Below are positions 1 to 64,000 of a DNA stretch of 64,000 nt, piece by piece. The stretch covers positions 1,316,467 to 1,380,466 of the forward strand of contig NZ_KB911459.1 of NCBI RefSeq assembly GCF_000383475.1. The letters run 5' to 3'. Below the pieces are notes generated by a model. That model was given only the letters and a program-made list of their open reading frames with translations, searched no databases and had not been told where the DNA came from. Both the position numbers and the translations under genes were made by a program. The DNA comes from Microbacterium sp. 11MF (GTDB lineage: Bacteria > Actinomycetota > Actinomycetes > Actinomycetales > Microbacteriaceae). The first letter of the stretch is position 1. Every line of letters starts with the position of its first letter.

Positions 1-184
1 GCTCACGTCCCACGTCGAGCTTGATGTCGGCGTCGCTCATGAGCAGCGCCTGTGCGTCCGTGTTGACGGCGATGAACTCGACGCCGCGAAGGCCGAGCTC
101 GATCATTCGGTTGACGGCGTTGACACCGCCACCACCCACGCCAACGACCTTGATCACAGCAAGGTAGTTCTGGTTCTGGCTCAC
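1..184 (-). CDS. ftsZ: Cell division protein FtsZ, N-terminal part (runs off the window)
   Basis: FtsZ is the tubulin-like GTPase that forms the division ring on the inner face of the membrane. Only the first 61 codons are present. The GTG start is followed by a short polar tail (SQNQNY) and then the first beta strand and nucleotide loop, including [17 protein letters not shown], which is close to invariant in FtsZ. The next stretch, [17 protein letters not shown], is also standard. It is the last gene seen of the dcw cluster, 157 bases after ftsQ, and has its own leader with clustered AACCT/AGGTT motifs. The family is about 380-400 residues long, so more than 80 percent lies outside the window. 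Confidence 0.97.
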
Positions 185-341
185 GCCGGCCTCCGTATCG
201 TCCTGAACCTCGAGTGCAAACCTTCAACCTCAACCAGAGGTTTAAAGAATTGCCGAGTATGCAATTCCTGATTCCGAAGGTATGCGGCGACGGGGCGGCC
301 GCCCGCACCGTGGCGGCGTGTCGTCGGATCGGATTCTCGAG
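185..341 (-). promoter_or_regulatory. ftsZ leader and promoter region with AACCT/AGGTT cluster
   Basis: This is the 157-base gap between ftsQ and ftsZ, long for this cluster. It is locally AT-richer than its surroundings. It contains AACCT-type pentamers on the plus strand at 206-210, 219-223, 226-230 and (as AACCA) 232-236, plus AGGTT at 238-242. AACCTC (226-231) and GAGGTT (237-242) form an inverted repeat with a five-base spacer. In Corynebacterium the MerR-type regulator FtsR activates ftsZ from its upstream region. An FtsR-like gene lies at 30666-31346, so this cluster is a reasonable candidate site. The link is inference. Confidence 0.5.
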
Positions 342-1358
342 TCAGCGGATGACGACCGCATCGGGCGAGGAGATGTCGTACTCCTCGACCTTCGAAGGCG
401 GCCGAGCCGCCATCGCCGCCTTCAGCACGCGCGCCTTCTCGACGGCATCCTCGACGCTCCCCCAGACGACGTCCGCGCCGTCGATCGTGAGTGTGACGTC
501 ATCCGGAGTGGTCGCCGACATCGCCGTGACCGCGGCCTTCAGATCCGCCGGCAGGGACCGGTAGACGGCTCCGACGGCACGGAAGGTGCGCGACCCGGCG
601 CCGCCCGCGGCATCGATGACGGGATACCCCTCGGGTGCGTCCTTCGTGGTGCCCAGCACGACTCCGGCCGCGTCGACGAGAGAGGCACCCGCTTTCGTCT
701 TCACGACACCGACAGGCGTCCGCTCGACGATGCGGACGACGAGTTCCTGGGGCGGCCTCGCCTCGATGGAGTAACTCTCCACGAGAGGGAACGCGACGAG
801 CGCCGCCTTCACGGCGCTCGAGTCGACGAGGGCGAGCGGAGTCCCCATCTCCCCCGAGAGCGCCTGCTCGACGGCGGCGGGGGCCAGGCGATCCGTGCCC
901 AGCACCGTGATCTTCGACACCGCGAAAAGCGGACTGTAGGCCGTCGCGACAGCGCCGAGCCCGACCAGGACGACGGCAGCGAGCGCTCCGAGCCAGGCGT
1001 ACCGTCGGCGGCGCTGGCGCACCGTGAAGCGCCGGACCTCGCGGCGCAACGCGCGGCGGCGAGCCCGAGCCGCAGCCCAGACGTCGCGGACGCCGAGCGG
1101 ACGCTCCGTCTCGGCATCCGCTTCTGCCTGCGCGTCGTCGGCGGGGGTCGGGGAGGCGTCGAACGGGACGACGGGAGCCAGACGCCCCGTCGCGACGGGC
1201 GGTTCGGCGACAGCGGGCTCGGATGGCGTCGGCTCGGCGGCGGGAGCCTCGACCGCGGGCGGCTCAGGGATGGCCTCACGCCGCCGCGGCCGCTCCGGGA
1301 GCGCCTCGCGTCGCTGACCTGCCGGCGGCGTCGACGGGAGCGGGGACGGCCGCCGCAT
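342..1358 (-). CDS. ftsQ: Cell division protein FtsQ/DivIB
   Basis: FtsQ is a bitopic division protein that joins FtsL and FtsB at the septum and recruits later divisome proteins. The product has 338 residues. About the first 119 are a Pro/Ala/Arg-rich cytoplasmic tail, longer than in E. coli but usual in actinobacteria. One membrane helix (WLGALAAVVLVGLGAV, about 122-138) follows. Then comes an extracellular POTRA domain starting SPLFAVSKITVLGTDRL, and the FtsQ beta domain. The ATG at 1358 was chosen because it sits three bases past the murC stop. An in-frame upstream start would run back into murC. Confidence 0.93.
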   Translation of the reverse strand: MRRPSPLPSTPPAGQRREALPERPRRREAIPEPPAVEAPAAEPTPSEPAVAEPPVATGRLAPVVPFDASPTPADDAQAEADAETERPLGVRDVWAAARARRRALRREVRRFTVRQRRRRYAWLGALAAVVLVGLGAVATAYSPLFAVSKITVLGTDRLAPAAVEQALSGEMGTPLALVDSSAVKAALVAFPLVESYSIEARPPQELVVRIVERTPVGVVKTKAGASLVDAAGVVLGTTKDAPEGYPVIDAAGGAGSRTFRAVGAVYRSLPADLKAAVTAMSATTPDDVTLTIDGADVVWGSVEDAVEKARVLKAAMAARPPSKVEEYDISSPDAVVIR

Positions 1359-1360
1359 CG

Positions 1361-2761
1361 TCAGTCCTGCCCTTGCCCGAGGGCGTCGAGCACCTGCGGG
1401 ATGATGCGGTACACGTCGCCGCATCCGAGGGTGATGACGTAATCCCCCGGCTGGGCGACGGATGCGGTGTACTCGGCCGCCTGCTGCCAGTCGGTGACGA
1501 AGTGCACCCGATCCTGATCGGCGAACGCGCCGCTCACCAGTTCGCCGGTGACGCCCGGCACGGGGTCCTCGCGCGCGCCGTAGACGTCGAGGACGACCGT
1601 GTGGTCGGCGCGGGATTCGAGTACCTCGGCGAACTCGCGGTACATCGCCTGCGTGCGGGAGTAGGTGTGGGGCTGGTGGAGCGCGATGATGCGCCCCTCG
1701 CCGACGACCGTGCGAGCCGCGGACAATGCGGCGTCGACCTCGGTCGGGTGGTGCGCGTAGTCGTCGTAGACCGACACGCCCGCGCGGATGCCGTGGAGCT
1801 CGAACCGCCGGACCGTGCCGCCGAACTCCTCGACCGCACGGAGCGCCGATCCGAGGTCGTACCCCAGCGTGAGCAGGACGGCGACGGCGCCGGCGGCGTT
1901 GATGGCGTTGTGCGCACCGGGAACAGCGAGGGCACCGGATGCCGCCTGTCCCCCGTGATGGACGGTGAAGGACACCGGCCCCTCGGTGACGATGTCGGTC
2001 ACACGGACGTCGGCGTCGGCAGACGTTCCGAACGACACGACGTTCGGGTGCGAGAGCGAGGCCGCGACCTCGCGGGCACCGGGGTCGTCGGAGGAGATGA
2101 CGACGGCCTGGGAGGCGGCATCCGCGAACCGGACGAAACCCTCGTAGAACGCCTCGCGCGACCCCCAGTGGTCGAGGTGGTCGGGGTCGACGTTCGTGAT
2201 GAGCGCGACGGCCGTGTCGTAGAGCAGGAAGGATCCGTCGGATTCATCCGCCTCGATGACGAAGAGATCGTCGGACCCGGTGCCGCTCGAGACGCCGATC
2301 GAGGAGATGACGCCGCCGTTCACGAAGGTCGGATCGGCTCCGATCGCCCGGAGCGCCGTCACGATCATGCCCGTCGACGTCGTCTTGCCGTGCGCCCCGG
2401 CGACGCTCACCAGCCGGCGGCCGCCGACGAGCCAGTGGAGCGCCTGCGAACGGTGGATGACGGCGACGCCGCGCTCCTTGGCCCGGAGGTACTCGGGGTT
2501 CTCGGGCCAGATCGCGCCCGTGAAGACCACCGCGTCGACGTCGTCGGGCAGGTTCGCCGCGTCGTGACCGACGTGGACGACGGCGCCGCGGGACGCGAGA
2601 GCGCGCATCGCGTCGCTGTCGGAACGGTCGGACCCCGACACGCGGATGCCGCGGTCGAGGAACATCCCGGCGAGTCCCGACATCCCGGAACCGCCGATCC
2701 CGATGAAGTGCGCGGCGGTGATGTCCGTGGGGATGGGGAGCGAGAGATCGGGGCGAATCAT
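1361..2761 (-). CDS. murC: UDP-N-acetylmuramate--L-alanine ligase
   Basis: MurC is the cytoplasmic ATP-dependent ligase that adds L-Ala to UDP-MurNAc, the first amino-acid step of peptidoglycan precursor synthesis. The 466 residues show the N-terminal [13 protein letters not shown] Rossmann motif, the Mur ligase P-loop [10 protein letters not shown], and the central ADESDGSF and [10 protein letters not shown] motifs. The late [10 protein letters not shown] motif is typical of MurC. Length is normal. A TAGACT -10 hexamer lies nine bases upstream of the ATG, so murC may have its own nearly leaderless promoter in the 64-base gap after murG, besides read-through. Confidence 0.97.
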
Positions 2762-2770
2762 GGCCCGTCA

Positions 2771-2776
2771 AGTCTA
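2771..2776 (-). promoter_or_regulatory. Candidate -10 element of murC
   Basis: TAGACT on the minus strand, nine bases before the murC ATG, matches the actinobacterial TANNNT consensus. The implied leader is two or three bases. Confidence 0.4.
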
Positions 2777-2825
2777 GGTCGGGCCCGCCGGGAGGATGCT
2801 GCGGCGCGCTGGAGCCGGCGCCGCG

Positions 2826-3899
2826 TCAGCGGGCCAGGGCGCGATCGATGAGCGCGACGACGTTCTCGGTGCCCGTGCGCGTTCCGACCGCGGTCGCGGC
2901 CGCGCGCATCCGGTCGAGCGCTGCGGCATCCGTGAGGAGCGGCACCACCGACGAACGGATGCGATCCCCGCTCAGCTCGGCGTCGGGGACGAGGACGGCC
3001 GCCCCGGCCGCGACGGCGGACGCGGCGTTGAGGGCCTGTTCGCCGTTACCGACCGCGTACGGGACGTAGACGGCCGGGATGCCGAGGGCGCTGATCTCGC
3101 TCACGGTCGCCGCTCCGGATCGCGACACGATCGCATCTGCCAGGGCGAAGGCGAGGTCCATCCGGTCGATGTACGGGACGACGCGGTAGGCCGGATCGTC
3201 CGGGTCGGCGATGTCGTTGCGCTCCCCCGCCGCGTGGAGGATCTGCCATCCCGCGGCGACGACGTCCTGCCAGGAATCGGCGAGGGCACGGTTGATGCGG
3301 ACGGCGCCCAGCGACCCGCCGAAGACGAGGAGGACCGGCCGGTCCGCGTCGAGTCCGAACGCGGTTGCCGCCTCATCCCGCAGGGCGGCTCGGTCGAGAT
3401 GCACGATTTCGGGCCGCAGCGGCATCCCGACGACTTCCGCTCCCCGCAGGGGCGTCCCCTCGAAGGCGACCCCGGATGCCGCGGCTCGCCGCGCGCCCAG
3501 CACGTTGGCGAGCCCCGGCTTGGCGTTGGCCTCGTGCACGACGACGGGAACGCCGGCGCGCCCCGCGGCGACGTAGGCGGGGGCCGAGGCGTACCCGCCG
3601 AAGCCGACGACCACGTCCACCCCGCGCTCGCGGATGTGCGATCGGACCTGGCGCACCGCGCGCGCGAAACGCGCCGGGAAGCGGAGGGCCGCGGCATCCG
3701 GTCGACGCGGGAACGGCACCTTGTCGACGAAGAGCAGCTCGTAACCGCGCTGCGGCACCAGCCGCGCCTCGAGTCCCTCGCGCGTCCCGAGGACGAGGAC
3801 GGTCGCGCCGGGCTCGCGCGCGGTCAGAGCGTCGGCGACGGCGAGTAGCGGATTGACGTGGCCCGCGGTCCCGCCGCCGGCCAGAAGGTACGTGGTCAC
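2826..3899 (-). CDS. murG: Undecaprenyldiphospho-muramoylpentapeptide beta-N-acetylglucosaminyltransferase
   Basis: MurG transfers GlcNAc from UDP-GlcNAc to lipid I to make lipid II on the cytoplasmic membrane face. The start is a GTG at 3899, giving TTYLLAGGGTAGHVNPLLAV at the N-terminus, the family's glycine-rich loop. Longer in-frame starts would run through ftsW, so they were rejected. Other motifs are VVGFGGYASAPAY, FGGSLGAVRINRAL and the UDP-GlcNAc binding segment RSGAATVSEISALGIPAV. The 357-residue length is usual. It follows ftsW after ten bases. Confidence 0.96.
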   Translation of the reverse strand: MTTYLLAGGGTAGHVNPLLAVADALTAREPGATVLVLGTREGLEARLVPQRGYELLFVDKVPFPRRPDAAALRFPARFARAVRQVRSHIRERGVDVVVGFGGYASAPAYVAAGRAGVPVVVHEANAKPGLANVLGARRAAASGVAFEGTPLRGAEVVGMPLRPEIVHLDRAALRDEAATAFGLDADRPVLLVFGGSLGAVRINRALADSWQDVVAAGWQILHAAGERNDIADPDDPAYRVVPYIDRMDLAFALADAIVSRSGAATVSEISALGIPAVYVPYAVGNGEQALNAASAVAAGAAVLVPDAELSGDRIRSSVVPLLTDAAALDRMRAAATAVGTRTGTENVVALIDRALAR

Positions 3900-3909
3900 C
3901 GGATCGAGC

Positions 3910-5124
3910 CTACCGGCGGGGTGCCGGCGCCACCGGCGGGGCCGCCGGCAGCGTGCGCGCGAACGCCAGCAGTGCGCCGCAGGCCATGAGCACGGACACG
4001 AGCGACGTGCCGCCCTGCGACATGAACGGCAGCGGGACGCCGAGCACCGGGAACACCCGGAGCACGACGCCGATGTTGATGAGGGCCTGTCCGACGACCC
4101 ACACGGTGATCCCGCCCGCGGCGATGCGGATGAACGGGTCGTTCGTCTTGCGGATGACGTGGAACGCGCCGACGGCGAACAGGGTGAACAGGGCGAGTAC
4201 GACGATGCAGCCGATGAGACCGAGTTCCTCACCGACGATCGCGAAGATGTAGTCGTGGGATGCCGCGGGCAACCACGCGTACTTCTCACGCGAGTTCCCG
4301 AGGCCGAGGCCGAAGACGCCGCCGCTGGCGAGCCCCCAGATGCCGTGGAGCGGTTGATAGCAGCCGTTGTAGTAGTCGTCGAGGCAGTTCGGGTTGAGGA
4401 AGCTCGTGATGCGCGCCATGCGGTTGGCGCTCGTCAGCGCCAGGAATCCGACGATCACGACGGCGGCGACCACGGGGATGACGAACACCCGGAGCTTGAC
4501 GCCCGAGAAGAAGAGCGCGCCGAGCAGGATCAGCACGAGGATCATGGCCGTACCGAGGTCCTTGCCGGCCAGGACCGAGCCGATCACCATGATCGAGACC
4601 GGAACGACCGGGATGAAGACGTGGCGCCAGAGGCCGAGAAGCGTGTGCTTCCGGTAGAGGACGTAGCCGAGCCAGAGGGCGAAGGCGAGCTTCAGGAACT
4701 CGGACGGCTGCGCCTGGACCCCGGCGATCGAGATCCAGTTGCGGTTGCCGTCGAAGTCGTAGCCGAGGCCCGTGAACACCAGCAGCTGGAAAGCCTGCGC
4801 GACGCCCAGGGCGATCCAGGAGATCCGCTTCCAGAACAGCACCGGCAGCCGGCTGAACACGAACATGAGCGGGACGCCGAGGACCGCGAACATCGCCTGT
4901 CGGAGCACCGTCTGGAACGGCCCGCCCTCGGCCCCTGTCGCCATGGTCGCCGACAGCACCATCACGAGTCCGAAGATCGTCAGGATCAGCGCCGTCGAGG
5001 CGATGAGCAGGAACTCGCTCGGGACCGGTGCGAAGACCTTGCCGAGGGCGACGCGCGCCGTGAAGGCGGACGAGCCGCGGTCAGCCGGATCCGACGGGGC
5101 CGGACGGTCGGTCGTGGTTGTCAC
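3910..5124 (-). CDS. ftsW: SEDS peptidoglycan glycosyltransferase FtsW
   Basis: FtsW is the septal SEDS polymerase that works with the class B penicillin-binding protein FtsI. The 404-residue product has about ten membrane helices. It carries SEDS landmarks: NRNWISIAGVQAQPSEFLKL, the KDLGTAMIL segment, the extracellular loop GLGNSREKYAWLPAASHDYI followed by FAIVGEELGLIG, and the late PLPFMSQGGTSL motif. The assigned GTG start overlaps the end of murD by 44 bases. A later start cannot be excluded, but the first 35 residues are a plausible cytoplasmic tail. Confidence 0.95.
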   Translation of the reverse strand: MTTTTDRPAPSDPADRGSSAFTARVALGKVFAPVPSEFLLIASTALILTIFGLVMVLSATMATGAEGGPFQTVLRQAMFAVLGVPLMFVFSRLPVLFWKRISWIALGVAQAFQLLVFTGLGYDFDGNRNWISIAGVQAQPSEFLKLAFALWLGYVLYRKHTLLGLWRHVFIPVVPVSIMVIGSVLAGKDLGTAMILVLILLGALFFSGVKLRVFVIPVVAAVVIVGFLALTSANRMARITSFLNPNCLDDYYNGCYQPLHGIWGLASGGVFGLGLGNSREKYAWLPAASHDYIFAIVGEELGLIGCIVVLALFTLFAVGAFHVIRKTNDPFIRIAAGGITVWVVGQALINIGVVLRVFPVLGVPLPFMSQGGTSLVSVLMACGALLAFARTLPAAPPVAPAPRR

Positions 5125-6622
5125 CGGCGTCCTTTCCGATCCGTGCGTTCACCGCGGCGGCGAAGCGCCGGCCGCGATCCGAGTACGAGGCGAACTGGTC
5201 GAAGGATGCCGCTGCCGGAGCGAGGAGGACCACGTCTCCGTCGTGCGCGACGTCCGCCGCACGGGCGACGACCTCGGTCATGACGTCCTCAGTCTGAGCG
5301 TGGTCGACCTCGAACAGCGGCACCGTCGGGGCGTGTCGCCCGAAAGCCGCGACGATCTCGGACCGTTCGACTCCGATGACGATCGCGGCTTTCACCGAGG
5401 GGCCGCGAGAGGCGACCAGATCGTCGATGTCGACGCCCTTCAGCAGACCGCCGATGATCCAGACGGCACCGGGGTACGCCTGGAGCGAGGATGCCGCCGC
5501 GTGCGGGTTCGTGGCCTTCGAGTCGTCGATCCACGTGACACCGCCCGCGACCGCCACGACCTCGATCCGGTGCGGATCGAGGCGGAAGCCGCGGAGGGCG
5601 TCGCGGATGGCGGCCGGCGGGACGTCGAACGAGCGGGCGATGGCTGCGGCGGCCAGGATGTTCGCGACGACGTGCGGTGCGGCGAGCCCCGCCTCCGCCA
5701 GCTCGTCGACCGTCGTGAGCTCGAGGGCGTTCGTGCGACGCTCCTCGAGGAACGCCCGGTCGACGAGGATGCCGTCGACGACGCCGAGGTCGCTCGGCCC
5801 CGGGACGCCGAGATCGAAGCCGATGGCGCGGCATCCCTCGACGACCTCCGCATCCTCGACCATCTCGCGCGTCGCGACGTCGCTCTTGTTGTAGACGCAA
5901 GCCACGCGGGTGCGCTGGTAGACGACGGCCTTCGCATCCCGATAGGCGTCGAAGGAGCCGTGCCACTCGAGGTGGTCGGCTGCCAGGTTCAGACAGACGC
6001 TCGCGTGCGGGGACACCCGACCGTCGCCGTCCTGCAGACCGAGGTACCAGAGCTGATGGCTCGACACCTCGACCACGAGGACGTCGAACCCGGCCGGGTC
6101 ACGCACCGCGTCGAGGACGGGGACCCCGATGTTGCCGCAGGGCGCAGCGCGGAGGCCGCCGGCCACGAGCATCGTGGCGGTGAGCTGGGTTGTCGTGGTC
6201 TTGCCGTTCGTGCCCGTGATGAGCACCCAGTCTGCGGGGGTTCCGTCGGGCCGCAGGACCTTGTCGCGGACGCGCCAGGCGAGCTCGATGTCGCCCCAGA
6301 CGGCGACGCCCGCGTTCTGCGCCCACGCCACCACAGGGTGGTGCGGCGGGAATCCCGGCGAGGCGATGACGACATCGGGACGGTGAGCGACGAGTTCGTC
6401 GGGGACGGAGTCGAGGGGACCCTCCCACAGCCGTGCGCCGATCACCGGGAGGAGACGGGAGTACTCCTCGCCGGCGTCCTCCGTGACCACGAGGACGTCC
6501 GATCCCAGCTCCGCCAGGGTGTCGGCGACCGAGAAGCCCGTCATCGACAGGCCGAGGACGGCGACGCGCAGGCCCGACCAGTCGGCGTGCCAACTGGTGA
6601 GGCGGGCGAGATCCGCGGTCAC
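5081..6622 (-). CDS. murD: UDP-N-acetylmuramoyl-L-alanine--D-glutamate ligase
   Basis: MurD adds D-Glu to UDP-MurNAc-L-Ala in the cytoplasm. The 513-residue product shows the N-terminal VAVLGLSMTGFSVADTLAEL Rossmann segment, the ATP loop ITGTNGKTTTTQL, NLAADHLEWHGSFDAY and the C-terminal domain with WIDDSKATNPHAA. It starts at a GTG whose last two bases open the mraY stop (GTGA overlap), which fixes the start and implies coupled translation. At over 500 residues it is longer than the ~440 of E. coli MurD, as is common in actinobacteria. Confidence 0.96.
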   Translation of the reverse strand: MTADLARLTSWHADWSGLRVAVLGLSMTGFSVADTLAELGSDVLVVTEDAGEEYSRLLPVIGARLWEGPLDSVPDELVAHRPDVVIASPGFPPHHPVVAWAQNAGVAVWGDIELAWRVRDKVLRPDGTPADWVLITGTNGKTTTTQLTATMLVAGGLRAAPCGNIGVPVLDAVRDPAGFDVLVVEVSSHQLWYLGLQDGDGRVSPHASVCLNLAADHLEWHGSFDAYRDAKAVVYQRTRVACVYNKSDVATREMVEDAEVVEGCRAIGFDLGVPGPSDLGVVDGILVDRAFLEERRTNALELTTVDELAEAGLAAPHVVANILAAAAIARSFDVPPAAIRDALRGFRLDPHRIEVVAVAGGVTWIDDSKATNPHAAASSLQAYPGAVWIIGGLLKGVDIDDLVASRGPSVKAAIVIGVERSEIVAAFGRHAPTVPLFEVDHAQTEDVMTEVVARAADVAHDGDVVLLAPAAASFDQFASYSDRGRRFAAAVNARIGKDAGDNHDRPSGPVGSG

Positions 6623-7728
6623 AGTGCAGCCAGCCAGCCCGCGTAGAACAGGGCGACGCCGAAGATCGCCAGGATGCCGGCGATGACCCACATCCGTACG
6701 ACGATCGTGATCTCGGGCCAGCCACGCATCTCGAGATGGTGGTGGAACGGGCTCATGAGGAAGAGACGCTTGCCGCCGGTCGCCTTGAAGTAGTACCGCT
6801 GCAGGATGACCGATGCGGGGGCGATGATGAAGACGCCGGCGAGGATGATGGAGAGGATCTCGGTGCGGCTGAGGACGGCCATCGCGACGATGACGCCGCC
6901 GATCGCCATCGACCCGACATCACCCATGAACATCTTCGCCTTCGGAGCGTTCCACCAGAGGAAGCCGACGAGGGCGCCGACGAACGAGGCGGCGACGATC
7001 GTGAGCCCCATGGGATCGCGCGTGTCGTAACAGGCTGCGGTGTATTCCGTCACGAGGGCGGCCGAATGGCAGCGCTGCTGCAGCTGCCAGAACGTCACGA
7101 GGCTGTAGGCGGACACCGTGAAGATGCCGGCACCCGTCGCCAGGCCGTCGAGCCCGTCCGTGAGGTTCGTCGCATTCGACCAGGCGACCGACATGAACGA
7201 GATCCACAGGAGGTAGAGGATCCAGCCCGCCACCGCGCCGAGAGCCATGAACGAGAGCGTCGGGATGTCGCGGAAGAACGAGATGTACGCGGATCCGGGC
7301 GTCTCGCCGTACTGGTTCTTGAAGTTGAGCGCCATGATGGCGAACGGCACGGCGACGGCGATCTGACCGACGATCTTCCGCCACCCCGACAGACCGAGGC
7401 TCCGCTGCGAACGGACCTTCATGTAGTCGTCGATGAAGCCGATGATGCCGAGGCCGACCATCATCCAGAGGACGAGCAGGCCCGAGATCGTGGGCTCGGT
7501 GCCGCCGGTGTAGCTGCCGACGAAGAAACCGACGATCGTGCCCAGGATGAAGACGATGCCGCCCATCGTCGGCGTCCCGCGCTTCGTGTGGTGGCTCGGG
7601 TTGTGGGCGTCCTCGGGGGTGCGGATGACCTGACCCCAGCCGATCTTCCGGAAGAGCCGGATGAACAGCGGGGTCAGGAACAGGGTGAAGGCCAACGAGA
7701 TCGTCGCGGCGGCCAGCAGGGATCTCAC
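6619..7728 (-). CDS. mraY: Phospho-N-acetylmuramoyl-pentapeptide-transferase
   Basis: MraY is the integral membrane enzyme that moves phospho-MurNAc-pentapeptide onto undecaprenyl phosphate to form lipid I. It has 369 residues and about ten helices. Signature segments are HHTKRGTPTMGG near the N-terminus, NATNLTDGLDGLATG with catalytic aspartates, MGDVGSMAIGG and SPFHHHLEMRGWPE. The GTG start overlaps the murF stop (GTGA), and its own stop overlaps murD. Confidence 0.97.
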   Translation of the reverse strand: MRSLLAAATISLAFTLFLTPLFIRLFRKIGWGQVIRTPEDAHNPSHHTKRGTPTMGGIVFILGTIVGFFVGSYTGGTEPTISGLLVLWMMVGLGIIGFIDDYMKVRSQRSLGLSGWRKIVGQIAVAVPFAIMALNFKNQYGETPGSAYISFFRDIPTLSFMALGAVAGWILYLLWISFMSVAWSNATNLTDGLDGLATGAGIFTVSAYSLVTFWQLQQRCHSAALVTEYTAACYDTRDPMGLTIVAASFVGALVGFLWWNAPKAKMFMGDVGSMAIGGVIVAMAVLSRTEILSIILAGVFIIAPASVILQRYYFKATGGKRLFLMSPFHHHLEMRGWPEITIVVRMWVIAGILAIFGVALFYAGWLAAL

Positions 7729-9137
7729 GAGAAGAATTCTCCCAGACGGTCGCCGAGGAACCTGAGCCCGGCGGAGTTGGAAGACTTCACCAGCACGCGA
7801 TCACCGTCGCGCAGCTCGGCCGTCAGGTAGTCGTAGGCGTCGTCGGCGGTCTCGAAGAAGACGGCTTCGCCGTCCCACGAGCCTTCGCTGATCGCTGCCA
7901 GGAAAAGGCGTCGCGCGGCGGTGCCGATCACGACGATGCGCTCGTAGCGCAGGCGCACGGCCTGGAGCCCGATGCGATCGTGCTCCTCGCCCGCCTGCTC
8001 GCCGAGCTCGGACATGGCCCCCAGCACCGCGACCTTCCGCTGGCCGGGCGCGGTGATCTGTGCGACCGTCCGCAGCGCCGCGGCCATCGAGTCGGGGCTC
8101 GCGTTGTAGGCGTCGTTGATGATGCGGACGCTGTCCGTGCCGAGCGGCTGCATCCGCCAACGCTCCGCGATCTCGACCGTCCCGATGCGGGCGATCGCGT
8201 CGGCGGGGTCGACTCCGAGCAGCTGGGCGACCGTGATGGCGGCCAGCGCGTTCATCACATGGTGCTCGCCGAGGACGCGCAGGTGGAGCGGGATGCTGCG
8301 GCCGTCGACGTGGACGGTGGCAGTGGTCCCGGATGCCGTGACCTCGACGTCCTCGGCGCGGACGTCGGCGGCGGGCCCGCGGCCGAACCAGCGAACTGCG
8401 GCGCCGCGCTCGTCGGCCGCCGTCGCCATCGCGGCGACGCGGGCGTCATCGGCGTTGAGGACGGCGGTGCCGCCGGGTCGCAAGGCCTGGACCAGTTCGG
8501 TCTTCGCCTTCTGCGTGGCTTCGACACCGCCGAACCCGCCTGCGTGCGCGAGGCCCACCATCAGGACGGCGCCGATGTCGGGGGTGATGAGTCCGGCGAG
8601 TTCGGCGATGCGACCCGGACGGGAGGCGCCCAGCTCGCTCACGAGGAAGCGGGTGTCGTCGGTGACGCGGAGCATCGTGACGGGGGCGCCCACCTCGTTG
8701 TTGAACGACGCGCGGGGCGCGACGGTGGGACCTTCGTCCTCGAGGATGCGGGCGAGGAGGTTCTTCGTCGTCGTCTTGCCGTTGGAGCCTGTGATGCCCA
8801 CGACGCGCAGGTCTCCCCCGGCGCGCACGCGCGCCACCACCTCGCGCGCCAAGGAGCCGAGGGCGGCCACGGCGTCGCCGACGACGATCTGCGAGACGGC
8901 GGCCGTCACGGGACATTCGACGATGGCGAGGGTCGCACCGGAGGCGACGGCTGCGTCGACGAACAGGTGGCCGTCAGTGACGTCACCCGGCTTGGCGACG
9001 AAGACGGAGCCCGGCCCCATCTCGCGCGAGTCGGTGTCGACGGTGCCTGAGACGACCGTCTCGGGAGTGTCGGTGCCGTGGACGTGCAGTGTGCCGCCGA
9101 CGGCGTGCGTCACCTCGGCGAGCGTCATGCGGATCAT
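7725..9137 (-). CDS. murF: UDP-N-acetylmuramoyl-tripeptide--D-alanyl-D-alanine ligase
   Basis: MurF adds D-Ala-D-Ala to the UDP-MurNAc tripeptide. The 470 residues hold the MurF N-domain with VDTDSREMGPGSVFVA, the P-loop GITGSNGKTTTKNLL, RASFNNEVGAPVTML and the C-terminal INDAYNASPDSMAAAL. The Shine-Dalgarno AGGAG lies about 11 bases before the ATG at 9137; a second ATG three codons on is possible. It follows ftsI after only 29 bases, where most actinobacteria carry murE. The ligase for residue three of the stem peptide must be encoded elsewhere. Confidence 0.95.
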   Translation of the reverse strand: MIRMTLAEVTHAVGGTLHVHGTDTPETVVSGTVDTDSREMGPGSVFVAKPGDVTDGHLFVDAAVASGATLAIVECPVTAAVSQIVVGDAVAALGSLAREVVARVRAGGDLRVVGITGSNGKTTTKNLLARILEDEGPTVAPRASFNNEVGAPVTMLRVTDDTRFLVSELGASRPGRIAELAGLITPDIGAVLMVGLAHAGGFGGVEATQKAKTELVQALRPGGTAVLNADDARVAAMATAADERGAAVRWFGRGPAADVRAEDVEVTASGTTATVHVDGRSIPLHLRVLGEHHVMNALAAITVAQLLGVDPADAIARIGTVEIAERWRMQPLGTDSVRIINDAYNASPDSMAAALRTVAQITAPGQRKVAVLGAMSELGEQAGEEHDRIGLQAVRLRYERIVVIGTAARRLFLAAISEGSWDGEAVFFETADDAYDYLTAELRDGDRVLVKSSNSAGLRFLGDRLGEFFS

Positions 9138-9166
9138 GCTGGGGTGTTCTCCTCGTGCGCTCGGGT

Positions 9167-10978
9167 TCAGCCTGTGACGGGCAGGAGGGGGGTCTCCGAG
9201 CCCGACGGCATGACGCGGTAGTGCGTGAGCACCTGCGCCATCGCCTTCTTGAACACCGAGCGGTTGGCCGACGACATGCGCTGCTTCTTGGGCTCGTCGA
9301 AGACCGTCAGGACAACATACTTCGGATCCTCCGCCGGGGCGAAGCCGACGAGAGACGTGAAGTAGAGGTTCTTCTTGTAGCCGCCGTGGCCGTCGGAGAT
9401 CTGGGCGGTGCCGGTCTTGCCGCCCATCCGGTAGCCGGGGAGGGCGACGTCGTCGGCCAGCGTTCCCTGCGCGAACACATTCTCGAGCATGAGAGACACC
9501 TCCTTCGCCGTCTCCTCCTTGATGACCCGTTCGGGCTTCGCCAGCTTCGGCGTCACGACGTGGCCGTCCGGCTTCGTGCACGACTCGACGAGGGATGCCG
9601 GCATCCGGACACCGCCGTTGGCGAAGGTCTGGTAGGCGTTGGCGACCTGGACGGCCGTGACAGTGAACGCCTGGCCGAAGGTGGTCGCGTACTTCGTCTG
9701 GTTGTCCCACGTGTCGGCGGGGTTGAGGATGCGTTCGGGTTCACCGGACCAGCCCAGACCGTCCTGCTGACCGGCACCGAACTTCTTCAGGTAGTCGTAC
9801 CGGGTCTGCGGGTCGACCATCGCGCCGAACTGCGACATGGCGACGTTGGACGAGGTGACCAGGCCACCGTTGAGGGTGAGGTTCTGGGTGGCGTGGTTCT
9901 CGGAGTCGTTGACGACGGCGCCGTTGTCGAAGACCATCCGGTCGGGGACGGTGACCGTCGTCTCCGGGGTCACGCCGGCCTGTTCGATCGCGGTCGCCGC
10001 GGTCACGGGCTTGAAGGTCGAGCCCGGCTCGAACGAGAACCGGAGGAGGCGCGAACCGCGGTCGGCGGAGTCGCTGGCACCGGGATCGTTGGGGTCCACG
10101 GTGTCGGTCTCGGCCAGCGCACGGATCTTGCCCGTGGCGACCTCCATCACGAGGATGCCGCCCCAGTTGGCCTGGTACCGCTGGGTCTCCTCGGCGATGA
10201 GCTGCTGCATGTACCACTGCAGATCGGAGTCGATCGTCAGCTTCAGGGTGCCGCCGTCGACCGCGGGCTTCTCGACCGCTGTGCCGGGGATGGTGACCCC
10301 GTTGGCGCCCAGCTGGTACTTGATGCTGCCGCTCGTGGGTTCGAGGCACGAGTCCTGGAGCTTCTCCACGCCCTCGAGGGGCTGTCCGTCCGAGCCGACG
10401 AAGCCGATGATGTTCCCGCCGACCGCACCGTCCGGGTAGGACCGGGAGGCGACGGGCTCGAAGGAGAGGAAGGGGATCTGCAGATCTGCGAGCTTGCGGA
10501 ACTCCGCCGTCGAGACGAGCCGCTTGATCACCTGATACCGGTTCTTGGGGTCTTTCGCGTAGGCGTCGTCGACGATCGCCCGCACGTCGTCGACGTCCTG
10601 ACCCGTGACGTCGGCGATCCGGGCCGCGATCTCGGGCCAGGTGACGGTCTCGGGTTCGCCGGCATCGTTCTTGACGACGGCACCGTTCTCGTCGCGGAGC
10701 GACATGCCCTTGGCTGCGAGCATCGGGTCGATCGCCACGTTGTAACGCAGCATGCTCGTCGCGAGCGGCTTACCGTTCGTGTCGACGATCGAGCCGCGCG
10801 CACCTTCCAGCTCGGAGGTCTTCTGCATCCCCTTGCTGAACGCGTCCGCAACGTGCTGGCTGGCGTTGACGATCTGGATGTCCACCAGGCGGACGACGAA
10901 CGCGACGAGGACGACGAGGACGACGGCGAGGGCGACGACGGTGCGACGGCGCGGGCTTCGGGTTGCTCGGGTCGTCAT
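9167..10978 (-). CDS. ftsI: Class B penicillin-binding protein FtsI (PBP3), septal transpeptidase
   Basis: FtsI cross-links septal peptidoglycan outside the membrane, in complex with FtsW. The 603 residues have a basic N-terminus, one membrane anchor (VVALAVVLVVLVAFVVRLVD), a PBP dimerisation region starting near residue 50, and the transpeptidase domain. The catalytic serine is S320 in PGSTFKPV, with K323. The SSN triad is at 376-378 (TSSNVAMS) and the KTG triad at 521-523 (GGKTGTAQIS). It starts four bases after the ftsL-like stop. Confidence 0.95.
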   Translation of the reverse strand: MTTRATRSPRRRTVVALAVVLVVLVAFVVRLVDIQIVNASQHVADAFSKGMQKTSELEGARGSIVDTNGKPLATSMLRYNVAIDPMLAAKGMSLRDENGAVVKNDAGEPETVTWPEIAARIADVTGQDVDDVRAIVDDAYAKDPKNRYQVIKRLVSTAEFRKLADLQIPFLSFEPVASRSYPDGAVGGNIIGFVGSDGQPLEGVEKLQDSCLEPTSGSIKYQLGANGVTIPGTAVEKPAVDGGTLKLTIDSDLQWYMQQLIAEETQRYQANWGGILVMEVATGKIRALAETDTVDPNDPGASDSADRGSRLLRFSFEPGSTFKPVTAATAIEQAGVTPETTVTVPDRMVFDNGAVVNDSENHATQNLTLNGGLVTSSNVAMSQFGAMVDPQTRYDYLKKFGAGQQDGLGWSGEPERILNPADTWDNQTKYATTFGQAFTVTAVQVANAYQTFANGGVRMPASLVESCTKPDGHVVTPKLAKPERVIKEETAKEVSLMLENVFAQGTLADDVALPGYRMGGKTGTAQISDGHGGYKKNLYFTSLVGFAPAEDPKYVVLTVFDEPKKQRMSSANRSVFKKAMAQVLTHYRVMPSGSETPLLPVTG

Positions 10979-10982
10979 GTTC

Positions 10983-11591
10983 TCAGTGTGTGGCGGGGGT
11001 CGGCAGTCCGTCGGTGATCGACGGGGGTGTCGGCGTATTGGCCAGCAGCTCCTTGTCGAGGGATGCGCCGGAGTCGAGGCTCGCCTCCGGATCGGTGACG
11101 AGCGGGACCCCTGCGACGAGGGCGTTCGAGACGGCGGCGCGGGACAGCGCCTGGACCGACGAGGTGTCCGACGCGCCCTTCGTCGGGCCCAGGGTCCTAC
11201 CGTCGCTCAGGCGGATGTAGCTCGGCTCCCCGCCGGCGACGAGGCCGAGCGCGGACGCGTTGGCGGCGAGGTACTGCGGCGAACTGAGTCCGGCCACCTC
11301 GTCCTCGAGGATCTGCTTCTGGTAGTTGGCGTCGCGCTGCTGTGAGGTGAGGTCCTTGACCTCGAACGCGCCCTGGGTCGTCACGATCGAGAGCCCCATC
11401 TGCACGCCGGCGATCGCGAGAGCACCGACGACGGCGATCACGCCGAACGCCCGACGGGGACGACGGCGAGGCTGAGGAGCGATGCCGACGCCCGCCCGAC
11501 CGACCGGTCGGAGGGACGGCGCCGCCGACCCGAGGAGGATCTCATCGGGCGCGGTGTCGATGGCGGTGGTGGCCAGGGCAGAAGCGCTCAT
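10983..11591 (-). CDS. ftsL: FtsL-like divisome membrane protein
   Basis: Small bitopic protein of 202 residues between rsmH and ftsI, the normal place of ftsL. It has a cytoplasmic tail with a basic segment ([10 protein letters not shown]), one helix ([22 protein letters not shown], about 49-70) and then a predicted coiled-coil run ([20 protein letters not shown]), as in FtsL/FtsB-type proteins that bridge FtsQ and FtsWI. The C-terminal ~90 residues are Ser/Ala/Gly-rich and probably disordered. Sequence identity in this family is low, so the call rests on topology and position. ATGA overlap with rsmH. Confidence 0.75.
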
Positions 11592-12547
11592 GACGCCTCC
11601 CTCACTCTCTCGGCCGCACGCAGCCGCACCGGGGTGGCACGCGGGTTGCGGATCTTCTCTTCGTCGGACGCCAGCTCTGCACCCTTGGTGAGGAGCCGGA
11701 AACGGGGGGCATGCTCGGGAGGCTCGATGGGCAGCCCGGCAGGAGCGGTGGAGCGGGTCGACTCGGCGAACACGCGCTTGACGAGTCGGTCTTCGAGGGA
11801 CTGGTACGACATGACGACGATCCGACCTGAGACGGGCAGGATGCCGAGGGCCGCCGGCAGGGCGCGCTCGAGCACCGCCAGCTCGCCGTTGACCTCGATG
11901 CGCAGCGCCTGGAAGACGCGCTTGGCGGGGTGACCGCTGCGCTCGCGCTGGACGGCCATCGGGGTGGCCGCGATGAGGATGTCGACGAGGTGCGCGGAGC
12001 GCTCGATCGGAGCCTCCTGCCGAGCGGCGATGATCGCCCTGGCGTAGCGACCGGCGAGCTTCTCGTCGCCGTAGCGTTCGAAGATCCGTCGCAGGTCGCC
12101 CTCGCCGTAGGTCGCGACGATGTCCGCCGCCGTCGTGCCGGCAGTCTGGTCCATCCGCATGTCGAGCGGTGCGTCCTTCGAGTACGCGAATCCGCGGTCT
12201 GCCTCGTCCAGCTGCAGTGAGGAGACGCCGAGGTCGAAGAGGATGCCGTCCGCATGCGAGAAACCGGCACCGCGAACCGCGTCGGCGATGCCGTCGTAGA
12301 CGGTGTGCACGAGGGTGATGCGGTCGCCGAAGCGGGCGAGCCTCTCCCCCGCGATGCGGAGAGCGTCCGTGTCGCGGTCCAGACCGATGAGGTGAACGGC
12401 GGGGAAGCGTTCGAGGAGCGCCTCGGAGTGTCCGCCCATGCCGAGGGTCGCGTCGACGACGACGGCGCCGTCGCGCTGGAGGGCGGGAGCGAGCAGCTCG
12501 ACGCAGCGGTCGAGCAGGACGGGGGTGTGGATGTCGTCGTGTGCCAT
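11588..12547 (-). CDS. rsmH: 16S rRNA (cytosine(1402)-N4)-methyltransferase RsmH
   Basis: RsmH (MraW) methylates N4 of C1402 in 16S rRNA using SAM. The start ATG at 12547 gives [19 protein letters not shown], the typical RsmH opening. The SAM-binding motif is [19 protein letters not shown], followed by [31 protein letters not shown] and [17 protein letters not shown] are family signatures. The 319-residue length is normal. It lies 104 bases after mraZ and overlaps the ftsL-like gene by ATGA. Confidence 0.96.
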
Positions 12548-12651
12548 GGTGCCTTCGGTTTCCGAGAGGTCCTCGACCCCGATCCCCATCCGCTCCGACC
12601 TGGCGCCGGGGAAGTGCGTCAGGGCGTGCGGCTGGGAGTCGCAGTCGAGGA

Positions 12652-13083
12652 TCAGAAGAGTCCTGGGATCACCTCCTGCTCCATGTCCGAGTACGTGTCT
12701 TCGTTGCTGTCGGCGTAGGCGTTCCACGCGTCCGAGTTCCAGATCTCGGCGTGCGCGCCGACACCCGTCACGATCAGTTCCCGCTCGAGCCCCGCGTAGG
12801 TGCGGAGGTGGGGCGGGATGGTGATGCGGTTCTGCGAGTCGGGCTTCTCGGCGCTCGCGCCCGAGAGGAACATGCGCTGGAAGTCGCGCGCCTGCTTGTT
12901 CGTCAGCGGAGCTTCACGGATGCGCTCGTAGACGCGCTCGAACTCGACCGAGCTGAACACGTAGAGGCACCGCTCCTGGCCACGGGTGATCACGACGCCG
13001 GGGCCGAGGTCGTCGCGGAACTTCGCCGGAAGGATGACCCGACCTTTGTCATCCAGCTTGGGGGTGTGGGTGCCCAACAACAT
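12652..13083 (-). CDS. mraZ: Transcriptional regulator MraZ
   Basis: MraZ is the DNA-binding regulator at the head of dcw clusters; it forms ring oligomers and binds repeated boxes in its own promoter. The 143 residues carry two AbrB-like swapped-hairpin motifs, [20 protein letters not shown] near the N-terminus and [18 protein letters not shown] in the second half. The ATG at 13083 follows a strong GGGGGTGA Shine-Dalgarno. Three boxes at 10-bp spacing lie about 42-67 bases upstream, so autoregulation is likely. Confidence 0.96.
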
Positions 13084-13124
13084 CGCTCGGTCACCCCCTT
13101 CGTCCGGCCCGCTCCAGGATGACA

Positions 13125-13150
13125 CCACTTTACTCCACTTCCCTCCACTC
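13125..13150 (-). promoter_or_regulatory. mraZ: MraZ operator: three direct repeats with 10-bp period
   Basis: On the minus strand three GTGG cores, in AGTGGAG/AGTGGTG contexts, occur exactly one helical turn apart. Their complements CCAC are at 13125-13128, 13135-13138 and 13145-13148. MraZ proteins of other bacteria bind tandem TGGG- or AAGTGG-like boxes at 10-bp spacing ahead of mraZ, which fits both place and spacing. Confidence 0.8.
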
Positions 13151-13236
13151 TGCGACTGCTTTCCGCCGCAGCGCCAGGAAATCCGCCACGACGGGGCCGA
13201 GTGGCTCCCCGGCATCCGTCACGCGAACACAAAAAA

Positions 13237-13260
13237 AGCACCGACCCGGAGGTCGGTGCT
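13237..13260 (-). terminator. Intrinsic terminator of the DUF3040 gene
   Basis: Perfect 10-bp stem (AGCACCGACC with GGTCGGTGCT, loop CGGA). Read on the minus strand it is followed by a T run (A7 at 13231-13237 on the plus strand). It lies 49 bases past the stop at 13309 and insulates the dcw promoter from that gene. Confidence 0.88.
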
Positions 13261-13266
13261 TCTGAA

Positions 13267-13280
13267 GTGGAGGGAGGTGG
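13267..13280 (+). promoter_or_regulatory. Second pair of MraZ-like boxes, opposite orientation
   Basis: GTGG cores at 13267-13270 and 13277-13280 in AGTGGAGGGAGGTGGAG context repeat the 10-bp spacing of the mraZ operator, but on the plus strand and beyond the terminator. Whether MraZ binds here is unknown. Confidence 0.35.
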
Positions 13281-13308
13281 AGCGCCTCAGCTCATCGGTG
13301 GCTGATGC

Positions 13309-13686
13309 TCATCGGTCGTCGTTCCGGCGATCCCATCGATCGTTCATCCGATCCATGAACGACGCGGAAGCGGGGGCGCGCGCGGCACGCGGCTTCCGCG
13401 TCCCCGTGGCGGCGCGCGACGCCGCGGCGCCCTTCGCGGGGGTGAAGGCCAGGACCACGCCGACGACCATGACGACGAAAGCCAGGACGCCGACCACGAT
13501 GAGCGAGGTGGCGACTCCGACGACCAGACCGGCGATGCCGAGGAGCACGAGAACGGAGCCGTAGACGATGTTCCGGTAGCTGAGAGGACCCGTGCCCCGG
13601 TCCGCGCTGACTACGTCGGCATCGTTGCGCATGAGATGGCGTTCCATCTCGTCCAGCAGACGCTGCTCCTGCTCTGACAGTGGCAT
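13309..13686 (-). CDS. DUF3040 family small membrane protein
   Basis: A 125-residue protein of unknown function that sits beside mraZ in many actinobacteria. The N-terminal SEQEQRLLDEMERHLMRND is the diagnostic DUF3040 helix. Two adjacent hydrophobic helices follow (VYGSVLVLLGIAGLVVGVA and IVVGVLAFVVMVVGVVLAF), then a basic, Arg-rich C-terminal tail. The Shine-Dalgarno is GAGGGGG, about six bases before the ATG. It is monocistronic, ends at the terminator at 13237-13260, and is divergent from the polyprenyl synthase gene. Confidence 0.85.
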   Translation of the reverse strand: MPLSEQEQRLLDEMERHLMRNDADVVSADRGTGPLSYRNIVYGSVLVLLGIAGLVVGVATSLIVVGVLAFVVMVVGVVLAFTPAKGAAASRAATGTRKPRAARAPASASFMDRMNDRWDRRNDDR

Positions 13687-13734
13687 GCATCCCCCTCGGG
13701 TCGGTCAGTCAAGTGTACGCGTGCGCGCGATCAC

Positions 13735-13740
13735 TAGGCT
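13735..13740 (+). promoter_or_regulatory. -10 element of the polyprenyl synthase gene (leaderless)
   Basis: TAGGCT exactly six bases before the GTG at 13747. Transcription should start at or next to the start codon. No Shine-Dalgarno is visible. Confidence 0.6.
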
Positions 13741-13746
13741 AGGCCC

Positions 13747-14844
13747 GTGCCACACTTCCCCGACCCGATCGTCGTCGTTTCCCAGCGAGTCGAGAGGTTC
13801 CTGCAGGCACAGCGCGACGCCGCCGCCGACTTCGGCGCAGAGGCCAGCGCCTTCGTGGAGTCCGGCGCGTCCGCCGCCACCGGCGGCAAAGGGTTCCGCG
13901 CCAAGTTCTGCCTCGCCGGCTGGCGGGCCGTCGCGACGGCCGGGACGAGCGGCACGCCCGACATCCCCGAGGTCGTGACCGCGGCATCCGCTGCCCTCGA
14001 GATCTTCCACGCGGCCGCCCTCGTCCACGACGACGTCATCGACCGCTCCGACACCCGCCGCGGGCGACCCGCGTCGCACCGCGCGTGGGAGGCGGCGCAC
14101 CGATCGGAGGCGTGGGCCGGCGACGGCGAGGAGTTCGGGCGGTCGGCCGCGATCCTCCTGGGCGATCTGCTCGTGGCGTGGAGCGACGACCTGCTCGAGG
14201 AGGGTCTGGTCGAAGCCGATCCCGACCGGGCCCACCGCGCCCGCGGCGAGTTCGCCCGCATGCGCCGCGAAGTGACGATCGGACAGTTCCTCGACGTCGC
14301 CGAGGAATCGGCGTACGTCACCGCCCCCGTCGAGACCCACGCCGATCGCGCGCTCCGGGTCGCCTCGTTGAAGTCGGCGCGGTACAGCGTCCAGCATCCG
14401 CTGCAGCTCGGCGCCACGCTCGCTGGAGCGGATGCCGAGCAGTACCGCGCGCTCGGCGACTTCGGGCATCCCATCGGGCTCGCCTTCCAACTGCGCGACG
14501 ACGTCCTCGGCGTGTTCGGGGACAGCGCGGTGACGGGCAAGCCGGTCGGCGACGACCTCCGCGAGGGGAAGCGGACGCTCCTCATCGCGTACGCGCGGGC
14601 CTCGCTCGCGCCGGGCGCTCTCCGGGTGTTCGACGAGCTCATCGGCGATCGCGAGCTGTCACCCGAACAGGTCGGCCATCTGCAGCAGACCATCATCGAC
14701 ACCGGAGCGCTCGCCCTCGTCGAGGAACGGATCTCCGCGTGGGCGGCCGAGGCCGATCGCGCCCTCCGCGGCGCACGCCTCGGCAACGGCGCGGTCAGCG
14801 AACTGCGCGACCTCGCACGGGCGGCGACGGTGCGCGCGGCCTGA
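13747..14844 (+). CDS. Polyprenyl (geranylgeranyl-type) diphosphate synthase
   Basis: Trans-prenyltransferase that condenses isopentenyl diphosphate with an allylic diphosphate in the cytoplasm, feeding lipid carriers, quinones or carotenoids. The 365 residues carry the first aspartate-rich motif HDDVIDRSDTRRGRPASHR (DDxxD) near residue 95 and the second region FQLRDDVLGVFGD near 245. The latter reads DDxxG rather than DDxxD, as in many IdsA-type actinobacterial enzymes. Chain length cannot be read reliably. The M. tuberculosis counterpart region (idsA2, Rv2175c, pknL, aroG) has the same gene set. The start is GTG with a leaderless promoter. Confidence 0.9.
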   Translation: MPHFPDPIVVVSQRVERFLQAQRDAAADFGAEASAFVESGASAATGGKGFRAKFCLAGWRAVATAGTSGTPDIPEVVTAASAALEIFHAAALVHDDVIDRSDTRRGRPASHRAWEAAHRSEAWAGDGEEFGRSAAILLGDLLVAWSDDLLEEGLVEADPDRAHRARGEFARMRREVTIGQFLDVAEESAYVTAPVETHADRALRVASLKSARYSVQHPLQLGATLAGADAEQYRALGDFGHPIGLAFQLRDDVLGVFGDSAVTGKPVGDDLREGKRTLLIAYARASLAPGALRVFDELIGDRELSPEQVGHLQQTIIDTGALALVEERISAWAAEADRALRGARLGNGAVSELRDLARAATVRAA

Positions 14845-14861
14845 GCCGCGGCATCCGCTCG

Positions 14862-15206
14862 TCAGGCGAGCGACTGCGCGACGCGCCGGACCTCGCTCTT
14901 ACGGCCCTGACGGAGTGCCTCGATCGGCGGGAAGCCGATGGACTCCTCGGGGGCGAGCAGCCAGTCGATCGCCTCGTCGTCCGAGAAACCGGCGTCCTGC
15001 AGCACGATGATCGTGCCGCGGAGCGACGAGAGGGGCGCGCCGTCGACGAGGAAGACGGACGGGACGCGCGGCGCCCCGAAGCGGCGGGACGCGACGAGCT
15101 GGTGCTCGTCGAGCATGCGACGGACGCGCCCGAGCGGCTCTCCCGTCAGCTCGACCAATTCGGGAAGGCTCAGCCAGTCAGTGGACACGGGCGACTCAGA
15201 ACTCAC
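14862..15206 (-). CDS. Rv2175c-family DNA-binding protein
   Basis: A 114-residue winged-helix protein resembling M. tuberculosis Rv2175c, a DNA-binding substrate of the kinase PknL. Visible segments are DWLSLPELVELTGEPLGRVRR (helix-turn-helix), a middle wing with APRVPSVFLVDG and GTIIVLQDAGFSDDEAIDWL, and a C-terminal IGFPPIEALRQGRKSEVRR. It is convergent with the synthase gene and close to the PASTA kinase gene at 16608, as in Mycobacterium. Phosphorylation by that kinase is inferred from the relative, not seen. The Thr-rich N-terminal tail of the mycobacterial protein is shorter here. Confidence 0.8.
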   Translation of the reverse strand: MSSESPVSTDWLSLPELVELTGEPLGRVRRMLDEHQLVASRRFGAPRVPSVFLVDGAPLSSLRGTIIVLQDAGFSDDEAIDWLLAPEESIGFPPIEALRQGRKSEVRRVAQSLA

Positions 15207-15244
15207 CCCTCCACTATCGCATTCCCACCCCGTACTCGCTCATA

Positions 15245-15286
15245 ACACCAGTCACATCCGTCTCATGGATTGACACCAGTCACATC
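15245..15286 (+). promoter_or_regulatory. Tandem 14-base repeats before the LysM gene
   Basis: ACACCAGTCACATC occurs at 15245-15258 and again at 15273-15286, 28 bases apart. The second copy overlaps a TTGACA (15270-15275) that could be a -35. GTCACA-type direct repeats are known for the response regulator MtrA upstream of wall-hydrolase genes in other actinobacteria. That assignment is inference. Confidence 0.45.
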
Positions 15287-15339
15287 GGCGTGTCACGGTT
15301 TCAGCGGGGGGATCCACCGATCTGGGACCGAACGAAGGA

Positions 15340-16536
15340 ATGTCTGTGCGCCGGAACGACGTACTTCCCGCTGCTCTGATTCAGAGAAGCGCCCCGGCGG
15401 TGATCGGGTCCATCGCCCTCTCACTGTCTCTCCTCCCCCTCGATGCTGCGTCTGCCGACGAGCGGCGGGTCTCCGCTCCGGAACCGCTGACGGCTCGGGC
15501 CTACGCAAGCCCGACATCCGCGACCGCGAAGGTCGACGTCGTCGGGACCGCGGCAGCTGCGCGATCCGTCAAGACGCACGTCGTCGCGCGAGGCGACACC
15601 GTCAGCGCCATCGCCGCAGCGCACGGAGTCCGGACCGCCGACGTGCTCACGTGGAACGGGCTCAGCTGGCGTTCGGTGATCCATCCCGGCGACGTGCTGC
15701 GGCTCGGCCCCAAGGCCGCCCGGACGAATGCCGCGCCGCCAGCGAAGGCTCCTGCCGCGGCATCCACCTACACCGTGCGTCGCGGCGACACGCTCTGGTC
15801 CATCGCGGCTCGTCACGACGTCAGTGTGTCGACGCTGTCCCGCGCGAACGGTCTGGGGGGCTCGACGACCATCCACCCCGGGCAGAAGCTGATCGTCCGC
15901 GCCCTCGCCGCGCCGCGCGCCGCTGTGGTCGCTGCGCCGGCCGCCGGACCCGTGCACGAGGTGTCGGCCGGGGAGACGATGTGGGCGATCGCGACGCGGA
16001 GCGGTGTCAGCCTCGCGCGGCTCCTCGCGGCCAACGGCCTGGACGAGGGGTCCATCATCTACCCGGGGCAGAAGCTCCGCATCCCGACCGCGAAGCCGGC
16101 ACCCGCGGCCGCCGGGAAGGCACGCGCCGCCCTCGACGGCGAGCAGATCGCGAACATCAAGACGATCATCTCCGTCGGGCGGGAACGCGGCGTCTCCCGG
16201 GACGGCATCGCGATCGCCCTCGCCACCGCGATGGTCGAGTCGTGGATCCGCAACCTCGACGGCGGAGACCGGGACTCGCTGGGACTGTTCCAGCAGCGTC
16301 CGAGCGCCGGCTGGGGAACGCAGACGCAGATCCGCGACCCCCGCCGATCCGCCGCCGCGTTCTTCGGCGGTCCGTCTGACCCGAACGGCGACCGCACGCG
16401 CGGCCTGCTGGACATCGACGGCTGGGAGGACATGGCGTTCGGGGACGCCGCGCAGGCGGTGCAGATCTCGGCCTACCCCGAGCGGTACGGTCCGTGGAAG
16501 GCCGAGGCGTACCGCTGGCTCGAACTGTATGGGTGA
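15340..16536 (+). CDS. Secreted LysM peptidoglycan-binding protein with transglycosylase-like C-terminal domain
   Basis: The 398-residue product has a signal peptide or N-terminal anchor (residues 1-40) and three LysM repeats, each with the hallmark start: VVARGDTVSAIA, VRRGDTLWSIA and VSAGETMWAIA. Linkers are Ala/Pro-rich. The C-terminal ~130 residues (from about GEQIANIKTIISVG) contain ALATAMVESWIRNLDGGDRDS and GLFQQRPSAGWGT. The family acts as lytic transglycosylase or resuscitation-type hydrolase, with a glutamate (here in MVES) as likely catalyst. It is exported to the cell wall. The exact reaction is not proven by sequence. Confidence 0.85.
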   Translation: MSVRRNDVLPAALIQRSAPAVIGSIALSLSLLPLDAASADERRVSAPEPLTARAYASPTSATAKVDVVGTAAAARSVKTHVVARGDTVSAIAAAHGVRTADVLTWNGLSWRSVIHPGDVLRLGPKAARTNAAPPAKAPAAASTYTVRRGDTLWSIAARHDVSVSTLSRANGLGGSTTIHPGQKLIVRALAAPRAAVVAAPAAGPVHEVSAGETMWAIATRSGVSLARLLAANGLDEGSIIYPGQKLRIPTAKPAPAAAGKARAALDGEQIANIKTIISVGRERGVSRDGIAIALATAMVESWIRNLDGGDRDSLGLFQQRPSAGWGTQTQIRDPRRSAAAFFGGPSDPNGDRTRGLLDIDGWEDMAFGDAAQAVQISAYPERYGPWKAEAYRWLELYG

Positions 16537-16595
16537 GTCCGGACCGGCACCCGAGCGAGGGTGCGCCGTTACCCGGGCTCGCAGGGTCGGCTCCG

Positions 16596-16601
16596 TAGAC
16601 T
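16596..16601 (+). promoter_or_regulatory. -10 element of the PASTA kinase gene (leaderless)
   Basis: TAGACT exactly six bases before the GTG at 16608, with no Shine-Dalgarno between. Confidence 0.6.
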
Positions 16602-16607
16602 TCTGAC

Positions 16608-18566
16608 GTGAACGCCAACCCGCAGACCGACCCGCTGATCGGCCGCCTGGTCGACGGCCGGTACCGGGTCCGCGGGCGCATCGCGCGCGGCGGGATGGCG
16701 ACGGTCTACGTCGCCACCGACCTGCGCCTCGAGCGGCGGGTCGCGCTCAAGGTCATGCACGGCCACCTGTCGGACGACACCGTCTTCCAGAACAGGTTCA
16801 TCCAAGAGGCCCGATCGGCCGCACGACTCGCCGACCCGCACGTCGTCAACGTCTTCGACCAGGGCCAGGACGGCGAGATGGCCTATCTCGTCATGGAGTA
16901 CCTGCCCGGGATCACTCTGCGAGAACTGCTGCGCGAGCAGAAGCGGCTGACGCTCCCCCAGACGATCACCATCATGGATGCGATCCTCTCGGGGCTCTCG
17001 GCCGCGCACCGCGCGGGCATCGTCCACCGCGATGTGAAGCCCGAGAACGTCCTGCTGGCCGAGGACGGTCGCATCAAGATCGGAGACTTCGGCCTGGCGC
17101 GCGCGACGAGCGCGAACACGGCGACCGGCCAGATGCTCCTCGGCACGATCGCCTACCTCGCGCCCGAGCTCGTCACGCGGGGGACGGCCGACGCCCGAAG
17201 CGACATCTACGCCCTCGGGATCATGCTCTACGAGATGCTCTCCGGCGAACAGCCCTACAAGGGCGAGCAGCCGATGCAGATCGCCTACCAGCACGCGACG
17301 CATTCGGTGCCACGCCCGAGCGTGAAGAACGCCGGTGTGCCGGAGCAGCTCGACGAACTCGTCCTCTGGGCGACCGAGCGCTCACCGGAGGATCGCCCCA
17401 CGGACGCGCGGGAGATGCTCGAGCGTCTCCGTGAGATCGAGAAGGACCTCGGCGTGTTCCCGCAGGTCGTCCGCTCCACGCCCGCGGGAGCCACCGTCGT
17501 CGTCGATGATTCGCTCGACTCGGACGAGGTCACGCGTGTCATGCCGGGCACCTTCACGGCCCCCAGCGTCACCACCGAGATCGACAACGCGACCCGGCTC
17601 CGCCGTCGATCGCACCGCAACTCCGTCAAGGGGGGCTGGCTCCTCGCCGTGGTGCTGGTGCTCGCCGCCGCGGCAGGCGGACTGGGCTGGTGGTTCGGGT
17701 CGGGTCCGGGCTCGCTCGTCGCGGTCCCGGCCGTCGAGGGCATGAGCTTCGACAGCGCGCAGAGCCTGCTCGCCGACAGCGCCCTCGTCGCGCGTCGGAG
17801 CGACGTGCACAGCCTGGAGGTTCCCGCGGGCGAGGCGATCGGAACGAAGCCCGGCACCGGGACCTTCCTCGACCGCGACACCACGGTCACGGTGGAGATC
17901 TCCGCCGGGCCGGCGACGGCTGATCTCCCGAAGCTCCAGGATCGGACGAGCGCCGAGGTCGAGACGCTGCTGAAGGACAACAGCATCCAGGTCTCGACCA
18001 CCAAGAAGTACTTCACGAGCTTCGCCGCCGACCGGATCGTGCGCGTGTACGTGACCCAAGCCGGATCGGCCGAGCCGGTGGAGTGCACCGACGGCTGCTC
18101 GGTTCCGCAGGGCTCGACCGCGGAGCTGCGCGTGTCGCTCGGCCCCCTCCCCGACGTCACCGGCAAGACCGGCGACGAGGCCACGGACATCCTCGAGAAA
18201 GCCGGCATGAGGGTCGAGGAGGACCGGGAGTACAGCAGCAGCGTCGCCGACGACCTCGTCATCCGGGTCGAGGACCGTCCCGGCGGGGGCTCGTGGCAGC
18301 AGGGCGAGACCCTGACCATCGTCGTCTCAAACGGTCCCCAGCCGGTCGAGGTGCCCAATGTGGTCGGCGAGACGGTGCGGACCGCCGTCGACCGCCTGCA
18401 GGCAGCCGGGTTCAAGGTCAACCCGAACATCGAGGATGCCGAGATCCCGCTGGGCGGTCGATACTGGGACGTCTACCGCGTGAGGTCCATGACGCCCGAC
18501 GGCGGAAGCCTGCAGCGTCCGGGCACGACGATCAGTCTGACGCCGCAGTTCCAGCCGTTCGGCTGA
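16608..18566 (+). CDS. pknL: PASTA-domain serine/threonine protein kinase (PknL-like)
   Basis: A transmembrane receptor-type kinase of 652 residues. The cytoplasmic kinase domain (about 12-275) shows the Gly loop GRIARGGMATVYVATD, the VALKVM lysine, the catalytic loop HRDVKPENVLL with D142, IGDFGLARA (DFG) and an activation loop with several Thr. After a ~65-residue linker come one helix (GGWLLAVVLVLAAAAGG, about 343-360) and four PASTA repeats outside. The second repeat is degenerate and carries a Cys pair (ECTDGC). PASTA repeats bind muropeptides or lipid II, and the neighbourhood points to PknL with the Rv2175c-type protein as a substrate. Confidence 0.93.
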   Translation: MNANPQTDPLIGRLVDGRYRVRGRIARGGMATVYVATDLRLERRVALKVMHGHLSDDTVFQNRFIQEARSAARLADPHVVNVFDQGQDGEMAYLVMEYLPGITLRELLREQKRLTLPQTITIMDAILSGLSAAHRAGIVHRDVKPENVLLAEDGRIKIGDFGLARATSANTATGQMLLGTIAYLAPELVTRGTADARSDIYALGIMLYEMLSGEQPYKGEQPMQIAYQHATHSVPRPSVKNAGVPEQLDELVLWATERSPEDRPTDAREMLERLREIEKDLGVFPQVVRSTPAGATVVVDDSLDSDEVTRVMPGTFTAPSVTTEIDNATRLRRRSHRNSVKGGWLLAVVLVLAAAAGGLGWWFGSGPGSLVAVPAVEGMSFDSAQSLLADSALVARRSDVHSLEVPAGEAIGTKPGTGTFLDRDTTVTVEISAGPATADLPKLQDRTSAEVETLLKDNSIQVSTTKKYFTSFAADRIVRVYVTQAGSAEPVECTDGCSVPQGSTAELRVSLGPLPDVTGKTGDEATDILEKAGMRVEEDREYSSSVADDLVIRVEDRPGGGSWQQGETLTIVVSNGPQPVEVPNVVGETVRTAVDRLQAAGFKVNPNIEDAEIPLGGRYWDVYRVRSMTPDGGSLQRPGTTISLTPQFQPFG

Positions 18567-18590
18567 CGCCGGACCGTCGGCATCCGGAGA

Positions 18591-18630
18591 CGACGAAGGC
18601 CCGACGGTGAGAACCGTCGGGCCTTCGTCG
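18591..18630. terminator. Bidirectional terminator between the kinase gene and aroG
   Basis: Perfect 18-bp inverted repeat (18591-18608 with 18613-18630) around a GAGA loop, placed between two convergent genes. It is GC-rich with no long T run, as usual in this window. Confidence 0.85.
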
Positions 18631-18634
18631 TGGA

Positions 18635-19963
18635 TCAGCGGTTGCCGAGCTCCTCGGCGACGAGGAACGCCAGCTCGAGAGACTGCATGTGGTTCAGACG
18701 CGGGTCGCAGAGCGACTCGTACCGCGTCGCCAGCGTCGCCTCGTCGATCATCTCCGAGCCACCCAGGCACTCCGTCACGTCGTCGCCCGTGAGCTCGACG
18801 TGGATGCCGCCCGGGAAGGTGCCGACGGACCGGTGCGCCTCGAAGAAGCCGCGCACCTCGTCGACGACGTCGTCGAAGCGACGCGTCTTGTAGCCGGTCG
18901 GCGTCGTGATCCCGTTGCCGTGCATCGGGTCGGTGACCCAGAGCGGGGTGGCACCGGAATCCTTGACGGCCTGCAGGAGCGGGGGCAGGGCGTCGCGGAT
19001 CTTGCCCGCTCCCATGCGCGTGATGAACGTGAGACGGCCGGGCTCGCGCTCAGGGTCCAGCTTGTCGATGAGCGCCAACGCGGTCTCGGGCGTCGTCGTC
19101 GGACCCAGCTTGACCCCGATGGGGTTGCGGATCTTCGAGAAGTAGTCGACGTGCGCGCCGTCGAGCTCGCGCGTGCGCTCCCCCACCCAGAGGAAGTGGG
19201 CGGACGTGTTGTACGGCGTGCCCGTCCGCGAGTCGATGCGGGTCATCGGGTGCTCGTAGTCCATGAGCAGGCCCTCGTGGCCCGTGTAGAACTCGACGCC
19301 GCGCAGCTCATCGAAGTTCGCTCCTGCGGCCTCCATGAACTTGATGGCGCGGTCGATCTCACCCGCGAGGCGCTCGTAGCGCTGGTTGGCCGGGTTCTTC
19401 GCGAAGCCCTGGTTCCAACTGTGCACCTCGCGAAGGTCGGCGAAGCCGCCCTGCGTGAAGGCCCGGATGAGGTTCAGGGTGGATGCCGCTGTGTGGTACC
19501 CCTTCAGCAGTCGCTGGGGGTCCGCCGTCCGCGACGCCTCGGTGAAGTCGTAGCCGTTGACGATGTCGCCGCGGTAGGCCGGGAGCGTGACGTCGCCGCG
19601 GGTCTCGGTGTCGCTCGACCGAGGCTTGGCGAACTGGCCGGCCATGCGACCCATCTTCACGACGGGCATCGATGCGCCATAGGTCAGCACGACCGCCATC
19701 TGCAGGACCGTCTTGATGCGGTCGCGGATCTGCTGAGCCGTCGCACCGGCGAACGTCTCGGCGCAGTCGCCGCCCTGAAGCAGGAACGCCTGACCGGATG
19801 CCGCCTTGGCCAGACGCGCGCGGAGGTTGTCGACCTCACCGGCGAAGACGAGCGGCGGGAGGGTCGCGATCTCGGCGGAGACGGCAGCGACCGCATCCGC
19901 GTCGGGCCACAGCGGCTGCTGCTTGATCGGGAGCGAGCGCCAGTGGTCGAGAGGAGTGGGCAT
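18635..19963 (-). CDS. aroG: 3-deoxy-7-phosphoheptulonate synthase, class II
   Basis: This enzyme condenses phosphoenolpyruvate and erythrose 4-phosphate, the entry to the shikimate pathway. It is plant-type (class II) DAHP synthase: LQGGDCAETF, YGASMPVVKMGRMAGQFAKP, GYHTAASTLNLIRAFT, WVGERTREL and DPMHGNG are family signatures. The product has 442 residues. The ATG at 19963 is preferred over an in-frame GTG two codons earlier, because a TAGAAT -10 lies exactly six bases before it. It is convergent with the PASTA kinase gene, matching aroG-pknL proximity in Mycobacterium. Confidence 0.95.
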   Translation of the reverse strand: MPTPLDHWRSLPIKQQPLWPDADAVAAVSAEIATLPPLVFAGEVDNLRARLAKAASGQAFLLQGGDCAETFAGATAQQIRDRIKTVLQMAVVLTYGASMPVVKMGRMAGQFAKPRSSDTETRGDVTLPAYRGDIVNGYDFTEASRTADPQRLLKGYHTAASTLNLIRAFTQGGFADLREVHSWNQGFAKNPANQRYERLAGEIDRAIKFMEAAGANFDELRGVEFYTGHEGLLMDYEHPMTRIDSRTGTPYNTSAHFLWVGERTRELDGAHVDYFSKIRNPIGVKLGPTTTPETALALIDKLDPEREPGRLTFITRMGAGKIRDALPPLLQAVKDSGATPLWVTDPMHGNGITTPTGYKTRRFDDVVDEVRGFFEAHRSVGTFPGGIHVELTGDDVTECLGGSEMIDEATLATRYESLCDPRLNHMQSLELAFLVAEELGNR

Positions 19964-19969
19964 CCGCAC

Positions 19970-19975
19970 ATTCTA
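19970..19975 (-). promoter_or_regulatory. -10 element of aroG (leaderless)
   Basis: TAGAAT on the minus strand, exactly six bases before the ATG at 19963. It decides the start codon. Confidence 0.6.
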
Positions 19976-20025
19976 CCGACGAGGGAGGGGGCCGTCGGTC
20001 GTGTGACGCCGGCTCGATCGGCGCC

Positions 20026-20712
20026 TCAGGCTGCGGCGGGGCGGCGGTCCTTGACCGTGGACGCGTAGACGTCCTCGTACTCCTGCTCCCCCATCCGCTG
20101 GAGCGCGACCATGATCTCGTCGGTCACCGATCGCAGCACGAAGCGGTCGGACTCCATGCCGTAGAACCGGCTGAAGTCGAGCGGTTCGCCGATCACCATG
20201 CCGACGCGCCCGACACGCGGGATGGAACGTCCGATCGGCATGACGTCGTCGGTGCCGATCATGACCACGGGGATGACGGGGACGCGCGCCGTGAGCGCCA
20301 TGCGCGCCAGACCGGTCCGGCCCCGGTACAGCTTGCCGTCGGGGCTCCGGGTCCCCTCGGGATAGATCCCCAGGATGTCGCCTCGTCCGAGCACCTGGAG
20401 TCCGGTGTTGAGGGATGCCTCCGAGGCCTTGCCGCCGGTGCGGTCGATCGGGATCTGGCCCGTCCCCTGCATGAAGACGCGGGTCGCCCACCCTTTGAGG
20501 CCCTTGCCCGTGAAGTAGTCGCTCTTGGCGAGGAAGGACATGGGCCGGTCGATCATCAGCGGCAGGAAGATCGAGTCGCTGACGGACAGGTGGTTGCTGG
20601 CGATGATCGCCGCGCCGGATGCCGGGATGTTGCTGCGTCCCACGATCCACGGACGGAAGATCGCCTTCACGATCGGCCCGATGATCAGGTATTTCAGGAC
20701 CCAGTAGATCAT
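20026..20712 (-). CDS. 1-acyl-sn-glycerol-3-phosphate acyltransferase-like protein
   Basis: A membrane-bound PlsC-family acyltransferase of 228 residues, probably acylating lysophosphatidate or a related acceptor. The N-terminus is hydrophobic (IYWVLKYLIIGPIVKAIF). The catalytic motif is NHLSVSD (HX4D), the acceptor-binding block is GIYPEGTRSPDGKLYRGRTG, and a late VIPVVMIGTDDVMP block follows. The ATG at 20712 starts one base after the stop of the upstream glucokinase gene, indicating an operon. Longer in-frame starts would run into that gene. Confidence 0.9.
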   Translation of the reverse strand: MIYWVLKYLIIGPIVKAIFRPWIVGRSNIPASGAAIIASNHLSVSDSIFLPLMIDRPMSFLAKSDYFTGKGLKGWATRVFMQGTGQIPIDRTGGKASEASLNTGLQVLGRGDILGIYPEGTRSPDGKLYRGRTGLARMALTARVPVIPVVMIGTDDVMPIGRSIPRVGRVGMVIGEPLDFSRFYGMESDRFVLRSVTDEIMVALQRMGEQEYEDVYASTVKDRRPAAA

Positions 20713-20713
20713 G

Positions 20714-21649
20714 TCAGACCCGGCCGCCCGCGAGGTCGGCGACACCGATGAGACCGGCGTCGTTGCCCAGGGTGGCGATCGAGAACGAGGCGATGGGCCG
20801 CTCGCCGTAGCCGGGAAGCGCCGTCGCATACGCTTCGCGCACGGGATGCAGGAGACGTTCGCCGAGGTCGGCGACGCCGCCGCCGATGACGAAGAGCGCG
20901 GGGTCCAGAACCGCCTGGAACCCACCGCACGCCTCACCCAGTGCGGTCGCGACCCGGTGGACCGCCTCGAGCGCGCCCTCGTCACCCGCGGCGATGAGGG
21001 CCTCCATCGCCGCGGCGGGGACGATACCCTCGGCCGTCCGGGCGGCGGCGAGACCGGCTCCGAGTGCGCCGGATGCCGCGATGTCCGCGGCCTCCCGCTG
21101 CAGCGCCCGTCCCGAGGCGTACTGCTCGAGGCATCCGTTCTGACCGCATCCGCACGCGCGCCCGCCCCGTTCGAAGCGGATGTGGCCGAGCTCGGCCCCG
21201 ATGCCGTTGCCGCCGACCAGGAGTTCGCCGTCGATGATCGCGGCTCCGCCGACACCCGTGCCGAGGGTGATCATCACCATGTCGCTGACGTCTCGCCCCG
21301 CACCGAAGCGGAACTCGCCCCACCCCGCGGCGTTCGCGTCGTTCTCGAGTGTGACGGGGCGGCCGATGCGCCGCTCGAGCTCGTCGCGGAGCGGTTCGTC
21401 CGCCCAATCGATGTTGGGAGCGTGCAGGATGACCGAGCGGCTGGCATCGATGAAGCCCGCGGCCGCCACACCGACGGCGTGGACGACGCGATCGGCGACC
21501 AGCTCGTCGACCATGGCCGCGACCGCGTCCGCAAGGGCATCGGGGTCCGTCGGCGTGGGCACGCGGCGCCGATCGACGATCGTCCCGTCCGGATCGACGA
21601 CGCCGCCGGCGATCTTGGTCCCACCGATGTCGATGCCGACGTTGAGCAC
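20714..21649 (-). CDS. glk: ROK-family glucokinase
   Basis: A cytoplasmic sugar kinase of 311 residues, most likely ATP-dependent glucokinase. The N-terminal phosphate loop is VGIDIGGTKIAGGVVD. The ROK zinc motif CGCGQNGCLEQYASG gives three Cys ligands plus the upstream His of ELGHIRFE. There is no N-terminal helix-turn-helix, which separates it from ROK repressors. The GTG at 21649 was chosen because AGGGGAG lies just before it. It leads the two-gene unit with the acyltransferase. Confidence 0.92.
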   Translation of the reverse strand: MLNVGIDIGGTKIAGGVVDPDGTIVDRRRVPTPTDPDALADAVAAMVDELVADRVVHAVGVAAAGFIDASRSVILHAPNIDWADEPLRDELERRIGRPVTLENDANAAGWGEFRFGAGRDVSDMVMITLGTGVGGAAIIDGELLVGGNGIGAELGHIRFERGGRACGCGQNGCLEQYASGRALQREAADIAASGALGAGLAAARTAEGIVPAAAMEALIAAGDEGALEAVHRVATALGEACGGFQAVLDPALFVIGGGVADLGERLLHPVREAYATALPGYGERPIASFSIATLGNDAGLIGVADLAGGRV

Positions 21650-21748
21650 GCCACTCCCCTCCGCGCGTGCGCGGTCGCACGGCATCCGTGAGTCTAATGG
21701 GGCGGGCGAATCCGGACAGTCGCCACGGGACCGAGGATCACCATGCCC

Positions 21749-21754
21749 TAGACT
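21749..21754 (+). promoter_or_regulatory. Candidate -10 element of the acyl-CoA synthetase gene
   Basis: TAGACT at 44 bases before the ATG at 21798, leaving a short leader that holds the AAAGGAG Shine-Dalgarno at 21782-21788. Confidence 0.4.
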
Positions 21755-21797
21755 CGGTCGCACCTGACGCCACCCGGTACCAAAGGAGTTGCCGCCC

Positions 21798-23633
21798 ATG
21801 AGCGCCGTACAATTCGACGTCCCCGCCGTCGTCGCCGCGGATCCGACCGCGAACACCTCGGACATCCTCGTCGAGCGGGTGAAGGCGACTCCGTCGCTCG
21901 CCCTGTTCGCCGTCCCCGACGGAGGCGGCTGGCGCGACATCACCGCGGCGGAGTTCCACCGCGAAGTCCTGGCGCTGGCCAAGGGCCTCGCGGCCAGCGG
22001 CATCCAGCCCGGCGACAAGGTCGCCTTCCTGGCGCGAACGACCTACGACTGGACCCTCGTCGACTTCGCGCTCTTCTTCACCGGCGCCGTCATGGTGCCC
22101 GTGTACGAGACCAGCTCGCCGTCGCAGATCGAGTGGATCCTCAGCGACTCAGGCGCCGTCGCCATGATCGTCGAGAGCACCGTGCATGCGGAGCGCGTCG
22201 CCGAGATCCGTTCGGACGTCCCGCTCCTGCGGGAGGTGTGGACGATGCAGGCGGGTGACCTCGACGTGCTGCGCTCGCGCGGCACCGACGTCACCGACGA
22301 CGAGATCGAACGCCGTCGCTCGCTCGCAGATGCGGACGACATCGCCACGCTCATCTACACGTCCGGCTCGACGGGCCGCCCCAAGGGGTGCGTCCTCACC
22401 CACAAGAACTTCGTCGAGCTGTCGCGGAACTCCGCCGTCGCGCTCAGCGAGGTCGTGCAGCAGCCGGGCGCCGCGACCCTCCTCTTCCTCCCCCTCGCGC
22501 ACGTCTTCGCGCGTTTCATCTCGATCCTCAACATCCACGGCGGCGTGAAGACGGGGCACGAGCCCGACACGACGAAGCTCCTCGCGGGTCTGGGGTCGTT
22601 CAAGCCGACCTACCTGCTCGCCGTGCCGCGGGTGTTCGAGAAGGTCTACAACTCGGCCGAGCAGAAGGCGGAGGCAGGCGGGAAGGGCAAGATCTTCCGA
22701 GCGGCGGCCGCCGTCGCCGTCGAGCACTCGCGTCGACTGCAGGACGGGGAGAAGATCCCGCTCGCGATGAAGGTGAAATTCGCCCTCTTCGACCGTCTCG
22801 TGTACAGCAAGCTGCGCACCGCGATGGGGGGCCGGGTCGCCCACGCCGTCTCGGGGTCCGCCCCGCTCGGCTCGCGCCTCGGGCACTTCTTCCACAGCCT
22901 CGGCGTGCAGATCCTCGAGGGGTACGGCCTGACCGAGACCACGGCGCCCGCGACCGTGAACCTCGCGACGAAGTCCAAGATCGGCACGGTCGGACCCGCC
23001 CTCCCGGGCGTCGGCGTCCGCCTCGCCGACGACGGCGAGATTGAGGTGCGCGGCGTCAACGTCTTCAAGGAGTACTGGCGGAACCCCGAGGCCACCGCGG
23101 CCGCATTCGACGACGGGTGGTTCCGCACCGGCGACATCGGGTCCTTCGACTCGGAAGGCTATCTGACGATCACCGGTCGCAAGAAGGAGATCATCGTTAC
23201 CGCCGGCGGCAAGAACGTCGCCCCCGCCGTCCTGGAAGACCCGATCCGCGCCAACCCGATCGTCGGTCAGGTCGTCGTCGTCGGCGACCAGAAGCCGTTC
23301 ATCGGCGCCCTGGTCACCCTGGACCGCGAGATGCTTCCGACGTGGATGGGCAACAACGGGCTGGCGGCCGACATGCCGATGTCGCAGGTGATCACGCACC
23401 CGAAGGTCCTCGCCGAGGTCCAGACCGCCGTCGACCGCGCCAACTCGTCGGTTTCCCGAGCGGAGTCGATCCGCAAGTTCGTGATCCTCGACACCGAGTG
23501 GACCGAGGCATCCGGCCACCTCACGCCGAAGATGAGCATCAAGCGCAACGTCATCCTCTCGGACTTCGCCGCCGACATCGACGAGCTCTATCAGGCCAAC
23601 GTGTCGACGACGAACATCTCGCTCGGCAACTGA
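21798..23633 (+). CDS. Long-chain-fatty-acid--CoA ligase (FadD15-like)
   Basis: An AMP-forming acyl-CoA synthetase of 611 residues that activates fatty acids with ATP and CoA. The P-loop-like motif is LIYTSGSTGRPKGCVLTHKN. Next come GYGLTETTAPA, the hinge region FRTGDIGSFDSEGYLTITGR and KKEIIVTAGGKNVAP with the conserved late lysines. AAAGGAG lies nine bases before the ATG at 21798. The same acyltransferase/FadD pairing is found in the corresponding mycobacterial region (Rv2182c, Rv2187). Confidence 0.93.
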   Translation: MSAVQFDVPAVVAADPTANTSDILVERVKATPSLALFAVPDGGGWRDITAAEFHREVLALAKGLAASGIQPGDKVAFLARTTYDWTLVDFALFFTGAVMVPVYETSSPSQIEWILSDSGAVAMIVESTVHAERVAEIRSDVPLLREVWTMQAGDLDVLRSRGTDVTDDEIERRRSLADADDIATLIYTSGSTGRPKGCVLTHKNFVELSRNSAVALSEVVQQPGAATLLFLPLAHVFARFISILNIHGGVKTGHEPDTTKLLAGLGSFKPTYLLAVPRVFEKVYNSAEQKAEAGGKGKIFRAAAAVAVEHSRRLQDGEKIPLAMKVKFALFDRLVYSKLRTAMGGRVAHAVSGSAPLGSRLGHFFHSLGVQILEGYGLTETTAPATVNLATKSKIGTVGPALPGVGVRLADDGEIEVRGVNVFKEYWRNPEATAAAFDDGWFRTGDIGSFDSEGYLTITGRKKEIIVTAGGKNVAPAVLEDPIRANPIVGQVVVVGDQKPFIGALVTLDREMLPTWMGNNGLAADMPMSQVITHPKVLAEVQTAVDRANSSVSRAESIRKFVILDTEWTEASGHLTPKMSIKRNVILSDFAADIDELYQANVSTTNISLGN

Positions 23634-23640
23634 GCACCAC

Positions 23641-23674
23641 GACGAAAGGCCCCGGAGATCCGGGGCCTTTCGTC
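23641..23674. terminator. Bidirectional terminator between fadD-like gene and def
   Basis: Perfect 15-bp stem (23641-23655 with 23660-23674), loop AGAT, between convergent genes. Confidence 0.85.
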
Positions 23675-23683
23675 ATCGGCGGG

Positions 23684-24172
23684 TCAGAACCAGTCCGACT
23701 CCCGCACCTCGCGCATCGCCTGCCGGCGGACATCCTTCGGCAGACGATCCAAGTAGAGGATGCCGTCGAGGTGATCGCATTCATGCTGCAGCGCCTGGGC
23801 GAGCAGGCCCTCGCCCTCGATGACGATCTCTGCGCCGTCGAGGCCGAGCCCCGTCACACGCGCCCACGGGTGCCGGAGGGCGTCGTGCCAGAGGCCCGGA
23901 ACGGAGAGGCATCCCTCCCCCGTCGGCTCCGGATCACCGGACACCTCGAGCACGGGGTTGAGGACGTACCCGATCACTCCGTCGACGTTGTAGCTGAAGG
24001 CCCGGAGCGCGACTCCGATCTGCGGCGCCGCCACGCCGGCGCGGCCCGGCTCGGCGACCGAATCGACGAGATCGGTGACCAGACTCCGGACACCGTCGTC
24101 GATGTCGTCGATCGGTGCACATGTTCCTCGGAGCACGGGGTCGCCGAAGATGCGGATGGGACGGACGGCCAT
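23684..24172 (-). CDS. def: Peptide deformylase
   Basis: Removes the N-formyl group from nascent proteins; a metalloenzyme of 162 residues. The three motifs are AGVAAPQIG (motif I, with Ala where many have Gly), EGCLSVPG (motif II, Cys metal ligand) and QHECDHLDG (motif III, two His ligands and the catalytic Glu). The ATG overlaps the stop of the upstream MinD-like gene (TGATG), so both are translated together. Confidence 0.95.
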   Translation of the reverse strand: MAVRPIRIFGDPVLRGTCAPIDDIDDGVRSLVTDLVDSVAEPGRAGVAAPQIGVALRAFSYNVDGVIGYVLNPVLEVSGDPEPTGEGCLSVPGLWHDALRHPWARVTGLGLDGAEIVIEGEGLLAQALQHECDHLDGILYLDRLPKDVRRQAMREVRESDWF

Positions 24173-25593
24173 CAGCGGACCGTCCCCGCCGCACGGAGCC
24201 CTTCGACGACGACCGCAGCAAGCTCCCGCGCAGCGAGTCGCGTGGCGGGGTCGAGGTCGCGGAAGGTGATCGGTCCCCCCGTGGCGATGTGCGAGTCGTA
24301 CGGGATCGTCACGACCGCGCGCACCCGCGACCGGAAGTGGGCTTCCAGCTCGCTGGGTCGGATGAGGCTCGCGCCGGGACGCGAGGTGTTCAGCACGACG
24401 ACGGCATCGCGGGCGAGGTCGGCGTAGCCGTTGGACTCGAGCCACGACAGCGTCTCGGAGGCGAGCTTCGCCTCGTCGACGCTCCGCCCCGCGACGATGA
24501 GAAGCTGGTCCGCCAACTCGAGCGTGGCATCCATCACGGAGTGAACGATGCCGGTCCCGCTGTCGGTCAGGACGATGGAGTAGTAGTGAGCCGCGATGGC
24601 CGCCACATCGTGATAGTCCCGATCGCTGAACGCTTCGGAGAGGTGCGGGTCGGCGTCGGACGCGAGGATGTCGAGGCGGGTCTCGTCGCGGGCCACGAGG
24701 GCGGACAGGTCGTTGAAGCCGTGCACCTCGGCACGCGAGCGCACCAGGTCGCGCACCGTCTTGCCGCTGGAACGCTCGATCCGTTCGGCGAGCGTGCCGC
24801 GATCAGGGTTGGCGTCGATCGCGATCACCCGGTCCTCGCGGGCGTCTGCGAGGGCCATGCCGAGGAGGGTGGTGACGCTGGTCTTGCCCACACCGCCCTT
24901 CCGGGACAGGACGGGCACGAACTTCGCACCGCCGACGAGGGGAGCCGCGATACGACGGCCGAGTTCCTTCCGCGCGCGGACGCGAGGATTGTCCGCCAGG
25001 ACGACCCGGCGGCCCGTGGCGGTGTAGACCAATCGCTGCCACAGGCCCTCGGGCTCGGACGGAGCGACGCGCGCGCGGTCGATGAGCCGGTCGGCGGTGA
25101 GGAGGTCCGGACTCTCGCGATCGGCACCGAGCTGGTCGAGGCGGCGCGACTGCAGCGGCTCCTCGTCGATGCGGGCACCGCGCACGCGTTCGAGGGCGTG
25201 CTTGTCCGTCGCGACTGCGTGGTGAGCCGCGCGGCGGGTGGTGCCCGTCTGCGTCGACACGGCGGTCGTCGTGGGGGGCACCACCTCGGCGTCGACCACG
25301 TCTTCGGTCACCTCGGCGGGCGATCCGTCGGCGGCGGGTTCTTCGACCGGGGCCGGCTCCTCGGGTGTCGTCTCCTGAGCCGTGAGGTCGCCCTGATCGG
25401 TGGACATCGTCGTGGTCGCGACATCCTCGTCGTCGACGTAGTCGTCGTCATCGTCGGAGAGCGGCGGCAGCGCGAGATCGATCTGCGCCGTCGCCCCCTC
25501 GACGATGCCGATGCCGGTGGTCTCGAGGTTGTCGGTGCGCTCGAGCACACCGTTGTCGACGTCGTCCGACGTTTCGTTGTCGTGCTCGCGCAT
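24172..25593 (-). CDS. MinD/ParA-family ATPase with long acidic N-terminus
   Basis: A 473-residue P-loop ATPase. The first ~130 residues are acidic and Thr/Glu/Pro-rich with no obvious fold. Basic segments follow, and a deviant Walker A LSRKGGVGKTSVTTLLGMAL leads into VIAIDANPDRGTLAERI. The layout (disordered N-terminus, C-terminal MinD domain) resembles type VII secretion-associated EspI/Rv3876-like or SpoIIIAA-neighbour ATPases. No secretion genes are visible here, so the role is open. The ATG at 25593 was chosen because AGGAG sits ten bases upstream; an earlier in-frame GTG would sit on that ribosome site. Confidence 0.8.
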   Translation of the reverse strand: MREHDNETSDDVDNGVLERTDNLETTGIGIVEGATAQIDLALPPLSDDDDDYVDDEDVATTTMSTDQGDLTAQETTPEEPAPVEEPAADGSPAEVTEDVVDAEVVPPTTTAVSTQTGTTRRAAHHAVATDKHALERVRGARIDEEPLQSRRLDQLGADRESPDLLTADRLIDRARVAPSEPEGLWQRLVYTATGRRVVLADNPRVRARKELGRRIAAPLVGGAKFVPVLSRKGGVGKTSVTTLLGMALADAREDRVIAIDANPDRGTLAERIERSSGKTVRDLVRSRAEVHGFNDLSALVARDETRLDILASDADPHLSEAFSDRDYHDVAAIAAHYYSIVLTDSGTGIVHSVMDATLELADQLLIVAGRSVDEAKLASETLSWLESNGYADLARDAVVVLNTSRPGASLIRPSELEAHFRSRVRAVVTIPYDSHIATGGPITFRDLDPATRLAARELAAVVVEGLRAAGTVR

Positions 25594-25646
25594 CACGGGG
25601 GTCACTCCTGGTGGTTCTCGGGGCTCGAAAAGCCCGACGCACCAGG

Positions 25647-28600
25647 TTAGTCCGCGGGACGGACCACGAGCAAAAGGTCGCCGGCCTCGACCTGCGCCGT
25701 CGTCGCGATGACGATCCGCTCCACGACGCCGTCGACGGGGGCGGCGATCGCCGCCTCCATCTTCATGGCCTCGATGGATGCCACGGGCTCACCCGCCCGG
25801 ACCTTCGTCCCCTCCTCGGCCTTGACGGTGACGACGCCCGAGAAGGGTGCTGCCACCTGGCCGGGCTTCGACGTGTCGGCCTTCTCGGCCTGCCGGGCCT
25901 CGACCGAGACGGCGCGATCGCGCACGGTGACCGGACGGAGCTGACCATTGAGGGTCGCCATCACCGTCCGCATCCCCTTGTCGTCGACCTCGCCGATCGC
26001 CTCGAGCCCCACGTAGAGCTGAACGCCGCGCTCGATCTCGACGACGTGCTCCTGGCCGGGCCGCATGCCGTAGAGGTAGTCGATCGTGTCGAGGACGCTG
26101 AGGTCGCCGAAGGTCTCCCGCACCTCGTGGTAGGCCTTCGTCGGCGCAGGGAACAACAGCCGGTTGAGCGTCTGACGTCGGGTCGCCGAGTCGGCGTTCA
26201 ACGCCGCCGCGTTCTCTGCCGAGATCTCCGTCACGCCGACCCTCCTCGATCGACCGGCGAGAACCTTCGAACGGAACGGCTCCGGCCACCCGCCCGGCAG
26301 GTCACCGAGTTCGCCCGCCATGAACGCGACCACCGAATCGGGGACGTCGTATTTCTCGGGGTTCGCCTCGAAGTCCGCGGGGTCGGCCTTCACCGCCGTC
26401 AGGTGCAGCGCGAGGTCGCCCACGACCTTCGACGACGGCGTCACCTTGGGGATGCGGCCGAGCATGCGATCCGCCGCGGCGTACATGTCCTCGATCAGCT
26501 CGAAGTCCTCCGCCAGCCCCAGCGCGATGGCCTGCTGACGAAGGTTCGACAGCTGCCCGCCGGGGATCTCGTGGTGGTAGACGCGTCCGGTGGGGCCGGG
26601 CAGCCCGGACTCGAACGGTGCGTACAGATTGCGCACCGCCTCCCAGTACGGCTCCAGGTCCGCGACCGCCTGCAGGTCGAGGCCCGTGTCGCGCTCGGTG
26701 TCGGCCATCGCGGCGACGAGCGCCGAGAGGGAGGGCTGACTCGTCGTGCCCGACATCGGCGCGGCGGCGGCGTCGACGGCATCCGCCCCCGCCGCGCTGG
26801 CGGCCAGGAGCGTCGCCAGCTGTCCGCCGGCGGTGTCGTGCGTGTGGACATGGACCGGGAGGTCGAAGCGTTCGCGGAGCGCCGTCACGAGCTTCGTCGC
26901 GGCAGCGGGACGGAGGAGCCCCGCCATGTCCTTGATCGCGAGGATGTGGGCCCCGGCCTCGACCATCTGCTCGGCGAGACGGAGGTAGTAGTCGAGCGTG
27001 TAGAGGTCCTCCGCCGGGTCGAGCAGGTTTCCCGTGTAGCAGACGGCCGTCTCCGCGACCGCCGTCCCCGTCGCCAGCACGGCCTCGATCGCGGGGCGCA
27101 TCTGACTGACGTCGTTCAGCGCGTCGAAGATGCGGAAGATGTCGACCCCGGATGCGGCGGCTTCGGCCACGAACGCGTCGGTCACGCTCGTCGGGTACGG
27201 CGTGTACCCCACCGTGTTGCGACCGCGTAGGAGCATCTGGATCGCGACGTTCGGGAGCGCGGTACGCAACGCGTCGAGCCGCTCCCACGGGTCCTCGCCG
27301 AGGAAGCGGAGTGCCACGTCGTACGTCGCGCCGCCCCATGCCTCCACCGACAGCAGTTGCGGCGTCAGCCGGGCGACGTGCGGCGCCACGCGGACGAGGT
27401 CCTTCGTCCGCACCCGGGTCGCCAGGAGCGACTGGTGTGCGTCGCGGAACGTCGTCTCTGTGACGGCGAGGCCGGGCTGCGCGCGGAGCGCCTCGGCGAA
27501 CCGCTTCGGCCCCAGCTCGAGCAGACGCTGACGCGATCCCGGCGCCGGTTCCGCGTTCAGATCGACCGCGGGGAGCTTCGCGGCGGGATCGGTGTGGACC
27601 GGGCTGTCGCCGTTCGGCCGGTTCACCGTGACATCGGCCAGCCACGAGACGATCTTGGATCCCCGGTCCTTCGACTCGCGGCCGAGGACGAGCTCAGGAC
27701 GCTCGTCGATGAAGGCCGTGCTGAGGTCGCCCGCGACGAAGGCGGGGTCGTCGAGGACACGCTGCAGGAAGGGGATGTTGGTCGAGACGCCGCGGATGCG
27801 GAACTCCGCCAGGGCGCGCCGGGACCGGATGACGGCCGCCTCGAAGTCGCGACCACGGCAGGTCAGCTTCGAGAGCATCGAATCGAAGTGCGGGCTGATC
27901 TGCGACCCGGCCGCGGTCGTACCTCCGTCGAGACGGATGCCGGCACCCCCCGGCGAGCGATAGGTCGTGATCTTGCCGGTGTCGGGGCGGAAGCCGTGCG
28001 CGGGATCCTCGGTCGTGATGCGGCACTGCAGCGCGGCTCCGCGCAGCTGGATCTGCTCCTGACGGAGACCCAGGTCGGCCAGCGTCTCCCCCGATGCGAT
28101 GCGCATCTGAGATTGAACCAGATCGACATCCGTGACCTCCTCCGTCACGGTGTGCTCCACCTGGATGCGAGGGTTCATCTCGATGAAGACGACCTCGCCG
28201 GTGCGCGGGCCCGCCGTCTCGAGGAGGAACTCGACGGTGCCGGCGTTCTCATATGCGATCGATTCGGCGAAAGCGACGGCGTACGCGTGCAGGCTCCGGC
28301 GGATCTCGTCGTCGAGGTTGGGCGCCGGCGCGATCTCGACGACCTTCTGGTGGCGACGCTGCACCGAGCAGTCGCGCTCGAAGAGGTGGACGGTGGTGCC
28401 GGCCTTGTCGGCGAGGATCTGCACCTCGACGTGACGGGGTCGCTGGACGGCCTGCTCGAGGAAGACGCGGGCGTCGCCGAACGCGCTGCCCGCCTCACGC
28501 ATCGCCTCGGACAGGGCGGGCGGGAGCGCATCCGGGTGCTCGACGCGACGCATCCCTCGCCCGCCGCCGCCGGCGACGGCCTTCACGAAGATGGGGAAGC

Positions 28601-29054
28601 CGATGTCGCCCGCCTGCGCGACCAGGTGATCGATGTCGTCGGATGCCTCGGTCGAGCGGAGGACGGGCACACCTGCCGCGATGGCGTGCTGCTTCGCCGT
28701 GACCTTGTTTCCGGCCATCTCGAGAACGGTCGAGGACGGGCCGATGAACGCGATGCCGTTGGCCGCGGCCTTCGCGGACAGCTCGGGATTCTCCGACAGG
28801 AACCCGTAACCGGGGTAGATCGCGTCCGCGCCGCTCTCGAGGGCGACGCGGATGATCTCGTCGACGTCGAGGTACGCGCGGACCGGATGCCCCACCTCGC
28901 CGATCTGGTAGGCCTCATCCGCTTTCAGCCGATGAAGCGAGTACCGATCCTCGTACGGGAAGACCGCCACCGTGCGGGCCCCCAGCTCATACGCCGCGCG
29001 GAATGCGCGGATCGCGATCTCTCCGCGGTTTGCGACCAGAATCTTCCGAAACAT
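25647..29054 (-). CDS. pyc: Pyruvate carboxylase
   Basis: A biotin enzyme of 1135 residues that makes oxaloacetate from pyruvate, bicarbonate and ATP. The N-terminal biotin carboxylase opens FRKILVANRGEIAIRAFRA and has the ATP-grasp loop VKAVAGGGGRGMR and EMNPRIQVEHTVTEEVTD. The carboxyltransferase domain (about 520-800) has FRDAHQSLLATRVRT and HTHDTAGGQLATLL. The C-terminal biotinyl domain has IEAMKMEAAI, with the biotinylated lysine about 35 residues from the end. GAGGGGA lies before the ATG at 29054. All four domains are complete. Confidence 0.97.
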   Translation of the reverse strand: MFRKILVANRGEIAIRAFRAAYELGARTVAVFPYEDRYSLHRLKADEAYQIGEVGHPVRAYLDVDEIIRVALESGADAIYPGYGFLSENPELSAKAAANGIAFIGPSSTVLEMAGNKVTAKQHAIAAGVPVLRSTEASDDIDHLVAQAGDIGFPIFVKAVAGGGGRGMRRVEHPDALPPALSEAMREAGSAFGDARVFLEQAVQRPRHVEVQILADKAGTTVHLFERDCSVQRRHQKVVEIAPAPNLDDEIRRSLHAYAVAFAESIAYENAGTVEFLLETAGPRTGEVVFIEMNPRIQVEHTVTEEVTDVDLVQSQMRIASGETLADLGLRQEQIQLRGAALQCRITTEDPAHGFRPDTGKITTYRSPGGAGIRLDGGTTAAGSQISPHFDSMLSKLTCRGRDFEAAVIRSRRALAEFRIRGVSTNIPFLQRVLDDPAFVAGDLSTAFIDERPELVLGRESKDRGSKIVSWLADVTVNRPNGDSPVHTDPAAKLPAVDLNAEPAPGSRQRLLELGPKRFAEALRAQPGLAVTETTFRDAHQSLLATRVRTKDLVRVAPHVARLTPQLLSVEAWGGATYDVALRFLGEDPWERLDALRTALPNVAIQMLLRGRNTVGYTPYPTSVTDAFVAEAAASGVDIFRIFDALNDVSQMRPAIEAVLATGTAVAETAVCYTGNLLDPAEDLYTLDYYLRLAEQMVEAGAHILAIKDMAGLLRPAAATKLVTALRERFDLPVHVHTHDTAGGQLATLLAASAAGADAVDAAAAPMSGTTSQPSLSALVAAMADTERDTGLDLQAVADLEPYWEAVRNLYAPFESGLPGPTGRVYHHEIPGGQLSNLRQQAIALGLAEDFELIEDMYAAADRMLGRIPKVTPSSKVVGDLALHLTAVKADPADFEANPEKYDVPDSVVAFMAGELGDLPGGWPEPFRSKVLAGRSRRVGVTEISAENAAALNADSATRRQTLNRLLFPAPTKAYHEVRETFGDLSVLDTIDYLYGMRPGQEHVVEIERGVQLYVGLEAIGEVDDKGMRTVMATLNGQLRPVTVRDRAVSVEARQAEKADTSKPGQVAAPFSGVVTVKAEEGTKVRAGEPVASIEAMKMEAAIAAPVDGVVERIVIATTAQVEAGDLLLVVRPAD

Positions 29055-29137
29055 GCTCTTCCCCTCTACAGGGTGCGGGGCCGCTGCGTCGGGGCCGCCG
29101 AGGTACGGGCTGAGTACCCTCACAGCCTAGGGGACGG

Positions 29138-29143
29138 TAACGT
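29138..29143 (+). promoter_or_regulatory. Candidate -10 element of the ParA-like gene
   Basis: TAACGT eight bases before the GTG at 29152, with no Shine-Dalgarno. The mRNA would be near-leaderless. Confidence 0.4.
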
Positions 29144-29151
29144 GGTCGCTT

Positions 29152-29964
29152 GTGCACGTACTCTCCGTCAGCTCCCTCAAAGGTGGCGTCGGCAAGACGA
29201 CCGTGACCCTGGGCCTCGCCTCCGCGGCGTTCGCGCGCGGGGTGCGGACCCTTGTCGTCGACCTGGACCCGCAGTCCGACGTGTCGACGGGGATGGACAT
29301 CCAGGTGGCGGGGCGTCTCAACGTCGCCGACGTCCTCGCGAATCCCAAGGAGAAGGTCGTCCGACAGGCGATCACCTCGAGCGGCTGGGCGAAGGTCCAC
29401 CCCGGGACGATCGACGTCATGATCGGCAGCCCCTCCGCCATCAACTTCGACGGACCGCACCCGAGCGTCCGCGACGTCTGGAAGCTCGAAGAAGCGCTCG
29501 CGACCATCGAGGCGGACTACGACCTGGTCCTCATCGACTGCGCGCCGTCGCTGAACGCCCTCACCCGCACGGCGTGGGCGGCATCCGATCGCGTCGTCGT
29601 CGTGACCGAACCGGGTCTCTTCTCGGTCGCCGCCGCCGACCGCGCGCTCCGCGCCATCGAGGAGATCCGTCGCGGCCTCTCGCCGCGCCTGCAGCCCCTC
29701 GGGATCGTCGTCAACCGTGTGCGCCCGCAGTCGATCGAGCACCAGTTCCGCATCAAGGAACTCCGCGACATGTTCGGTCCGCTCGTCCTCACCCCTCAGC
29801 TGCCCGAGCGCACCTCGCTGCAGCAGGCTCAGGGCGCGGCGAAGCCCCTGCACATCTGGCCGGGCGACTCCGCACAGGAGCTCGCCGCGGACTTCGACTC
29901 GCTGCTCGACCGGATCGTCCGCACCGGCAGGATCCCCGTCTCCGGAGCCGTCTCCCCCGCCTGA
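29152..29964 (+). CDS. ParA-family ATPase
   Basis: A 270-residue partition-type ATPase. The Walker A is SSLKGGVGKTTVTLGLASAA (deviant, with the signature lysine) and the second motif is VVDLDPQSDVSTGM. DLVLIDCAPSLNALT and VTEPGLFSVAAADRAL are further ParA blocks. No parB or centromere-like repeat is next to it, so it is probably a stand-alone ParA/Soj-like positioning protein and not the chromosomal pair. It is convergent with the MerR gene at 30020, with a hairpin between. Confidence 0.88.
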   Translation: MHVLSVSSLKGGVGKTTVTLGLASAAFARGVRTLVVDLDPQSDVSTGMDIQVAGRLNVADVLANPKEKVVRQAITSSGWAKVHPGTIDVMIGSPSAINFDGPHPSVRDVWKLEEALATIEADYDLVLIDCAPSLNALTRTAWAASDRVVVVTEPGLFSVAAADRALRAIEEIRRGLSPRLQPLGIVVNRVRPQSIEHQFRIKELRDMFGPLVLTPQLPERTSLQQAQGAAKPLHIWPGDSAQELAADFDSLLDRIVRTGRIPVSGAVSPA

Positions 29965-29970
29965 CCTCCG

Positions 29971-30004
29971 GGCGCACGACAACGGGCGACGCGCGTCGTG
30001 CGCC
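29971..30004. terminator. Hairpin between convergent ParA-like and MerR genes
   Basis: Perfect 10-bp stem GGCGCACGAC/GTCGTGCGCC with a 14-base loop, between two converging stop codons. Probably a shared terminator. Confidence 0.6.
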
Positions 30005-30019
30005 GGCGTCGCCGAAGTG

Positions 30020-30565
30020 TCAGGCCGAGCGGGCTGAGCGACGAGCCGCGAGCTCGTCCATCTGCTCGGGCTGCTGAGCGTCGAAGTCGACCAGCGTGGT
30101 CTCGACCTCGCGGAGCACCTTTCCGACGGCGATGCCGAAGACGCCCTGGCCCCGACTGACCAGATCGATGACCTCGTCGTTCGAGGTGCACAGATACACA
30201 GAGGCTCCGTCGCTCATGAGCGTGGTCCCGGCGAGGTCGCGGATGCCGGCAGCGCGCAGCTGGTCGACGGCGATGCGGATCTGCTGCAGCGAGATACCGG
30301 TGTCGAGAAGACGCTTCACGAGCTTCAGGACGAGGATGTCGCGGAAGCCGTACAGTCGCTGCGATCCCGACCCGCTCGCCCCACGGACCGTGGGCTCCAC
30401 CAGTTCGGTGCGCGCCCAGTAGTCCAGCTGGCGGTAGGTGATACCGGCTGCGCGAGCCGCTTGGGCACCGCGGTAACCGACTTCGTCGTCCATCTCGGGG
30501 AGGCCGTCGGTGAACAGGAGCTCTGTCGAGAACTTCTGCTCGCCCAGCGCGTCGTGCGCAGTCAT
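30020..30565 (-). CDS. MerR-family transcriptional regulator (Rv1830-like)
   Basis: A 181-residue regulator. The MerR helix-turn-helix is GYRGAQAARAAGITYRQLDYWARTELVEPT, with the wing LYGFRDILVLKLVKRLLDTG. The C-terminal part (about 110-160, SVYLCTSNDEVIDLVSRGQG) has no metal-binding Cys cluster, so it is not a metal sensor. In Mycobacterium a MerR protein of this kind (Rv1830) sits two genes from Rv1828 and garA. Here the same three-family neighbourhood is kept, but the DUF151 nuclease gene usually between the two MerR genes is missing. Confidence 0.85.
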   Translation of the reverse strand: MTAHDALGEQKFSTELLFTDGLPEMDDEVGYRGAQAARAAGITYRQLDYWARTELVEPTVRGASGSGSQRLYGFRDILVLKLVKRLLDTGISLQQIRIAVDQLRAAGIRDLAGTTLMSDGASVYLCTSNDEVIDLVSRGQGVFGIAVGKVLREVETTLVDFDAQQPEQMDELAARRSARSA

Positions 30566-30665
30566 CGAGGCCTCCTGCAGGTGATCGGTTCTTCAACGCT
30601 AGAGGAGGGAGGGGCCTCGGGCAATGACATCCGACTCCCGGGCCTCGGCGTGTCGCGGAAGGGAC

Positions 30666-31346
30666 TCACGGCGTCAAGCGCTCGAGCGCGGCGCTGACGA
30701 ACACCTGCCGGATCTCTTCGAGACGCCGTGCCAGCTCGGGCGCCACCTCACTGGCCTGCGCGCGGGAACCGGCATCCGTCCGGCGCAGCAGCGGGGCGAT
30801 GGCGCTCTCGATCAACGAGACCTCGCGCTCGGCGCTCTGACGGATGGTGCGGATGTGGCGAGGCTGGATGCCGTGAGCGTTCAGCGCGACAAGCGACCGC
30901 AGGACTCCCAGTGCCCGCTCGTCGAAGGTGTCGGCTGGAGCGATGATCCCCGCGGAGACTGCTTCGTTGAGCAGTGTCGTGGAGGCGCCGGCCGTGCTGA
31001 GGAGCTCGTCGCGACGGTAGCGTCGCGACGTCTGAACGATGGAGGCGGGAGGAGCGGGAGCGACGTCGTCGCCGTGTTCTTCGAGGTACTCGCGGATGCG
31101 GGCGAGCGGGATGCCGAAGTCACGCTGCATCGTGAGAGCCGTCCGCAGCCGCTCGACGTCAGCCGGGGAGAACTTCCGGTACCCCGAGTCGGTGCGCACG
31201 GGAGTCACGATGCCCTGGACTTCGAGGAAGCGGAGCTTGCTCGCCGTGAGCGCGGGGAATTCGGGACTCAACCGAGCGAGGACCTGACCGATGCTCAAGG
31301 AGCCCGAGGACGCTGCTCGTCCCCGGGTCGCGGCGGCCGGGCTCAC
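30666..31346 (-). CDS. ftsR: MerR-family regulator FtsR (Rv1828/Cg1631-like)
   Basis: A 226-residue MerR-type regulator. The DNA-binding part is LSIGQVLARLSPEFPALTASKLRFLE, with VTPVRTDSGYRKFSPADVERL as wing. The long C-terminal helix region lacks ligand-binding Cys. Rv1828 and its Corynebacterium counterpart FtsR have this architecture and lie directly downstream of garA/odhI, as here. FtsR activates ftsZ in Corynebacterium, so a link with the ftsZ leader at 185-341 is likely but inferred. Its GTG start overlaps the FHA gene stop (GTGA). Confidence 0.82.
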   Translation of the reverse strand: MSPAAATRGRAASSGSLSIGQVLARLSPEFPALTASKLRFLEVQGIVTPVRTDSGYRKFSPADVERLRTALTMQRDFGIPLARIREYLEEHGDDVAPAPPASIVQTSRRYRRDELLSTAGASTTLLNEAVSAGIIAPADTFDERALGVLRSLVALNAHGIQPRHIRTIRQSAEREVSLIESAIAPLLRRTDAGSRAQASEVAPELARRLEEIRQVFVSAALERLTP

Positions 31347-31831
31347 GCGCTGATCGCCCGCTCGGCAGGAGCCACGAAGAAGTTGAGACGGAACTTGCCC
31401 ACACGGACCTCCGCGCCGTCCGTCAGGGTTGCGCGATCGACGCGCTCACCGTTGACGTAGGTGCCGTTCAGCGACCGCTGGTCGATGAGCTCGAACGTCG
31501 CACCCGTGCGGGTGATCTCGGCGTGACGACGCGACACCGTCACGTCGTCGAAGAAGATGTCGGCCTCGGGGTGACGACCCACGGTCGTGACGTCGGTGTC
31601 GAGCAGGTAGCGGGCACCCGCAGTCGGGCCCGAACGCACGATCAGGAGCGCGGCACGCGCCGGAAGGGCGTTGATCGCCTCGACCTCCGCCGCCGTCAAC
31701 TCCGCGCCGAAGGGCACGAAGGAAAGGTCCGAGTCGTGCCCGAACGTCTGCGTCGAGTCCACGAGACGCGGGTGCGCCGAGGTCTCGGCACCACGATGGA
31801 TGTCGCCGCCCGGTCGCTGATTGTCGTCCAC
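31343..31831 (-). CDS. garA: FHA-domain regulator GarA/OdhI
   Basis: A 162-residue phosphopeptide-binding protein. The N-terminal ~60 residues are disordered and contain DSTQTFGHDSD, which corresponds in place to the phospho-acceptor threonines of GarA/OdhI. The FHA domain (about 80-150) has VTTVGRHPEADIFFDDVTVS, RRHAEI, SLNGTYVNGERV. In relatives the unphosphorylated form inhibits 2-oxoglutarate dehydrogenase and Ser/Thr kinases relieve this. The GTG at 31831 was chosen because AAGGAGG lies six bases upstream. The neighbouring lpdA encodes the E3 subunit of that enzyme type. Confidence 0.9.
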   Translation of the reverse strand: MDDNQRPGGDIHRGAETSAHPRLVDSTQTFGHDSDLSFVPFGAELTAAEVEAINALPARAALLIVRSGPTAGARYLLDTDVTTVGRHPEADIFFDDVTVSRRHAEITRTGATFELIDQRSLNGTYVNGERVDRATLTDGAEVRVGKFRLNFFVAPAERAISA

Positions 31832-32128
31832 GATGTCCTCCTTCTTCCACAGTAACCGATCGGTCACGCTCCCGGTTGCCGGGCACCCCGGATCGGGGCG
31901 CGCGGAGGGGCGTTGTCCTGGATGTCGTCGGGCACGACGAGCCGCTCCCCGCCTGGGTAGCCTGACGCACATCGTCCCCTTCTCACAAGGAGCAGATCGC
32001 GTACCTCCCCCGCCGTGCGACCCGATCATCTTCGCGGCAGTCGGAGTCGTCCTCGCCGTCGCGATCGTGCGCGGACGACGGGGCGCCGCGAAGGAGTGAC
32101 GGCACCCGCAGCGGGCTAGGCTTGTCGC
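31832..32128. promoter_or_regulatory. Divergent regulatory region between garA and lpdA
   Basis: A 297-base gap without a supported gene. On the garA side, a near-palindrome GTAACCGATCGGTCAC (31852-31867; core ACCGATCGGT perfect) overlaps a possible TACTGT -10 (31849-31854, minus) about 20 bases before the garA start, a good place for a repressor site. On the lpdA side is the -10 given separately. A hydrophobic stretch at about 32015-32099 on the plus strand has no credible start. Confidence 0.4.
32117..32122 (+). promoter_or_regulatory. -10 element of lpdA (leaderless)
   Basis: TAGGCT exactly six bases before the ATG at 32129, with no Shine-Dalgarno. Confidence 0.6.
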
Positions 32129-33529
32129 ATGCCTCACTACGACGTCGTCATCCTCGGTGCCGGCCCCGGCGGCTATGTCGCGGCCGTCCGCTCAGCACAG
32201 CTCGGACTGTCCACCGCCATCATCGAAGAGAAGTACTGGGGCGGTGTCTGCCTCAACGTGGGCTGCATCCCTTCGAAGGCTCTTCTGAAGAACGCCGACC
32301 TCGCGCACACCTTCACCCACAAGGCCGACCTGTTCGGCATCAGCGGTGACGTGAGCTTCGACTTCGGCGTCGCGTGGGACCGCAGCCGCAAGGTCGCCGA
32401 CACCCACGTCAAGGGCATCCACTTCCTGATGAAGAAGAACAAGGTGACCGAGTACGACGGTCGCGGCACGTTCCTCGACGCGAAGACCATCGAGGTCGCG
32501 AAGTCCGACGGCTCCACCGAGACCGTCACCGCCGACAACGTCATCATCTCGACCGGCTCGACCGTGCGCCTCCTACCCGGCGTCACCCTGAGTGAGAACG
32601 TCGTCACCTACGAGGAGCAGATCCTCACCCGTGAGCTGCCGAACTCGATCGTCATCGTGGGCGCCGGCGCCATCGGCATGGAGTTCGCGTTCTTCATGAG
32701 CAACTACGGCGTGAAGGTGACGATCATCGAGTTCCTCGATCGCGCGCTGCCCAATGAAGACGTCGAGATCTCGAAGGAGATCCAGCGCCAGTACAAGAAG
32801 TACGGCATCGACATCCTCACCTCGACCAAGGTCGAGTCCGTCGTCGACTCCGGAGACAAGGTCACCGTGTCGTACTCGGCGAACGCCGACGGCGCGAAGG
32901 GTCAGATCGAAGCCGACAAGGTGCTCATGTCCATCGGCTTCGCTCCGCGTGTCGAGGGCTTCGGTCTCGACAAGACCGGCGTGAAGCTCACCGAGCGCGG
33001 TGCGATCGAGATCGACGACTACATGCGCACGAACGTCGACGGCGTCTACGCCATCGGCGACGTCACCGCCAAGCTGCAGCTCGCGCACGTGGCCGAGGCG
33101 CAGGGCGTCGTCGCCGCCGAGACGATCGGCAAGGCCGAGACCCAGACGCTGGGCGACTACCGCAACATGCCCCGCGCCACCTTCTGCTCGCCGCAGGTCG
33201 CCTCGTTCGGGCTCACCGAGCAGCAGGCCCGCGACGCCGGCTACGACATCAAGGTCGCGAAATTCCCCTTCTCGGCCAACGGCAAGGCCAACGGCCTGGG
33301 AGAGCCGGTCGGCTTCGTGAAGCTGATCGCGGATGCCGAGCACCTCGAGCTGCTCGGCGGCCACCTCATCGGTCCGGACGTGTCCGAGCTCCTCCCCGAG
33401 CTCACGCTCGCCCAGAAGTGGGACCTCACCGCCCTCGAGGCCGCGCGCAACGTGCACACGCACCCGACCCTCTCGGAGGGCCTGCAGGAGGCGTTCCACG
33501 GCCTCGCGGGCCACATGATCAACCTCTGA
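32129..33529 (+). CDS. lpdA: Dihydrolipoyl dehydrogenase (E3)
   Basis: A flavoprotein of 466 residues that re-oxidises the lipoyl groups of pyruvate and 2-oxoglutarate dehydrogenase complexes with NAD. It has the FAD site [20 protein letters not shown], the redox disulfide [13 protein letters not shown], the NAD site [17 protein letters not shown], a second FAD block [20 protein letters not shown] and the C-terminal His-Glu dyad in [14 protein letters not shown]. Length and motifs are complete. It is divergent from garA and ends at a strong terminator. Confidence 0.96.
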
Positions 33530-33584
33530 TCGCAGCGGGAAGACCTATCGGATCGATGGGGTCTTCAGTAACCTGACGATCACG

Positions 33585-33623
33585 ACTGACGCCGCCCCGA
33601 ACGAAGCCGGGGGCGGCGTCAGT
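33585..33623 (+). terminator. Terminator of lpdA
   Basis: 14-bp stem (33585-33598 with 33610-33623) with an 11-base loop, 56 bases after the lpdA stop. It may also serve the convergent CYTH gene. Confidence 0.75.
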
Positions 33624-33643
33624 GCGTTAACGGGTGCGGCGGC

Positions 33644-34273
33644 TCAGAGACCGAGTGCGCGTTCGAGCTTGGAGCCCGACGCCGACACGTCTCCGCCGGC
33701 GGCACGGACCAGCTCGTCGGCCGCATCGAAGAGCGCGTCGCGGGCGGCGGCATCCGCGGGCGCCGCAGGCCCGAGCTCGAGTTCCCACTCGCGCCAGGCC
33801 GTCTCGACGCCCCGGCGGACATCCGTCGCGGTGACGCGGTCGTCGACGAATTCGGCGAGGAGGCCTCCCCCGGCGTCGAGGAGGGCGTAAGCGGTGCGCG
33901 AGTTCCGGATGCGAGCGAGGGGCGCGAACGGGGGCGCTGCGATCTCGGCGAGGACGCTCTCGATCTCTGCCGGGACGACGATGTGCTCCGGGTCGCCGTC
34001 GTCGAGCGGCCAGCGCGACTCGGCCTTACCCTCGGGGGTCACGCGCTTGATGTGCCACCCCTCGTCGGGGCCGCCGCTCCGGCGACGCAGGGCGACGCGC
34101 GCGCGGCCGAGCGCTCCGTCCACCGTGTCGAGATAGTGCGCGTCGAGTTCGCGGGGCTCGGGCGCGCCGACGACGGCGACGCCGGGAAGCCGTGCCCAAT
34201 CGGGCAGCGGCGTCCCGGCGTCGACGTCGTAGGTCCGCTCGATCTCGAGCGAGTGCTCCGGCTCAGTCGTCAA
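33644..34273 (-). CDS. CYTH-domain protein
   Basis: A 209-residue protein of the CYTH/ThTPase superfamily, which bind triphosphates in a beta-tunnel with divalent metal. The N-terminal signature EIERTYDVD matches the ExExK-type motif in altered form (E-x-E-R). Charged residues such as RVALRRRSGGPDEGWHIKRV and EWELELGP line the tunnel in relatives. No CHAD domain is fused. It probably acts on inorganic or thiamine triphosphate, though the substrate cannot be told. Its start overlaps the upstream small gene by 11 bases. Confidence 0.85.
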   Translation of the reverse strand: MTTEPEHSLEIERTYDVDAGTPLPDWARLPGVAVVGAPEPRELDAHYLDTVDGALGRARVALRRRSGGPDEGWHIKRVTPEGKAESRWPLDDGDPEHIVVPAEIESVLAEIAAPPFAPLARIRNSRTAYALLDAGGGLLAEFVDDRVTATDVRRGVETAWREWELELGPAAPADAAARDALFDAADELVRAAGGDVSASGSKLERALGL

Positions 34274-34505
34274 GGGTCGAACGGTCGTCGCGCTCGTCCG
34301 CGGACGGGTCGATGTCGTCTTGAGCGGCGATGAAATGGAAGTCGGCGGACGTGGGTCCGTCGTCTTCTCCCGTGTTCTCGTCGGCGCCCGAGCGCTCGTA
34401 CGTGATCTGCGTCTCGCTGTAGGGCAGGATCAGCCGATCCGTGTCCTCTTCGAGCGGGATGACCTGTCCGTCGAGCGGACCGCCGTGAAGTCGTGCAATA
34501 GCCAT
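34263..34505 (-). CDS. Small conserved acidic protein, function unknown
   Basis: An 80-residue protein that I do not recognise. The N-terminal half (ARLHGGPLDGQVIPLEEDTD) looks like a small beta fold and the C-terminal third is strongly acidic. It has no signal peptide and no membrane segment. It overlaps the CYTH gene by 11 bases, so the two are probably co-translated. The start at 34505 has a purine-rich GAGG close upstream. Confidence 0.65.
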   Translation of the reverse strand: MAIARLHGGPLDGQVIPLEEDTDRLILPYSETQITYERSGADENTGEDDGPTSADFHFIAAQDDIDPSADERDDRSTLDD

Positions 34506-34593
34506 GATGAACCTCCGCTACCGACTCTAATCGGGCGGATGCAGCTCGACCCGATGCCTTGTCAGCGGGCCGAGGCGGTGATATCCCGGCGAC

Positions 34594-37077
<2,484 letters not shown>

Positions 37078-37083
37078 GGTTCG

Positions 37084-37089
37084 ACGGTA
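37084..37089 (-). promoter_or_regulatory. -10 element of glgP (leaderless)
   Basis: TACCGT on the minus strand, six bases before the GTG at 37077. Confidence 0.55.
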
Positions 37090-37164
37090 CACACCCTCGC
37101 CCGGCAGCGCCGAGCGGATGCGTCAGAGTTCACACGGCGGTGATCAGGATGTGACGGATGCCGC

Positions 37165-38178
37165 TCAGTCGGCGCGTTCCTCGGCGAGCGCCGCGCGAGC
37201 GGCGTGGAGTTCGTCGGCCGCCGCCTTCACCTGGTCTTCCGCGGTCTGCACCCGTCGCTCGATCAGGGTCCTCGCGCCGTGGACGCGGCGGACGCGATCC
37301 TCGCTCTCGAGCGTGGCCGCCACGATGTAGGACGAGGCGATGAGGATCACCTGGCACGAGAGGTTGATCCACAGGAGCAGGGCGATCAGCGACGCGAACG
37401 ATGCGAGCAGCGGGTTGGACCCGGCACCGCCGACGAAGAGGCTCGACAGCTGCTGCAGCACGGTGAGTCCGACGCCGCCGATGAGCGCCCCGGTCCACAG
37501 TGCCCGTGCCGGAGCGCGGACACCCGAGAGGGTGCGGAACAGCAGGGCGACGACGGCGGTGTCGAGGAGGAACGTGACGAGGATGCCGACCGTGGCGCTC
37601 ACGCCGACCGTGAGCGGGTTCTCGGGCGAGACGCCGACGAAGCCGGCCACGAGGCCGACTCCCGCCGTGCCGAGCACCGTCGCCACCGCCGCAGCCGCCA
37701 GTCCGACGCCGATGACGATGGCGAGGAGCAGGTTCCGCGCGAGGACGATGATGAAGAGCGTGTCGTCGTGCACCTTGTCCGCGACGATCCGCAGGGCCGT
37801 GCGGAGCGATCCGATGGCCCCGATCGCGGCCATGATCAGACCGATGAGGGACAGCACGCCAGCGAGAGAGAAGGCGACCGGCTGGCTAAGGTTCTCGGTG
37901 TCGATGAGGCCGCCCTCGCCGACGAGTCCCGGGATCACGCGGTCGACCGCGTCGAGGAGTCCCTGCCACGCCTGCGGGTTGCCCGACAGCCAGAGCGCGG
38001 CGACCGAGAACCCCAGGAGGACTCCCGCGAACACGCTGAAGAGGGTGCGGTAGGTCACGCTGTCGGCGAGCATCGGCCCCCGCCGCTCGCTGTACCGCAG
38101 GTAGGCACGGACGATCCGCAGGGACAGTGCCCGCGCGATGAGGCGCGGGATCAGCGGGGTCTTCGTACTATCGGCCAT
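37165..38178 (-). CDS. YihY/BrkB-family membrane protein
   Basis: A 337-residue inner-membrane protein with six helices. LADSVTYRTLFSVFAGVLLG, the polar-helix FAGVL and FSLAGVLSLIGLIMAAIGAI segments and the late LLLWINLSCQVILIASSYIV are characteristic of the family formerly annotated as ribonuclease BN. The molecular function is not established. The C-terminus is a charged coiled-coil tail of about 45 residues. It has a leaderless-type promoter that also contains GAGGGG. Confidence 0.88.
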   Translation of the reverse strand: MADSTKTPLIPRLIARALSLRIVRAYLRYSERRGPMLADSVTYRTLFSVFAGVLLGFSVAALWLSGNPQAWQGLLDAVDRVIPGLVGEGGLIDTENLSQPVAFSLAGVLSLIGLIMAAIGAIGSLRTALRIVADKVHDDTLFIIVLARNLLLAIVIGVGLAAAAVATVLGTAGVGLVAGFVGVSPENPLTVGVSATVGILVTFLLDTAVVALLFRTLSGVRAPARALWTGALIGGVGLTVLQQLSSLFVGGAGSNPLLASFASLIALLLWINLSCQVILIASSYIVAATLESEDRVRRVHGARTLIERRVQTAEDQVKAAADELHAARAALAEERAD

Positions 38179-38184
38179 CCCCTC

Positions 38185-38190
38185 ACGCTA
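38185..38190 (-). promoter_or_regulatory. -10 element of the yihY-like gene (leaderless)
   Basis: TAGCGT on the minus strand, exactly six bases before the ATG at 38178. Confidence 0.55.
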
Positions 38191-38255
38191 CCGAGGCACC
38201 CGCGCTGGCCGACCTCCCCTTGCGTACGGGGCAAGGATCTGCCAGCGGCGACGCG

Positions 38256-38768
38256 TCACAGACCGAGGCGGTCGACGAGCGACGCGCCCCACACGATGCC
38301 CGCCCACGCGCCCAGCAGCATCCACGGGCCGAAGGCGACGGCGGTGCGTCGGCCGGCGCGGCGCGTCGCGAGCAGGAGCATGCCGTAGAGCCCGCCGAAG
38401 ACGAAGCCCGCGACGGCGCCGACGGCGAGCGCGGACCAGCCCACCCATCCCAGCGCGATGCCGAGCACCCCGGCGAGCTTGACGTCCCCACCGCCCATGC
38501 CGCCGCCGGCCGCGCGCAGGAGGAGGTAGAACACGAACAGTGCCGCGCCGCCGATCGCCGCGCGCAGGAGTGACGCCCACGGCGCTCCGGCGAGGCACGC
38601 GAGGAGCATCAGGCCGCCGACGATGGGATAACCCGGGACAACCCACGCATTGGGGAGCCGGTGCGTCCTGACGTCGATGACGGTGAGTGCGACGGATGCC
38701 ACGGCCACCCAGAGGTACGCGAGGGTGATCAGGGTGACAGCGAGTGGATCCGTGGTGCCTGCGAACAC
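38256..38768 (-). CDS. Prepilin peptidase (type IV leader peptidase, CpaA-like)
   Basis: A membrane aspartyl protease of 170 residues that trims type IV pilin or Flp-type leader peptides. It has the catalytic core only (about six helices) and lacks the N-terminal methylase half. The first catalytic Asp is in VIDVRTHRLPN and the second in the GxGD-type motif GMGGGDVKLAG. The GTG at 38768 was chosen because it lies just after the DUF1905 stop; a start 26 codons earlier would overlap that gene. No pilin genes are seen nearby. Confidence 0.82.
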   Translation of the reverse strand: MFAGTTDPLAVTLITLAYLWVAVASVALTVIDVRTHRLPNAWVVPGYPIVGGLMLLACLAGAPWASLLRAAIGGAALFVFYLLLRAAGGGMGGGDVKLAGVLGIALGWVGWSALAVGAVAGFVFGGLYGMLLLATRRAGRRTAVAFGPWMLLGAWAGIVWGASLVDRLGL

Positions 38769-38781
38769 GGCGGACGCGCTC

Positions 38782-39078
38782 TCAGCCGTCGAGAACGTCG
38801 AGCCGGACGCGGACGGTGTCGCCGTCGGAGATCCCCTCGCGCTCACGCACCGACCGCTTGAGCGGAAGGACGTAGACCCCGCGGCCGGCGTCCGGGAAGA
38901 TCGACGTCCGCCAGCTCGTCGCGCCGACCGTGGCCCTCACCGGCACGGAACCGAAACCGCGCCCGGGACGCGGGACCTCGCGGATGTCGGCGCTCACCTC
39001 TTCGGGCAACGGCACGAAGTACCAGTCGTCCCTCCGCGATTCCCAGCGGAACAGGACCCCAGCGACATCGACGATCAT
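38782..39078 (-). CDS. DUF1905 domain protein
   Basis: A 98-residue soluble beta-rich protein. FRWESRRDDWYFVPLPEEVS and GFGSVPVRATVGATSWRTS followed by VYVLPLKRSVREREGISDGD are the family pattern. No biochemical role is firmly known. It is read from a leaderless promoter and is followed 13 bases later by the prepilin peptidase gene, probably the same transcript. Confidence 0.82.
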   Translation of the reverse strand: MIVDVAGVLFRWESRRDDWYFVPLPEEVSADIREVPRPGRGFGSVPVRATVGATSWRTSIFPDAGRGVYVLPLKRSVREREGISDGDTVRVRLDVLDG

Positions 39079-39084
39079 GCGCTC

Positions 39085-39090
39085 ACGGTA
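39085..39090 (-). promoter_or_regulatory. -10 element of the DUF1905 gene (leaderless)
   Basis: TACCGT on the minus strand, exactly six bases before the ATG at 39078. Confidence 0.55.
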
Positions 39091-39135
39091 GCGAGTGCAG
39101 CGGGGCGGCGGCGGGCGGCATCCCCACCCCCGGTG

Positions 39136-40122
39136 TCACCACTGCGGGTGGATGTCCGCCCGGAGACGGCGGTCGTAGACGTCGACGACCGCCGCGGCGA
39201 AGGTGTCGAGGACTGCGGGGTCGATGAGTCCCGCCGCGGCGTTGGATGTCGCCTGAGCGGTCGTCCGTGCTCCGGGGATCACGGAGGTGACACCGGTCTG
39301 CGATGAGATCCAGGCGAGGGATGCCGCGGGCAGCGAGACACCGTCGGGCAGGGCCGCGCCGAGTTCTTCGGCCGCGACGAGACCGGTCTCGTAATCGACC
39401 CCCGAGAACGTCTCGCCCCGGTCGAACGCCTCGCCGTTGCGGTTGTACGACCGGTGGTCGTCGCCGGCGAAGGACGTGGACGTCGTGTACCGGCCGCTGA
39501 GGAGGCCGGACGCGAGAGGGACCCGAGCGAACACGGCGACGCCCGCGGCGGCGGCGGCGGGCAGGACCTCGTCGAGCGGCTTGAGGCGGAACGGGTTGAA
39601 GATGATCTGCACGTTCGTCACGCCGGGTCGCGAGATGGCCGAGAGCGCCTGCGCGCAGGTCTCCACCGAGACGCCGTAGGCGGCGATCGCCCCGTCGGCG
39701 ACGAGCGCATCGAGGGCGTCGTACGTCTCATCGGCGTCGATGACCGCAGACGGCGGACAGTGCAGCTGAACGAGATCGAGGGTGTCGACGCGGAGGTTCC
39801 GGCGCGACCGATCGGTCCAGGCGCGGAAGTTCTCGGCCGTGTAGTTGCCGGGCTCCTGCGGCAGTCGGCGCCCCATCTTGGTCGCGACCGTCACGCCGTG
39901 GCCGGGATGCTCCGCCAGGAAGCGCCCGATCATCGTCTCACTCCGCCCGTCGCCGTAGACGTCTGCGGTATCGAAGAGGGTGACCCCGGCCTCGACGGAC
40001 GTCGCGAGCACGCCGAGGGCGTCGGCCTCGGACACATCGCCCCAGTCCGCCCCCAATTGCCAGGTACCGAGGCCGATGGCGGAGACGGAACGACCGGTGG
40101 CGGCGAGGGGACGCTGATGCAT
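39136..40122 (-). CDS. Aldo/keto reductase
   Basis: A cytoplasmic NADPH-dependent oxidoreductase of 328 residues with a TIM-barrel fold. VSAIGLGTWQLGADW, GVTLFDTADVYGDGRSETMI (catalytic Asp and Tyr), VATKMGRR (Lys), DLVQLHCP (His) and SVIPGARTTAQATSN (cofactor) are visible. The substrate is unknown. The ATG at 40122 follows a possible TAGGGT element by seven bases; a GTG three codons earlier is also possible. The LysR gene ends just upstream, its TAG stop lying within that element. Confidence 0.88.
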   Translation of the reverse strand: MHQRPLAATGRSVSAIGLGTWQLGADWGDVSEADALGVLATSVEAGVTLFDTADVYGDGRSETMIGRFLAEHPGHGVTVATKMGRRLPQEPGNYTAENFRAWTDRSRRNLRVDTLDLVQLHCPPSAVIDADETYDALDALVADGAIAAYGVSVETCAQALSAISRPGVTNVQIIFNPFRLKPLDEVLPAAAAAGVAVFARVPLASGLLSGRYTTSTSFAGDDHRSYNRNGEAFDRGETFSGVDYETGLVAAEELGAALPDGVSLPAASLAWISSQTGVTSVIPGARTTAQATSNAAAGLIDPAVLDTFAAAVVDVYDRRLRADIHPQW

Positions 40123-40132
40123 GGGGCTCACC

Positions 40133-41095
40133 CTACTTCGCCCGCGAGGCGGCGCGGGGAGCCGATGTCATCTCGGCGACAGCGGCTTCGAGGTGGCCGA
40201 GCACCGTGGCGACCGCGGGGACCCGTGCGGCGCCGCGCGCCGACACCGCGTGGAGCTCCCGCCGGTCGCCCGAGGCGAGAGGGCGCGTGCGGACGCCGGC
40301 CACGAGCGGGAAGGAGGCCACCGCCAACCGCGGAAGGGTCGCGACGCCGACCTGCTGCGCGACGAGCTGCTCGACGGCCGCGACGTTGTCCGTCTCGAAC
40401 CGGATGCGGGGAAGGAACCCCGCCCGCGCGCACGAGTCGAGCAGATGGCTGCGGCAGCGCGGACAGCCGGCGATCCAGTCGTCGCCCGCGAGCGCTTCGA
40501 GCTCGACGACGTCGTCGGAGGCCTGCCGATGCCCTTCGGGGAGGATCAGCAGCAGGTCCTCTGCGCCGATGCGACGAGCGTCGAGCCCGCGGATGCTGTC
40601 GCCGTGGGCATCCGTACCGTCGCCGGGGTGGCTGAAGGTGAGGGCGATGTCCGCACGATCGGCGCGGACGGCGGCGACCGCTTCGGGGGGCTCGGCCTCG
40701 ACGTAGGTCAGGGAGACACCGGGATCGGTCTCGGCGAGGCGCCGCATGAGGCGGGGAAGGACGGTCGGGGATGCGGAGGGGAAGCCGACCAGGCGCACCG
40801 TCCCGCTCCGTCCACCGCTGAGGTCGGCGAGCTCCCCCGCCACCGCGCCCAGGGCGGTGGTGATCGAGGCGGCGTGCCGGGCGAGGATGCGCCCGGCCTC
40901 GGTCAACCGCATCCGTCTGCCGACCCGCTCCACCACGGGCATGCCGAGGCGGGATTCGAGGCGGCGGATCTGCTGGCTGACGGCGGGTTGGCTGTAGCCG
41001 AGAGCGACGGCGGCCGCGGTCACCGACCCTGCGTCTCCGATGGCTTTCACGATCCGGAGTTCGGCGACGGAGAGGTCGGGAAGAGAGGTGGGCAC
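40133..41095 (-). CDS. LysR-family transcriptional regulator
   Basis: A 320-residue activator-type regulator. The N-terminal winged helix-turn-helix is VAELRIVKAIGDAGSVTAAA followed by LGYSQPAVSQQIRRLESRLG. The effector domain begins near residue 90 (GTVRLVGFPSASPTVLPRLM). The GTG start at 41095 is preceded by a TATATGT stretch that may be the -10. It is divergent from the aminotransferase gene with 80 bases between, the usual arrangement for a LysR target. A TGCAAT direct repeat (41127-41132, 41144-41149) lies in that gap. Confidence 0.9.
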   Translation of the reverse strand: MPTSLPDLSVAELRIVKAIGDAGSVTAAAVALGYSQPAVSQQIRRLESRLGMPVVERVGRRMRLTEAGRILARHAASITTALGAVAGELADLSGGRSGTVRLVGFPSASPTVLPRLMRRLAETDPGVSLTYVEAEPPEAVAAVRADRADIALTFSHPGDGTDAHGDSIRGLDARRIGAEDLLLILPEGHRQASDDVVELEALAGDDWIAGCPRCRSHLLDSCARAGFLPRIRFETDNVAAVEQLVAQQVGVATLPRLAVASFPLVAGVRTRPLASGDRRELHAVSARGAARVPAVATVLGHLEAAVAEMTSAPRAASRAK

Positions 41096-41175
41096 GAAGA
41101 CATATAACGCGACGTCATGTCCACGATGCAATACCTGCCGTGGTGCAATCCTCCGGTGGCCGGGACCATGGATGC

Positions 41176-42216
41176 ATGGCCCTCTCCCCCGCTGCCGTCC
41201 GGGCGTCCTTCCCCGACGCCCGCGGCTACGTTGCGGCGTGCACCTCCGGCATCCCCTCCCTCGCGACGCGGGACGCCGTCCGCGCCGACCTCGACGTCCT
41301 GCCCGACCCGATCCGCTACGCCGCGGTCGCCGAACGGTGCCGTGCCGCCTTCGCTCGTCTGGTGGGCGTCGATCCCGGGGCCGTCGCACTCGGCGCGCAG
41401 ACCTCGGCGATGGTCAGCCTCATCGCGGCAGCCCTGCCCGACGGAGCGGTCGTCGTCTGCCCCGACGGCGAGTTCTCCTCGCTCGTCCTGCCCTTCGTCC
41501 ACGCCGGTCGCGGCATCACCGTGCGCACCGTCCCTCTGACGGCGCTCGCCGAGTCGCTCCGGGACGGCGACGCGCTGGTCGCTTTCTCGATCGTCCAGTC
41601 CGCGACGGGAGCCGTGGCCGACGCCGACGCCATCGTCGCAGCGGCTCGGGACCACGGTATCCGGACGCTCTGCGACGCGACGCAGGCCGTCGGATGGATG
41701 CCGGTGGCCGCCGGCTCGTTCGATGCTCTCGTCTGCCACGCCTACAAGTGGTTGTGCGCCCCTCGCGGCGTGGCCTTCCTCACGCTCGACGAGGACTTCG
41801 CCGCCTCGATCGCACCCCGCCAGGCGGGCTGGTACGCCGGATCGGACCCGTGGGCCTCGTGCTACGGCCCGGATGCGGCACTGGCGGCATCCGCTCGACG
41901 GTTCGACGTGTCACCGGCGTGGCAGGCGTTCGTCGGCGCGGAGCCCGCGCTCGCCCTGTTCGCCGACGCCGACGCCGACGCATTGCGCGATGAGGTGACG
42001 GGGCTGGCGGCCGCGCTCCGGGAGCGTCTCGACCTGCCGACCCCCGATCGCGCGACGCCCATCGTCACCTGGCCGGATGTGGACGGGGACGACGTCGACC
42101 GCCTGCGGGCGGCGGGGATCGTGGCATCCCGCCGCGCCGGCAACGCCCGGGTCGCCCTGCACATCTTCAACGACCTGCGGGATGTCGACGACATCGCCCG
42201 CGCGCTCGGCCGCTGA
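41176..42216 (+). CDS. Class V aminotransferase-like PLP enzyme
   Basis: A 346-residue PLP-dependent enzyme of the cysteine desulfurase/selenocysteine lyase fold. ALGAQTSAMVSLIAAAL, CDATQAVGWMPV (Asp contacts the pyridine ring) and CHAYKWLCAPRGVAF, with the Schiff-base lysine, are seen. It lacks the long Cys-loop expected of IscS/SufS, so a true desulfurase is unlikely. The substrate is unknown. Control by the divergent LysR protein is probable. The ATG at 41176 was chosen to avoid reading into the regulator's promoter. Confidence 0.85.
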   Translation: MALSPAAVRASFPDARGYVAACTSGIPSLATRDAVRADLDVLPDPIRYAAVAERCRAAFARLVGVDPGAVALGAQTSAMVSLIAAALPDGAVVVCPDGEFSSLVLPFVHAGRGITVRTVPLTALAESLRDGDALVAFSIVQSATGAVADADAIVAAARDHGIRTLCDATQAVGWMPVAAGSFDALVCHAYKWLCAPRGVAFLTLDEDFAASIAPRQAGWYAGSDPWASCYGPDAALAASARRFDVSPAWQAFVGAEPALALFADADADALRDEVTGLAAALRERLDLPTPDRATPIVTWPDVDGDDVDRLRAAGIVASRRAGNARVALHIFNDLRDVDDIARALGR

Positions 42217-42222
42217 CCCGGG

Positions 42223-43890
42223 TCACCCCCGATCGGAGCGGAGTTCGATCGCGATCTGCGACGCGTCGATGACGGCGAGCTCGTGCGCGAGGACGTCGGC
42301 GTCGAAGGTCCCGCTGTCGCGCGCATCGAGGAGCACCCGCCGTTGCACCGCCAGCACCTCGAGTCGTCGGGCGCTCTCGATCTCGAAGATCCGGGAGCGG
42401 TCCGCGTCCGCCGGCCGCTCGGCGGCCGGAACGGTCGCTGCGCTGTCGCGGAGGAGGTCGAGGATGTGCCGGCGCTCCTCCCGTTCGCGCTGACGGGTCT
42501 CCTCCTCGGAATCTGCGGCGGTCAGGGCGGTGACCATGGGGGCGACGGTGGAGCCCTGCCCGACGAGGGAGAGGACGGCCACCCCGAAGGCCACGAGGAT
42601 GAGGACCGAGCGCTGCGGTGTGTCCTCGGGCAGCGTCTGCGCGGCGGCGAGAGTGATCGCGCCCCGCATACCCGCCCACACCACGAGCGCGCCCTCCCGC
42701 CATCCGAGGGGAGCCTCCTGGAAGTAGCGGATGTCCGCGAGCCCACGGGTCACGCGCGGGCCGAAGCGGCGGACCGTGTCACGCGAGACCGTTCTGCCCC
42801 GGCGCGCGAAGGCGTCGACGAGCTTCTTCTCGCCCTCTTCGCTCTCGAGCCGCTGGGCGATGGTCTCGAGTCGTGGCTGCAGCCGGCGCACGCGACGCGC
42901 GCTCGCGGACAGGAGCGCCAGGAGCGGTGCGACGTAAGCCGCGCGGACGACGACGGTGAGCAGCCACGCCCCCACCGCGATGAGGAGAGCGGGTGCCACG
43001 CCGGCGTGCACGGCTTGCACGTCCGAGATGATCGTCGTGAGCTGCAGTCCCATGAACAGGAACACGAGGCCTTCGAGGACGAGCTCGATCGTGCGCCAGT
43101 TCTGCGCGTCCGAGAGCCGATTGCGCGCCGAGAACACGCGCGGACCCCCGACACCCGTGATGATGCCCGCGACGACGGCGGCGACGAGCCCCGACGCCCC
43201 GAGGAGCTCGGCGGGGATGGCGGCGAGGAACGGGACGGTGAACGACAGGACGGTGTTGACGGTCGGATCCGTCGCGCGGCGACGGACGGTCAGGTTCAGC
43301 CAGCCGACGAACGCGCCGATGAGTACGGCGACGACGACGGCGTAGGCGAACGTTCCCACCGCTCCCCAGAACGAGAAGGATGCCGCGGCCGCCGCGATGG
43401 CCGTCCGCAGCAGCACGAGCGCCGTGGCGTCGTTGAGCAGGCTCTCGCCCTCGAGGATCGCGACGACGCGTTTGGAGACCGGGGTGCGTTTGATGATCGA
43501 CGTCGCGACCGCGTCGGTCGGGCTGACGATCGCGCCGAGCGCGACGCCCCACGCGAAACCGAGGTCGGGGAGCACGATCATGAAGAACAGTCCGAGGGCG
43601 AGCGCGGTCCCGATGACGAGGAAGACCGACAGCCCGGCGATCGCGCCGAACTCGCGGCGGAAGTGCATCGCCGGCATCGACACCGCCGCCGAGTAGAGCA
43701 AGGGCGGCAGGATGCCGAGGAGGATCCACTCCGGGTCGAGGACGAAGTCGTCGAACACCGGCAGGAAGCTCCCCCCGACCCCGACGGCCACCATGAGGAT
43801 CGGCGCCGCGATCCCCGCCCACCGGCCGACGACCGTGGTGAGGGCGACGACGAGGAGCGCGACCACGAGGCCCAGGAGTGTCTCGATCAC
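42223..43890 (-). CDS. CPA1-family Na+/H+ antiporter
   Basis: A 555-residue membrane antiporter with about 12 helices. The ion-binding helix contains GAIVSPTDAVATSIIKRTPV and the next conserved block is ILEGESLLNDATALVLLRTA, both hallmarks of NhaP/NHE-type proteins. The last ~140 residues are a hydrophilic cytoplasmic domain rich in Arg and Glu, probably regulatory. It exchanges protons for Na+ or K+ to hold pH. It is convergent with the aminotransferase gene, with six bases between the stops. Confidence 0.92.
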   Translation of the reverse strand: MIETLLGLVVALLVVALTTVVGRWAGIAAPILMVAVGVGGSFLPVFDDFVLDPEWILLGILPPLLYSAAVSMPAMHFRREFGAIAGLSVFLVIGTALALGLFFMIVLPDLGFAWGVALGAIVSPTDAVATSIIKRTPVSKRVVAILEGESLLNDATALVLLRTAIAAAAASFSFWGAVGTFAYAVVVAVLIGAFVGWLNLTVRRRATDPTVNTVLSFTVPFLAAIPAELLGASGLVAAVVAGIITGVGGPRVFSARNRLSDAQNWRTIELVLEGLVFLFMGLQLTTIISDVQAVHAGVAPALLIAVGAWLLTVVVRAAYVAPLLALLSASARRVRRLQPRLETIAQRLESEEGEKKLVDAFARRGRTVSRDTVRRFGPRVTRGLADIRYFQEAPLGWREGALVVWAGMRGAITLAAAQTLPEDTPQRSVLILVAFGVAVLSLVGQGSTVAPMVTALTAADSEEETRQREREERRHILDLLRDSAATVPAAERPADADRSRIFEIESARRLEVLAVQRRVLLDARDSGTFDADVLAHELAVIDASQIAIELRSDRG

Positions 43891-43954
43891 ACCGAAAGCC
43901 TGTCAGAGCATCCCCGTCGATGCGGCCGATTTCGGGCAGTTCGTCACCTGCCGA

Positions 43955-43960
43955 TAGGCT
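43955..43960 (+). promoter_or_regulatory. Candidate -10 element of the gene at 43969
   Basis: TAGGCT eight bases before the GTG at 43969, with no Shine-Dalgarno. Confidence 0.4.
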
Positions 43961-43968
43961 CCCGGATC

Positions 43969-45129
43969 GTGCTTCGCCTGATCTTCTCCGCAGCTGTGGG
44001 CGCTCTCGTCGGCGGTGCCGTCGCCGCGGTGGTCGGTCCTCCCGGAGCCGGCATCTGGGTCCTCGCGGTCGCGCTGCCCATCGGCATCCTCAGCGTCGTC
44101 TTCCTCCGGCTGGGTGCGTCGGGACTCGCCTCGACATCGGTCTCTCAGGAGGATCTGACCCGCGCGCGGGCCGAGGATCGCCTGGGCGTGGCACGCATCG
44201 ACGCCGTCCGTCAGACGGGAACGCAGATCAACGACCAGCCCGTGTGCGAGATCGACGTCACGGTGCAGCCGCGCCGGGGCGCCGCCTACGCCACCACCCT
44301 CCGCAGTGTCGTCCCGCTGATCGAGCTCGGAGCCCTCAGGCCTGACACGACCCGGCCGGTCGCGATCCTGATCGAGGGCGGCCCCGAGTTCGGCTTCGTC
44401 GACGGCCAGGTCTCGCCGCAGGAGATCGACGGTCTCGTGGTCCCACCGCCGGGGTCGGTCCCGACGATCGCCTGGCCGAAGGCGCAGCGCGTGGTGAACG
44501 GCGCGCGGCGCGGCCCGCTCCTCGGCATCGGTCCGCGCGGGAGGGTGCTCCGCGGCATCCTCTTCGTCGTCATCGCGCTCGCCGTGGCGGCCGCCGTCGT
44601 CGCTCCATACGGCCGCGCCGTCGTGATGACCGCGCAGGCGGCGCAGGAGGGGCGCATCGGCGTGGACCTGCGGCGGCCCGACGAACTGGCCGTCGCGGTG
44701 CGGGCCCTCGAGGACGAGATCGGGCACGACCGGGTCAGCACCGTCCTCGTCACGTCTGATTTCATCCGGGTCGAGGCACCCCTCACCCCGGGCAGGACCG
44801 AGACCGATGTGTGGATGTACCGGGGCGGTGTCGTCGATCACGAGGGCCCGGCGCCGTCACAGCCCGACCTCGCGGCGGAGCAGTTCTCCTGGAAGGACAT
44901 CGCCCTCTCGACCGTGTGGGCGCTGATGGAGAAGGCGTCGGCGGAGTCGGGCATCCCCGTCGGCGACGCGAGCGCCGTCGTCTCGCGGGGCACCGACAGC
45001 GACATCGACAGCGAGACCTTCGGAGCGTCCGTCGAGAACCCCGAGATGTTCATCTCGCTCCGGACCGAATACAAGAGCGTCTCGTTCCGGGTGAACGCCG
45101 ACGGATCGGGCGACGTCGTCGCCCAGTGA
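43969..45129 (+). CDS. Membrane protein of unknown function
   Basis: A 386-residue protein that I do not assign to a family. Two N-terminal helices (LIFSAAVGALVGGAVAAVVG and IWVLAVALPIGILSVVFLRL) are followed by a ~110-residue soluble beta-rich domain (INDQPVCEIDVTVQPRRG), a third helix (RGILFVVIALAVAAAVVAPYG) near residue 200, and a ~165-residue C-terminal domain. The C-terminal part looks extracytoplasmic and acidic, with many Asp/Glu. The soluble segments recall shielding domains of actinobacterial envelope proteins, but no catalytic motif is visible. Confidence 0.75.
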   Translation: MLRLIFSAAVGALVGGAVAAVVGPPGAGIWVLAVALPIGILSVVFLRLGASGLASTSVSQEDLTRARAEDRLGVARIDAVRQTGTQINDQPVCEIDVTVQPRRGAAYATTLRSVVPLIELGALRPDTTRPVAILIEGGPEFGFVDGQVSPQEIDGLVVPPPGSVPTIAWPKAQRVVNGARRGPLLGIGPRGRVLRGILFVVIALAVAAAVVAPYGRAVVMTAQAAQEGRIGVDLRRPDELAVAVRALEDEIGHDRVSTVLVTSDFIRVEAPLTPGRTETDVWMYRGGVVDHEGPAPSQPDLAAEQFSWKDIALSTVWALMEKASAESGIPVGDASAVVSRGTDSDIDSETFGASVENPEMFISLRTEYKSVSFRVNADGSGDVVAQ

Positions 45130-45135
45130 CGCGCG

Positions 45136-45549
45136 TCAGGCCGCGGCGAGCTCCGTCGTCGCGCGGAGCGACCGCATCGCGTCCGCGCTGGGGAGATCGA
45201 CGCGCAGACGAGTGGTCCCGGGACGGGGACCGGCCCCGTTGACGATCGCCGCGCCGCCCAGACCCGCCAACGGGGCGGCGAGCGCGGCCGAGGCTGCCGC
45301 CGGCAGGTAGCCGACGACGCGTCCGTTCGAGTGGACGGAGATGTCCGCGGCGCGACGGGTGCGCCCGCGCCCCATCCGCAGCACGTACAGCCGATCGTCC
45401 CGGGTGCGGCGTTCGGGGTCGTCGACGAGGTAGTAGGTCCGTTCGACGTCCACACGCGACGTCGGGAGGTCACGGAGGTCCGGGAGATCGTCGTGCGATC
45501 GCGTCCGGCCGACGAGAGCGTGACAGAGATGTTCGAGCCAGGTGGGCAC
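45136..45549 (-). CDS. Uncharacterised small protein, possibly HIRAN-like
   Basis: A 137-residue soluble protein. The central part ADISVHSNGRVVGYLPAAAS and the tail TTRLRVDLPSADAMRSL form an alternating beta pattern that recalls HIRAN-type domains, though this is weak. The N-terminal PTWLEHLCHALVG is a short amphipathic helix. The GTG at 45549 was chosen because AGGAAGGGGG lies immediately upstream. It is convergent with the gene ending at 45129, with six bases between. Confidence 0.55.
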   Translation of the reverse strand: MPTWLEHLCHALVGRTRSHDDLPDLRDLPTSRVDVERTYYLVDDPERRTRDDRLYVLRMGRGRTRRAADISVHSNGRVVGYLPAAASAALAAPLAGLGGAAIVNGAGPRPGTTRLRVDLPSADAMRSLRATTELAAA

Positions 45550-45646
45550 GAGGCCCCCTTCCTGCACGCGGCATGAAACTCATGCCGCTGCATCGAGCCT
45601 CCCACAGTGCGCCTGGCAATCCCCCGGTCTCGGAATGCTCGCGCGC

Positions 45647-45652
45647 TACGGT
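45647..45652 (+). promoter_or_regulatory. -10 element of the quinone oxidoreductase gene (leaderless)
   Basis: TACGGT exactly six bases before the ATG at 45659. Confidence 0.5.
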
Positions 45653-45658
45653 CGGTTC

Positions 45659-46690
45659 ATGCTCCACATGAAGGCCATCGTCTACCGCACCCCGGGCGCC
45701 TCCGACGTCCTGTCCCTCGTCGAGCCAGAAATCGCCGACCCCGGCGCCGGCGAGGTGCGCGTGCGCATCGCCGTGTCGGGCGTGAACCCGACCGATTGGA
45801 AGTCCCGCGCCGGCGGCACGGCGCGCGCGACTTTCGCCGAGACCGTCCCGAACCAGGACGGCAGCGGAATCGTCGACGCGCTCGGCGACGATGTGGAGGG
45901 ACTCGCCGTCGGCGACCGCGTGTGGGTGCACCTCGCGCAGCACCAGCGCCCCACGGGCACCGCGCAGGAGTACACGGTGGTGCCGGCATCCCGCGCCATC
46001 CGACTCCCCGAGGGCATCGACTTCGCGACCGCTGCGAGCCTCGGCGTTCCCGCCGTGACAGCGCACCGCGCCCTCACCGTCCACGAGGACGGGCCCGCTC
46101 GCCTGGCCCCTGGAGCGCTCGCCGGACGCACCGTGCTCGTCGCGGGAGGCGCCGGAGCCGTCGGTCATGCCGCGATCCAGCTGGCCCGCTGGGCCGGTGC
46201 GACGGTCATCACGACCGTCAGCTCCGACGCCAAGGCGGACCTCGCACGGGCGGCCGGTGCGCATCACGTCATCGACTACACGCAGGGCGACCTCGTCGAG
46301 AACATCCGCGAGATAGCGCCCGACGGCGTCGACCAGATCGTCGAGGTGTCGCTCGCCACGAACGCCGCCGTCGACGCGGAGGTCGCGGCGGGACACGCGG
46401 TCATCGCGTTCTACGCCGACGACAACGGCGACACGTTCAGCATGCCGATCCGGCCCACCTTCGCGAAGAACATCCGTGTGCAGGGCGTCCTGCTCTACAC
46501 GGTCGGAGAACCGGCTCTGGATGCGGCGGTCGCCGACATCACGCGCGCACTCGAAGACGGTGCGCTGCCGGTCGGCGAGGACGCCGGGCTCCCGCTGACC
46601 TGGTTCCCGCTGGCGGAGACCGCGGCCGCGCACGACGCGGTCGAAGCGGCGACGGTCGGCAAGGTACTCATCCGCGTCGCGGAGCTCTGA
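45659..46690 (+). CDS. NADPH:quinone oxidoreductase (zinc-free MDR family)
   Basis: A cytoplasmic medium-chain reductase of 343 residues. MKAIVYRTPGASDVLSLVEP opens the catalytic domain and GVNPTDWKSRAG marks the QOR group. The nucleotide fold has TVLVAGGAGAVGHAAIQLAR and WAGATVITTVSSDAKADLAR. The structural-zinc Cys cluster is absent, so it is a quinone reductase rather than an alcohol dehydrogenase. The electron acceptor is unknown. The start is set by the -10 six bases upstream. Confidence 0.88.
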   Translation: MLHMKAIVYRTPGASDVLSLVEPEIADPGAGEVRVRIAVSGVNPTDWKSRAGGTARATFAETVPNQDGSGIVDALGDDVEGLAVGDRVWVHLAQHQRPTGTAQEYTVVPASRAIRLPEGIDFATAASLGVPAVTAHRALTVHEDGPARLAPGALAGRTVLVAGGAGAVGHAAIQLARWAGATVITTVSSDAKADLARAAGAHHVIDYTQGDLVENIREIAPDGVDQIVEVSLATNAAVDAEVAAGHAVIAFYADDNGDTFSMPIRPTFAKNIRVQGVLLYTVGEPALDAAVADITRALEDGALPVGEDAGLPLTWFPLAETAAAHDAVEAATVGKVLIRVAEL

Positions 46691-46721
46691 GTCCGCACGC
46701 CACCGCCTGACAGTGGCGAAG

Positions 46722-46766
46722 GGATGCCGCGGGTCGCACCTTCTGCGAGGGCGACCCGCGGCATCC
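46722..46766. terminator. Bidirectional terminator between qor-like gene and RG lyase gene
   Basis: Perfect 16-bp stem (46722-46737 with 46751-46766) with a 13-base loop between convergent genes. Its arms contain the over-used GGATGCC/GGCATCC word. Confidence 0.8.
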
Positions 46767-46769
46767 GTC

Positions 46770-49700
46770 TCAGCGGACGACGACCGTCAGCGGAGTCGAG
46801 CGGGTCGCGCCCGCCTCGTTGCGGTACTCGACGACGTACTCGTACGTGCCCGGGGCACGGCCCGTGACCGCGGTGCGGGTGCGCTGCGCATTCGGCGACG
46901 CGGCGGCGAGCTGCTGCTCGTCGATGACCCTCCCGTTCTCGTACAGCGCGTACGAGGTCGCGTTGGTCCCCCACCACAGGTTCGACGTGACCGTGTAGGC
47001 GCCGTCCCGATCGTGGTTGTCGTGCGAGAGCACGGGCGTTCCGGGAGCGGCATCCGTCACGGTGACGGTGATCGACGTCGTCTCGGTGACACCGGCCGCA
47101 TTGATCAGCTCGCCCGTGTAGACGTACGTGCCGTTCGAGCGGCCGGCGATCGGCACCGCGACCTGCTGCGCCCGCGGCGATTGCGGGGTCAGAAGGCGGG
47201 TGTCGAGGAGTTCGCCGTTCTCGTACAGCCGGAACACGGAGCCGTTGACGCCCCACCACAGGTTCATGGTGACCGTGAACGATCCGTCGCGCAGGCCGTC
47301 ACCCCACCCGCTGTCGCTCGTGAGCGCACCCCGGCCGGGCCGGGCGGTCGCCCCTTCGTCGGCGTATACCGAGAACCGGGACTCCGTCGTCGCGACGAGG
47401 CCGTCGTGGTTGACGGCCCGGACCGTCAGCACGTGGTCCCCGGCCTTGTCCGACAGATCGATGACGGCGTCGGCCGCGATCGGCTCCCCGTCGAGGGCGA
47501 CGTCGAGGTTCCGCACGCCGGACTCGGGGTCTGCCGCTGACACCCCGAGCGCGAGCTCGCCGCTGTCAGGCAGGAGCGCACCGTTCTTCGGGAGACCCGA
47601 GATCACCGGAGCGGTCTCGTCGGCACCGCCCGAGGGACCACCCGTCACGGCGATGCGCGGCATCGGAGCCGGTTCCATGCCGTCGCCGATGAAGAAGCTC
47701 GGGTGCGGCGGCTGGTTGTAGCCGGTGTTCTGCCAGGCGACCGCGACCCGGTACTGCATGTCGTGCATAAGCGTCGGGATGCGGATGTCGGTCTCGTCGG
47801 AGGTCGAGTAGATGCGCAGCTCCGACGAGTCCGCCGAGCGCCACACGATCTCTTCGCGCCAGTCGCCGAACAGGTCGGCCTGGAGGTTGGGCGTACCCTT
47901 CGTGCCGTTGTTCGACCGGGCCCCGGCATCCGAGAGGATCGTCTTCTGCTCCCCGGCCGCCCAGTCCCACTTCGCGACGACGGGCGTGCCCTGCGATGTC
48001 GTGGCATCCCAGTCGTGGTCGACGATCTCGCGCAGCGGGTCGCCGTCGAACCATGCGAGGAAGTTCGCCGCCGGGATGCGGTCCCCGATGACCTCGCCGT
48101 CGGCGGCGACGAGAGTCCCGGTCCGGGAGTTCCACGCGGCGTCGCCGCCGACGGCCCAGCCTTCGGCGCCGGGATGCCGCGGGTCGATGTCGCCCATGGC
48201 GGCACGGCCCGTGTCGACGGTGGCGGGAATGCTCCAGAGCACCTCTCCGGTCTTCGCGTCGCGGTACGTCGCGCCGCGGTTGCCCGATGCCGCCATGTTC
48301 TCGTGGGCGGCGAAGGCCTCGAGGCCCGGTCGCGACGGGTCGAAATCGCTGACGTGCAGCGCGTCGCCGTGGCCGAGCCCCGTCGAATAGAGGAGCTCCC
48401 CGTCGTCGTCGATCGTGGCCGAGCCGAAAATGATCTCGTCCTTCGCGTCACCGTCGACGTCGGCGACCGACATGGAGTGGTTACCCTGCCCGTACAGGGC
48501 TTCGGCACCGTCCTCGTCCGAATCGGCGACCCACCGCGTCGTCAGCTTCTCGCCGTCGAAGTCGACGGCTGCGACGACGGCACGCGTGTAGTACCCGCGG
48601 CTGAAGATCGCGCTCGGGTGCTCGCCGTCGAGGTACGCGACGGACGCGAGGAACCGGTCGACCCGGTTGCCGTAGGTGTCGCCCCACGATCCGACGTCGC
48701 CGCGCTGCGGGATGTAGTCGATCGTGTCGACCGCCGCGCCCGTCAGGCCGTTGAAGACCGTCAGGAACTCCGGGCCCTGCAGGACGTACCCCGAACTGTT
48801 GCGGTGGTCCGCGCTGGCATCGCCGATGACGCGCCCGGCGCCGTCGACCGTGCCGTCCGCGGTCCGCGTGATCAGCTCGGCACGGCCGTCGCCGTCGAAG
48901 TCGTAGACCATGAGATCCGTGTAGTGGGCGCCCGCTCGGACGTTCACGCCCAGGTCGATCCGCCAGAGGCGCTCGCCGTCGAGCCGGTAGGCATCGACGT
49001 AGACGTTGCCGGTGTAGCCGCCCTGCGAGTTGTCCTTCGCGTTGGACGGGTACCACTTCACGATGAGCTCGTACTGTCCGTCACCGTCGACGTCGCCGAC
49101 GGTGGTGTCGTTGGCCGAGTAGGAGTAGGGCTGACCGTCCTTCGTGTAGGCGTCCGCCGGCTTCTGGAGCGCAACCGTTCGGTACGCCGCGGTCTGCACA
49201 CGCACCGGATCGGACTCGGTCGTCTCGACGGTCTCGTCGCCCGACCCGCTCAACCGGGTGACGAAGTACTCCGAAGCATCCGTCCCATCGGGGTCGAGCA
49301 GGTTGGTCGACGCGGTGATCGGCGCCGTGGCGATGCGCCGACCGTCACGGTACACGTGGAAACCCGCGTCGGCCGGGTCGGTGCCCAGCAGTCGCCACGA
49401 CACGAGCACGCCGTCATCGGTCCGGACCGCGGCGACGCCACGATCGAGGTACTCCGCCTGGCGCTGCAGCACCGTCGGCGCCGCCGTCTCGTACGGGTCG
49501 GATGCCGCACCGGCACCGCCCACGCCGACCGGGACGACCGTGTAGAAGTACGGCACCGTGGTCAGCACACCGTCGTCGTCGATGAAGCGCGGGACGTCAG
49601 TCGTGCCGACGAGGGTGCCACGCTCGCCCTCGACCTCTGAGCGGAATACGAGGAAGTAGAGGCTGTCATCGGCGGCCGCCCAGGCGAGCTCGACCTCGCG

Positions 49701-52010
49701 CGGGTCGATGCGGACGGCGTCGATGCCCGTGGGCTTGCCGGGGGCGTCGACGTCAGGGTCGATCAGGCTCGTCTCGACCTTGGCCGACGGCACGGATTCG
49801 AGGCCCGTCCGGTCCACGGCGGTCACGTGGTAGCTGTAGTCCAGTCCGACGCGCGCCGTCCGGTCGGTGTACGCCGGCTCGGTGCTGCTGCCCACGAGCG
49901 CCGGGGCGGTGTCGAAGGCGGACGATCGGTAGATGTTCCAGGTGAGGCCGGATTCGGCATCCCATGCCAGGTCGATCTCGGGAGCGGCGGGGTCCGCCTC
50001 GACGCCCGTCACCTTCAGCCCCGTCGGGCCGAGGAGGATGGGCGTGATCTCGAGTCCGTTCAGACGCGTGCCGGCAGCGGCGCCGTAGGCCTCGATGTTC
50101 AGCTGACCGTCGGTGACGAGGAAGGGTCCGCGGAGGACGGCCGCGACCGAGCCTCGGCCGGCGTTGCCCGTTCCCGCTTCCTTCCCCTCGACGCGGAAGC
50201 TCGTGCGGGTCGACCCGATCCAGTCGCCCGAGAACGTCTTGACCGAGTAGGTGCCGTTCGGGACGTCGAGCGCGAAGGTCGAGCTGTCGCCCGGGAGGAC
50301 GAAGTCGCGGATCAGGTCGTTCGACCCCTCGGAGGCGCCGCGGTCACGCCCCGCGTTGGCGGGCAGCGTGTTCGTGAAGCCGTACCCGCGGTCTCTCGTG
50401 TACCCGAGGTTCGGCGTGATCTCGGTGTACCCGGCGGCGAGCGGGTTGCCGGCGAGCTGGAAGTCGAACCGGTAGGCGGCCTGCTTGGTGGTGAACTCCA
50501 CCGGCGCCGACGGTTCGGATTCGCCGCGACCGTTGACCGCGACGACGCGGTAGCGGACAGTCGCACCTTCGCTGAGACCCTGCACGATCGTCGTGGGCTG
50601 GGTCACGGTGCCGACCAGAGTCCAGGTGTCCTCACCGGCCGCCTGACGGAACACCTTGTAGATGTCCGCGGTCGGCACGGCGTCCCACTTCAGGGTGGCC
50701 CCGGCGTTGCTGATGGCGCCGGCGACGAGCTTCTGCGGGGCGGCTGGCGCATCGGCCGGGGGCTCCGTGTCGGTGATCTCGTCGGCGAGGGGGATGTCGA
50801 GGGTGCTGATGCCCTGGGCCACCAGGCGAGCCATCTGGATGGCGCCGTACTCCTGGAAGTGCGTGTCGTCGACCGTTCCGGCGGGCCGGTTGGGGAACAC
50901 TCCCGGGTCGACGTGCAGGAAGACGGCCTTGGCCGCTTCGGGGCCGATCTCGTCGAGGTAGGCGCGGCTGGATGCCGAGAGGTCGACCAGCGACACGTCC
51001 TCCTCCGCGGCGAGCTCGGTCATCTTCTCGACGTACTCGGGGAAGCTCACGCGGAAGAGCCCGGTCTCGGGGTCGAAGTTCCGGCGGGAGACGGGCGTCA
51101 CGAGGACCGGGGTCGCACCGCGCTGGCGCGCGCCCTCGACGTACGTGCGGAGGTACTCCTTGTAGTCGGCCGGCGAGGCGTAGCGGTCGTCCACTCCCTG
51201 CGTCGCGTCGTTGTGGCCGAACTGCGCGAACAGGTAGTCGCCGGGGCGGATCGCGCGCAGCACCTCGTCGAGGCGGCCCTGCGTGAGGAAGTTCTTGGAC
51301 GAGCGCCCGCCGATCGCGTGGTTCTTGACCGCGACGTCGTCGGAGAGGAAGCGCTCGAGCATCTGGCCCCACCCCGCCTGCGGCGCGTACGCCGTCGCGT
51401 CGTAGGTCTGGACGGTCGAATCGCCCGTCAGATAGGTGGTGGGCACGGCGCCGGCGGTGCGCTCGGGCAGCCGCGTGATCGTGAGCGCGTTGAGGGATGC
51501 CGCTCCGCCCGCGATCTGCATAGTCAGGCGCCCGTCGACGAGGGCGATGGGGAACGCCATCTCGAGGTACTCCCCTGCCGCCTTCGCGGTCGGCTGCACC
51601 TTGGCCATCGATTCAGCCGTGATCGCGATGTCCGTTGCGCCCTCCGCATCGCCGGCGACGAGCGACACCGAGTAGTCACCCGGCGCGAGGTCGACCTCGA
51701 AGGTGCCGCCCTGCGCCGCGACGAAGTCGGACCGCACGGCGTCGTCGCCGCCGCGATCGACATCAGGGTCTGCGGATGTGGGCGCCGTGGAGAAGCCGTA
51801 CCCCCACTCTGAGTCGAACGCCGTCGCGGACGTCACGCCGAGCGCGCCGGAGGCGACGGCGCCAGGCCCGAAGTCGAACGCGACGACGTCGCCGTCGGGG
51901 AGCGGCGCGGGCGTGTCTGCAGCGGCCGCGGGCGCCGCAGCGATGAGCGACGCGGTGAGTGCGGCCGCGGACGCGAGAGCGAGCGCGGAGCGGGGACGGC
52001 GGATGGGCAT
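46770..52010 (-). CDS. Secreted bifunctional rhamnogalacturonan acetylesterase / PL11 rhamnogalacturonan lyase
   Basis: A 1746-residue exported enzyme against the pectin backbone. It has a signal peptide (1 to about 32), a galactose-binding-like domain (VVAFDFGPGAVASG on), then an SGNH esterase (CE12-like) with YLTGDSTVQTYD (S198), GHNDATQG and DDTHFQEYGA (D381, H384). Fibronectin-type domains follow, then a second galactose-binding-like module (about 515-650) and more FN3 units. From about 853 to 1455 is a PL11 lyase (EYLDRGVAAVRTDDGVLVSW; repeated DVDGDG and DFDGDG calcium-type loops; SYSANDTTVGDVDGDG). Two C-terminal repeats share an NLWWGxN motif. AGGAGG precedes the ATG. The fusion would remove acetyl groups and cut the same chain. 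Confidence 0.9.
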   Translation of the reverse strand: MPIRRPRSALALASAAALTASLIAAAPAAAADTPAPLPDGDVVAFDFGPGAVASGALGVTSATAFDSEWGYGFSTAPTSADPDVDRGGDDAVRSDFVAAQGGTFEVDLAPGDYSVSLVAGDAEGATDIAITAESMAKVQPTAKAAGEYLEMAFPIALVDGRLTMQIAGGAASLNALTITRLPERTAGAVPTTYLTGDSTVQTYDATAYAPQAGWGQMLERFLSDDVAVKNHAIGGRSSKNFLTQGRLDEVLRAIRPGDYLFAQFGHNDATQGVDDRYASPADYKEYLRTYVEGARQRGATPVLVTPVSRRNFDPETGLFRVSFPEYVEKMTELAAEEDVSLVDLSASSRAYLDEIGPEAAKAVFLHVDPGVFPNRPAGTVDDTHFQEYGAIQMARLVAQGISTLDIPLADEITDTEPPADAPAAPQKLVAGAISNAGATLKWDAVPTADIYKVFRQAAGEDTWTLVGTVTQPTTIVQGLSEGATVRYRVVAVNGRGESEPSAPVEFTTKQAAYRFDFQLAGNPLAAGYTEITPNLGYTRDRGYGFTNTLPANAGRDRGASEGSNDLIRDFVLPGDSSTFALDVPNGTYSVKTFSGDWIGSTRTSFRVEGKEAGTGNAGRGSVAAVLRGPFLVTDGQLNIEAYGAAAGTRLNGLEITPILLGPTGLKVTGVEADPAAPEIDLAWDAESGLTWNIYRSSAFDTAPALVGSSTEPAYTDRTARVGLDYSYHVTAVDRTGLESVPSAKVETSLIDPDVDAPGKPTGIDAVRIDPREVELAWAAADDSLYFLVFRSEVEGERGTLVGTTDVPRFIDDDGVLTTVPYFYTVVPVGVGGAGAASDPYETAAPTVLQRQAEYLDRGVAAVRTDDGVLVSWRLLGTDPADAGFHVYRDGRRIATAPITASTNLLDPDGTDASEYFVTRLSGSGDETVETTESDPVRVQTAAYRTVALQKPADAYTKDGQPYSYSANDTTVGDVDGDGQYELIVKWYPSNAKDNSQGGYTGNVYVDAYRLDGERLWRIDLGVNVRAGAHYTDLMVYDFDGDGRAELITRTADGTVDGAGRVIGDASADHRNSSGYVLQGPEFLTVFNGLTGAAVDTIDYIPQRGDVGSWGDTYGNRVDRFLASVAYLDGEHPSAIFSRGYYTRAVVAAVDFDGEKLTTRWVADSDEDGAEALYGQGNHSMSVADVDGDAKDEIIFGSATIDDDGELLYSTGLGHGDALHVSDFDPSRPGLEAFAAHENMAASGNRGATYRDAKTGEVLWSIPATVDTGRAAMGDIDPRHPGAEGWAVGGDAAWNSRTGTLVAADGEVIGDRIPAANFLAWFDGDPLREIVDHDWDATTSQGTPVVAKWDWAAGEQKTILSDAGARSNNGTKGTPNLQADLFGDWREEIVWRSADSSELRIYSTSDETDIRIPTLMHDMQYRVAVAWQNTGYNQPPHPSFFIGDGMEPAPMPRIAVTGGPSGGADETAPVISGLPKNGALLPDSGELALGVSAADPESGVRNLDVALDGEPIAADAVIDLSDKAGDHVLTVRAVNHDGLVATTESRFSVYADEGATARPGRGALTSDSGWGDGLRDGSFTVTMNLWWGVNGSVFRLYENGELLDTRLLTPQSPRAQQVAVPIAGRSNGTYVYTGELINAAGVTETTSITVTVTDAAPGTPVLSHDNHDRDGAYTVTSNLWWGTNATSYALYENGRVIDEQQLAAASPNAQRTRTAVTGRAPGTYEYVVEYRNEAGATRSTPLTVVVR

Positions 52011-52394
52011 GGGTCCTCCTGGACGTCGTCGGCGAGAAGGCGCGCCGGACGACCCGCACCGGAGGGGCGCTGGACGATCCGACAACCTCGAGACATGGGG
52101 GCTTACGTCATGTCGTGAGCCCACGCACCACCATCATTGGAAAGCGCATTCCGGCTCAATGCGACCGATCCTGGCACGGCTGACAGAGCTTGCGCAAGGC
52201 ATCCATCCGAAAGAATGAATCGTGTCAATCGGCTGGAGCGAGGGCATTCCGTTTTCGGTCCGAGCGCCTGCATCATCGTCGCGCCACGCCCGCGTCGGAG
52301 ATCGGAGGGTCGGACGCCCCTGCACGGGCACAGATTCGGGCCCGCACACCCGAAGGTGCGCGAGCCCGAATTCATGCTGACGGATGCCGCCGGA
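52011..52394 (-). promoter_or_regulatory. Promoter region of the RG lyase gene and 3' flank of the ice-binding gene
   Basis: A 384-base gap. Nearest the lyase gene is its leader with AGGAGG. Two palindromes with central CG follow: GGAAAGCGCATTCC (52139-52152; 12 of 14 symmetric) and CTTGCGCAAG (52189-52198; perfect), their centres 48 bases apart. LacI-family repressors of sugar-use genes bind CG-centred palindromes of this kind, so pectin- or catabolite-linked control is likely. The terminator of the neighbouring gene is listed separately. No small ORF is supported. Confidence 0.45.
52334..52371 (-). terminator. Terminator of the ice-binding-like gene
   Basis: A 17-bp stem (52334-52350 with 52355-52371, two wobble positions). 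In RNA the minus-strand loop reads UUCG closed by C-G, an unusually stable tetraloop. It lies 24 bases after the stop at 52395. Confidence 0.8.
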
Positions 52395-53624
52395 TCAGCG
52401 GCGTGCGGCGCGGCGTCTCGCTGCGAGGACGATGGCCAACGCGCCACCGGCGAGCAGGACACCGGAAGCCGGAAGAAGCAGCCAGGGATAGCCGGTCGCC
52501 CCGGTCTCGGCCAGGCTTCCCGACCCTCGGTTCGCGGACTCGTCGACCGCAGGGCGATCACCCGTCGTTCCGGATCCGGTGCCGTCGCCGGGCGTCCCGG
52601 GTCCTTGCGGAGTTCCCGGCGTTCCCGGTGTTCCGGGCTGGGTCGGCGATCCAGGGGTGCCGGGCTGCGACGGGGTTCCCGGACTTCCGGGCGTTCCGGG
52701 CTGGGTCGGGGTCGGCCCAGCGGTCGGGGTCGGGGTCGGGGTGGGGCTCGGAGATGCTGACGGTGACGGTGACGGAGCCGGTGTCGGAGTCGGAGTCGGT
52801 GTCGGTGTCGGAGTCGGGGTGGCCGTCGGCGTCGGAGTCGGGGTGGGGGTGACCGGCCCGTCGGTGTCGCAGCCCGGTGCGGTGAAGACGTTGTTGTTCA
52901 GCGTGACCGCGCCCGTGCGAGCCAGCGCGCGCCCTTCCACCGTCGTCCCGAAATCGACGGTGATGGAGGTGAGGGCCATGACGGTGCCGACGAAGTCGGT
53001 GCCCGTGCCGAGGGTCGCGGAGCTGCCGACCTGCCAGAAGACGTTGCACGCCTGCGCACCACCGGTCAAGGCGACTCTCGCGCCCGAGCCCGTGATCAGG
53101 GTTTCGGGGACTTGGAAGATCCAGACGGCGTCAGGACCGCCTCGGAGGGTGACCGTGCCGGTCAGGCCTGCAGTCGAGGAGAAGCTGTACACGCCCTCGG
53201 TCAGCTCGCGACCTCCGAGTTCGGTCGGCAGAGTCGCATCGGATGCTTGCCCTGCGGCGTTGTTGTATGCCGTCTTGAGGTCGATCTTCGCCTGCCGTGC
53301 TTGTGCGTCGGCCGCGTGGGTCTCGCCTCCGATGACAAGGCCCGGGGGGAAGCCCGTGATGGCTGAACCCGGGGCGACACCGAGGTCGCCGTTGACGACG
53401 GTGGGGGTCGCGGTGTTGGTCACGGTCGACCCACCCAGGACGAGGTACGAGTCGGCGGTGCCGAGTCCGATGGATGTCGCGGCGTACGCGCGAGGAACGC
53501 CGGCAGCGAAAGACAGGCCGGCTACCGTGACGACGGCCGCGGCCGAGAGTGCGATCACCCGATTCCGCGTGCGGCGCGAGGGGTGAGGATGACGAGAGGT
53601 CTGGGTTCCCATGGGAACCGCCAT
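52395..53624 (-). CDS. Ice-binding-like (DUF3494) surface protein with sortase tail
   Basis: A 409-residue exported, wall-anchored protein. After a signal peptide (1 to about 48, ending VPRAYA) comes a DUF3494 beta-helix (about 50-250): VLGGSTVTNTATPTVVNGDL, AVWIFQVPETLITGSGA, NVFWQVGSSATLG, TVEGRALARTGAVTLNNN. A low-complexity PT repeat and a PGTP/PGSP-type repeat follow as a wall-spanning stalk. The end is LAETG, a hydrophobic helix and RRRAARR, a sortase E-type signal. The fold is used for ice binding in some relatives but also for adhesion, so function is open. GGGGA precedes the ATG at 53624. Confidence 0.88.
   Translation of the reverse strand: MAVPMGTQTSRHPHPSRRTRNRVIALSAAAVVTVAGLSFAAGVPRAYAATSIGLGTADSYLVLGGSTVTNTATPTVVNGDLGVAPGSAITGFPPGLVIGGETHAADAQARQAKIDLKTAYNNAAGQASDATLPTELGGRELTEGVYSFSSTAGLTGTVTLRGGPDAVWIFQVPETLITGSGARVALTGGAQACNVFWQVGSSATLGTGTDFVGTVMALTSITVDFGTTVEGRALARTGAVTLNNNVFTAPGCDTDGPVTPTPTPTPTATPTPTPTPTPTPTPAPSPSPSASPSPTPTPTPTAGPTPTQPGTPGSPGTPSQPGTPGSPTQPGTPGTPGTPQGPGTPGDGTGSGTTGDRPAVDESANRGSGSLAETGATGYPWLLLPASGVLLAGGALAIVLAARRRAARR
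52580..52860 (-). repeat. Coding low-complexity repeats (PT-rich and PGTP/PGSP)
   Basis: Two tandem arrays inside the DUF3494 gene. At about 52750-52855 short GGTGTCGG/GGAGTCGG-like units encode alternating Pro-Thr/Pro-Ser. At about 52590-52720 units of roughly nine bases encode PGT/PGS/PGQ triplets. Units differ in third positions. Such arrays change length by slippage, altering stalk length. Confidence 0.75.
53604..53619. repeat. 16-bp perfect palindrome at the start of the DUF3494 gene
   Basis: GGTTCCCATGGGAACC spans codons 2-7 of the coding sequence and contains an internal ATG. Its place could allow a hairpin over the start region or binding of a dimeric regulator. Function unknown. Confidence 0.5.
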
Positions 53625-53851
53625 TTCTTCCCCGCAGATGGAGGGGAGCACGGCCCGAAATGGGCCAATGCCAACCTACGCCGCCTTCCTCGAAACGCCT
53701 ATTGATCTGGGGATATTCGCCCTGTGAAGGGTACGAGACTGGGAATGTGTCTCGCGTCAGCCTCGTATCCGTCTGGCACTCTCACGCCGACACCGTCGGT
53801 GGGCTAGCCTTCATCGCCCGTGACGCGACTCGCGGTGAGAACCTGGGGGGA

Positions 53852-55075
53852 TCAGGCGACGGCAGGGCCGGCAGCAGGCAACGAGAATGTGAAGGTCGCG
53901 CCCTCACCCTTCCGCCCATCCGCGTAGATGCCGCCGCCGTGGAGTTCGACGATGCGGGCGACGGACGCGAGCCCGAGACCCGTGCCCGGGAACTCCTCCG
54001 CGGAGTGCAGTCGCGTGAGCGGTTCGAAGATCCGGGACGCGTCGGACGGGTCGAAACCGTCGCCGTCGTCCGTCAGCTCCAACACGACCCGTTCGGGACC
54101 GGCGTCGACCTGTCGCAAGACGATGTGCGCCGACGCCTTCTTGCCGGTGTATTTGACCGCATTGCCGAGGAGGTTCTCCAGCGCGAGGTGCGCGAGCGCG
54201 GGATCCGCACTCACGACGATGGCCTCCTCGACCCGGATGTCGAGGTCGCGACCGCGGTTCTGCGCGAGGAGCTCGTCCGCGATCCCCCGCGCTATCTCGC
54301 TGAGGTCGAGTCGTTCAGGCGCGGGCGGCGCCGCGGTGATGCGGTAGATCGACAGCATCCGTTCGATCTGCGCCGACATCCGCTCGCCCGCTCGCACCAC
54401 CGCGTGCGCATAAGTGGCGCTGGTCTGATCGGTCGCATCGTCTGCGATGAGTTCGGCGAAGCCCATCATCGCCCCCAGGGGGCCGCGCAGGTCGTGCACG
54501 AGCGAGTGCATGGTCGCGTCGAGTTCGTCCGCCCGTGCGGCCATCTGATCGCGCTCCGCACTGCGCCGGCTGATCGCCCCGCGGAGCTCGAGGTTCTCCA
54601 GGGTGACCGCCGCGGTGTTGGCGAGCACCTCGAGCTGCCGCACGTGCTCGGGGTCGGGCACGTGCCGCTCCGCCCAGTACGCCCCGATCGCGCCGATCGG
54701 ATCGGACGAGCGCACCGGTGCCATGCACATGCTCGCCACGAACGTCGGCCGGTAGGCGTCGATCGGCACGCGCTCGTCGTCGTAGATGTCGGGGATGATG
54801 ACCGTTTCGCGGTGCAGCATCGACCACCCGCTCACGCAGGCGGTCAACGGGAAGCGACTACCCTTCCACAGGCGTCCGATGGCATCCTCGTCGACGTAGA
54901 AGCACTGGTCGTCCTCACGGAGGACGAAGGTCGCGCCGTCGGCACCCGTCAGTTCACGCACGGCATGAGCGACGACGGAGGTCACCTCCAACAAGCCGGT
55001 CGCCGTCGAGAGCGCATCCACCGTGCGCGCGAGGACGTCGGGGGCAGCGACGTGATCAGCTGGCTTCCCGCCCAT
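53852..55075 (-). CDS. Soluble GAF-domain sensor histidine kinase
   Basis: A 407-residue cytoplasmic kinase without membrane segments. Residues about 25-165 form a GAF domain (GADGATFVLREDDQCFYVDED). A dimerisation helix pair has the H-box LVHDLRGPLGAMMGF with H194. The ATPase part has ENLLGNAVKYTGKKASA (N-box), LTDDGDGFDP (G1), FEPLTRLHS (F) and GTGLGLASV (G2). No response-regulator gene is next to it, so it is an orphan. The ATG at 55075 has GAGG five bases upstream. Confidence 0.9.
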   Translation of the reverse strand: MGGKPADHVAAPDVLARTVDALSTATGLLEVTSVVAHAVRELTGADGATFVLREDDQCFYVDEDAIGRLWKGSRFPLTACVSGWSMLHRETVIIPDIYDDERVPIDAYRPTFVASMCMAPVRSSDPIGAIGAYWAERHVPDPEHVRQLEVLANTAAVTLENLELRGAISRRSAERDQMAARADELDATMHSLVHDLRGPLGAMMGFAELIADDATDQTSATYAHAVVRAGERMSAQIERMLSIYRITAAPPAPERLDLSEIARGIADELLAQNRGRDLDIRVEEAIVVSADPALAHLALENLLGNAVKYTGKKASAHIVLRQVDAGPERVVLELTDDGDGFDPSDASRIFEPLTRLHSAEEFPGTGLGLASVARIVELHGGGIYADGRKGEGATFTFSLPAAGPAVA

Positions 55076-55174
55076 GTCGACCTCAATGCAACTCGAAGAA
55101 GCGGATGTCTGGGGTTCCCGACGTGGGACCTCCCCCAGGGTACTGCGTTCCGACGGGCAGCGGCGAGAAAGCAG

Positions 55175-55204
55175 AAGGCCGGAATCCTCATGGATTCCGG
55201 CCTT
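55175..55204 (-). terminator. Terminator downstream of the original tRNA-Pro
   Basis: 13-bp perfect stem (55175-55187 with 55192-55204, loop TCAT) about ten bases past the tRNA 3' end. It belongs to the tRNA gene before integration. Confidence 0.75.
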
Positions 55205-55208
55205 TCCC

Positions 55209-55267
55209 GAACCGTCGGGATGACAGGATTTGAACCTGCGACCCCTTGACCCCCAGGTAGACGGTTC
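55209..55267. repeat. 8-bp inverted repeat flanking the tRNA fragment
   Basis: GAACCGTC (55209-55216) and GACGGTTC (55260-55267) flank the tRNA-Pro fragment at the island edge. This could be recombinase-related or chance. Confidence 0.35.
55215..55256 (-). tRNA. tRNA-Pro(GGG) 3' fragment: attachment scar of an integrated element
   Basis: Read on the minus strand this is CTGGGGG, the anticodon loop with GGG, then the 3' anticodon stem TCAAG, variable loop, T-arm with GGTTCAAATCC, and the acceptor half CATCCCG with discriminator A. Upstream sequence does not form the 5' anticodon stem, D-arm or acceptor partner, so it is a 42-base fragment, not a working tRNA. Tyrosine recombinases often cross over in the anticodon loop of tRNA genes and rebuild the tRNA at the far end. 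This is the left edge of the island. Confidence 0.8.
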
Positions 55268-55664
55268 AGGCTGATTCCTCAATTTCCCGGGTCGTTCTGC
55301 TCCGCAGAAGGCCCGACCTCACGTCATGCGTTGCATGGTTTGCATGCATTAGGTCCCGGCGCTTGATGGTCGCAGGGCCGCACACCGAGGGTCCTTGTCG
55401 GGTTTACGTTGACGTCGCGCAGATCCGCGATTCCCCGACATCTAGGGCCTCGCAAGTGATGGGTGTGTCACGTTCGGCAGGGGTCCGACACCCTCCACGT
55501 CCTTGGTGTCCATTCAAGAACGACGCACATCCGATTCGCGATGTTCAGGTACGGCGCTCGGATCGATACCCTCCACCCACCGAAGAGACTGCGAGGGGAA
55601 TCAACCCTGCTCCTGTGCCGGCTACACCAATGAGCGACGTCAGACACGGAACTGTGCGATGAGG
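55257..55664. other. 408 bases without a supported gene, island left end
   Basis: Between the attachment scar and the end of the CHAT gene. Open frames here have no ribosome site, unusual codons and no recognisable protein. No promoter of note and no clear terminator for the CHAT gene were seen. Confidence 0.6.
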
Positions 55665-57875
55665 TCATTGCTCGGCCTCGGTGTGTTGCTGTTGCATTGA
55701 CGTGAGCCGAGACGCTCGGAAGCGAATCGCGGATGGGTCGCCGACGATCGTGTACATCATCGATTCAGGGACGTATCCGGGGGCTCGAAGCCATCCCTCG
55801 ACGGCGCTCTTCTCCCCTCTCTCCTCAGCGATGTCGAGAAGGACTGCTTCCGCATCCTGATAAAGGTGCCAGGGACGCAGCCTTCCAGAGGATCGGCCGC
55901 TCATGAACTCCACGATCGGAGAGGTGCCGTTGACGTCCGAATGGCCCCACTCCAGAAGTTTCGGGTTCCCATAGAGGATGTCCATGACAACGGAGTTGGT
56001 TTGGACACGGTGCCACAGATCCATGAGGGTTGTGTGTGCCTCAGCACCGCCGATCGACTCACTCATGTAGACGAGCAGACGTGTCATGAACGTGGAGTTG
56101 TGGTGCACGCCGACGGGGACAAGGGTGCTGAGGACGGCGCGTGCTCCGGCTCGGAGGAGCAGGTCGGCTACAGCGACCGGACCCGCTCCACGTGGTCCGG
56201 AGTGGCATGCGCTGAGGATCACAACCGGGGGCATCGGTCCGAGGTCGTCTCCCATACTCACCTCGTCGCCGATGGCAAGCCCAGCCATGTTGGCGTCGGC
56301 GTCGTACACGCCGTGCGCGCTGAGGATCACGAGGTCCGGCCGGTGACTTGCCAGAGCGTCCGCGACTTCTGCCTTGTCGGACGCATCGACGATGTCGACG
56401 AACACGGCGCGAGTCGGATCGGTGAGCTCTCGAGCTGCGAACGCCCACGCCCTTCGGGAGACGACGCCAACCGGGTCTGTTTCAGGAATGCACTCGACGA
56501 CCAGCACCCGCATCCCACCGCTGAAATCAATGCCGTGGTCTGGGGCGAACTCGAGCTGAAATGCACGGGTGAGGGGATTGATCGGACGGTAGGCAATCGG
56601 GAGCAGTGCGGCGAGCGGTGCCGTGTGACCGGGTAGTCGCAGAAGACCGATTGGGAAGTTGGTGAACGCGTCGATTTGAGAGGCCGTGCGAACGACGGAG
56701 ATCATCCTGTCTGTCCAGAAAGGCCGCATGGTCTCGTCGAGCCTGGCTCGTAATCGTGCCTCTGTGTCTGGCTTGATCCCGGTGCGCGACCGCGTGCTGT
56801 CCACCCAGTAGCGTTCGAGGTCAGCCAAGGCCACGAACGCGGCGTCGGGGACGAGGTCAGCGGAGACAATTCCGACCGAGTTGTCGCCTGCCGCGTTGTG
56901 GGAGACCATAAGACGGAGTACTTCCGGCGGGTCGCTCTGTTCAGTGCGAGGCAGCGTCCGCGTCGGTTGGACCGCGCGTCGTTCGCCCCGGGTTGGTGAA
57001 TTTGCCCCTTGTGCGAGGTGCCTGACGAGACGCCGATAGCGTGGAGCAACCCCGGGCAGTCCCAGCGTCATCGGCACCTTCAGTCGGCGTCCCGCTTCGA
57101 TCAGTTCGGCGTCTGCCACCCGCTCGGCTTCAGCCATGGTGAGACCTTGTTCCTCCATGGCGGAAAAGGCGTCGAGATATGCGCGCCATTGCAGCAGGTC
57201 TATGGCTCCGTCGTACGGCTCCTGATCGCGGTTACGGACGGTGGCGTCGCCCCGTCCAATTGCTTTCAGGAGGCGACGTAGCGGCACGGCTGAACCATTC
57301 GAGGCGATCGTCGGAGACCAGTCTGGAGGCAGCACATCAAGTTCGACTCCCTCCAGGAAGTCCGCGTCCCAGTGATCGCTAATCATCTGCCAGTGTCGTC
57401 GGAGCAAGGTGTCGTTCAGATCTCGCACCCGAACCGGAGGGAGCACGAACCTGCCGTCTCGGGATGCTGACGCTGCGGCGTCAAAATGGTCATCATCACT
57501 GATGATCAGCATGGGTTCACCGTGCTGGGTGAGCACAGCCAGCATGAGCGGGTGCTGGAGCGTAAATGCGGGTACCGGAAGGATCAGATGCCGGCGCTTC
57601 TCCAGAAGTTGTTCCCGGATGCCGGTCATGACAGGAACATCGACTGCATCAATGCGGGTCGCCGGAAGATGGAGCGCGTACCAGACCGCCGGCAGAATCG
57701 GCACGAGTTCAGAATCGAAACTGGTTGCCGGATCGTCCACCCCAAGCATGAACTGGTGGGATATGGGTTCGTAGACGTCATCCGCAGCGCCGCTTACCGG
57801 ACAGACGACGAGGTAAATGGGCCTTGGGAATCGCATCTGAATCCCGCTCTGCTCGGAGTGTGCATCATCGTTCAA
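55665..57875 (-). CDS. CHAT-domain (caspase-like) protease
   Basis: A 736-residue protein. The C-terminal third is a CHAT peptidase. The catalytic His is H521 in VILSAHGVYDADANMAGLAI and the Cys is C557 in PPVVILSACHSGPRGAG, preceded by a predicted sheet (MRVLVVECIPETDPVG). This matches the His-Cys dyad of CHAT/clan CD enzymes. The N-terminal ~290 residues and a middle domain are of unknown fold; no TPR array is evident. In defence systems CHAT proteins cut effector or host proteins when triggered. The TTG start at 57875 was chosen since GAGGAG lies six bases upstream; another TTG ten codons earlier lacks one. Confidence 0.8.
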   Translation of the reverse strand: MNDDAHSEQSGIQMRFPRPIYLVVCPVSGAADDVYEPISHQFMLGVDDPATSFDSELVPILPAVWYALHLPATRIDAVDVPVMTGIREQLLEKRRHLILPVPAFTLQHPLMLAVLTQHGEPMLIISDDDHFDAAASASRDGRFVLPPVRVRDLNDTLLRRHWQMISDHWDADFLEGVELDVLPPDWSPTIASNGSAVPLRRLLKAIGRGDATVRNRDQEPYDGAIDLLQWRAYLDAFSAMEEQGLTMAEAERVADAELIEAGRRLKVPMTLGLPGVAPRYRRLVRHLAQGANSPTRGERRAVQPTRTLPRTEQSDPPEVLRLMVSHNAAGDNSVGIVSADLVPDAAFVALADLERYWVDSTRSRTGIKPDTEARLRARLDETMRPFWTDRMISVVRTASQIDAFTNFPIGLLRLPGHTAPLAALLPIAYRPINPLTRAFQLEFAPDHGIDFSGGMRVLVVECIPETDPVGVVSRRAWAFAARELTDPTRAVFVDIVDASDKAEVADALASHRPDLVILSAHGVYDADANMAGLAIGDEVSMGDDLGPMPPVVILSACHSGPRGAGPVAVADLLLRAGARAVLSTLVPVGVHHNSTFMTRLLVYMSESIGGAEAHTTLMDLWHRVQTNSVVMDILYGNPKLLEWGHSDVNGTSPIVEFMSGRSSGRLRPWHLYQDAEAVLLDIAEERGEKSAVEGWLRAPGYVPESMMYTIVGDPSAIRFRASRLTSMQQQHTEAEQ

Positions 57876-57987
57876 GAGGAGCTCCTCTACATGGGCGAAA
57901 GACAATCATTGTGCGTTTCGACGGCGCCCAATCGTGGGAGCTGTCGACCTGACTTCTTGGACAGACTCAACGAGCATTAGTGTCCTG

Positions 57988-58011
57988 CAACTATCGCGGG
58001 CCGCGCAGTTG
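57988..58011. terminator. Possible hairpin between the PIN and CHAT genes
   Basis: CAACT/AGTTG and CGCGG/CCGCG arms form an interrupted stem, 29 bases past the PIN gene stop. There is no T run, so termination is uncertain. Confidence 0.4.
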
Positions 58012-58039
58012 GGCTAAAGCAAATTTCTGAGTGTCGGCG

Positions 58040-59050
58040 CTACACGACTAGCTCTTGGATTTCTGACTCCGATGTCTCCAGATCCGCCTCTAGGCGCACG
58101 AGCACCTTGACCGTGCACGAGATGCGCCCGGCGACCTCCGCGTAGTGGCTGTTCCAGTCAGCGTCGCTCACGGTGAGGGTGTCATCGAGGCCCGGGAGAT
58201 CCGCCTTATAGACGTACCCGTTCACGCCAAGTTCGGCAGGAATGTCCACCGTCCAAAGTTGCGTATCGCCGACGAAGGTGTCGACGAGCTGAGCATCTCC
58301 GTCGTCGGCGGATACCTCGCTTACAGTCACCTCCTCAACGGCGGTATCCCAGGAGGTGAGATCGCCATCGAGTATTTCGTGAAGTAGGGCCGTTTCGATG
58401 AATTTGAGCGCGTGCTCGGTCACGATGGTCGCGACGCTTGGCGCCGTTCCGAGCTCGACGCGTGACGCCAGATCTTGAGGCCGCTGCAGGATCTCAACGT
58501 GCACGCCCGGTGGCAACTCTGCGAGCAGTTCTCGCTTGAGGTCGCCCTTGGGTGAACAGAAGTCTTGGCTGTTGGCTGTGACGAAAAAGACGTTCGCGAC
58601 GAGTTCAGGTAGATCTCGTATCCAGGCCAGCAAAGTCAGCCAGATGAGCGTGTCTCGATAGCCCTTTCCGGATCGGGCGAATGGCGCCCGCACGTTTACA
58701 TCACGGGCTACTACTTCCGCGTGAGGCGCGTCAGGCATGGGAAGGATCGCGACGCCGTTTGCGTCGAGCCAGTCCGGTAGGAGGCGCTGGACTTGGTGGG
58801 GCGTCGGGATCTCCGGCGGGAGGAAGTCGATCCCGAATGTGGCAAGTACAGTCCTCGCCTCTGATACTTGCTTAGCTTTCGCCTCGATCGTCTCGCTCGC
58901 TTGCCGACCTGATTCCAGCACGGTGACTTGGCTGGTCGCGGCTTGGAGAACGCCTTCTTTGATCGCTGCCGTGATCTTCCGCCAGCTCGTGGTTTCCAGG
59001 TCTCGGGCGCCCGTGAACGCGGTCGTGTCGAAGAACGCATAGTCAGGCAT
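58040..59050 (-). CDS. PIN-domain endonuclease (DUF4935-like)
   Basis: A 336-residue protein. The N-terminal ~195 residues look like a PIN ribonuclease: YAFFDTTAFTG (D8), VLESGRQ (E46), GKGYRDTLIWLTLLAW (D133) and VFFVTANSQDF (N160, D163), which give the metal-binding acidic set. The C-terminal ~140 residues are an acidic domain of unknown fold. No antitoxin is adjacent, unlike VapBC pairs. It has its own leaderless-type promoter: TAGCGT is exactly six bases before the ATG, with a possible TCGACA -35 18 bases further. It lies between the nuclease/methylase trio and the CHAT gene. Confidence 0.8.
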   Translation of the reverse strand: MPDYAFFDTTAFTGARDLETTSWRKITAAIKEGVLQAATSQVTVLESGRQASETIEAKAKQVSEARTVLATFGIDFLPPEIPTPHQVQRLLPDWLDANGVAILPMPDAPHAEVVARDVNVRAPFARSGKGYRDTLIWLTLLAWIRDLPELVANVFFVTANSQDFCSPKGDLKRELLAELPPGVHVEILQRPQDLASRVELGTAPSVATIVTEHALKFIETALLHEILDGDLTSWDTAVEEVTVSEVSADDGDAQLVDTFVGDTQLWTVDIPAELGVNGYVYKADLPGLDDTLTVSDADWNSHYAEVAGRISCTVKVLVRLEADLETSESEIQELVV

Positions 59051-59056
59051 CCACTT

Positions 59057-59062
59057 ACGCTA
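59057..59062 (-). promoter_or_regulatory. -10 element of the PIN-domain gene (leaderless)
   Basis: TAGCGT on the minus strand six bases before the ATG at 59050; a possible -35 TCGACA lies 18 bases further upstream. Confidence 0.55.
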
Positions 59063-59140
59063 CGTCGAGTCCGCACGTGGTGTCGATCTGCCAGGAGAGC
59101 GGGGCTCACTCCCCCAGCGGGAGGGGGCTCTCGTGCGCGA

Positions 59141-60100
59141 TCACCGAAGCAACGCGCGCCTGACGAGCGACTCAAGCGCGTCGTCGAGGTCCTCGGCTTC
59201 GATCAGCGAAGCGAGTTCCTCGCGACCGACCATCACGACGCAGATGTCCTGGGTAGAGAATCTCAGCTCCTGCAACTTCGCGTCCTCTGTGAAGCCCGCC
59301 AGAGACACGAGGAATGCTATCCGTGAAGTCCCACGTTTCGTTTGCAACTTCGTGAGGAGGACAGACATGACTTGCTGCGATGCCTTGTCCACCCTGTTCT
59401 TGGCTTCGACCAGAATGAACGGAATCCCCGGGCGCTGCCAAACGCGCGGACTGAAGTTATCGACCTGAAGAACGAGGTCGATCTCCTCTGTCTCCGTACG
59501 ATAGTTGCGCTCGATGACTTTCAGATCGCGAACCTGTGAGAACAAGAAGGCCAGTAGCGCTTCGAGACGGCGGCCTTTCTCCTGCGAGGTCCCGTCCTCA
59601 ATTCGTGACCACACGCTGCGGCAGATCACCTGCCGAGACTCAGGGGGAACGGGGACTTCTACCTCAGCGAGGGCGATGAGTACGGGACGAGAGACCAGGC
59701 GACGAGCCGTCACGTAGTCGTCAACGATCAAGACATCTGCATCGAGGTCCACAAGAAGCGCGATGACCTCAGGCTTGAACAGAGAAGCTATCGGAAGAGC
59801 CATTGTGATGCCGATGTCCCTTGAGGCGGCCAGCTGAAGGCGGTCGCGCACGAATCGGGGAAGCTCGTCCTGAAGGTACACATAGAGCAGACGCTGCCGG
59901 TCCGCCGAAACGGCGGAGGGACGCCACCTCTTCGTCTCGAGGTTCAGTTCGACATCGCGTTCCCAACCCGCTCCCCCGGCCGACGCGCAGATCTGATCGG
60001 TGAGATCCGCTATGTCCTCCGAACTGATGAAACGTCCGGCACTCGGGTCATCGACGATCTCGTCAACGATGGCCCCTTCGAGCTCAGGCTGATCGCTCAT
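59141..60100 (-). CDS. PD-(D/E)xK nuclease-like protein
   Basis: A 319-residue protein. The C-terminal half has the restriction-endonuclease core: KGRRLEALLAFLF (E180), TEEIDLVLQV (D208) and FILVEAKNR (E232-x-K234), in order and spacing of Mrr/RecB-type nucleases. A short C-terminal part (ICVVMVGREELASLIE) completes the fold. The N-terminal ~160 residues are of unknown fold and could sense or bind a partner. It overlaps the ParB gene by 17 bases, so translation is coupled. It is too small for a type I or III subunit. Confidence 0.75.
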   Translation of the reverse strand: MSDQPELEGAIVDEIVDDPSAGRFISSEDIADLTDQICASAGGAGWERDVELNLETKRWRPSAVSADRQRLLYVYLQDELPRFVRDRLQLAASRDIGITMALPIASLFKPEVIALLVDLDADVLIVDDYVTARRLVSRPVLIALAEVEVPVPPESRQVICRSVWSRIEDGTSQEKGRRLEALLAFLFSQVRDLKVIERNYRTETEEIDLVLQVDNFSPRVWQRPGIPFILVEAKNRVDKASQQVMSVLLTKLQTKRGTSRIAFLVSLAGFTEDAKLQELRFSTQDICVVMVGREELASLIEAEDLDDALESLVRRALLR

Positions 60101-61109
60101 CGGCATTGAGCAGCGCTTCGAGTTGAGTGATGAGCTGGTGCCCAAGGCGCTTCACTTCGTCGTTGTCGGGCGTATCGGCCGTCTGCGTAAGTAACCGGCT
60201 GAAGACAGCGATCATCGACGACGTGCGACGACCGAGCTTGTCCACCTCAACCATCATCTGGACAGTGTCTTCGAAGGCGTCCTCGATGGTGGCGTCCGGC
60301 TTCTCGATGAGATCGCGGATCGAGCTGTCGATCGTGGATTCACCCGTGCCGTTCTCCGCGGCATCCTGGGCGGCGAACTTGATAATCGGCGACACCTTGC
60401 GGAGGCTGACCGTGTCAGTGATGACCTGATCAAGGCGCTTTTGCACGAACGCTGCGCTGACGCGATCCTCGCCGAACTCGTCGAGGATGACGGGGCGGTT
60501 CTTGCGTAGCGCGTCGATGACGTTCTTCTTGAGCTCCCAGAAGAAGTTGAGCGGGATCGTCTCCTCGCGGATGTAGTCCTGCCACTCGTCGGGCAAGGTG
60601 ACGACGTAGCGCAGCTGCCGAACTCGTTCCATCGACAGACCGGTGAGGTCGCGCAACTCGGCGTCGTTGGGCTCGCGACCCTCGCTCTCCTCAATTTCCT
60701 GCGCGAGGCGTTGCAATGCCTTCGCAGTGGGAATGTCGCGCCACGGCTCCCGGATGAGGTGGATATTGAACATCTGCTGCAAAACTTCACGTTCGCTACG
60801 TTCCGTCGTGATGAGTGCCGGGATCTTGGAGTGTCCGAGGTCACGAGCGCAGCGGTACCGTCGCTCACCGTCCACCAGGACGAACTTGTCGCCGCGCGGA
60901 TACACCACGATCGGGACAAGCACACCCTCCAGATCAATGGATCCGGTCAATCGGTCGAGTTCATCTTGAGGGAAATCGAGGCGCGGATTGGCGTCGTTCG
61001 GCACAACGTCTGAGACGTTGAGCTCGCGAAGCTCGGCAGTCGCGTTGTGCGCCCCAGAGTCCGACGTTTCTTCGGGTTGCGGCGACGCTTCCTCAGATGG
61101 TGCAGACAT
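60084..61109 (-). CDS. ParB/Spo0J-like domain protein
   Basis: A 341-residue protein. Residues about 30-130 form a ParB N-domain: VVPNDANPRLDF, PIVVYPRGDKFVLVDGERR (D80-R84), and NIHLIREPWRDIPTA (N115-R120), the motifs that bind CTP in canonical ParB. A helix-turn-helix near 149-171 (NDAELRDLTGLSMERVRQL) follows. The C-terminal half is helical with no known domain. There is no ParA partner. Its position between a methylase and a nuclease gene suggests a DNA-binding or specificity role. GGAG lies seven bases before the ATG, inside the methylase gene. Confidence 0.85.
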   Translation of the reverse strand: MSAPSEEASPQPEETSDSGAHNATAELRELNVSDVVPNDANPRLDFPQDELDRLTGSIDLEGVLVPIVVYPRGDKFVLVDGERRYRCARDLGHSKIPALITTERSEREVLQQMFNIHLIREPWRDIPTAKALQRLAQEIEESEGREPNDAELRDLTGLSMERVRQLRYVVTLPDEWQDYIREETIPLNFFWELKKNVIDALRKNRPVILDEFGEDRVSAAFVQKRLDQVITDTVSLRKVSPIIKFAAQDAAENGTGESTIDSSIRDLIEKPDATIEDAFEDTVQMMVEVDKLGRRTSSMIAVFSRLLTQTADTPDNDEVKRLGHQLITQLEALLNADERSA

Positions 61110-62310
61110 ATAGGTTCTCCGTTGCTGTCTTCTTCGACGTACCTGTCGACCCGCCCATGGTGGAGTGATTTGCTTCGAACGACAGTGTCTCCACGTCGTT
61201 GAAGTACTGAGACGCTACGTCCGCGACTGTCAGATCGAGCTCGGTGAGCAGGCCGGACGACGGGTAGCTGACGACCAGAGGCACACGCATGCGGGCCACG
61301 TTGCGACAGAGATCGTGAAATGAGGCGACGACCGCGCTCTTCAATGAGAACCCAGTAGTGAACCGGTCCGACCTGTTGCGACCGGCTCCGCTCGAGTCGG
61401 GATAGTCGTACCGGTACAGGGTTTCGTAGACGTGGTAATAGCGGCTGTACTGGTCCTTCGTGTACGGGGGGTCTGCGTAGATGGTTCCCACGTCGCGAAG
61501 TTGGCCTGTACTGATCAAATCGAGAGCGTCACCCACGAACACGGAGTTGTTCGAACGCCACTTCTCGGTGCCCACCAGTGCGACTGAATCCAGAGCGATG
61601 ATGAACTCGTCCCACACCGATCTCCCCCATGTGCGCACGATACGGGCGTGCGCGGATGCAGAGTTCGGCCGCAGGAACTGAGCGGTGTGGCCGGGAGCAT
61701 TCACCAGAACGGATGTGGCGGTGATCCATGCACCCAGAAGCCAGTCGCGGTCATTGAGTTGGGTGTCCCCGTCTATCGCGGATCGGATCGAGTCAACCTC
61801 GATCGCTTGCTGCAGGCTGAGATAGCCGGCGGAGAAGTACAGACTGGCGAGTTCGTAGTGCTCGCTCGTGCTAGCTACTGCGGCTGCGCGGGCGGCCCGT
61901 CTATGCGCAGCCGAGTTCCCCACGTGCGCGGCGCGCTGCATGTACTCGACGAGATCTAGACGCGTGCCTGTCAGCGCACGGTGTTCGGAGGCAAGCTGCG
62001 TGGAGTACTTCTGCGTCAATTCTCGAAGTCGAGCGTCGTACGCCGGACGCAAGCGAACGAGAGTTGAGGGGGCCTCTGCCGAGCGTTGGAGCGCTGTGAA
62101 CCGGGCCCTCGATAAGGCGGCCGTGAAGCTTAGCGCGTCATTCGTCACTACTGAGGCGGTGTTCTGAAGGCTCTCTGCAACACTGCCCATGCCCGAGAAA
62201 AGGTCGACTACCCTTCCCGCGTGCGTGAGGTCACCAATTGTGTCACGGACGTGATCCGCCATGTGACGCTTGGTTCCCATGTAGCGCACTACCACGCGAT
62301 AGCTCTCCAT
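61093..62310 (-). CDS. D12-class DNA adenine methylase
   Basis: A SAM-dependent N6-adenine DNA methyltransferase of 405 residues. The N-terminal RYMGTKRHMADHVRD is the usual opening; motif I is VVDLFSGMGSVA (D36). After an unusually long helical insert (about 70-260), which would be the target recognition part, comes motif IV YADPPYTKDQYSRYYHVYET (D280-P-P-Y283). The order I then IV defines the alpha (Dam/D12) group. The recognition site cannot be predicted. The ATG at 62310 has AAAGAGG too close upstream; a GTG at residue 6 with GGAGAG is possible. It is the first gene of the three-gene operon. Confidence 0.88.
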   Translation of the reverse strand: MESYRVVVRYMGTKRHMADHVRDTIGDLTHAGRVVDLFSGMGSVAESLQNTASVVTNDALSFTAALSRARFTALQRSAEAPSTLVRLRPAYDARLRELTQKYSTQLASEHRALTGTRLDLVEYMQRAAHVGNSAAHRRAARAAAVASTSEHYELASLYFSAGYLSLQQAIEVDSIRSAIDGDTQLNDRDWLLGAWITATSVLVNAPGHTAQFLRPNSASAHARIVRTWGRSVWDEFIIALDSVALVGTEKWRSNNSVFVGDALDLISTGQLRDVGTIYADPPYTKDQYSRYYHVYETLYRYDYPDSSGAGRNRSDRFTTGFSLKSAVVASFHDLCRNVARMRVPLVVSYPSSGLLTELDLTVADVASQYFNDVETLSFEANHSTMGGSTGTSKKTATENLYVCTI

Positions 62311-62602
62311 CCTCTTTGGCGGGCCGACACATCGTCGTCGCTCACTGCGATGTTATCGAGATTGAGCGCGTCTGGCGTCGTGCCGCGCCGAAGGCGTGTA
62401 TCCTCTGCGGACATCCGTAACCAAAAACAAGTTGCAGGCCCAGGCGCTCGTCGCCCCCTGGAGCTAGCAGTGTGGCTCTCGCTTCGTCAGGCGGGTGAAA
62501 GTGCTGAAGAAGACTGCGCTCATCGCATAGCGGCGCAGATGCCCCTCTGCTCGCGCTCGGAGCTTCATGCCGTCGATGCGTGGCTCTCATCGCTCCTCGT
62601 CG
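62311..62602. promoter_or_regulatory. Divergent region between the methylase and recombinase genes
   Basis: 292 bases holding promoters for both sides. On the methylase side TAACAT (about 62349-62354, minus) is a possible -10. No tRNA-like repeat and no attachment core were seen. An open frame on the plus strand here lacks a ribosome site and is not supported. Confidence 0.4.
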
Positions 62603-63823
62603 ATGAGCAGCGCTGAGAATGCACCGCCGCCGGTCCCGCCATTCGGGGTGAAAGTCACCACGGACCTCGAGTACCGGGCCTCCGGCATCCGCGCCCGCGC
62701 ACGGTGGATCGACCCGCAGACGAAGCGACGTGTCGTTCGAGCACTCGTCGTGCCGAACGAAGAAGCCGCCGACGCCTTCTTCAACGACCTGCGGCGCTCC
62801 TCAGAGATCGGCATCGACCGGCGCATCACCCTCGCCGACTACCTCGCCACGATCGGCGACCGCTGGACACGCGGCCTAGACCCGACCTCGACGGCCGACG
62901 GATACAAGGTCGGGCTGCGGCTGCGCGTCATCCCCGCGCTCGGGCACGTGCCGCTCTCCCAGATCACCGCAGGCATGATCGACCGCACCATCGACGACTG
63001 GGAAAAGACGCACTCCCCCTCCACGATCAAGAACACCATCGCCCCGCTCGTGCGAGTCCTCGACGAAGCCGTGCGCGACGACGTGCTCGCCAGCAACCCC
63101 GCCCGCAACCGCTCCCGACGAAGCCTCGGCAAATCGGCGCTGATCGTCCCCGTCGAACAAGCCTCGCCCCGCGCGCACGCGCTCCCGGATCTCGCAACAC
63201 TCAACCGGCTCGCCCGGGCGTGCGGCCGCGTGCACCAGAGCTACTCGGACTTCGTCATGCTCAGCGCGCTGCTCGCCTCCCGCGGGTCGGAGATCGCCGG
63301 CCTCCGCGTCGGCGACGTCAACTGGGACACGAACATCGTCACCATCGAGCGGCAAACCTACCCCGGCTCCGGCGGACTGGTCACCAAGCAGGCGAAAGGA
63401 CGAGCCGCGCGCCCGGTGCCCATCCTCAACGCACTCAAGCCGGTCCTGGAACGCCTCACAGAGGATCGCGAGCCAGATGAACGCCTGCTGCGCGGCCCCC
63501 GCGGCGGCGTCCTGACCACAGCGAGCGTGCGCGACGCGACCAAATGGGACGACCTCGTCACCGGCTTGGGCCTGCCCTCACTCACCCGGCACGGGCTCCG
63601 CCACACCGGAGCGACCTGGATGGCCGACGCGGGCATCCCGCTGCACGTGCTGCAACGCATCCTCGGGCACAAATCCATCGAGACCACCCGCGGCTACCTT
63701 CACCCCGACACCCGGCACCTCGCCTCCGCCGCCAAGCAGGCCAACGCATTCCTCGAGGCCCAAGAACAGCGACAGGCGCCCTCGCGGACCTCTGGCGCGA
63801 CTCGGCCCTCACCGCACCGTTGA
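62603..63823 (+). CDS. Tyrosine recombinase / integrase
   Basis: A 406-residue site-specific recombinase of the phage integrase type. The N-terminal arm region is followed by a SAM-like core-binding domain (about 80-180; TLADYLATIGDRWTRGLDPT) and the catalytic domain: R227 (SRGSEIAGL), a lysine at 262 or 265 (TKQAKGRAARPVPI), H330-x-x-R333 (HGLRHTGATW), H356 (LGHKS) and Y365 (RGYLHPD). All residues are intact, so it should be active. It is markedly GC-richer than the cargo genes. The ATG at 62603 is preferred since the family starts close to here. Confidence 0.93.
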   Translation: MSSAENAPPPVPPFGVKVTTDLEYRASGIRARARWIDPQTKRRVVRALVVPNEEAADAFFNDLRRSSEIGIDRRITLADYLATIGDRWTRGLDPTSTADGYKVGLRLRVIPALGHVPLSQITAGMIDRTIDDWEKTHSPSTIKNTIAPLVRVLDEAVRDDVLASNPARNRSRRSLGKSALIVPVEQASPRAHALPDLATLNRLARACGRVHQSYSDFVMLSALLASRGSEIAGLRVGDVNWDTNIVTIERQTYPGSGGLVTKQAKGRAARPVPILNALKPVLERLTEDREPDERLLRGPRGGVLTTASVRDATKWDDLVTGLGLPSLTRHGLRHTGATWMADAGIPLHVLQRILGHKSIETTRGYLHPDTRHLASAAKQANAFLEAQEQRQAPSRTSGATRPSPHR

Positions 63824-63829
63824 TGCATG

Positions 63830-63869
63830 CCACGGCCCGCGAAAGGGACGTCGGTGTCCCCGGCCGTGG
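63830..63869 (+). terminator. Hairpin after the recombinase gene
   Basis: Imperfect two-part stem: CCACGGCC with GGCCGTGG (63830-63837, 63862-63869) around GGGAC/GTCCC. Probably the recombinase terminator. Confidence 0.55.
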
Positions 63870-63954
63870 TCCACGACACGTCGCAATCGCGCGGCTGCCG
63901 GCCCTGTCCGTGGGCGGCGATAAAGTTGCAATGACGTCACCAGCGAGGAGGACC

Positions 63955-64000
63955 ATGGCACTCACTACCTCCTTGGCAGGCCGAGTTCGCAACACCAGCC
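63955..64000 (+). CDS. Start of a gene, cut by the window end
   Basis: ATG preceded by GAGGAGGACC, a very strong ribosome site, and a possible TAAAGT -10 at 63921-63926. Only 15 codons are visible (ALTTSLAGRVRNTS after Met). The pattern resembles the opening of GHKL/Hsp90-type ATPases linked to some defence loci, but this is from memory and too short to assign. Confidence 0.5.
   Translation, partial: MALTTSLAGRVRNTS

Follow-up and report, generated by a model that had tools for sequence, protein, structure and literature searches.

Within the window (the whole stretch of 64,000 nucleotides from Microbacterium sp. 11MF that was analysed), three adjacent genes on the reverse strand encode a methylase, a ParB-family protein and a predicted nuclease. 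They sit in an island of approximately 13.7 kb with low GC (60.1% versus 69.8%), which carries an integrase and 43-bp repeats at tRNA-Pro. The features of the locus are as follows.

61093-62310, reverse strand: methylase, a predicted D12-class N6-adenine DNA methyltransferase of 405 aa with DLFSGMG and DPPY motifs
60084-61109, reverse strand: ParB-family protein of 341 aa, with ParB_N (GERR box), an HTH region and a C-terminal region
59141-60100, reverse strand: nuclease (effector) of 319 aa, predicted to consist of an alpha/beta N-domain and a C-terminal PD-(D/E)XK nuclease (E180, D208, E232-A-K234)
61093-61109, reverse strand: overlap 1, methylase stop and ParB start, 17 nt
60084-60100, reverse strand: overlap 2, ParB stop and nuclease start, 17 nt
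61115-61120, reverse strand: GGAGAA, the likely ParB ribosome-binding site, within the methylase C-terminal codons (ENLYVC peptide)
62567-63823, forward strand: tyrosine integrase of the island (PF00589, 80.1 bits)
58040-59050, reverse strand: PIN_12 gene (PF16289, 67 bits), downstream on the same strand and outside the conserved trio
55665-57905, reverse strand: CHAT-domain protein, island cargo (PF12770; PADLOC BovA, 1.5e-25)
55214-55256, forward strand: left 43-bp repeat, a copy of one tRNA-Pro end
68884-68926, counted on past the end of the window: right 43-bp repeat

The PIN_12 gene finds no match in the related loci L021-L028, and Rfam returns no match within 52-64 kb of the window. A neighbour matches PDC-S28 (E 1e-285).

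The initial annotation had taken two equal 17-nt overlaps to indicate fixed stoichiometry. Both overlaps are real, at the positions given above. For the nuclease, alternative in-frame starts exist at 60106 (ATG, overlap 23) and 60145 (TTG, overlap 62), and the ATG giving the 17-nt overlap is common to the three closest relatives (L021-L023), the last of which has no other ATG there. Overlap 1 is 17 nt in the window, L021, L022, L023 and L025 and 20 nt in L024 and L026, and overlap 2 is 17 nt only in the window and L021-L023. Across the relatives the methylase and ParB genes range between overlapping by 20 nt and lying 16 nt apart, and ParB and the third gene between a 17-nt overlap and a 28-nt gap; in L028 the ParB start is ambiguous, with either GTG (overlap 4) or ATG (overlap 1). 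The equality of the two overlaps is thus one state inherited within one close group, and it means little. Gene overlap does not fix stoichiometry, and we reject that reading because the spacings vary so widely among relatives. At the first junction the ParB start and GGAGAA are embedded in the DNA encoding the methylase C-terminal TENLYVC, which is a sufficient reason for the genes to overlap there. What the relatives do keep is the gene order: the methylase precedes ParB in 17/18 loci, the sole exception being L064 (ParB-PRTase-methylase), and a third gene follows ParB in all 17 readable loci, supporting the view that the three genes form one conserved unit.

The window methylase matches PF02086 (43.4 bits, cut-off 22) and the PADLOC model MTase_II, and its residues D36, F38, G40 and D280-Y283 (DPPY) are invariant in nine aligned sequences. 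The methylase type varies among the trios, being either window-type or Dam-type. Among 394 genomes of the class, a strong window-type methylase was found solely in the genome studied here, and a search of viral contigs with the window methylase gave no match. Distant methylase relatives lack this ParB, and some belong to plain type II systems, where they lie beside BglII/BstYI and LlaJI nucleases. This ParB is found in none of the weak-methylase loci L008-L014, L029-L033, L035-L037, L053-L055, L059-L062 and L065-L068, several of which cover about 1.5 kb on each side; such weak relatives were excluded from the trio counts. Plasmid records with a methylase match number 17, five of which were inspected.

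The window ParB matches PF02195 (ParB_N; 59.0 bits, cut-off 26.3), and the family profile aligns to Noc (7ol9) with E 1.1e-23 across the N-domain and HTH. PADLOC has no match for it, and the ParB of L026 gives a weak MTase_II match (E 1.2e-4). Box II reads GERR in 17/18 trio ParBs and GQRR in L064, and box III is altered, being MFNIHLIREPW in the window; the motif IHxxRxxW occurs in 18/18 trio ParBs and is absent from the 53 lower-scoring rows among the matches listed. Box III of canonical ParBs is ENxxR, and its Glu is the hydrolysis residue. The trio ParBs carry F or Y at this position, and therefore switching by hydrolysis may be lost. The ParA-binding motif LG[RK]GL is found in 0/18 trio ParBs versus 26/26 canonical ParBs, and the organism's own chromosomal ParB (L001) also lacks it. 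In the ParB tree, from which L048 was omitted, the subfamily is split off with values of 96/94, and the nuclease (99/96), HEPN-like (100/99) and PRTase (100/97) clades are each recovered. Judged by sequence, the trio ParBs form a subfamily of their own, and its subclades correspond to the type of the third gene. Four plasmid ParB matches (H4, H65, H77 and H78) were rejected as members, as they adjoin a ParA or ParA-like ATPase gene and look like partition genes; another plasmid match, H9, carries no annotation.

The third gene encodes a nuclease in 9 of the 17 readable loci, a HEPN-like protein in five and a PRTase in three, so the nuclease is not the constant partner of the system, as it would be in type II restriction-modification. 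The window nuclease matches UPF0102 below threshold (22.3 versus 23.6), Mrr_cat exceeds its cut-off in the relatives L024 and L026, and PADLOC returns only PDC-S02 (E 0.045). On sequence and model, E180, D208 and E232-A-K234 form the putative catalytic set and are invariant in seven sequences; with L074 and L076 added, E-A-K is kept in 8/9, T-A-K replacing it in L076. The third gene of L075 is short (237 aa) and has no nuclease motif. The predicted structure (pLDDT 83.0) matches, through its C-domain, N.BspD6I (Z 11.0, rmsd 3.3, 156 aligned) and FokI 2fok (Z 9.2, rmsd 4.0, 156 aligned), scores to be read beside the Z 9.3 that RPB5, which is no nuclease, reaches in the same comparison. None of the Foldseek matches to this model reaches E 0.001, and the C-domain alone is also found in other proteins.

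In L027-type trios the third gene product is predicted to be HEPN-like: a model built from three sequences matches HEPN TM0613 with Z 8.2 (rmsd 3.2, 114 aligned), near the Z 7.4 of vinculin-type bundles. An R-N-x-x-x-H motif is present in four of the five HEPN-like proteins, and none matches any Pfam HEPN model; the L187 protein matches neither third-gene profile and is counted as HEPN-like by its TRVKLTH motif, by eye. The PRTases match PF24390 at 138.1 (L064), 109.3 (L039) and 101.3 bits (L040), against a cut-off of 27. A further PRTase match, H86, was rejected as a trio, its stretch having neither a ParB nor a window-type methylase. The N-domains of the nuclease and the HEPN-like proteins align in hhalign with P 0.0086 (probability 4.7%; unrelated controls P 0.12-0.43) and the full-length comparison is not significant, so that homology of these N-domains is only suggestive.

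The association of methylase, ParB and third gene is seen in both Actinomycetota and Pseudomonadota. The ParB profile finds four subfamily matches in 246 genomes, full length and with E 3e-126 to 6e-77, and the remaining matches, at E 2e-29 or worse, cover the N-domain and HTH only. All four adjoin a D12 methylase and a third gene; three (G769, G944 and G936) were already profile rows, originally from methylase searches, and G946, with a Dam-type methylase, is new. On viral contigs, 5/5 carrying the subfamily have a D12 methylase directly upstream of ParB (four reached via the ParB query and one first via a methylase query, two with identical ParB). The nuclease profile has two matches in 346 genomes, the seed and G1385, both in trios, and over 15 trios the methylase and ParB identities correlate (rho 0.84, 0/2000 permutations). 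As for stand-alone homologues, no subfamily ParB without a D12 methylase appears among the genomes and viral contigs searched, whereas distant methylase relatives and the nuclease C-domain do occur apart. A nuclease search of genome contigs was blank, yet six nucleases were later found in the same collection, and blanks of this kind are weak; they include the nuclease and the window methylase in viral contigs, the L026 nuclease in plasmids, the L064 PRTase in phages, and the 297 genomes of the order, where the nuclease is found in its own genome only.

We propose, with about an even chance of being right, that the trio is a mobile cassette providing defence on its own: an anti-phage module gated by methylation, in which ParB is the hub and the effectors can be exchanged. 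We favour such a plug-in anti-virus system over an ordinary restriction pair because the relatives keep ParB and swap the cutter for other predicted weapons. The methylase would mark host DNA, and ParB, freed from ParA, would bind NTP and act as a DNA clamp or adaptor, recognising DNA that is unmarked or aberrant in some other way, perhaps together with the methylase. By way of the N-terminal domain of the effector, ParB might then recruit or release it; the PD-(D/E)XK domain of the window's effector would cut DNA, and the effectors of the relatives, with a predicted HEPN-like RNase domain or as PRTases, would shut the cell down instead. The overlapping genes would allow three proteins from one message. 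More tentatively, a ParB-fold NTP-dependent DNA clamp may sense DNA that lacks the cassette's N6-adenine mark, or else the loss of the methylase, and activate a plug-in effector (DNase, RNase or nucleotide-directed PRTase), with a single sensor serving many effectors, which would make this a new class of methylation-gated immunity.

An ordinary type II pair, in which the methylase and PD-(D/E)XK nuclease share one site and ParB is an accessory or C-protein-like regulator, we consider rather unlikely. The type II-like methylase, the Mrr/FokI-like nuclease, the alignment of the ParB HTH region to Noc and the BglII/BstYI and LlaJI neighbours of distant methylase relatives are all in its favour, but a site-specific pair leaves unexplained why the ParB subfamily is retained with a HEPN-like or PRTase third gene, and the regions upstream of the four close operons compared show no conserved palindrome or common inverted repeat. 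ParB itself could be the effector, acting as an NTP-regulated nicking nuclease or nucleotidase of the ParB/Srx type, and the third gene would then supply a second weapon. In favour of this, two papers describe ParB domains of conflict systems as DNases or nucleotidases (PMC5512222, PMC10853773); the retained GERR box and Noc-like HTH region, and the third gene adjacent to ParB wherever the sequence continues, make this improbable. It is very improbable that the trio serves the island as a maintenance or addiction module, with ParB partitioning the excised element: integrase, repeats and tRNA-Pro target would fit, but the trio ParBs have no ParA-binding motif, ParA is absent among the six window genes scanned, and related trios are also found on viral contigs.

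Returning to the defence cassette, its ParB would have a directly testable candidate role, coupling the methylation state of DNA to toxic effectors that can be swapped, and any gene found third beside this ParB becomes a new effector candidate. ParB-fold proteins are described as increasingly seen as NTP-binding modules beyond chromosome segregation, with many orphans on mobile elements (PMC12704722), and one orphan subfamily now has defined genetic partners and a sequence signature. The cassette looks little-studied. In a table of a 2013 HEPN survey, one HEPN family is entered as sharing an operon with genes for ParB and a DNA methylase (PMC3710099); beyond this entry we found no description of the wider system in open-licence PMC literature, preprints excluded.

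By that table entry, the MAE_28990-type operons resemble the trio in placing genes for ParB and a DNA methylase in one operon, there with a HEPN gene, and they differ in that the third gene of the window is a predicted PD-(D/E)XK nuclease, others are PRTases, and the HEPN-like proteins lack a Pfam HEPN match. The PRTases of L064 and L039 match the PADLOC retron type III-A effector models, but no reverse transcriptase was noticed by eye among the ORFs around L039, L040 and L064. The Dnd, Dpd and GmrSD systems (PMC10853773, PMC12839542) likewise combine a ParB-fold protein with DNA modification or restriction and differ in modification chemistry and gene content. The Noc/Spo0J ParB CTPases share ParB_N, the HTH and the GERR box with the trio ParBs, which differ by having no ParA-binding motif, a box III motif of their own and a methylase partner. 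Type II restriction-modification also places an adenine methylase near a PD-(D/E)XK nuclease, but, in line with the initial annotation's remark that a ParB between the two is unlike an ordinary type II system, the trio adds a conserved ParB, and within the ParB subfamily other third genes can stand in place of the nuclease.

The initial annotation had described a methylase-ParB-nuclease operon in the window whose two junctions overlap by an equal 17 nt, and on re-reading the window sequence we find both overlaps and all three minus-strand genes:

59141-60100, minus strand, nuclease (third gene)
60084-61109, minus strand, ParB
61093-62310, minus strand, D12 adenine-class methylase

The nuclease start yielding this overlap is common to L021, L022 and L023, loci in relatives, as well. 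With start codons that we chose among the candidates, spacing was tabulated for 17 loci grouped by a nuclease (type A), HEPN-like (type B) or PRTase (type C) third gene. From methylase to ParB, the overlaps (nt) are 17, 17, 17, 17, 20, 17, 20, gap 16 and gap 14 in type A, 4, 4, 4, gap 2 and 4 in type B, and 4, 13 and 4 in phage loci. From ParB to the third gene, they are 17, 17, 17, 17, gap 11, 8, gap 8, 4 and 4 in type A, gap 3, gap 4, overlap 11, gap 4 and gap 2 in type B, overlap 4 in the type C locus L064, and gap 28 and overlap 4 in phage loci. Tight gene packing is conserved across loci; the value of 17 is not.

A methylase pattern run against the species genomes picked out eight relatives, each with ParB as the next gene; a nuclease is found in six (Actinomyces, Intrasporangium, Leifsonia, an uncultured Salinisphaerales, an Acidimicrobiia bacterium and Rhodanobacter) and a different third gene in two (Sphingomonas and Qipengyuania). 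The methylase profile matched 4 of 394 genomes of its own class at E 1e-20, its own genome being the sole strong match, 7 of 246 genomes around Sphingomonas (three strong) and 3 of 250 around Rhodanobacter at E 1e-50, where one strong match in each of the latter two surveys is the seed. The nuclease profile matched 2 of 346 genomes, the seed and G1385, which again carries a trio. ParB adjoins all 13 strong methylase relatives outside the window (L021-L028, L034, and genomes G944, G936, G1108 and G1150), with an exception in distance in L064 (from G936), where it lies two genes from the methylase; no ParB was found beside any of the weaker methylase relatives examined. The DPPY and FxG motifs are unchanged in 9/9 aligned methylases, and methylase and ParB identities are correlated over 15 loci (rho 0.84, 0/2000 permutations). 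The methylase type varies, being window-type in L064 and Dam-type in L039, L040 and L187.

The window ParB matches ParB_N above the cut-off, and its family profile aligns with Noc/Spo0J across the N-domain and HTH (best 7ol9, E 1.1e-23). When a ParB profile built from 17 rows was run on 246 genomes, matches occurred in 34, four of them full-length (E 3e-126 to 6e-77); all others were at E 2e-29 or worse and cover the N-domain plus HTH alone, leaving a clear gap. All four full-length matches sit in methylase-ParB-third-gene operons, and because three are rows of the profile itself, known beforehand through the methylase searches, the independent gain is a single new locus (L187 in G946, with a Dam-type methylase). 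Every subfamily ParB found in these 246 genomes is accompanied by a methylase. In viral contigs bearing a subfamily ParB, a D12 methylase lies directly upstream in 5/5, each above the Pfam cut-off, two of the five ParBs being identical.

In a tree rooted for drawing only, with several very long outgroup branches, 19 trio ParBs split from 10 other ParBs (support 96/94), and the subclades match the third-gene type: nuclease (9 rows, 99/96), HEPN-like (5 rows, 100/99) and PRTase plus phage (5 rows, 100/97, including two identical phage rows that end before the third gene). The signature M-x-x-I-H-x-x-R-x-x-W is present in all seven listed matches scoring 258 or more, of which two are one place and two have identical ParBs, and is missing from the other 53 rows among the matches listed. 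The ParA-binding motif occurs in 0/18 trio ParBs versus 26/26 canonical ParBs; Microbacterium's own chromosomal ParB also lacks it, so the motif is not universal. In this comparison, ParB is the constant part of the system.

Type A comprises nine loci (window, L021-L026, L074, L076). The window nuclease has a C-terminal PD-(D/E)XK domain, for which Mrr_cat scores above the cut-off in L024 and L026 and below it in the window copy, and its N-terminal 165 residues form a separate alpha/beta domain; the L076 nuclease lacks the Glu of E-A-K. With the structure model of the window nuclease (pLDDT 83.0), Foldseek found nothing at or below E 0.001. A second look, with matches spanning residues about 140-319, found N.BspD6I (Z 11.0, rmsd 3.3, 156 aligned), EcoT38I (Z 9.9, rmsd 3.0, 130 aligned) and FokI (Z 9.2, rmsd 4.0, 156 aligned), and also RPB5, a non-nuclease (Z 9.3). 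A convergent PIN_8 gene directly follows the nuclease in L022 (9154-10683) and L023 (9286-11076), and a PIN_12 gene lies downstream of the window trio; accessory function and coincidence are both possible.

Type B loci are L027, L028, L034, L063 and L075 (237 aa in L075). Modelled from three sequences (best of five pLDDT 88.1, two poor at 60 and 44), the N-domain resembles PD-(D/E)XK folds such as that of the XisH family (2okf, Z 9.2, rmsd 2.8 over 110 aligned residues), and the helical C-domain resembles HEPN (1o3u, Z 8.2, rmsd 3.2, 114 aligned), with vinculin tails reaching 7.4; R-N-x-x-x-H is found in 4/5 proteins. Type A and type B N-domains have a like strand/helix order (by eye) and W-x-P in common, but their profiles are only weakly similar; the two may share an ancestor. 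The type C third gene is PRTase-CE, and both proteins tested (L064, L039) match PADLOC PRTase_III-A; the order in L064 is ParB-PRTase-methylase. L187 joins a Dam-type methylase and subfamily ParB to yet another third protein. The phage contigs L039, L040 and L041 carry Dam-type methylase-ParB operons, with PRTase-CE third in L039 and L040; the L041 locus ends before any third gene. In phages these operons may serve either defence or counter-defence. Convergent with the L064 operon is a 775-aa protein (L064:2363-4690) whose DndB match falls short of the cut-off (28.2 against 29.1 bits). Sequence comparison shows that the genes are linked, that the ParBs form a subfamily and that the third gene is exchanged.

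The operon has a GC content of 60.1% versus 69.8% in window 1-55000, and direct repeats delimit an element of about 13.7 kb reaching past the window end to window-numbering 68926 (L198, which extends the window). Besides the trio, it holds an integrase gene, genes for CHAT and PIN proteins and for a helicase, and a long unassigned frame, several of these genes being of defence type:

55214-55256, left copy of a 43-bp repeat, 98% identical to the copy at the end of the tRNA-Pro(ggg) gene
55665-57905, CHAT-domain protein, PADLOC BovA match 1.5e-25 over residues 466-621
65994-68579 in window numbering (L198:14461-17046), minus strand, helicase with a match to the PADLOC candidate defence system PDC-S28, E 1.1e-285

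The 817-aa frame adjoining this helicase gave no family match.

From the effector types and the island setting we infer that the trio works in defence. ParB would act as the hub, since it is the constant part, and methylation would serve as the self-mark. The GERR box is retained in trio ParBs (GQRR in L064), and what we take to be the Glu position of canonical box III is occupied by F or Y, so ParB may bind NTP without hydrolysing it. According to passages of a 2025 ParB-fold survey, CTP closes the canonical clamp and hydrolysis opens it, folds binding ATP or GTP are reported, and binding was undetectable for 17/28 proteins tested (PMC12704722).

The passages of that survey consulted here deal with fusions and parAB operons and make no mention of the methylase-ParB-third-gene type (PMC12704722). 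Among open-licence PMC papers, judged mostly by title and abstract, we found none that describes an operon joining methylase and ParB genes to a nuclease or PRTase gene. A 2013 HEPN survey lists, in one line of a table, a HEPN family whose operon also includes genes for ParB and a methylase (PMC3710099). We read the trio as a putative variant form of modification-based defence.
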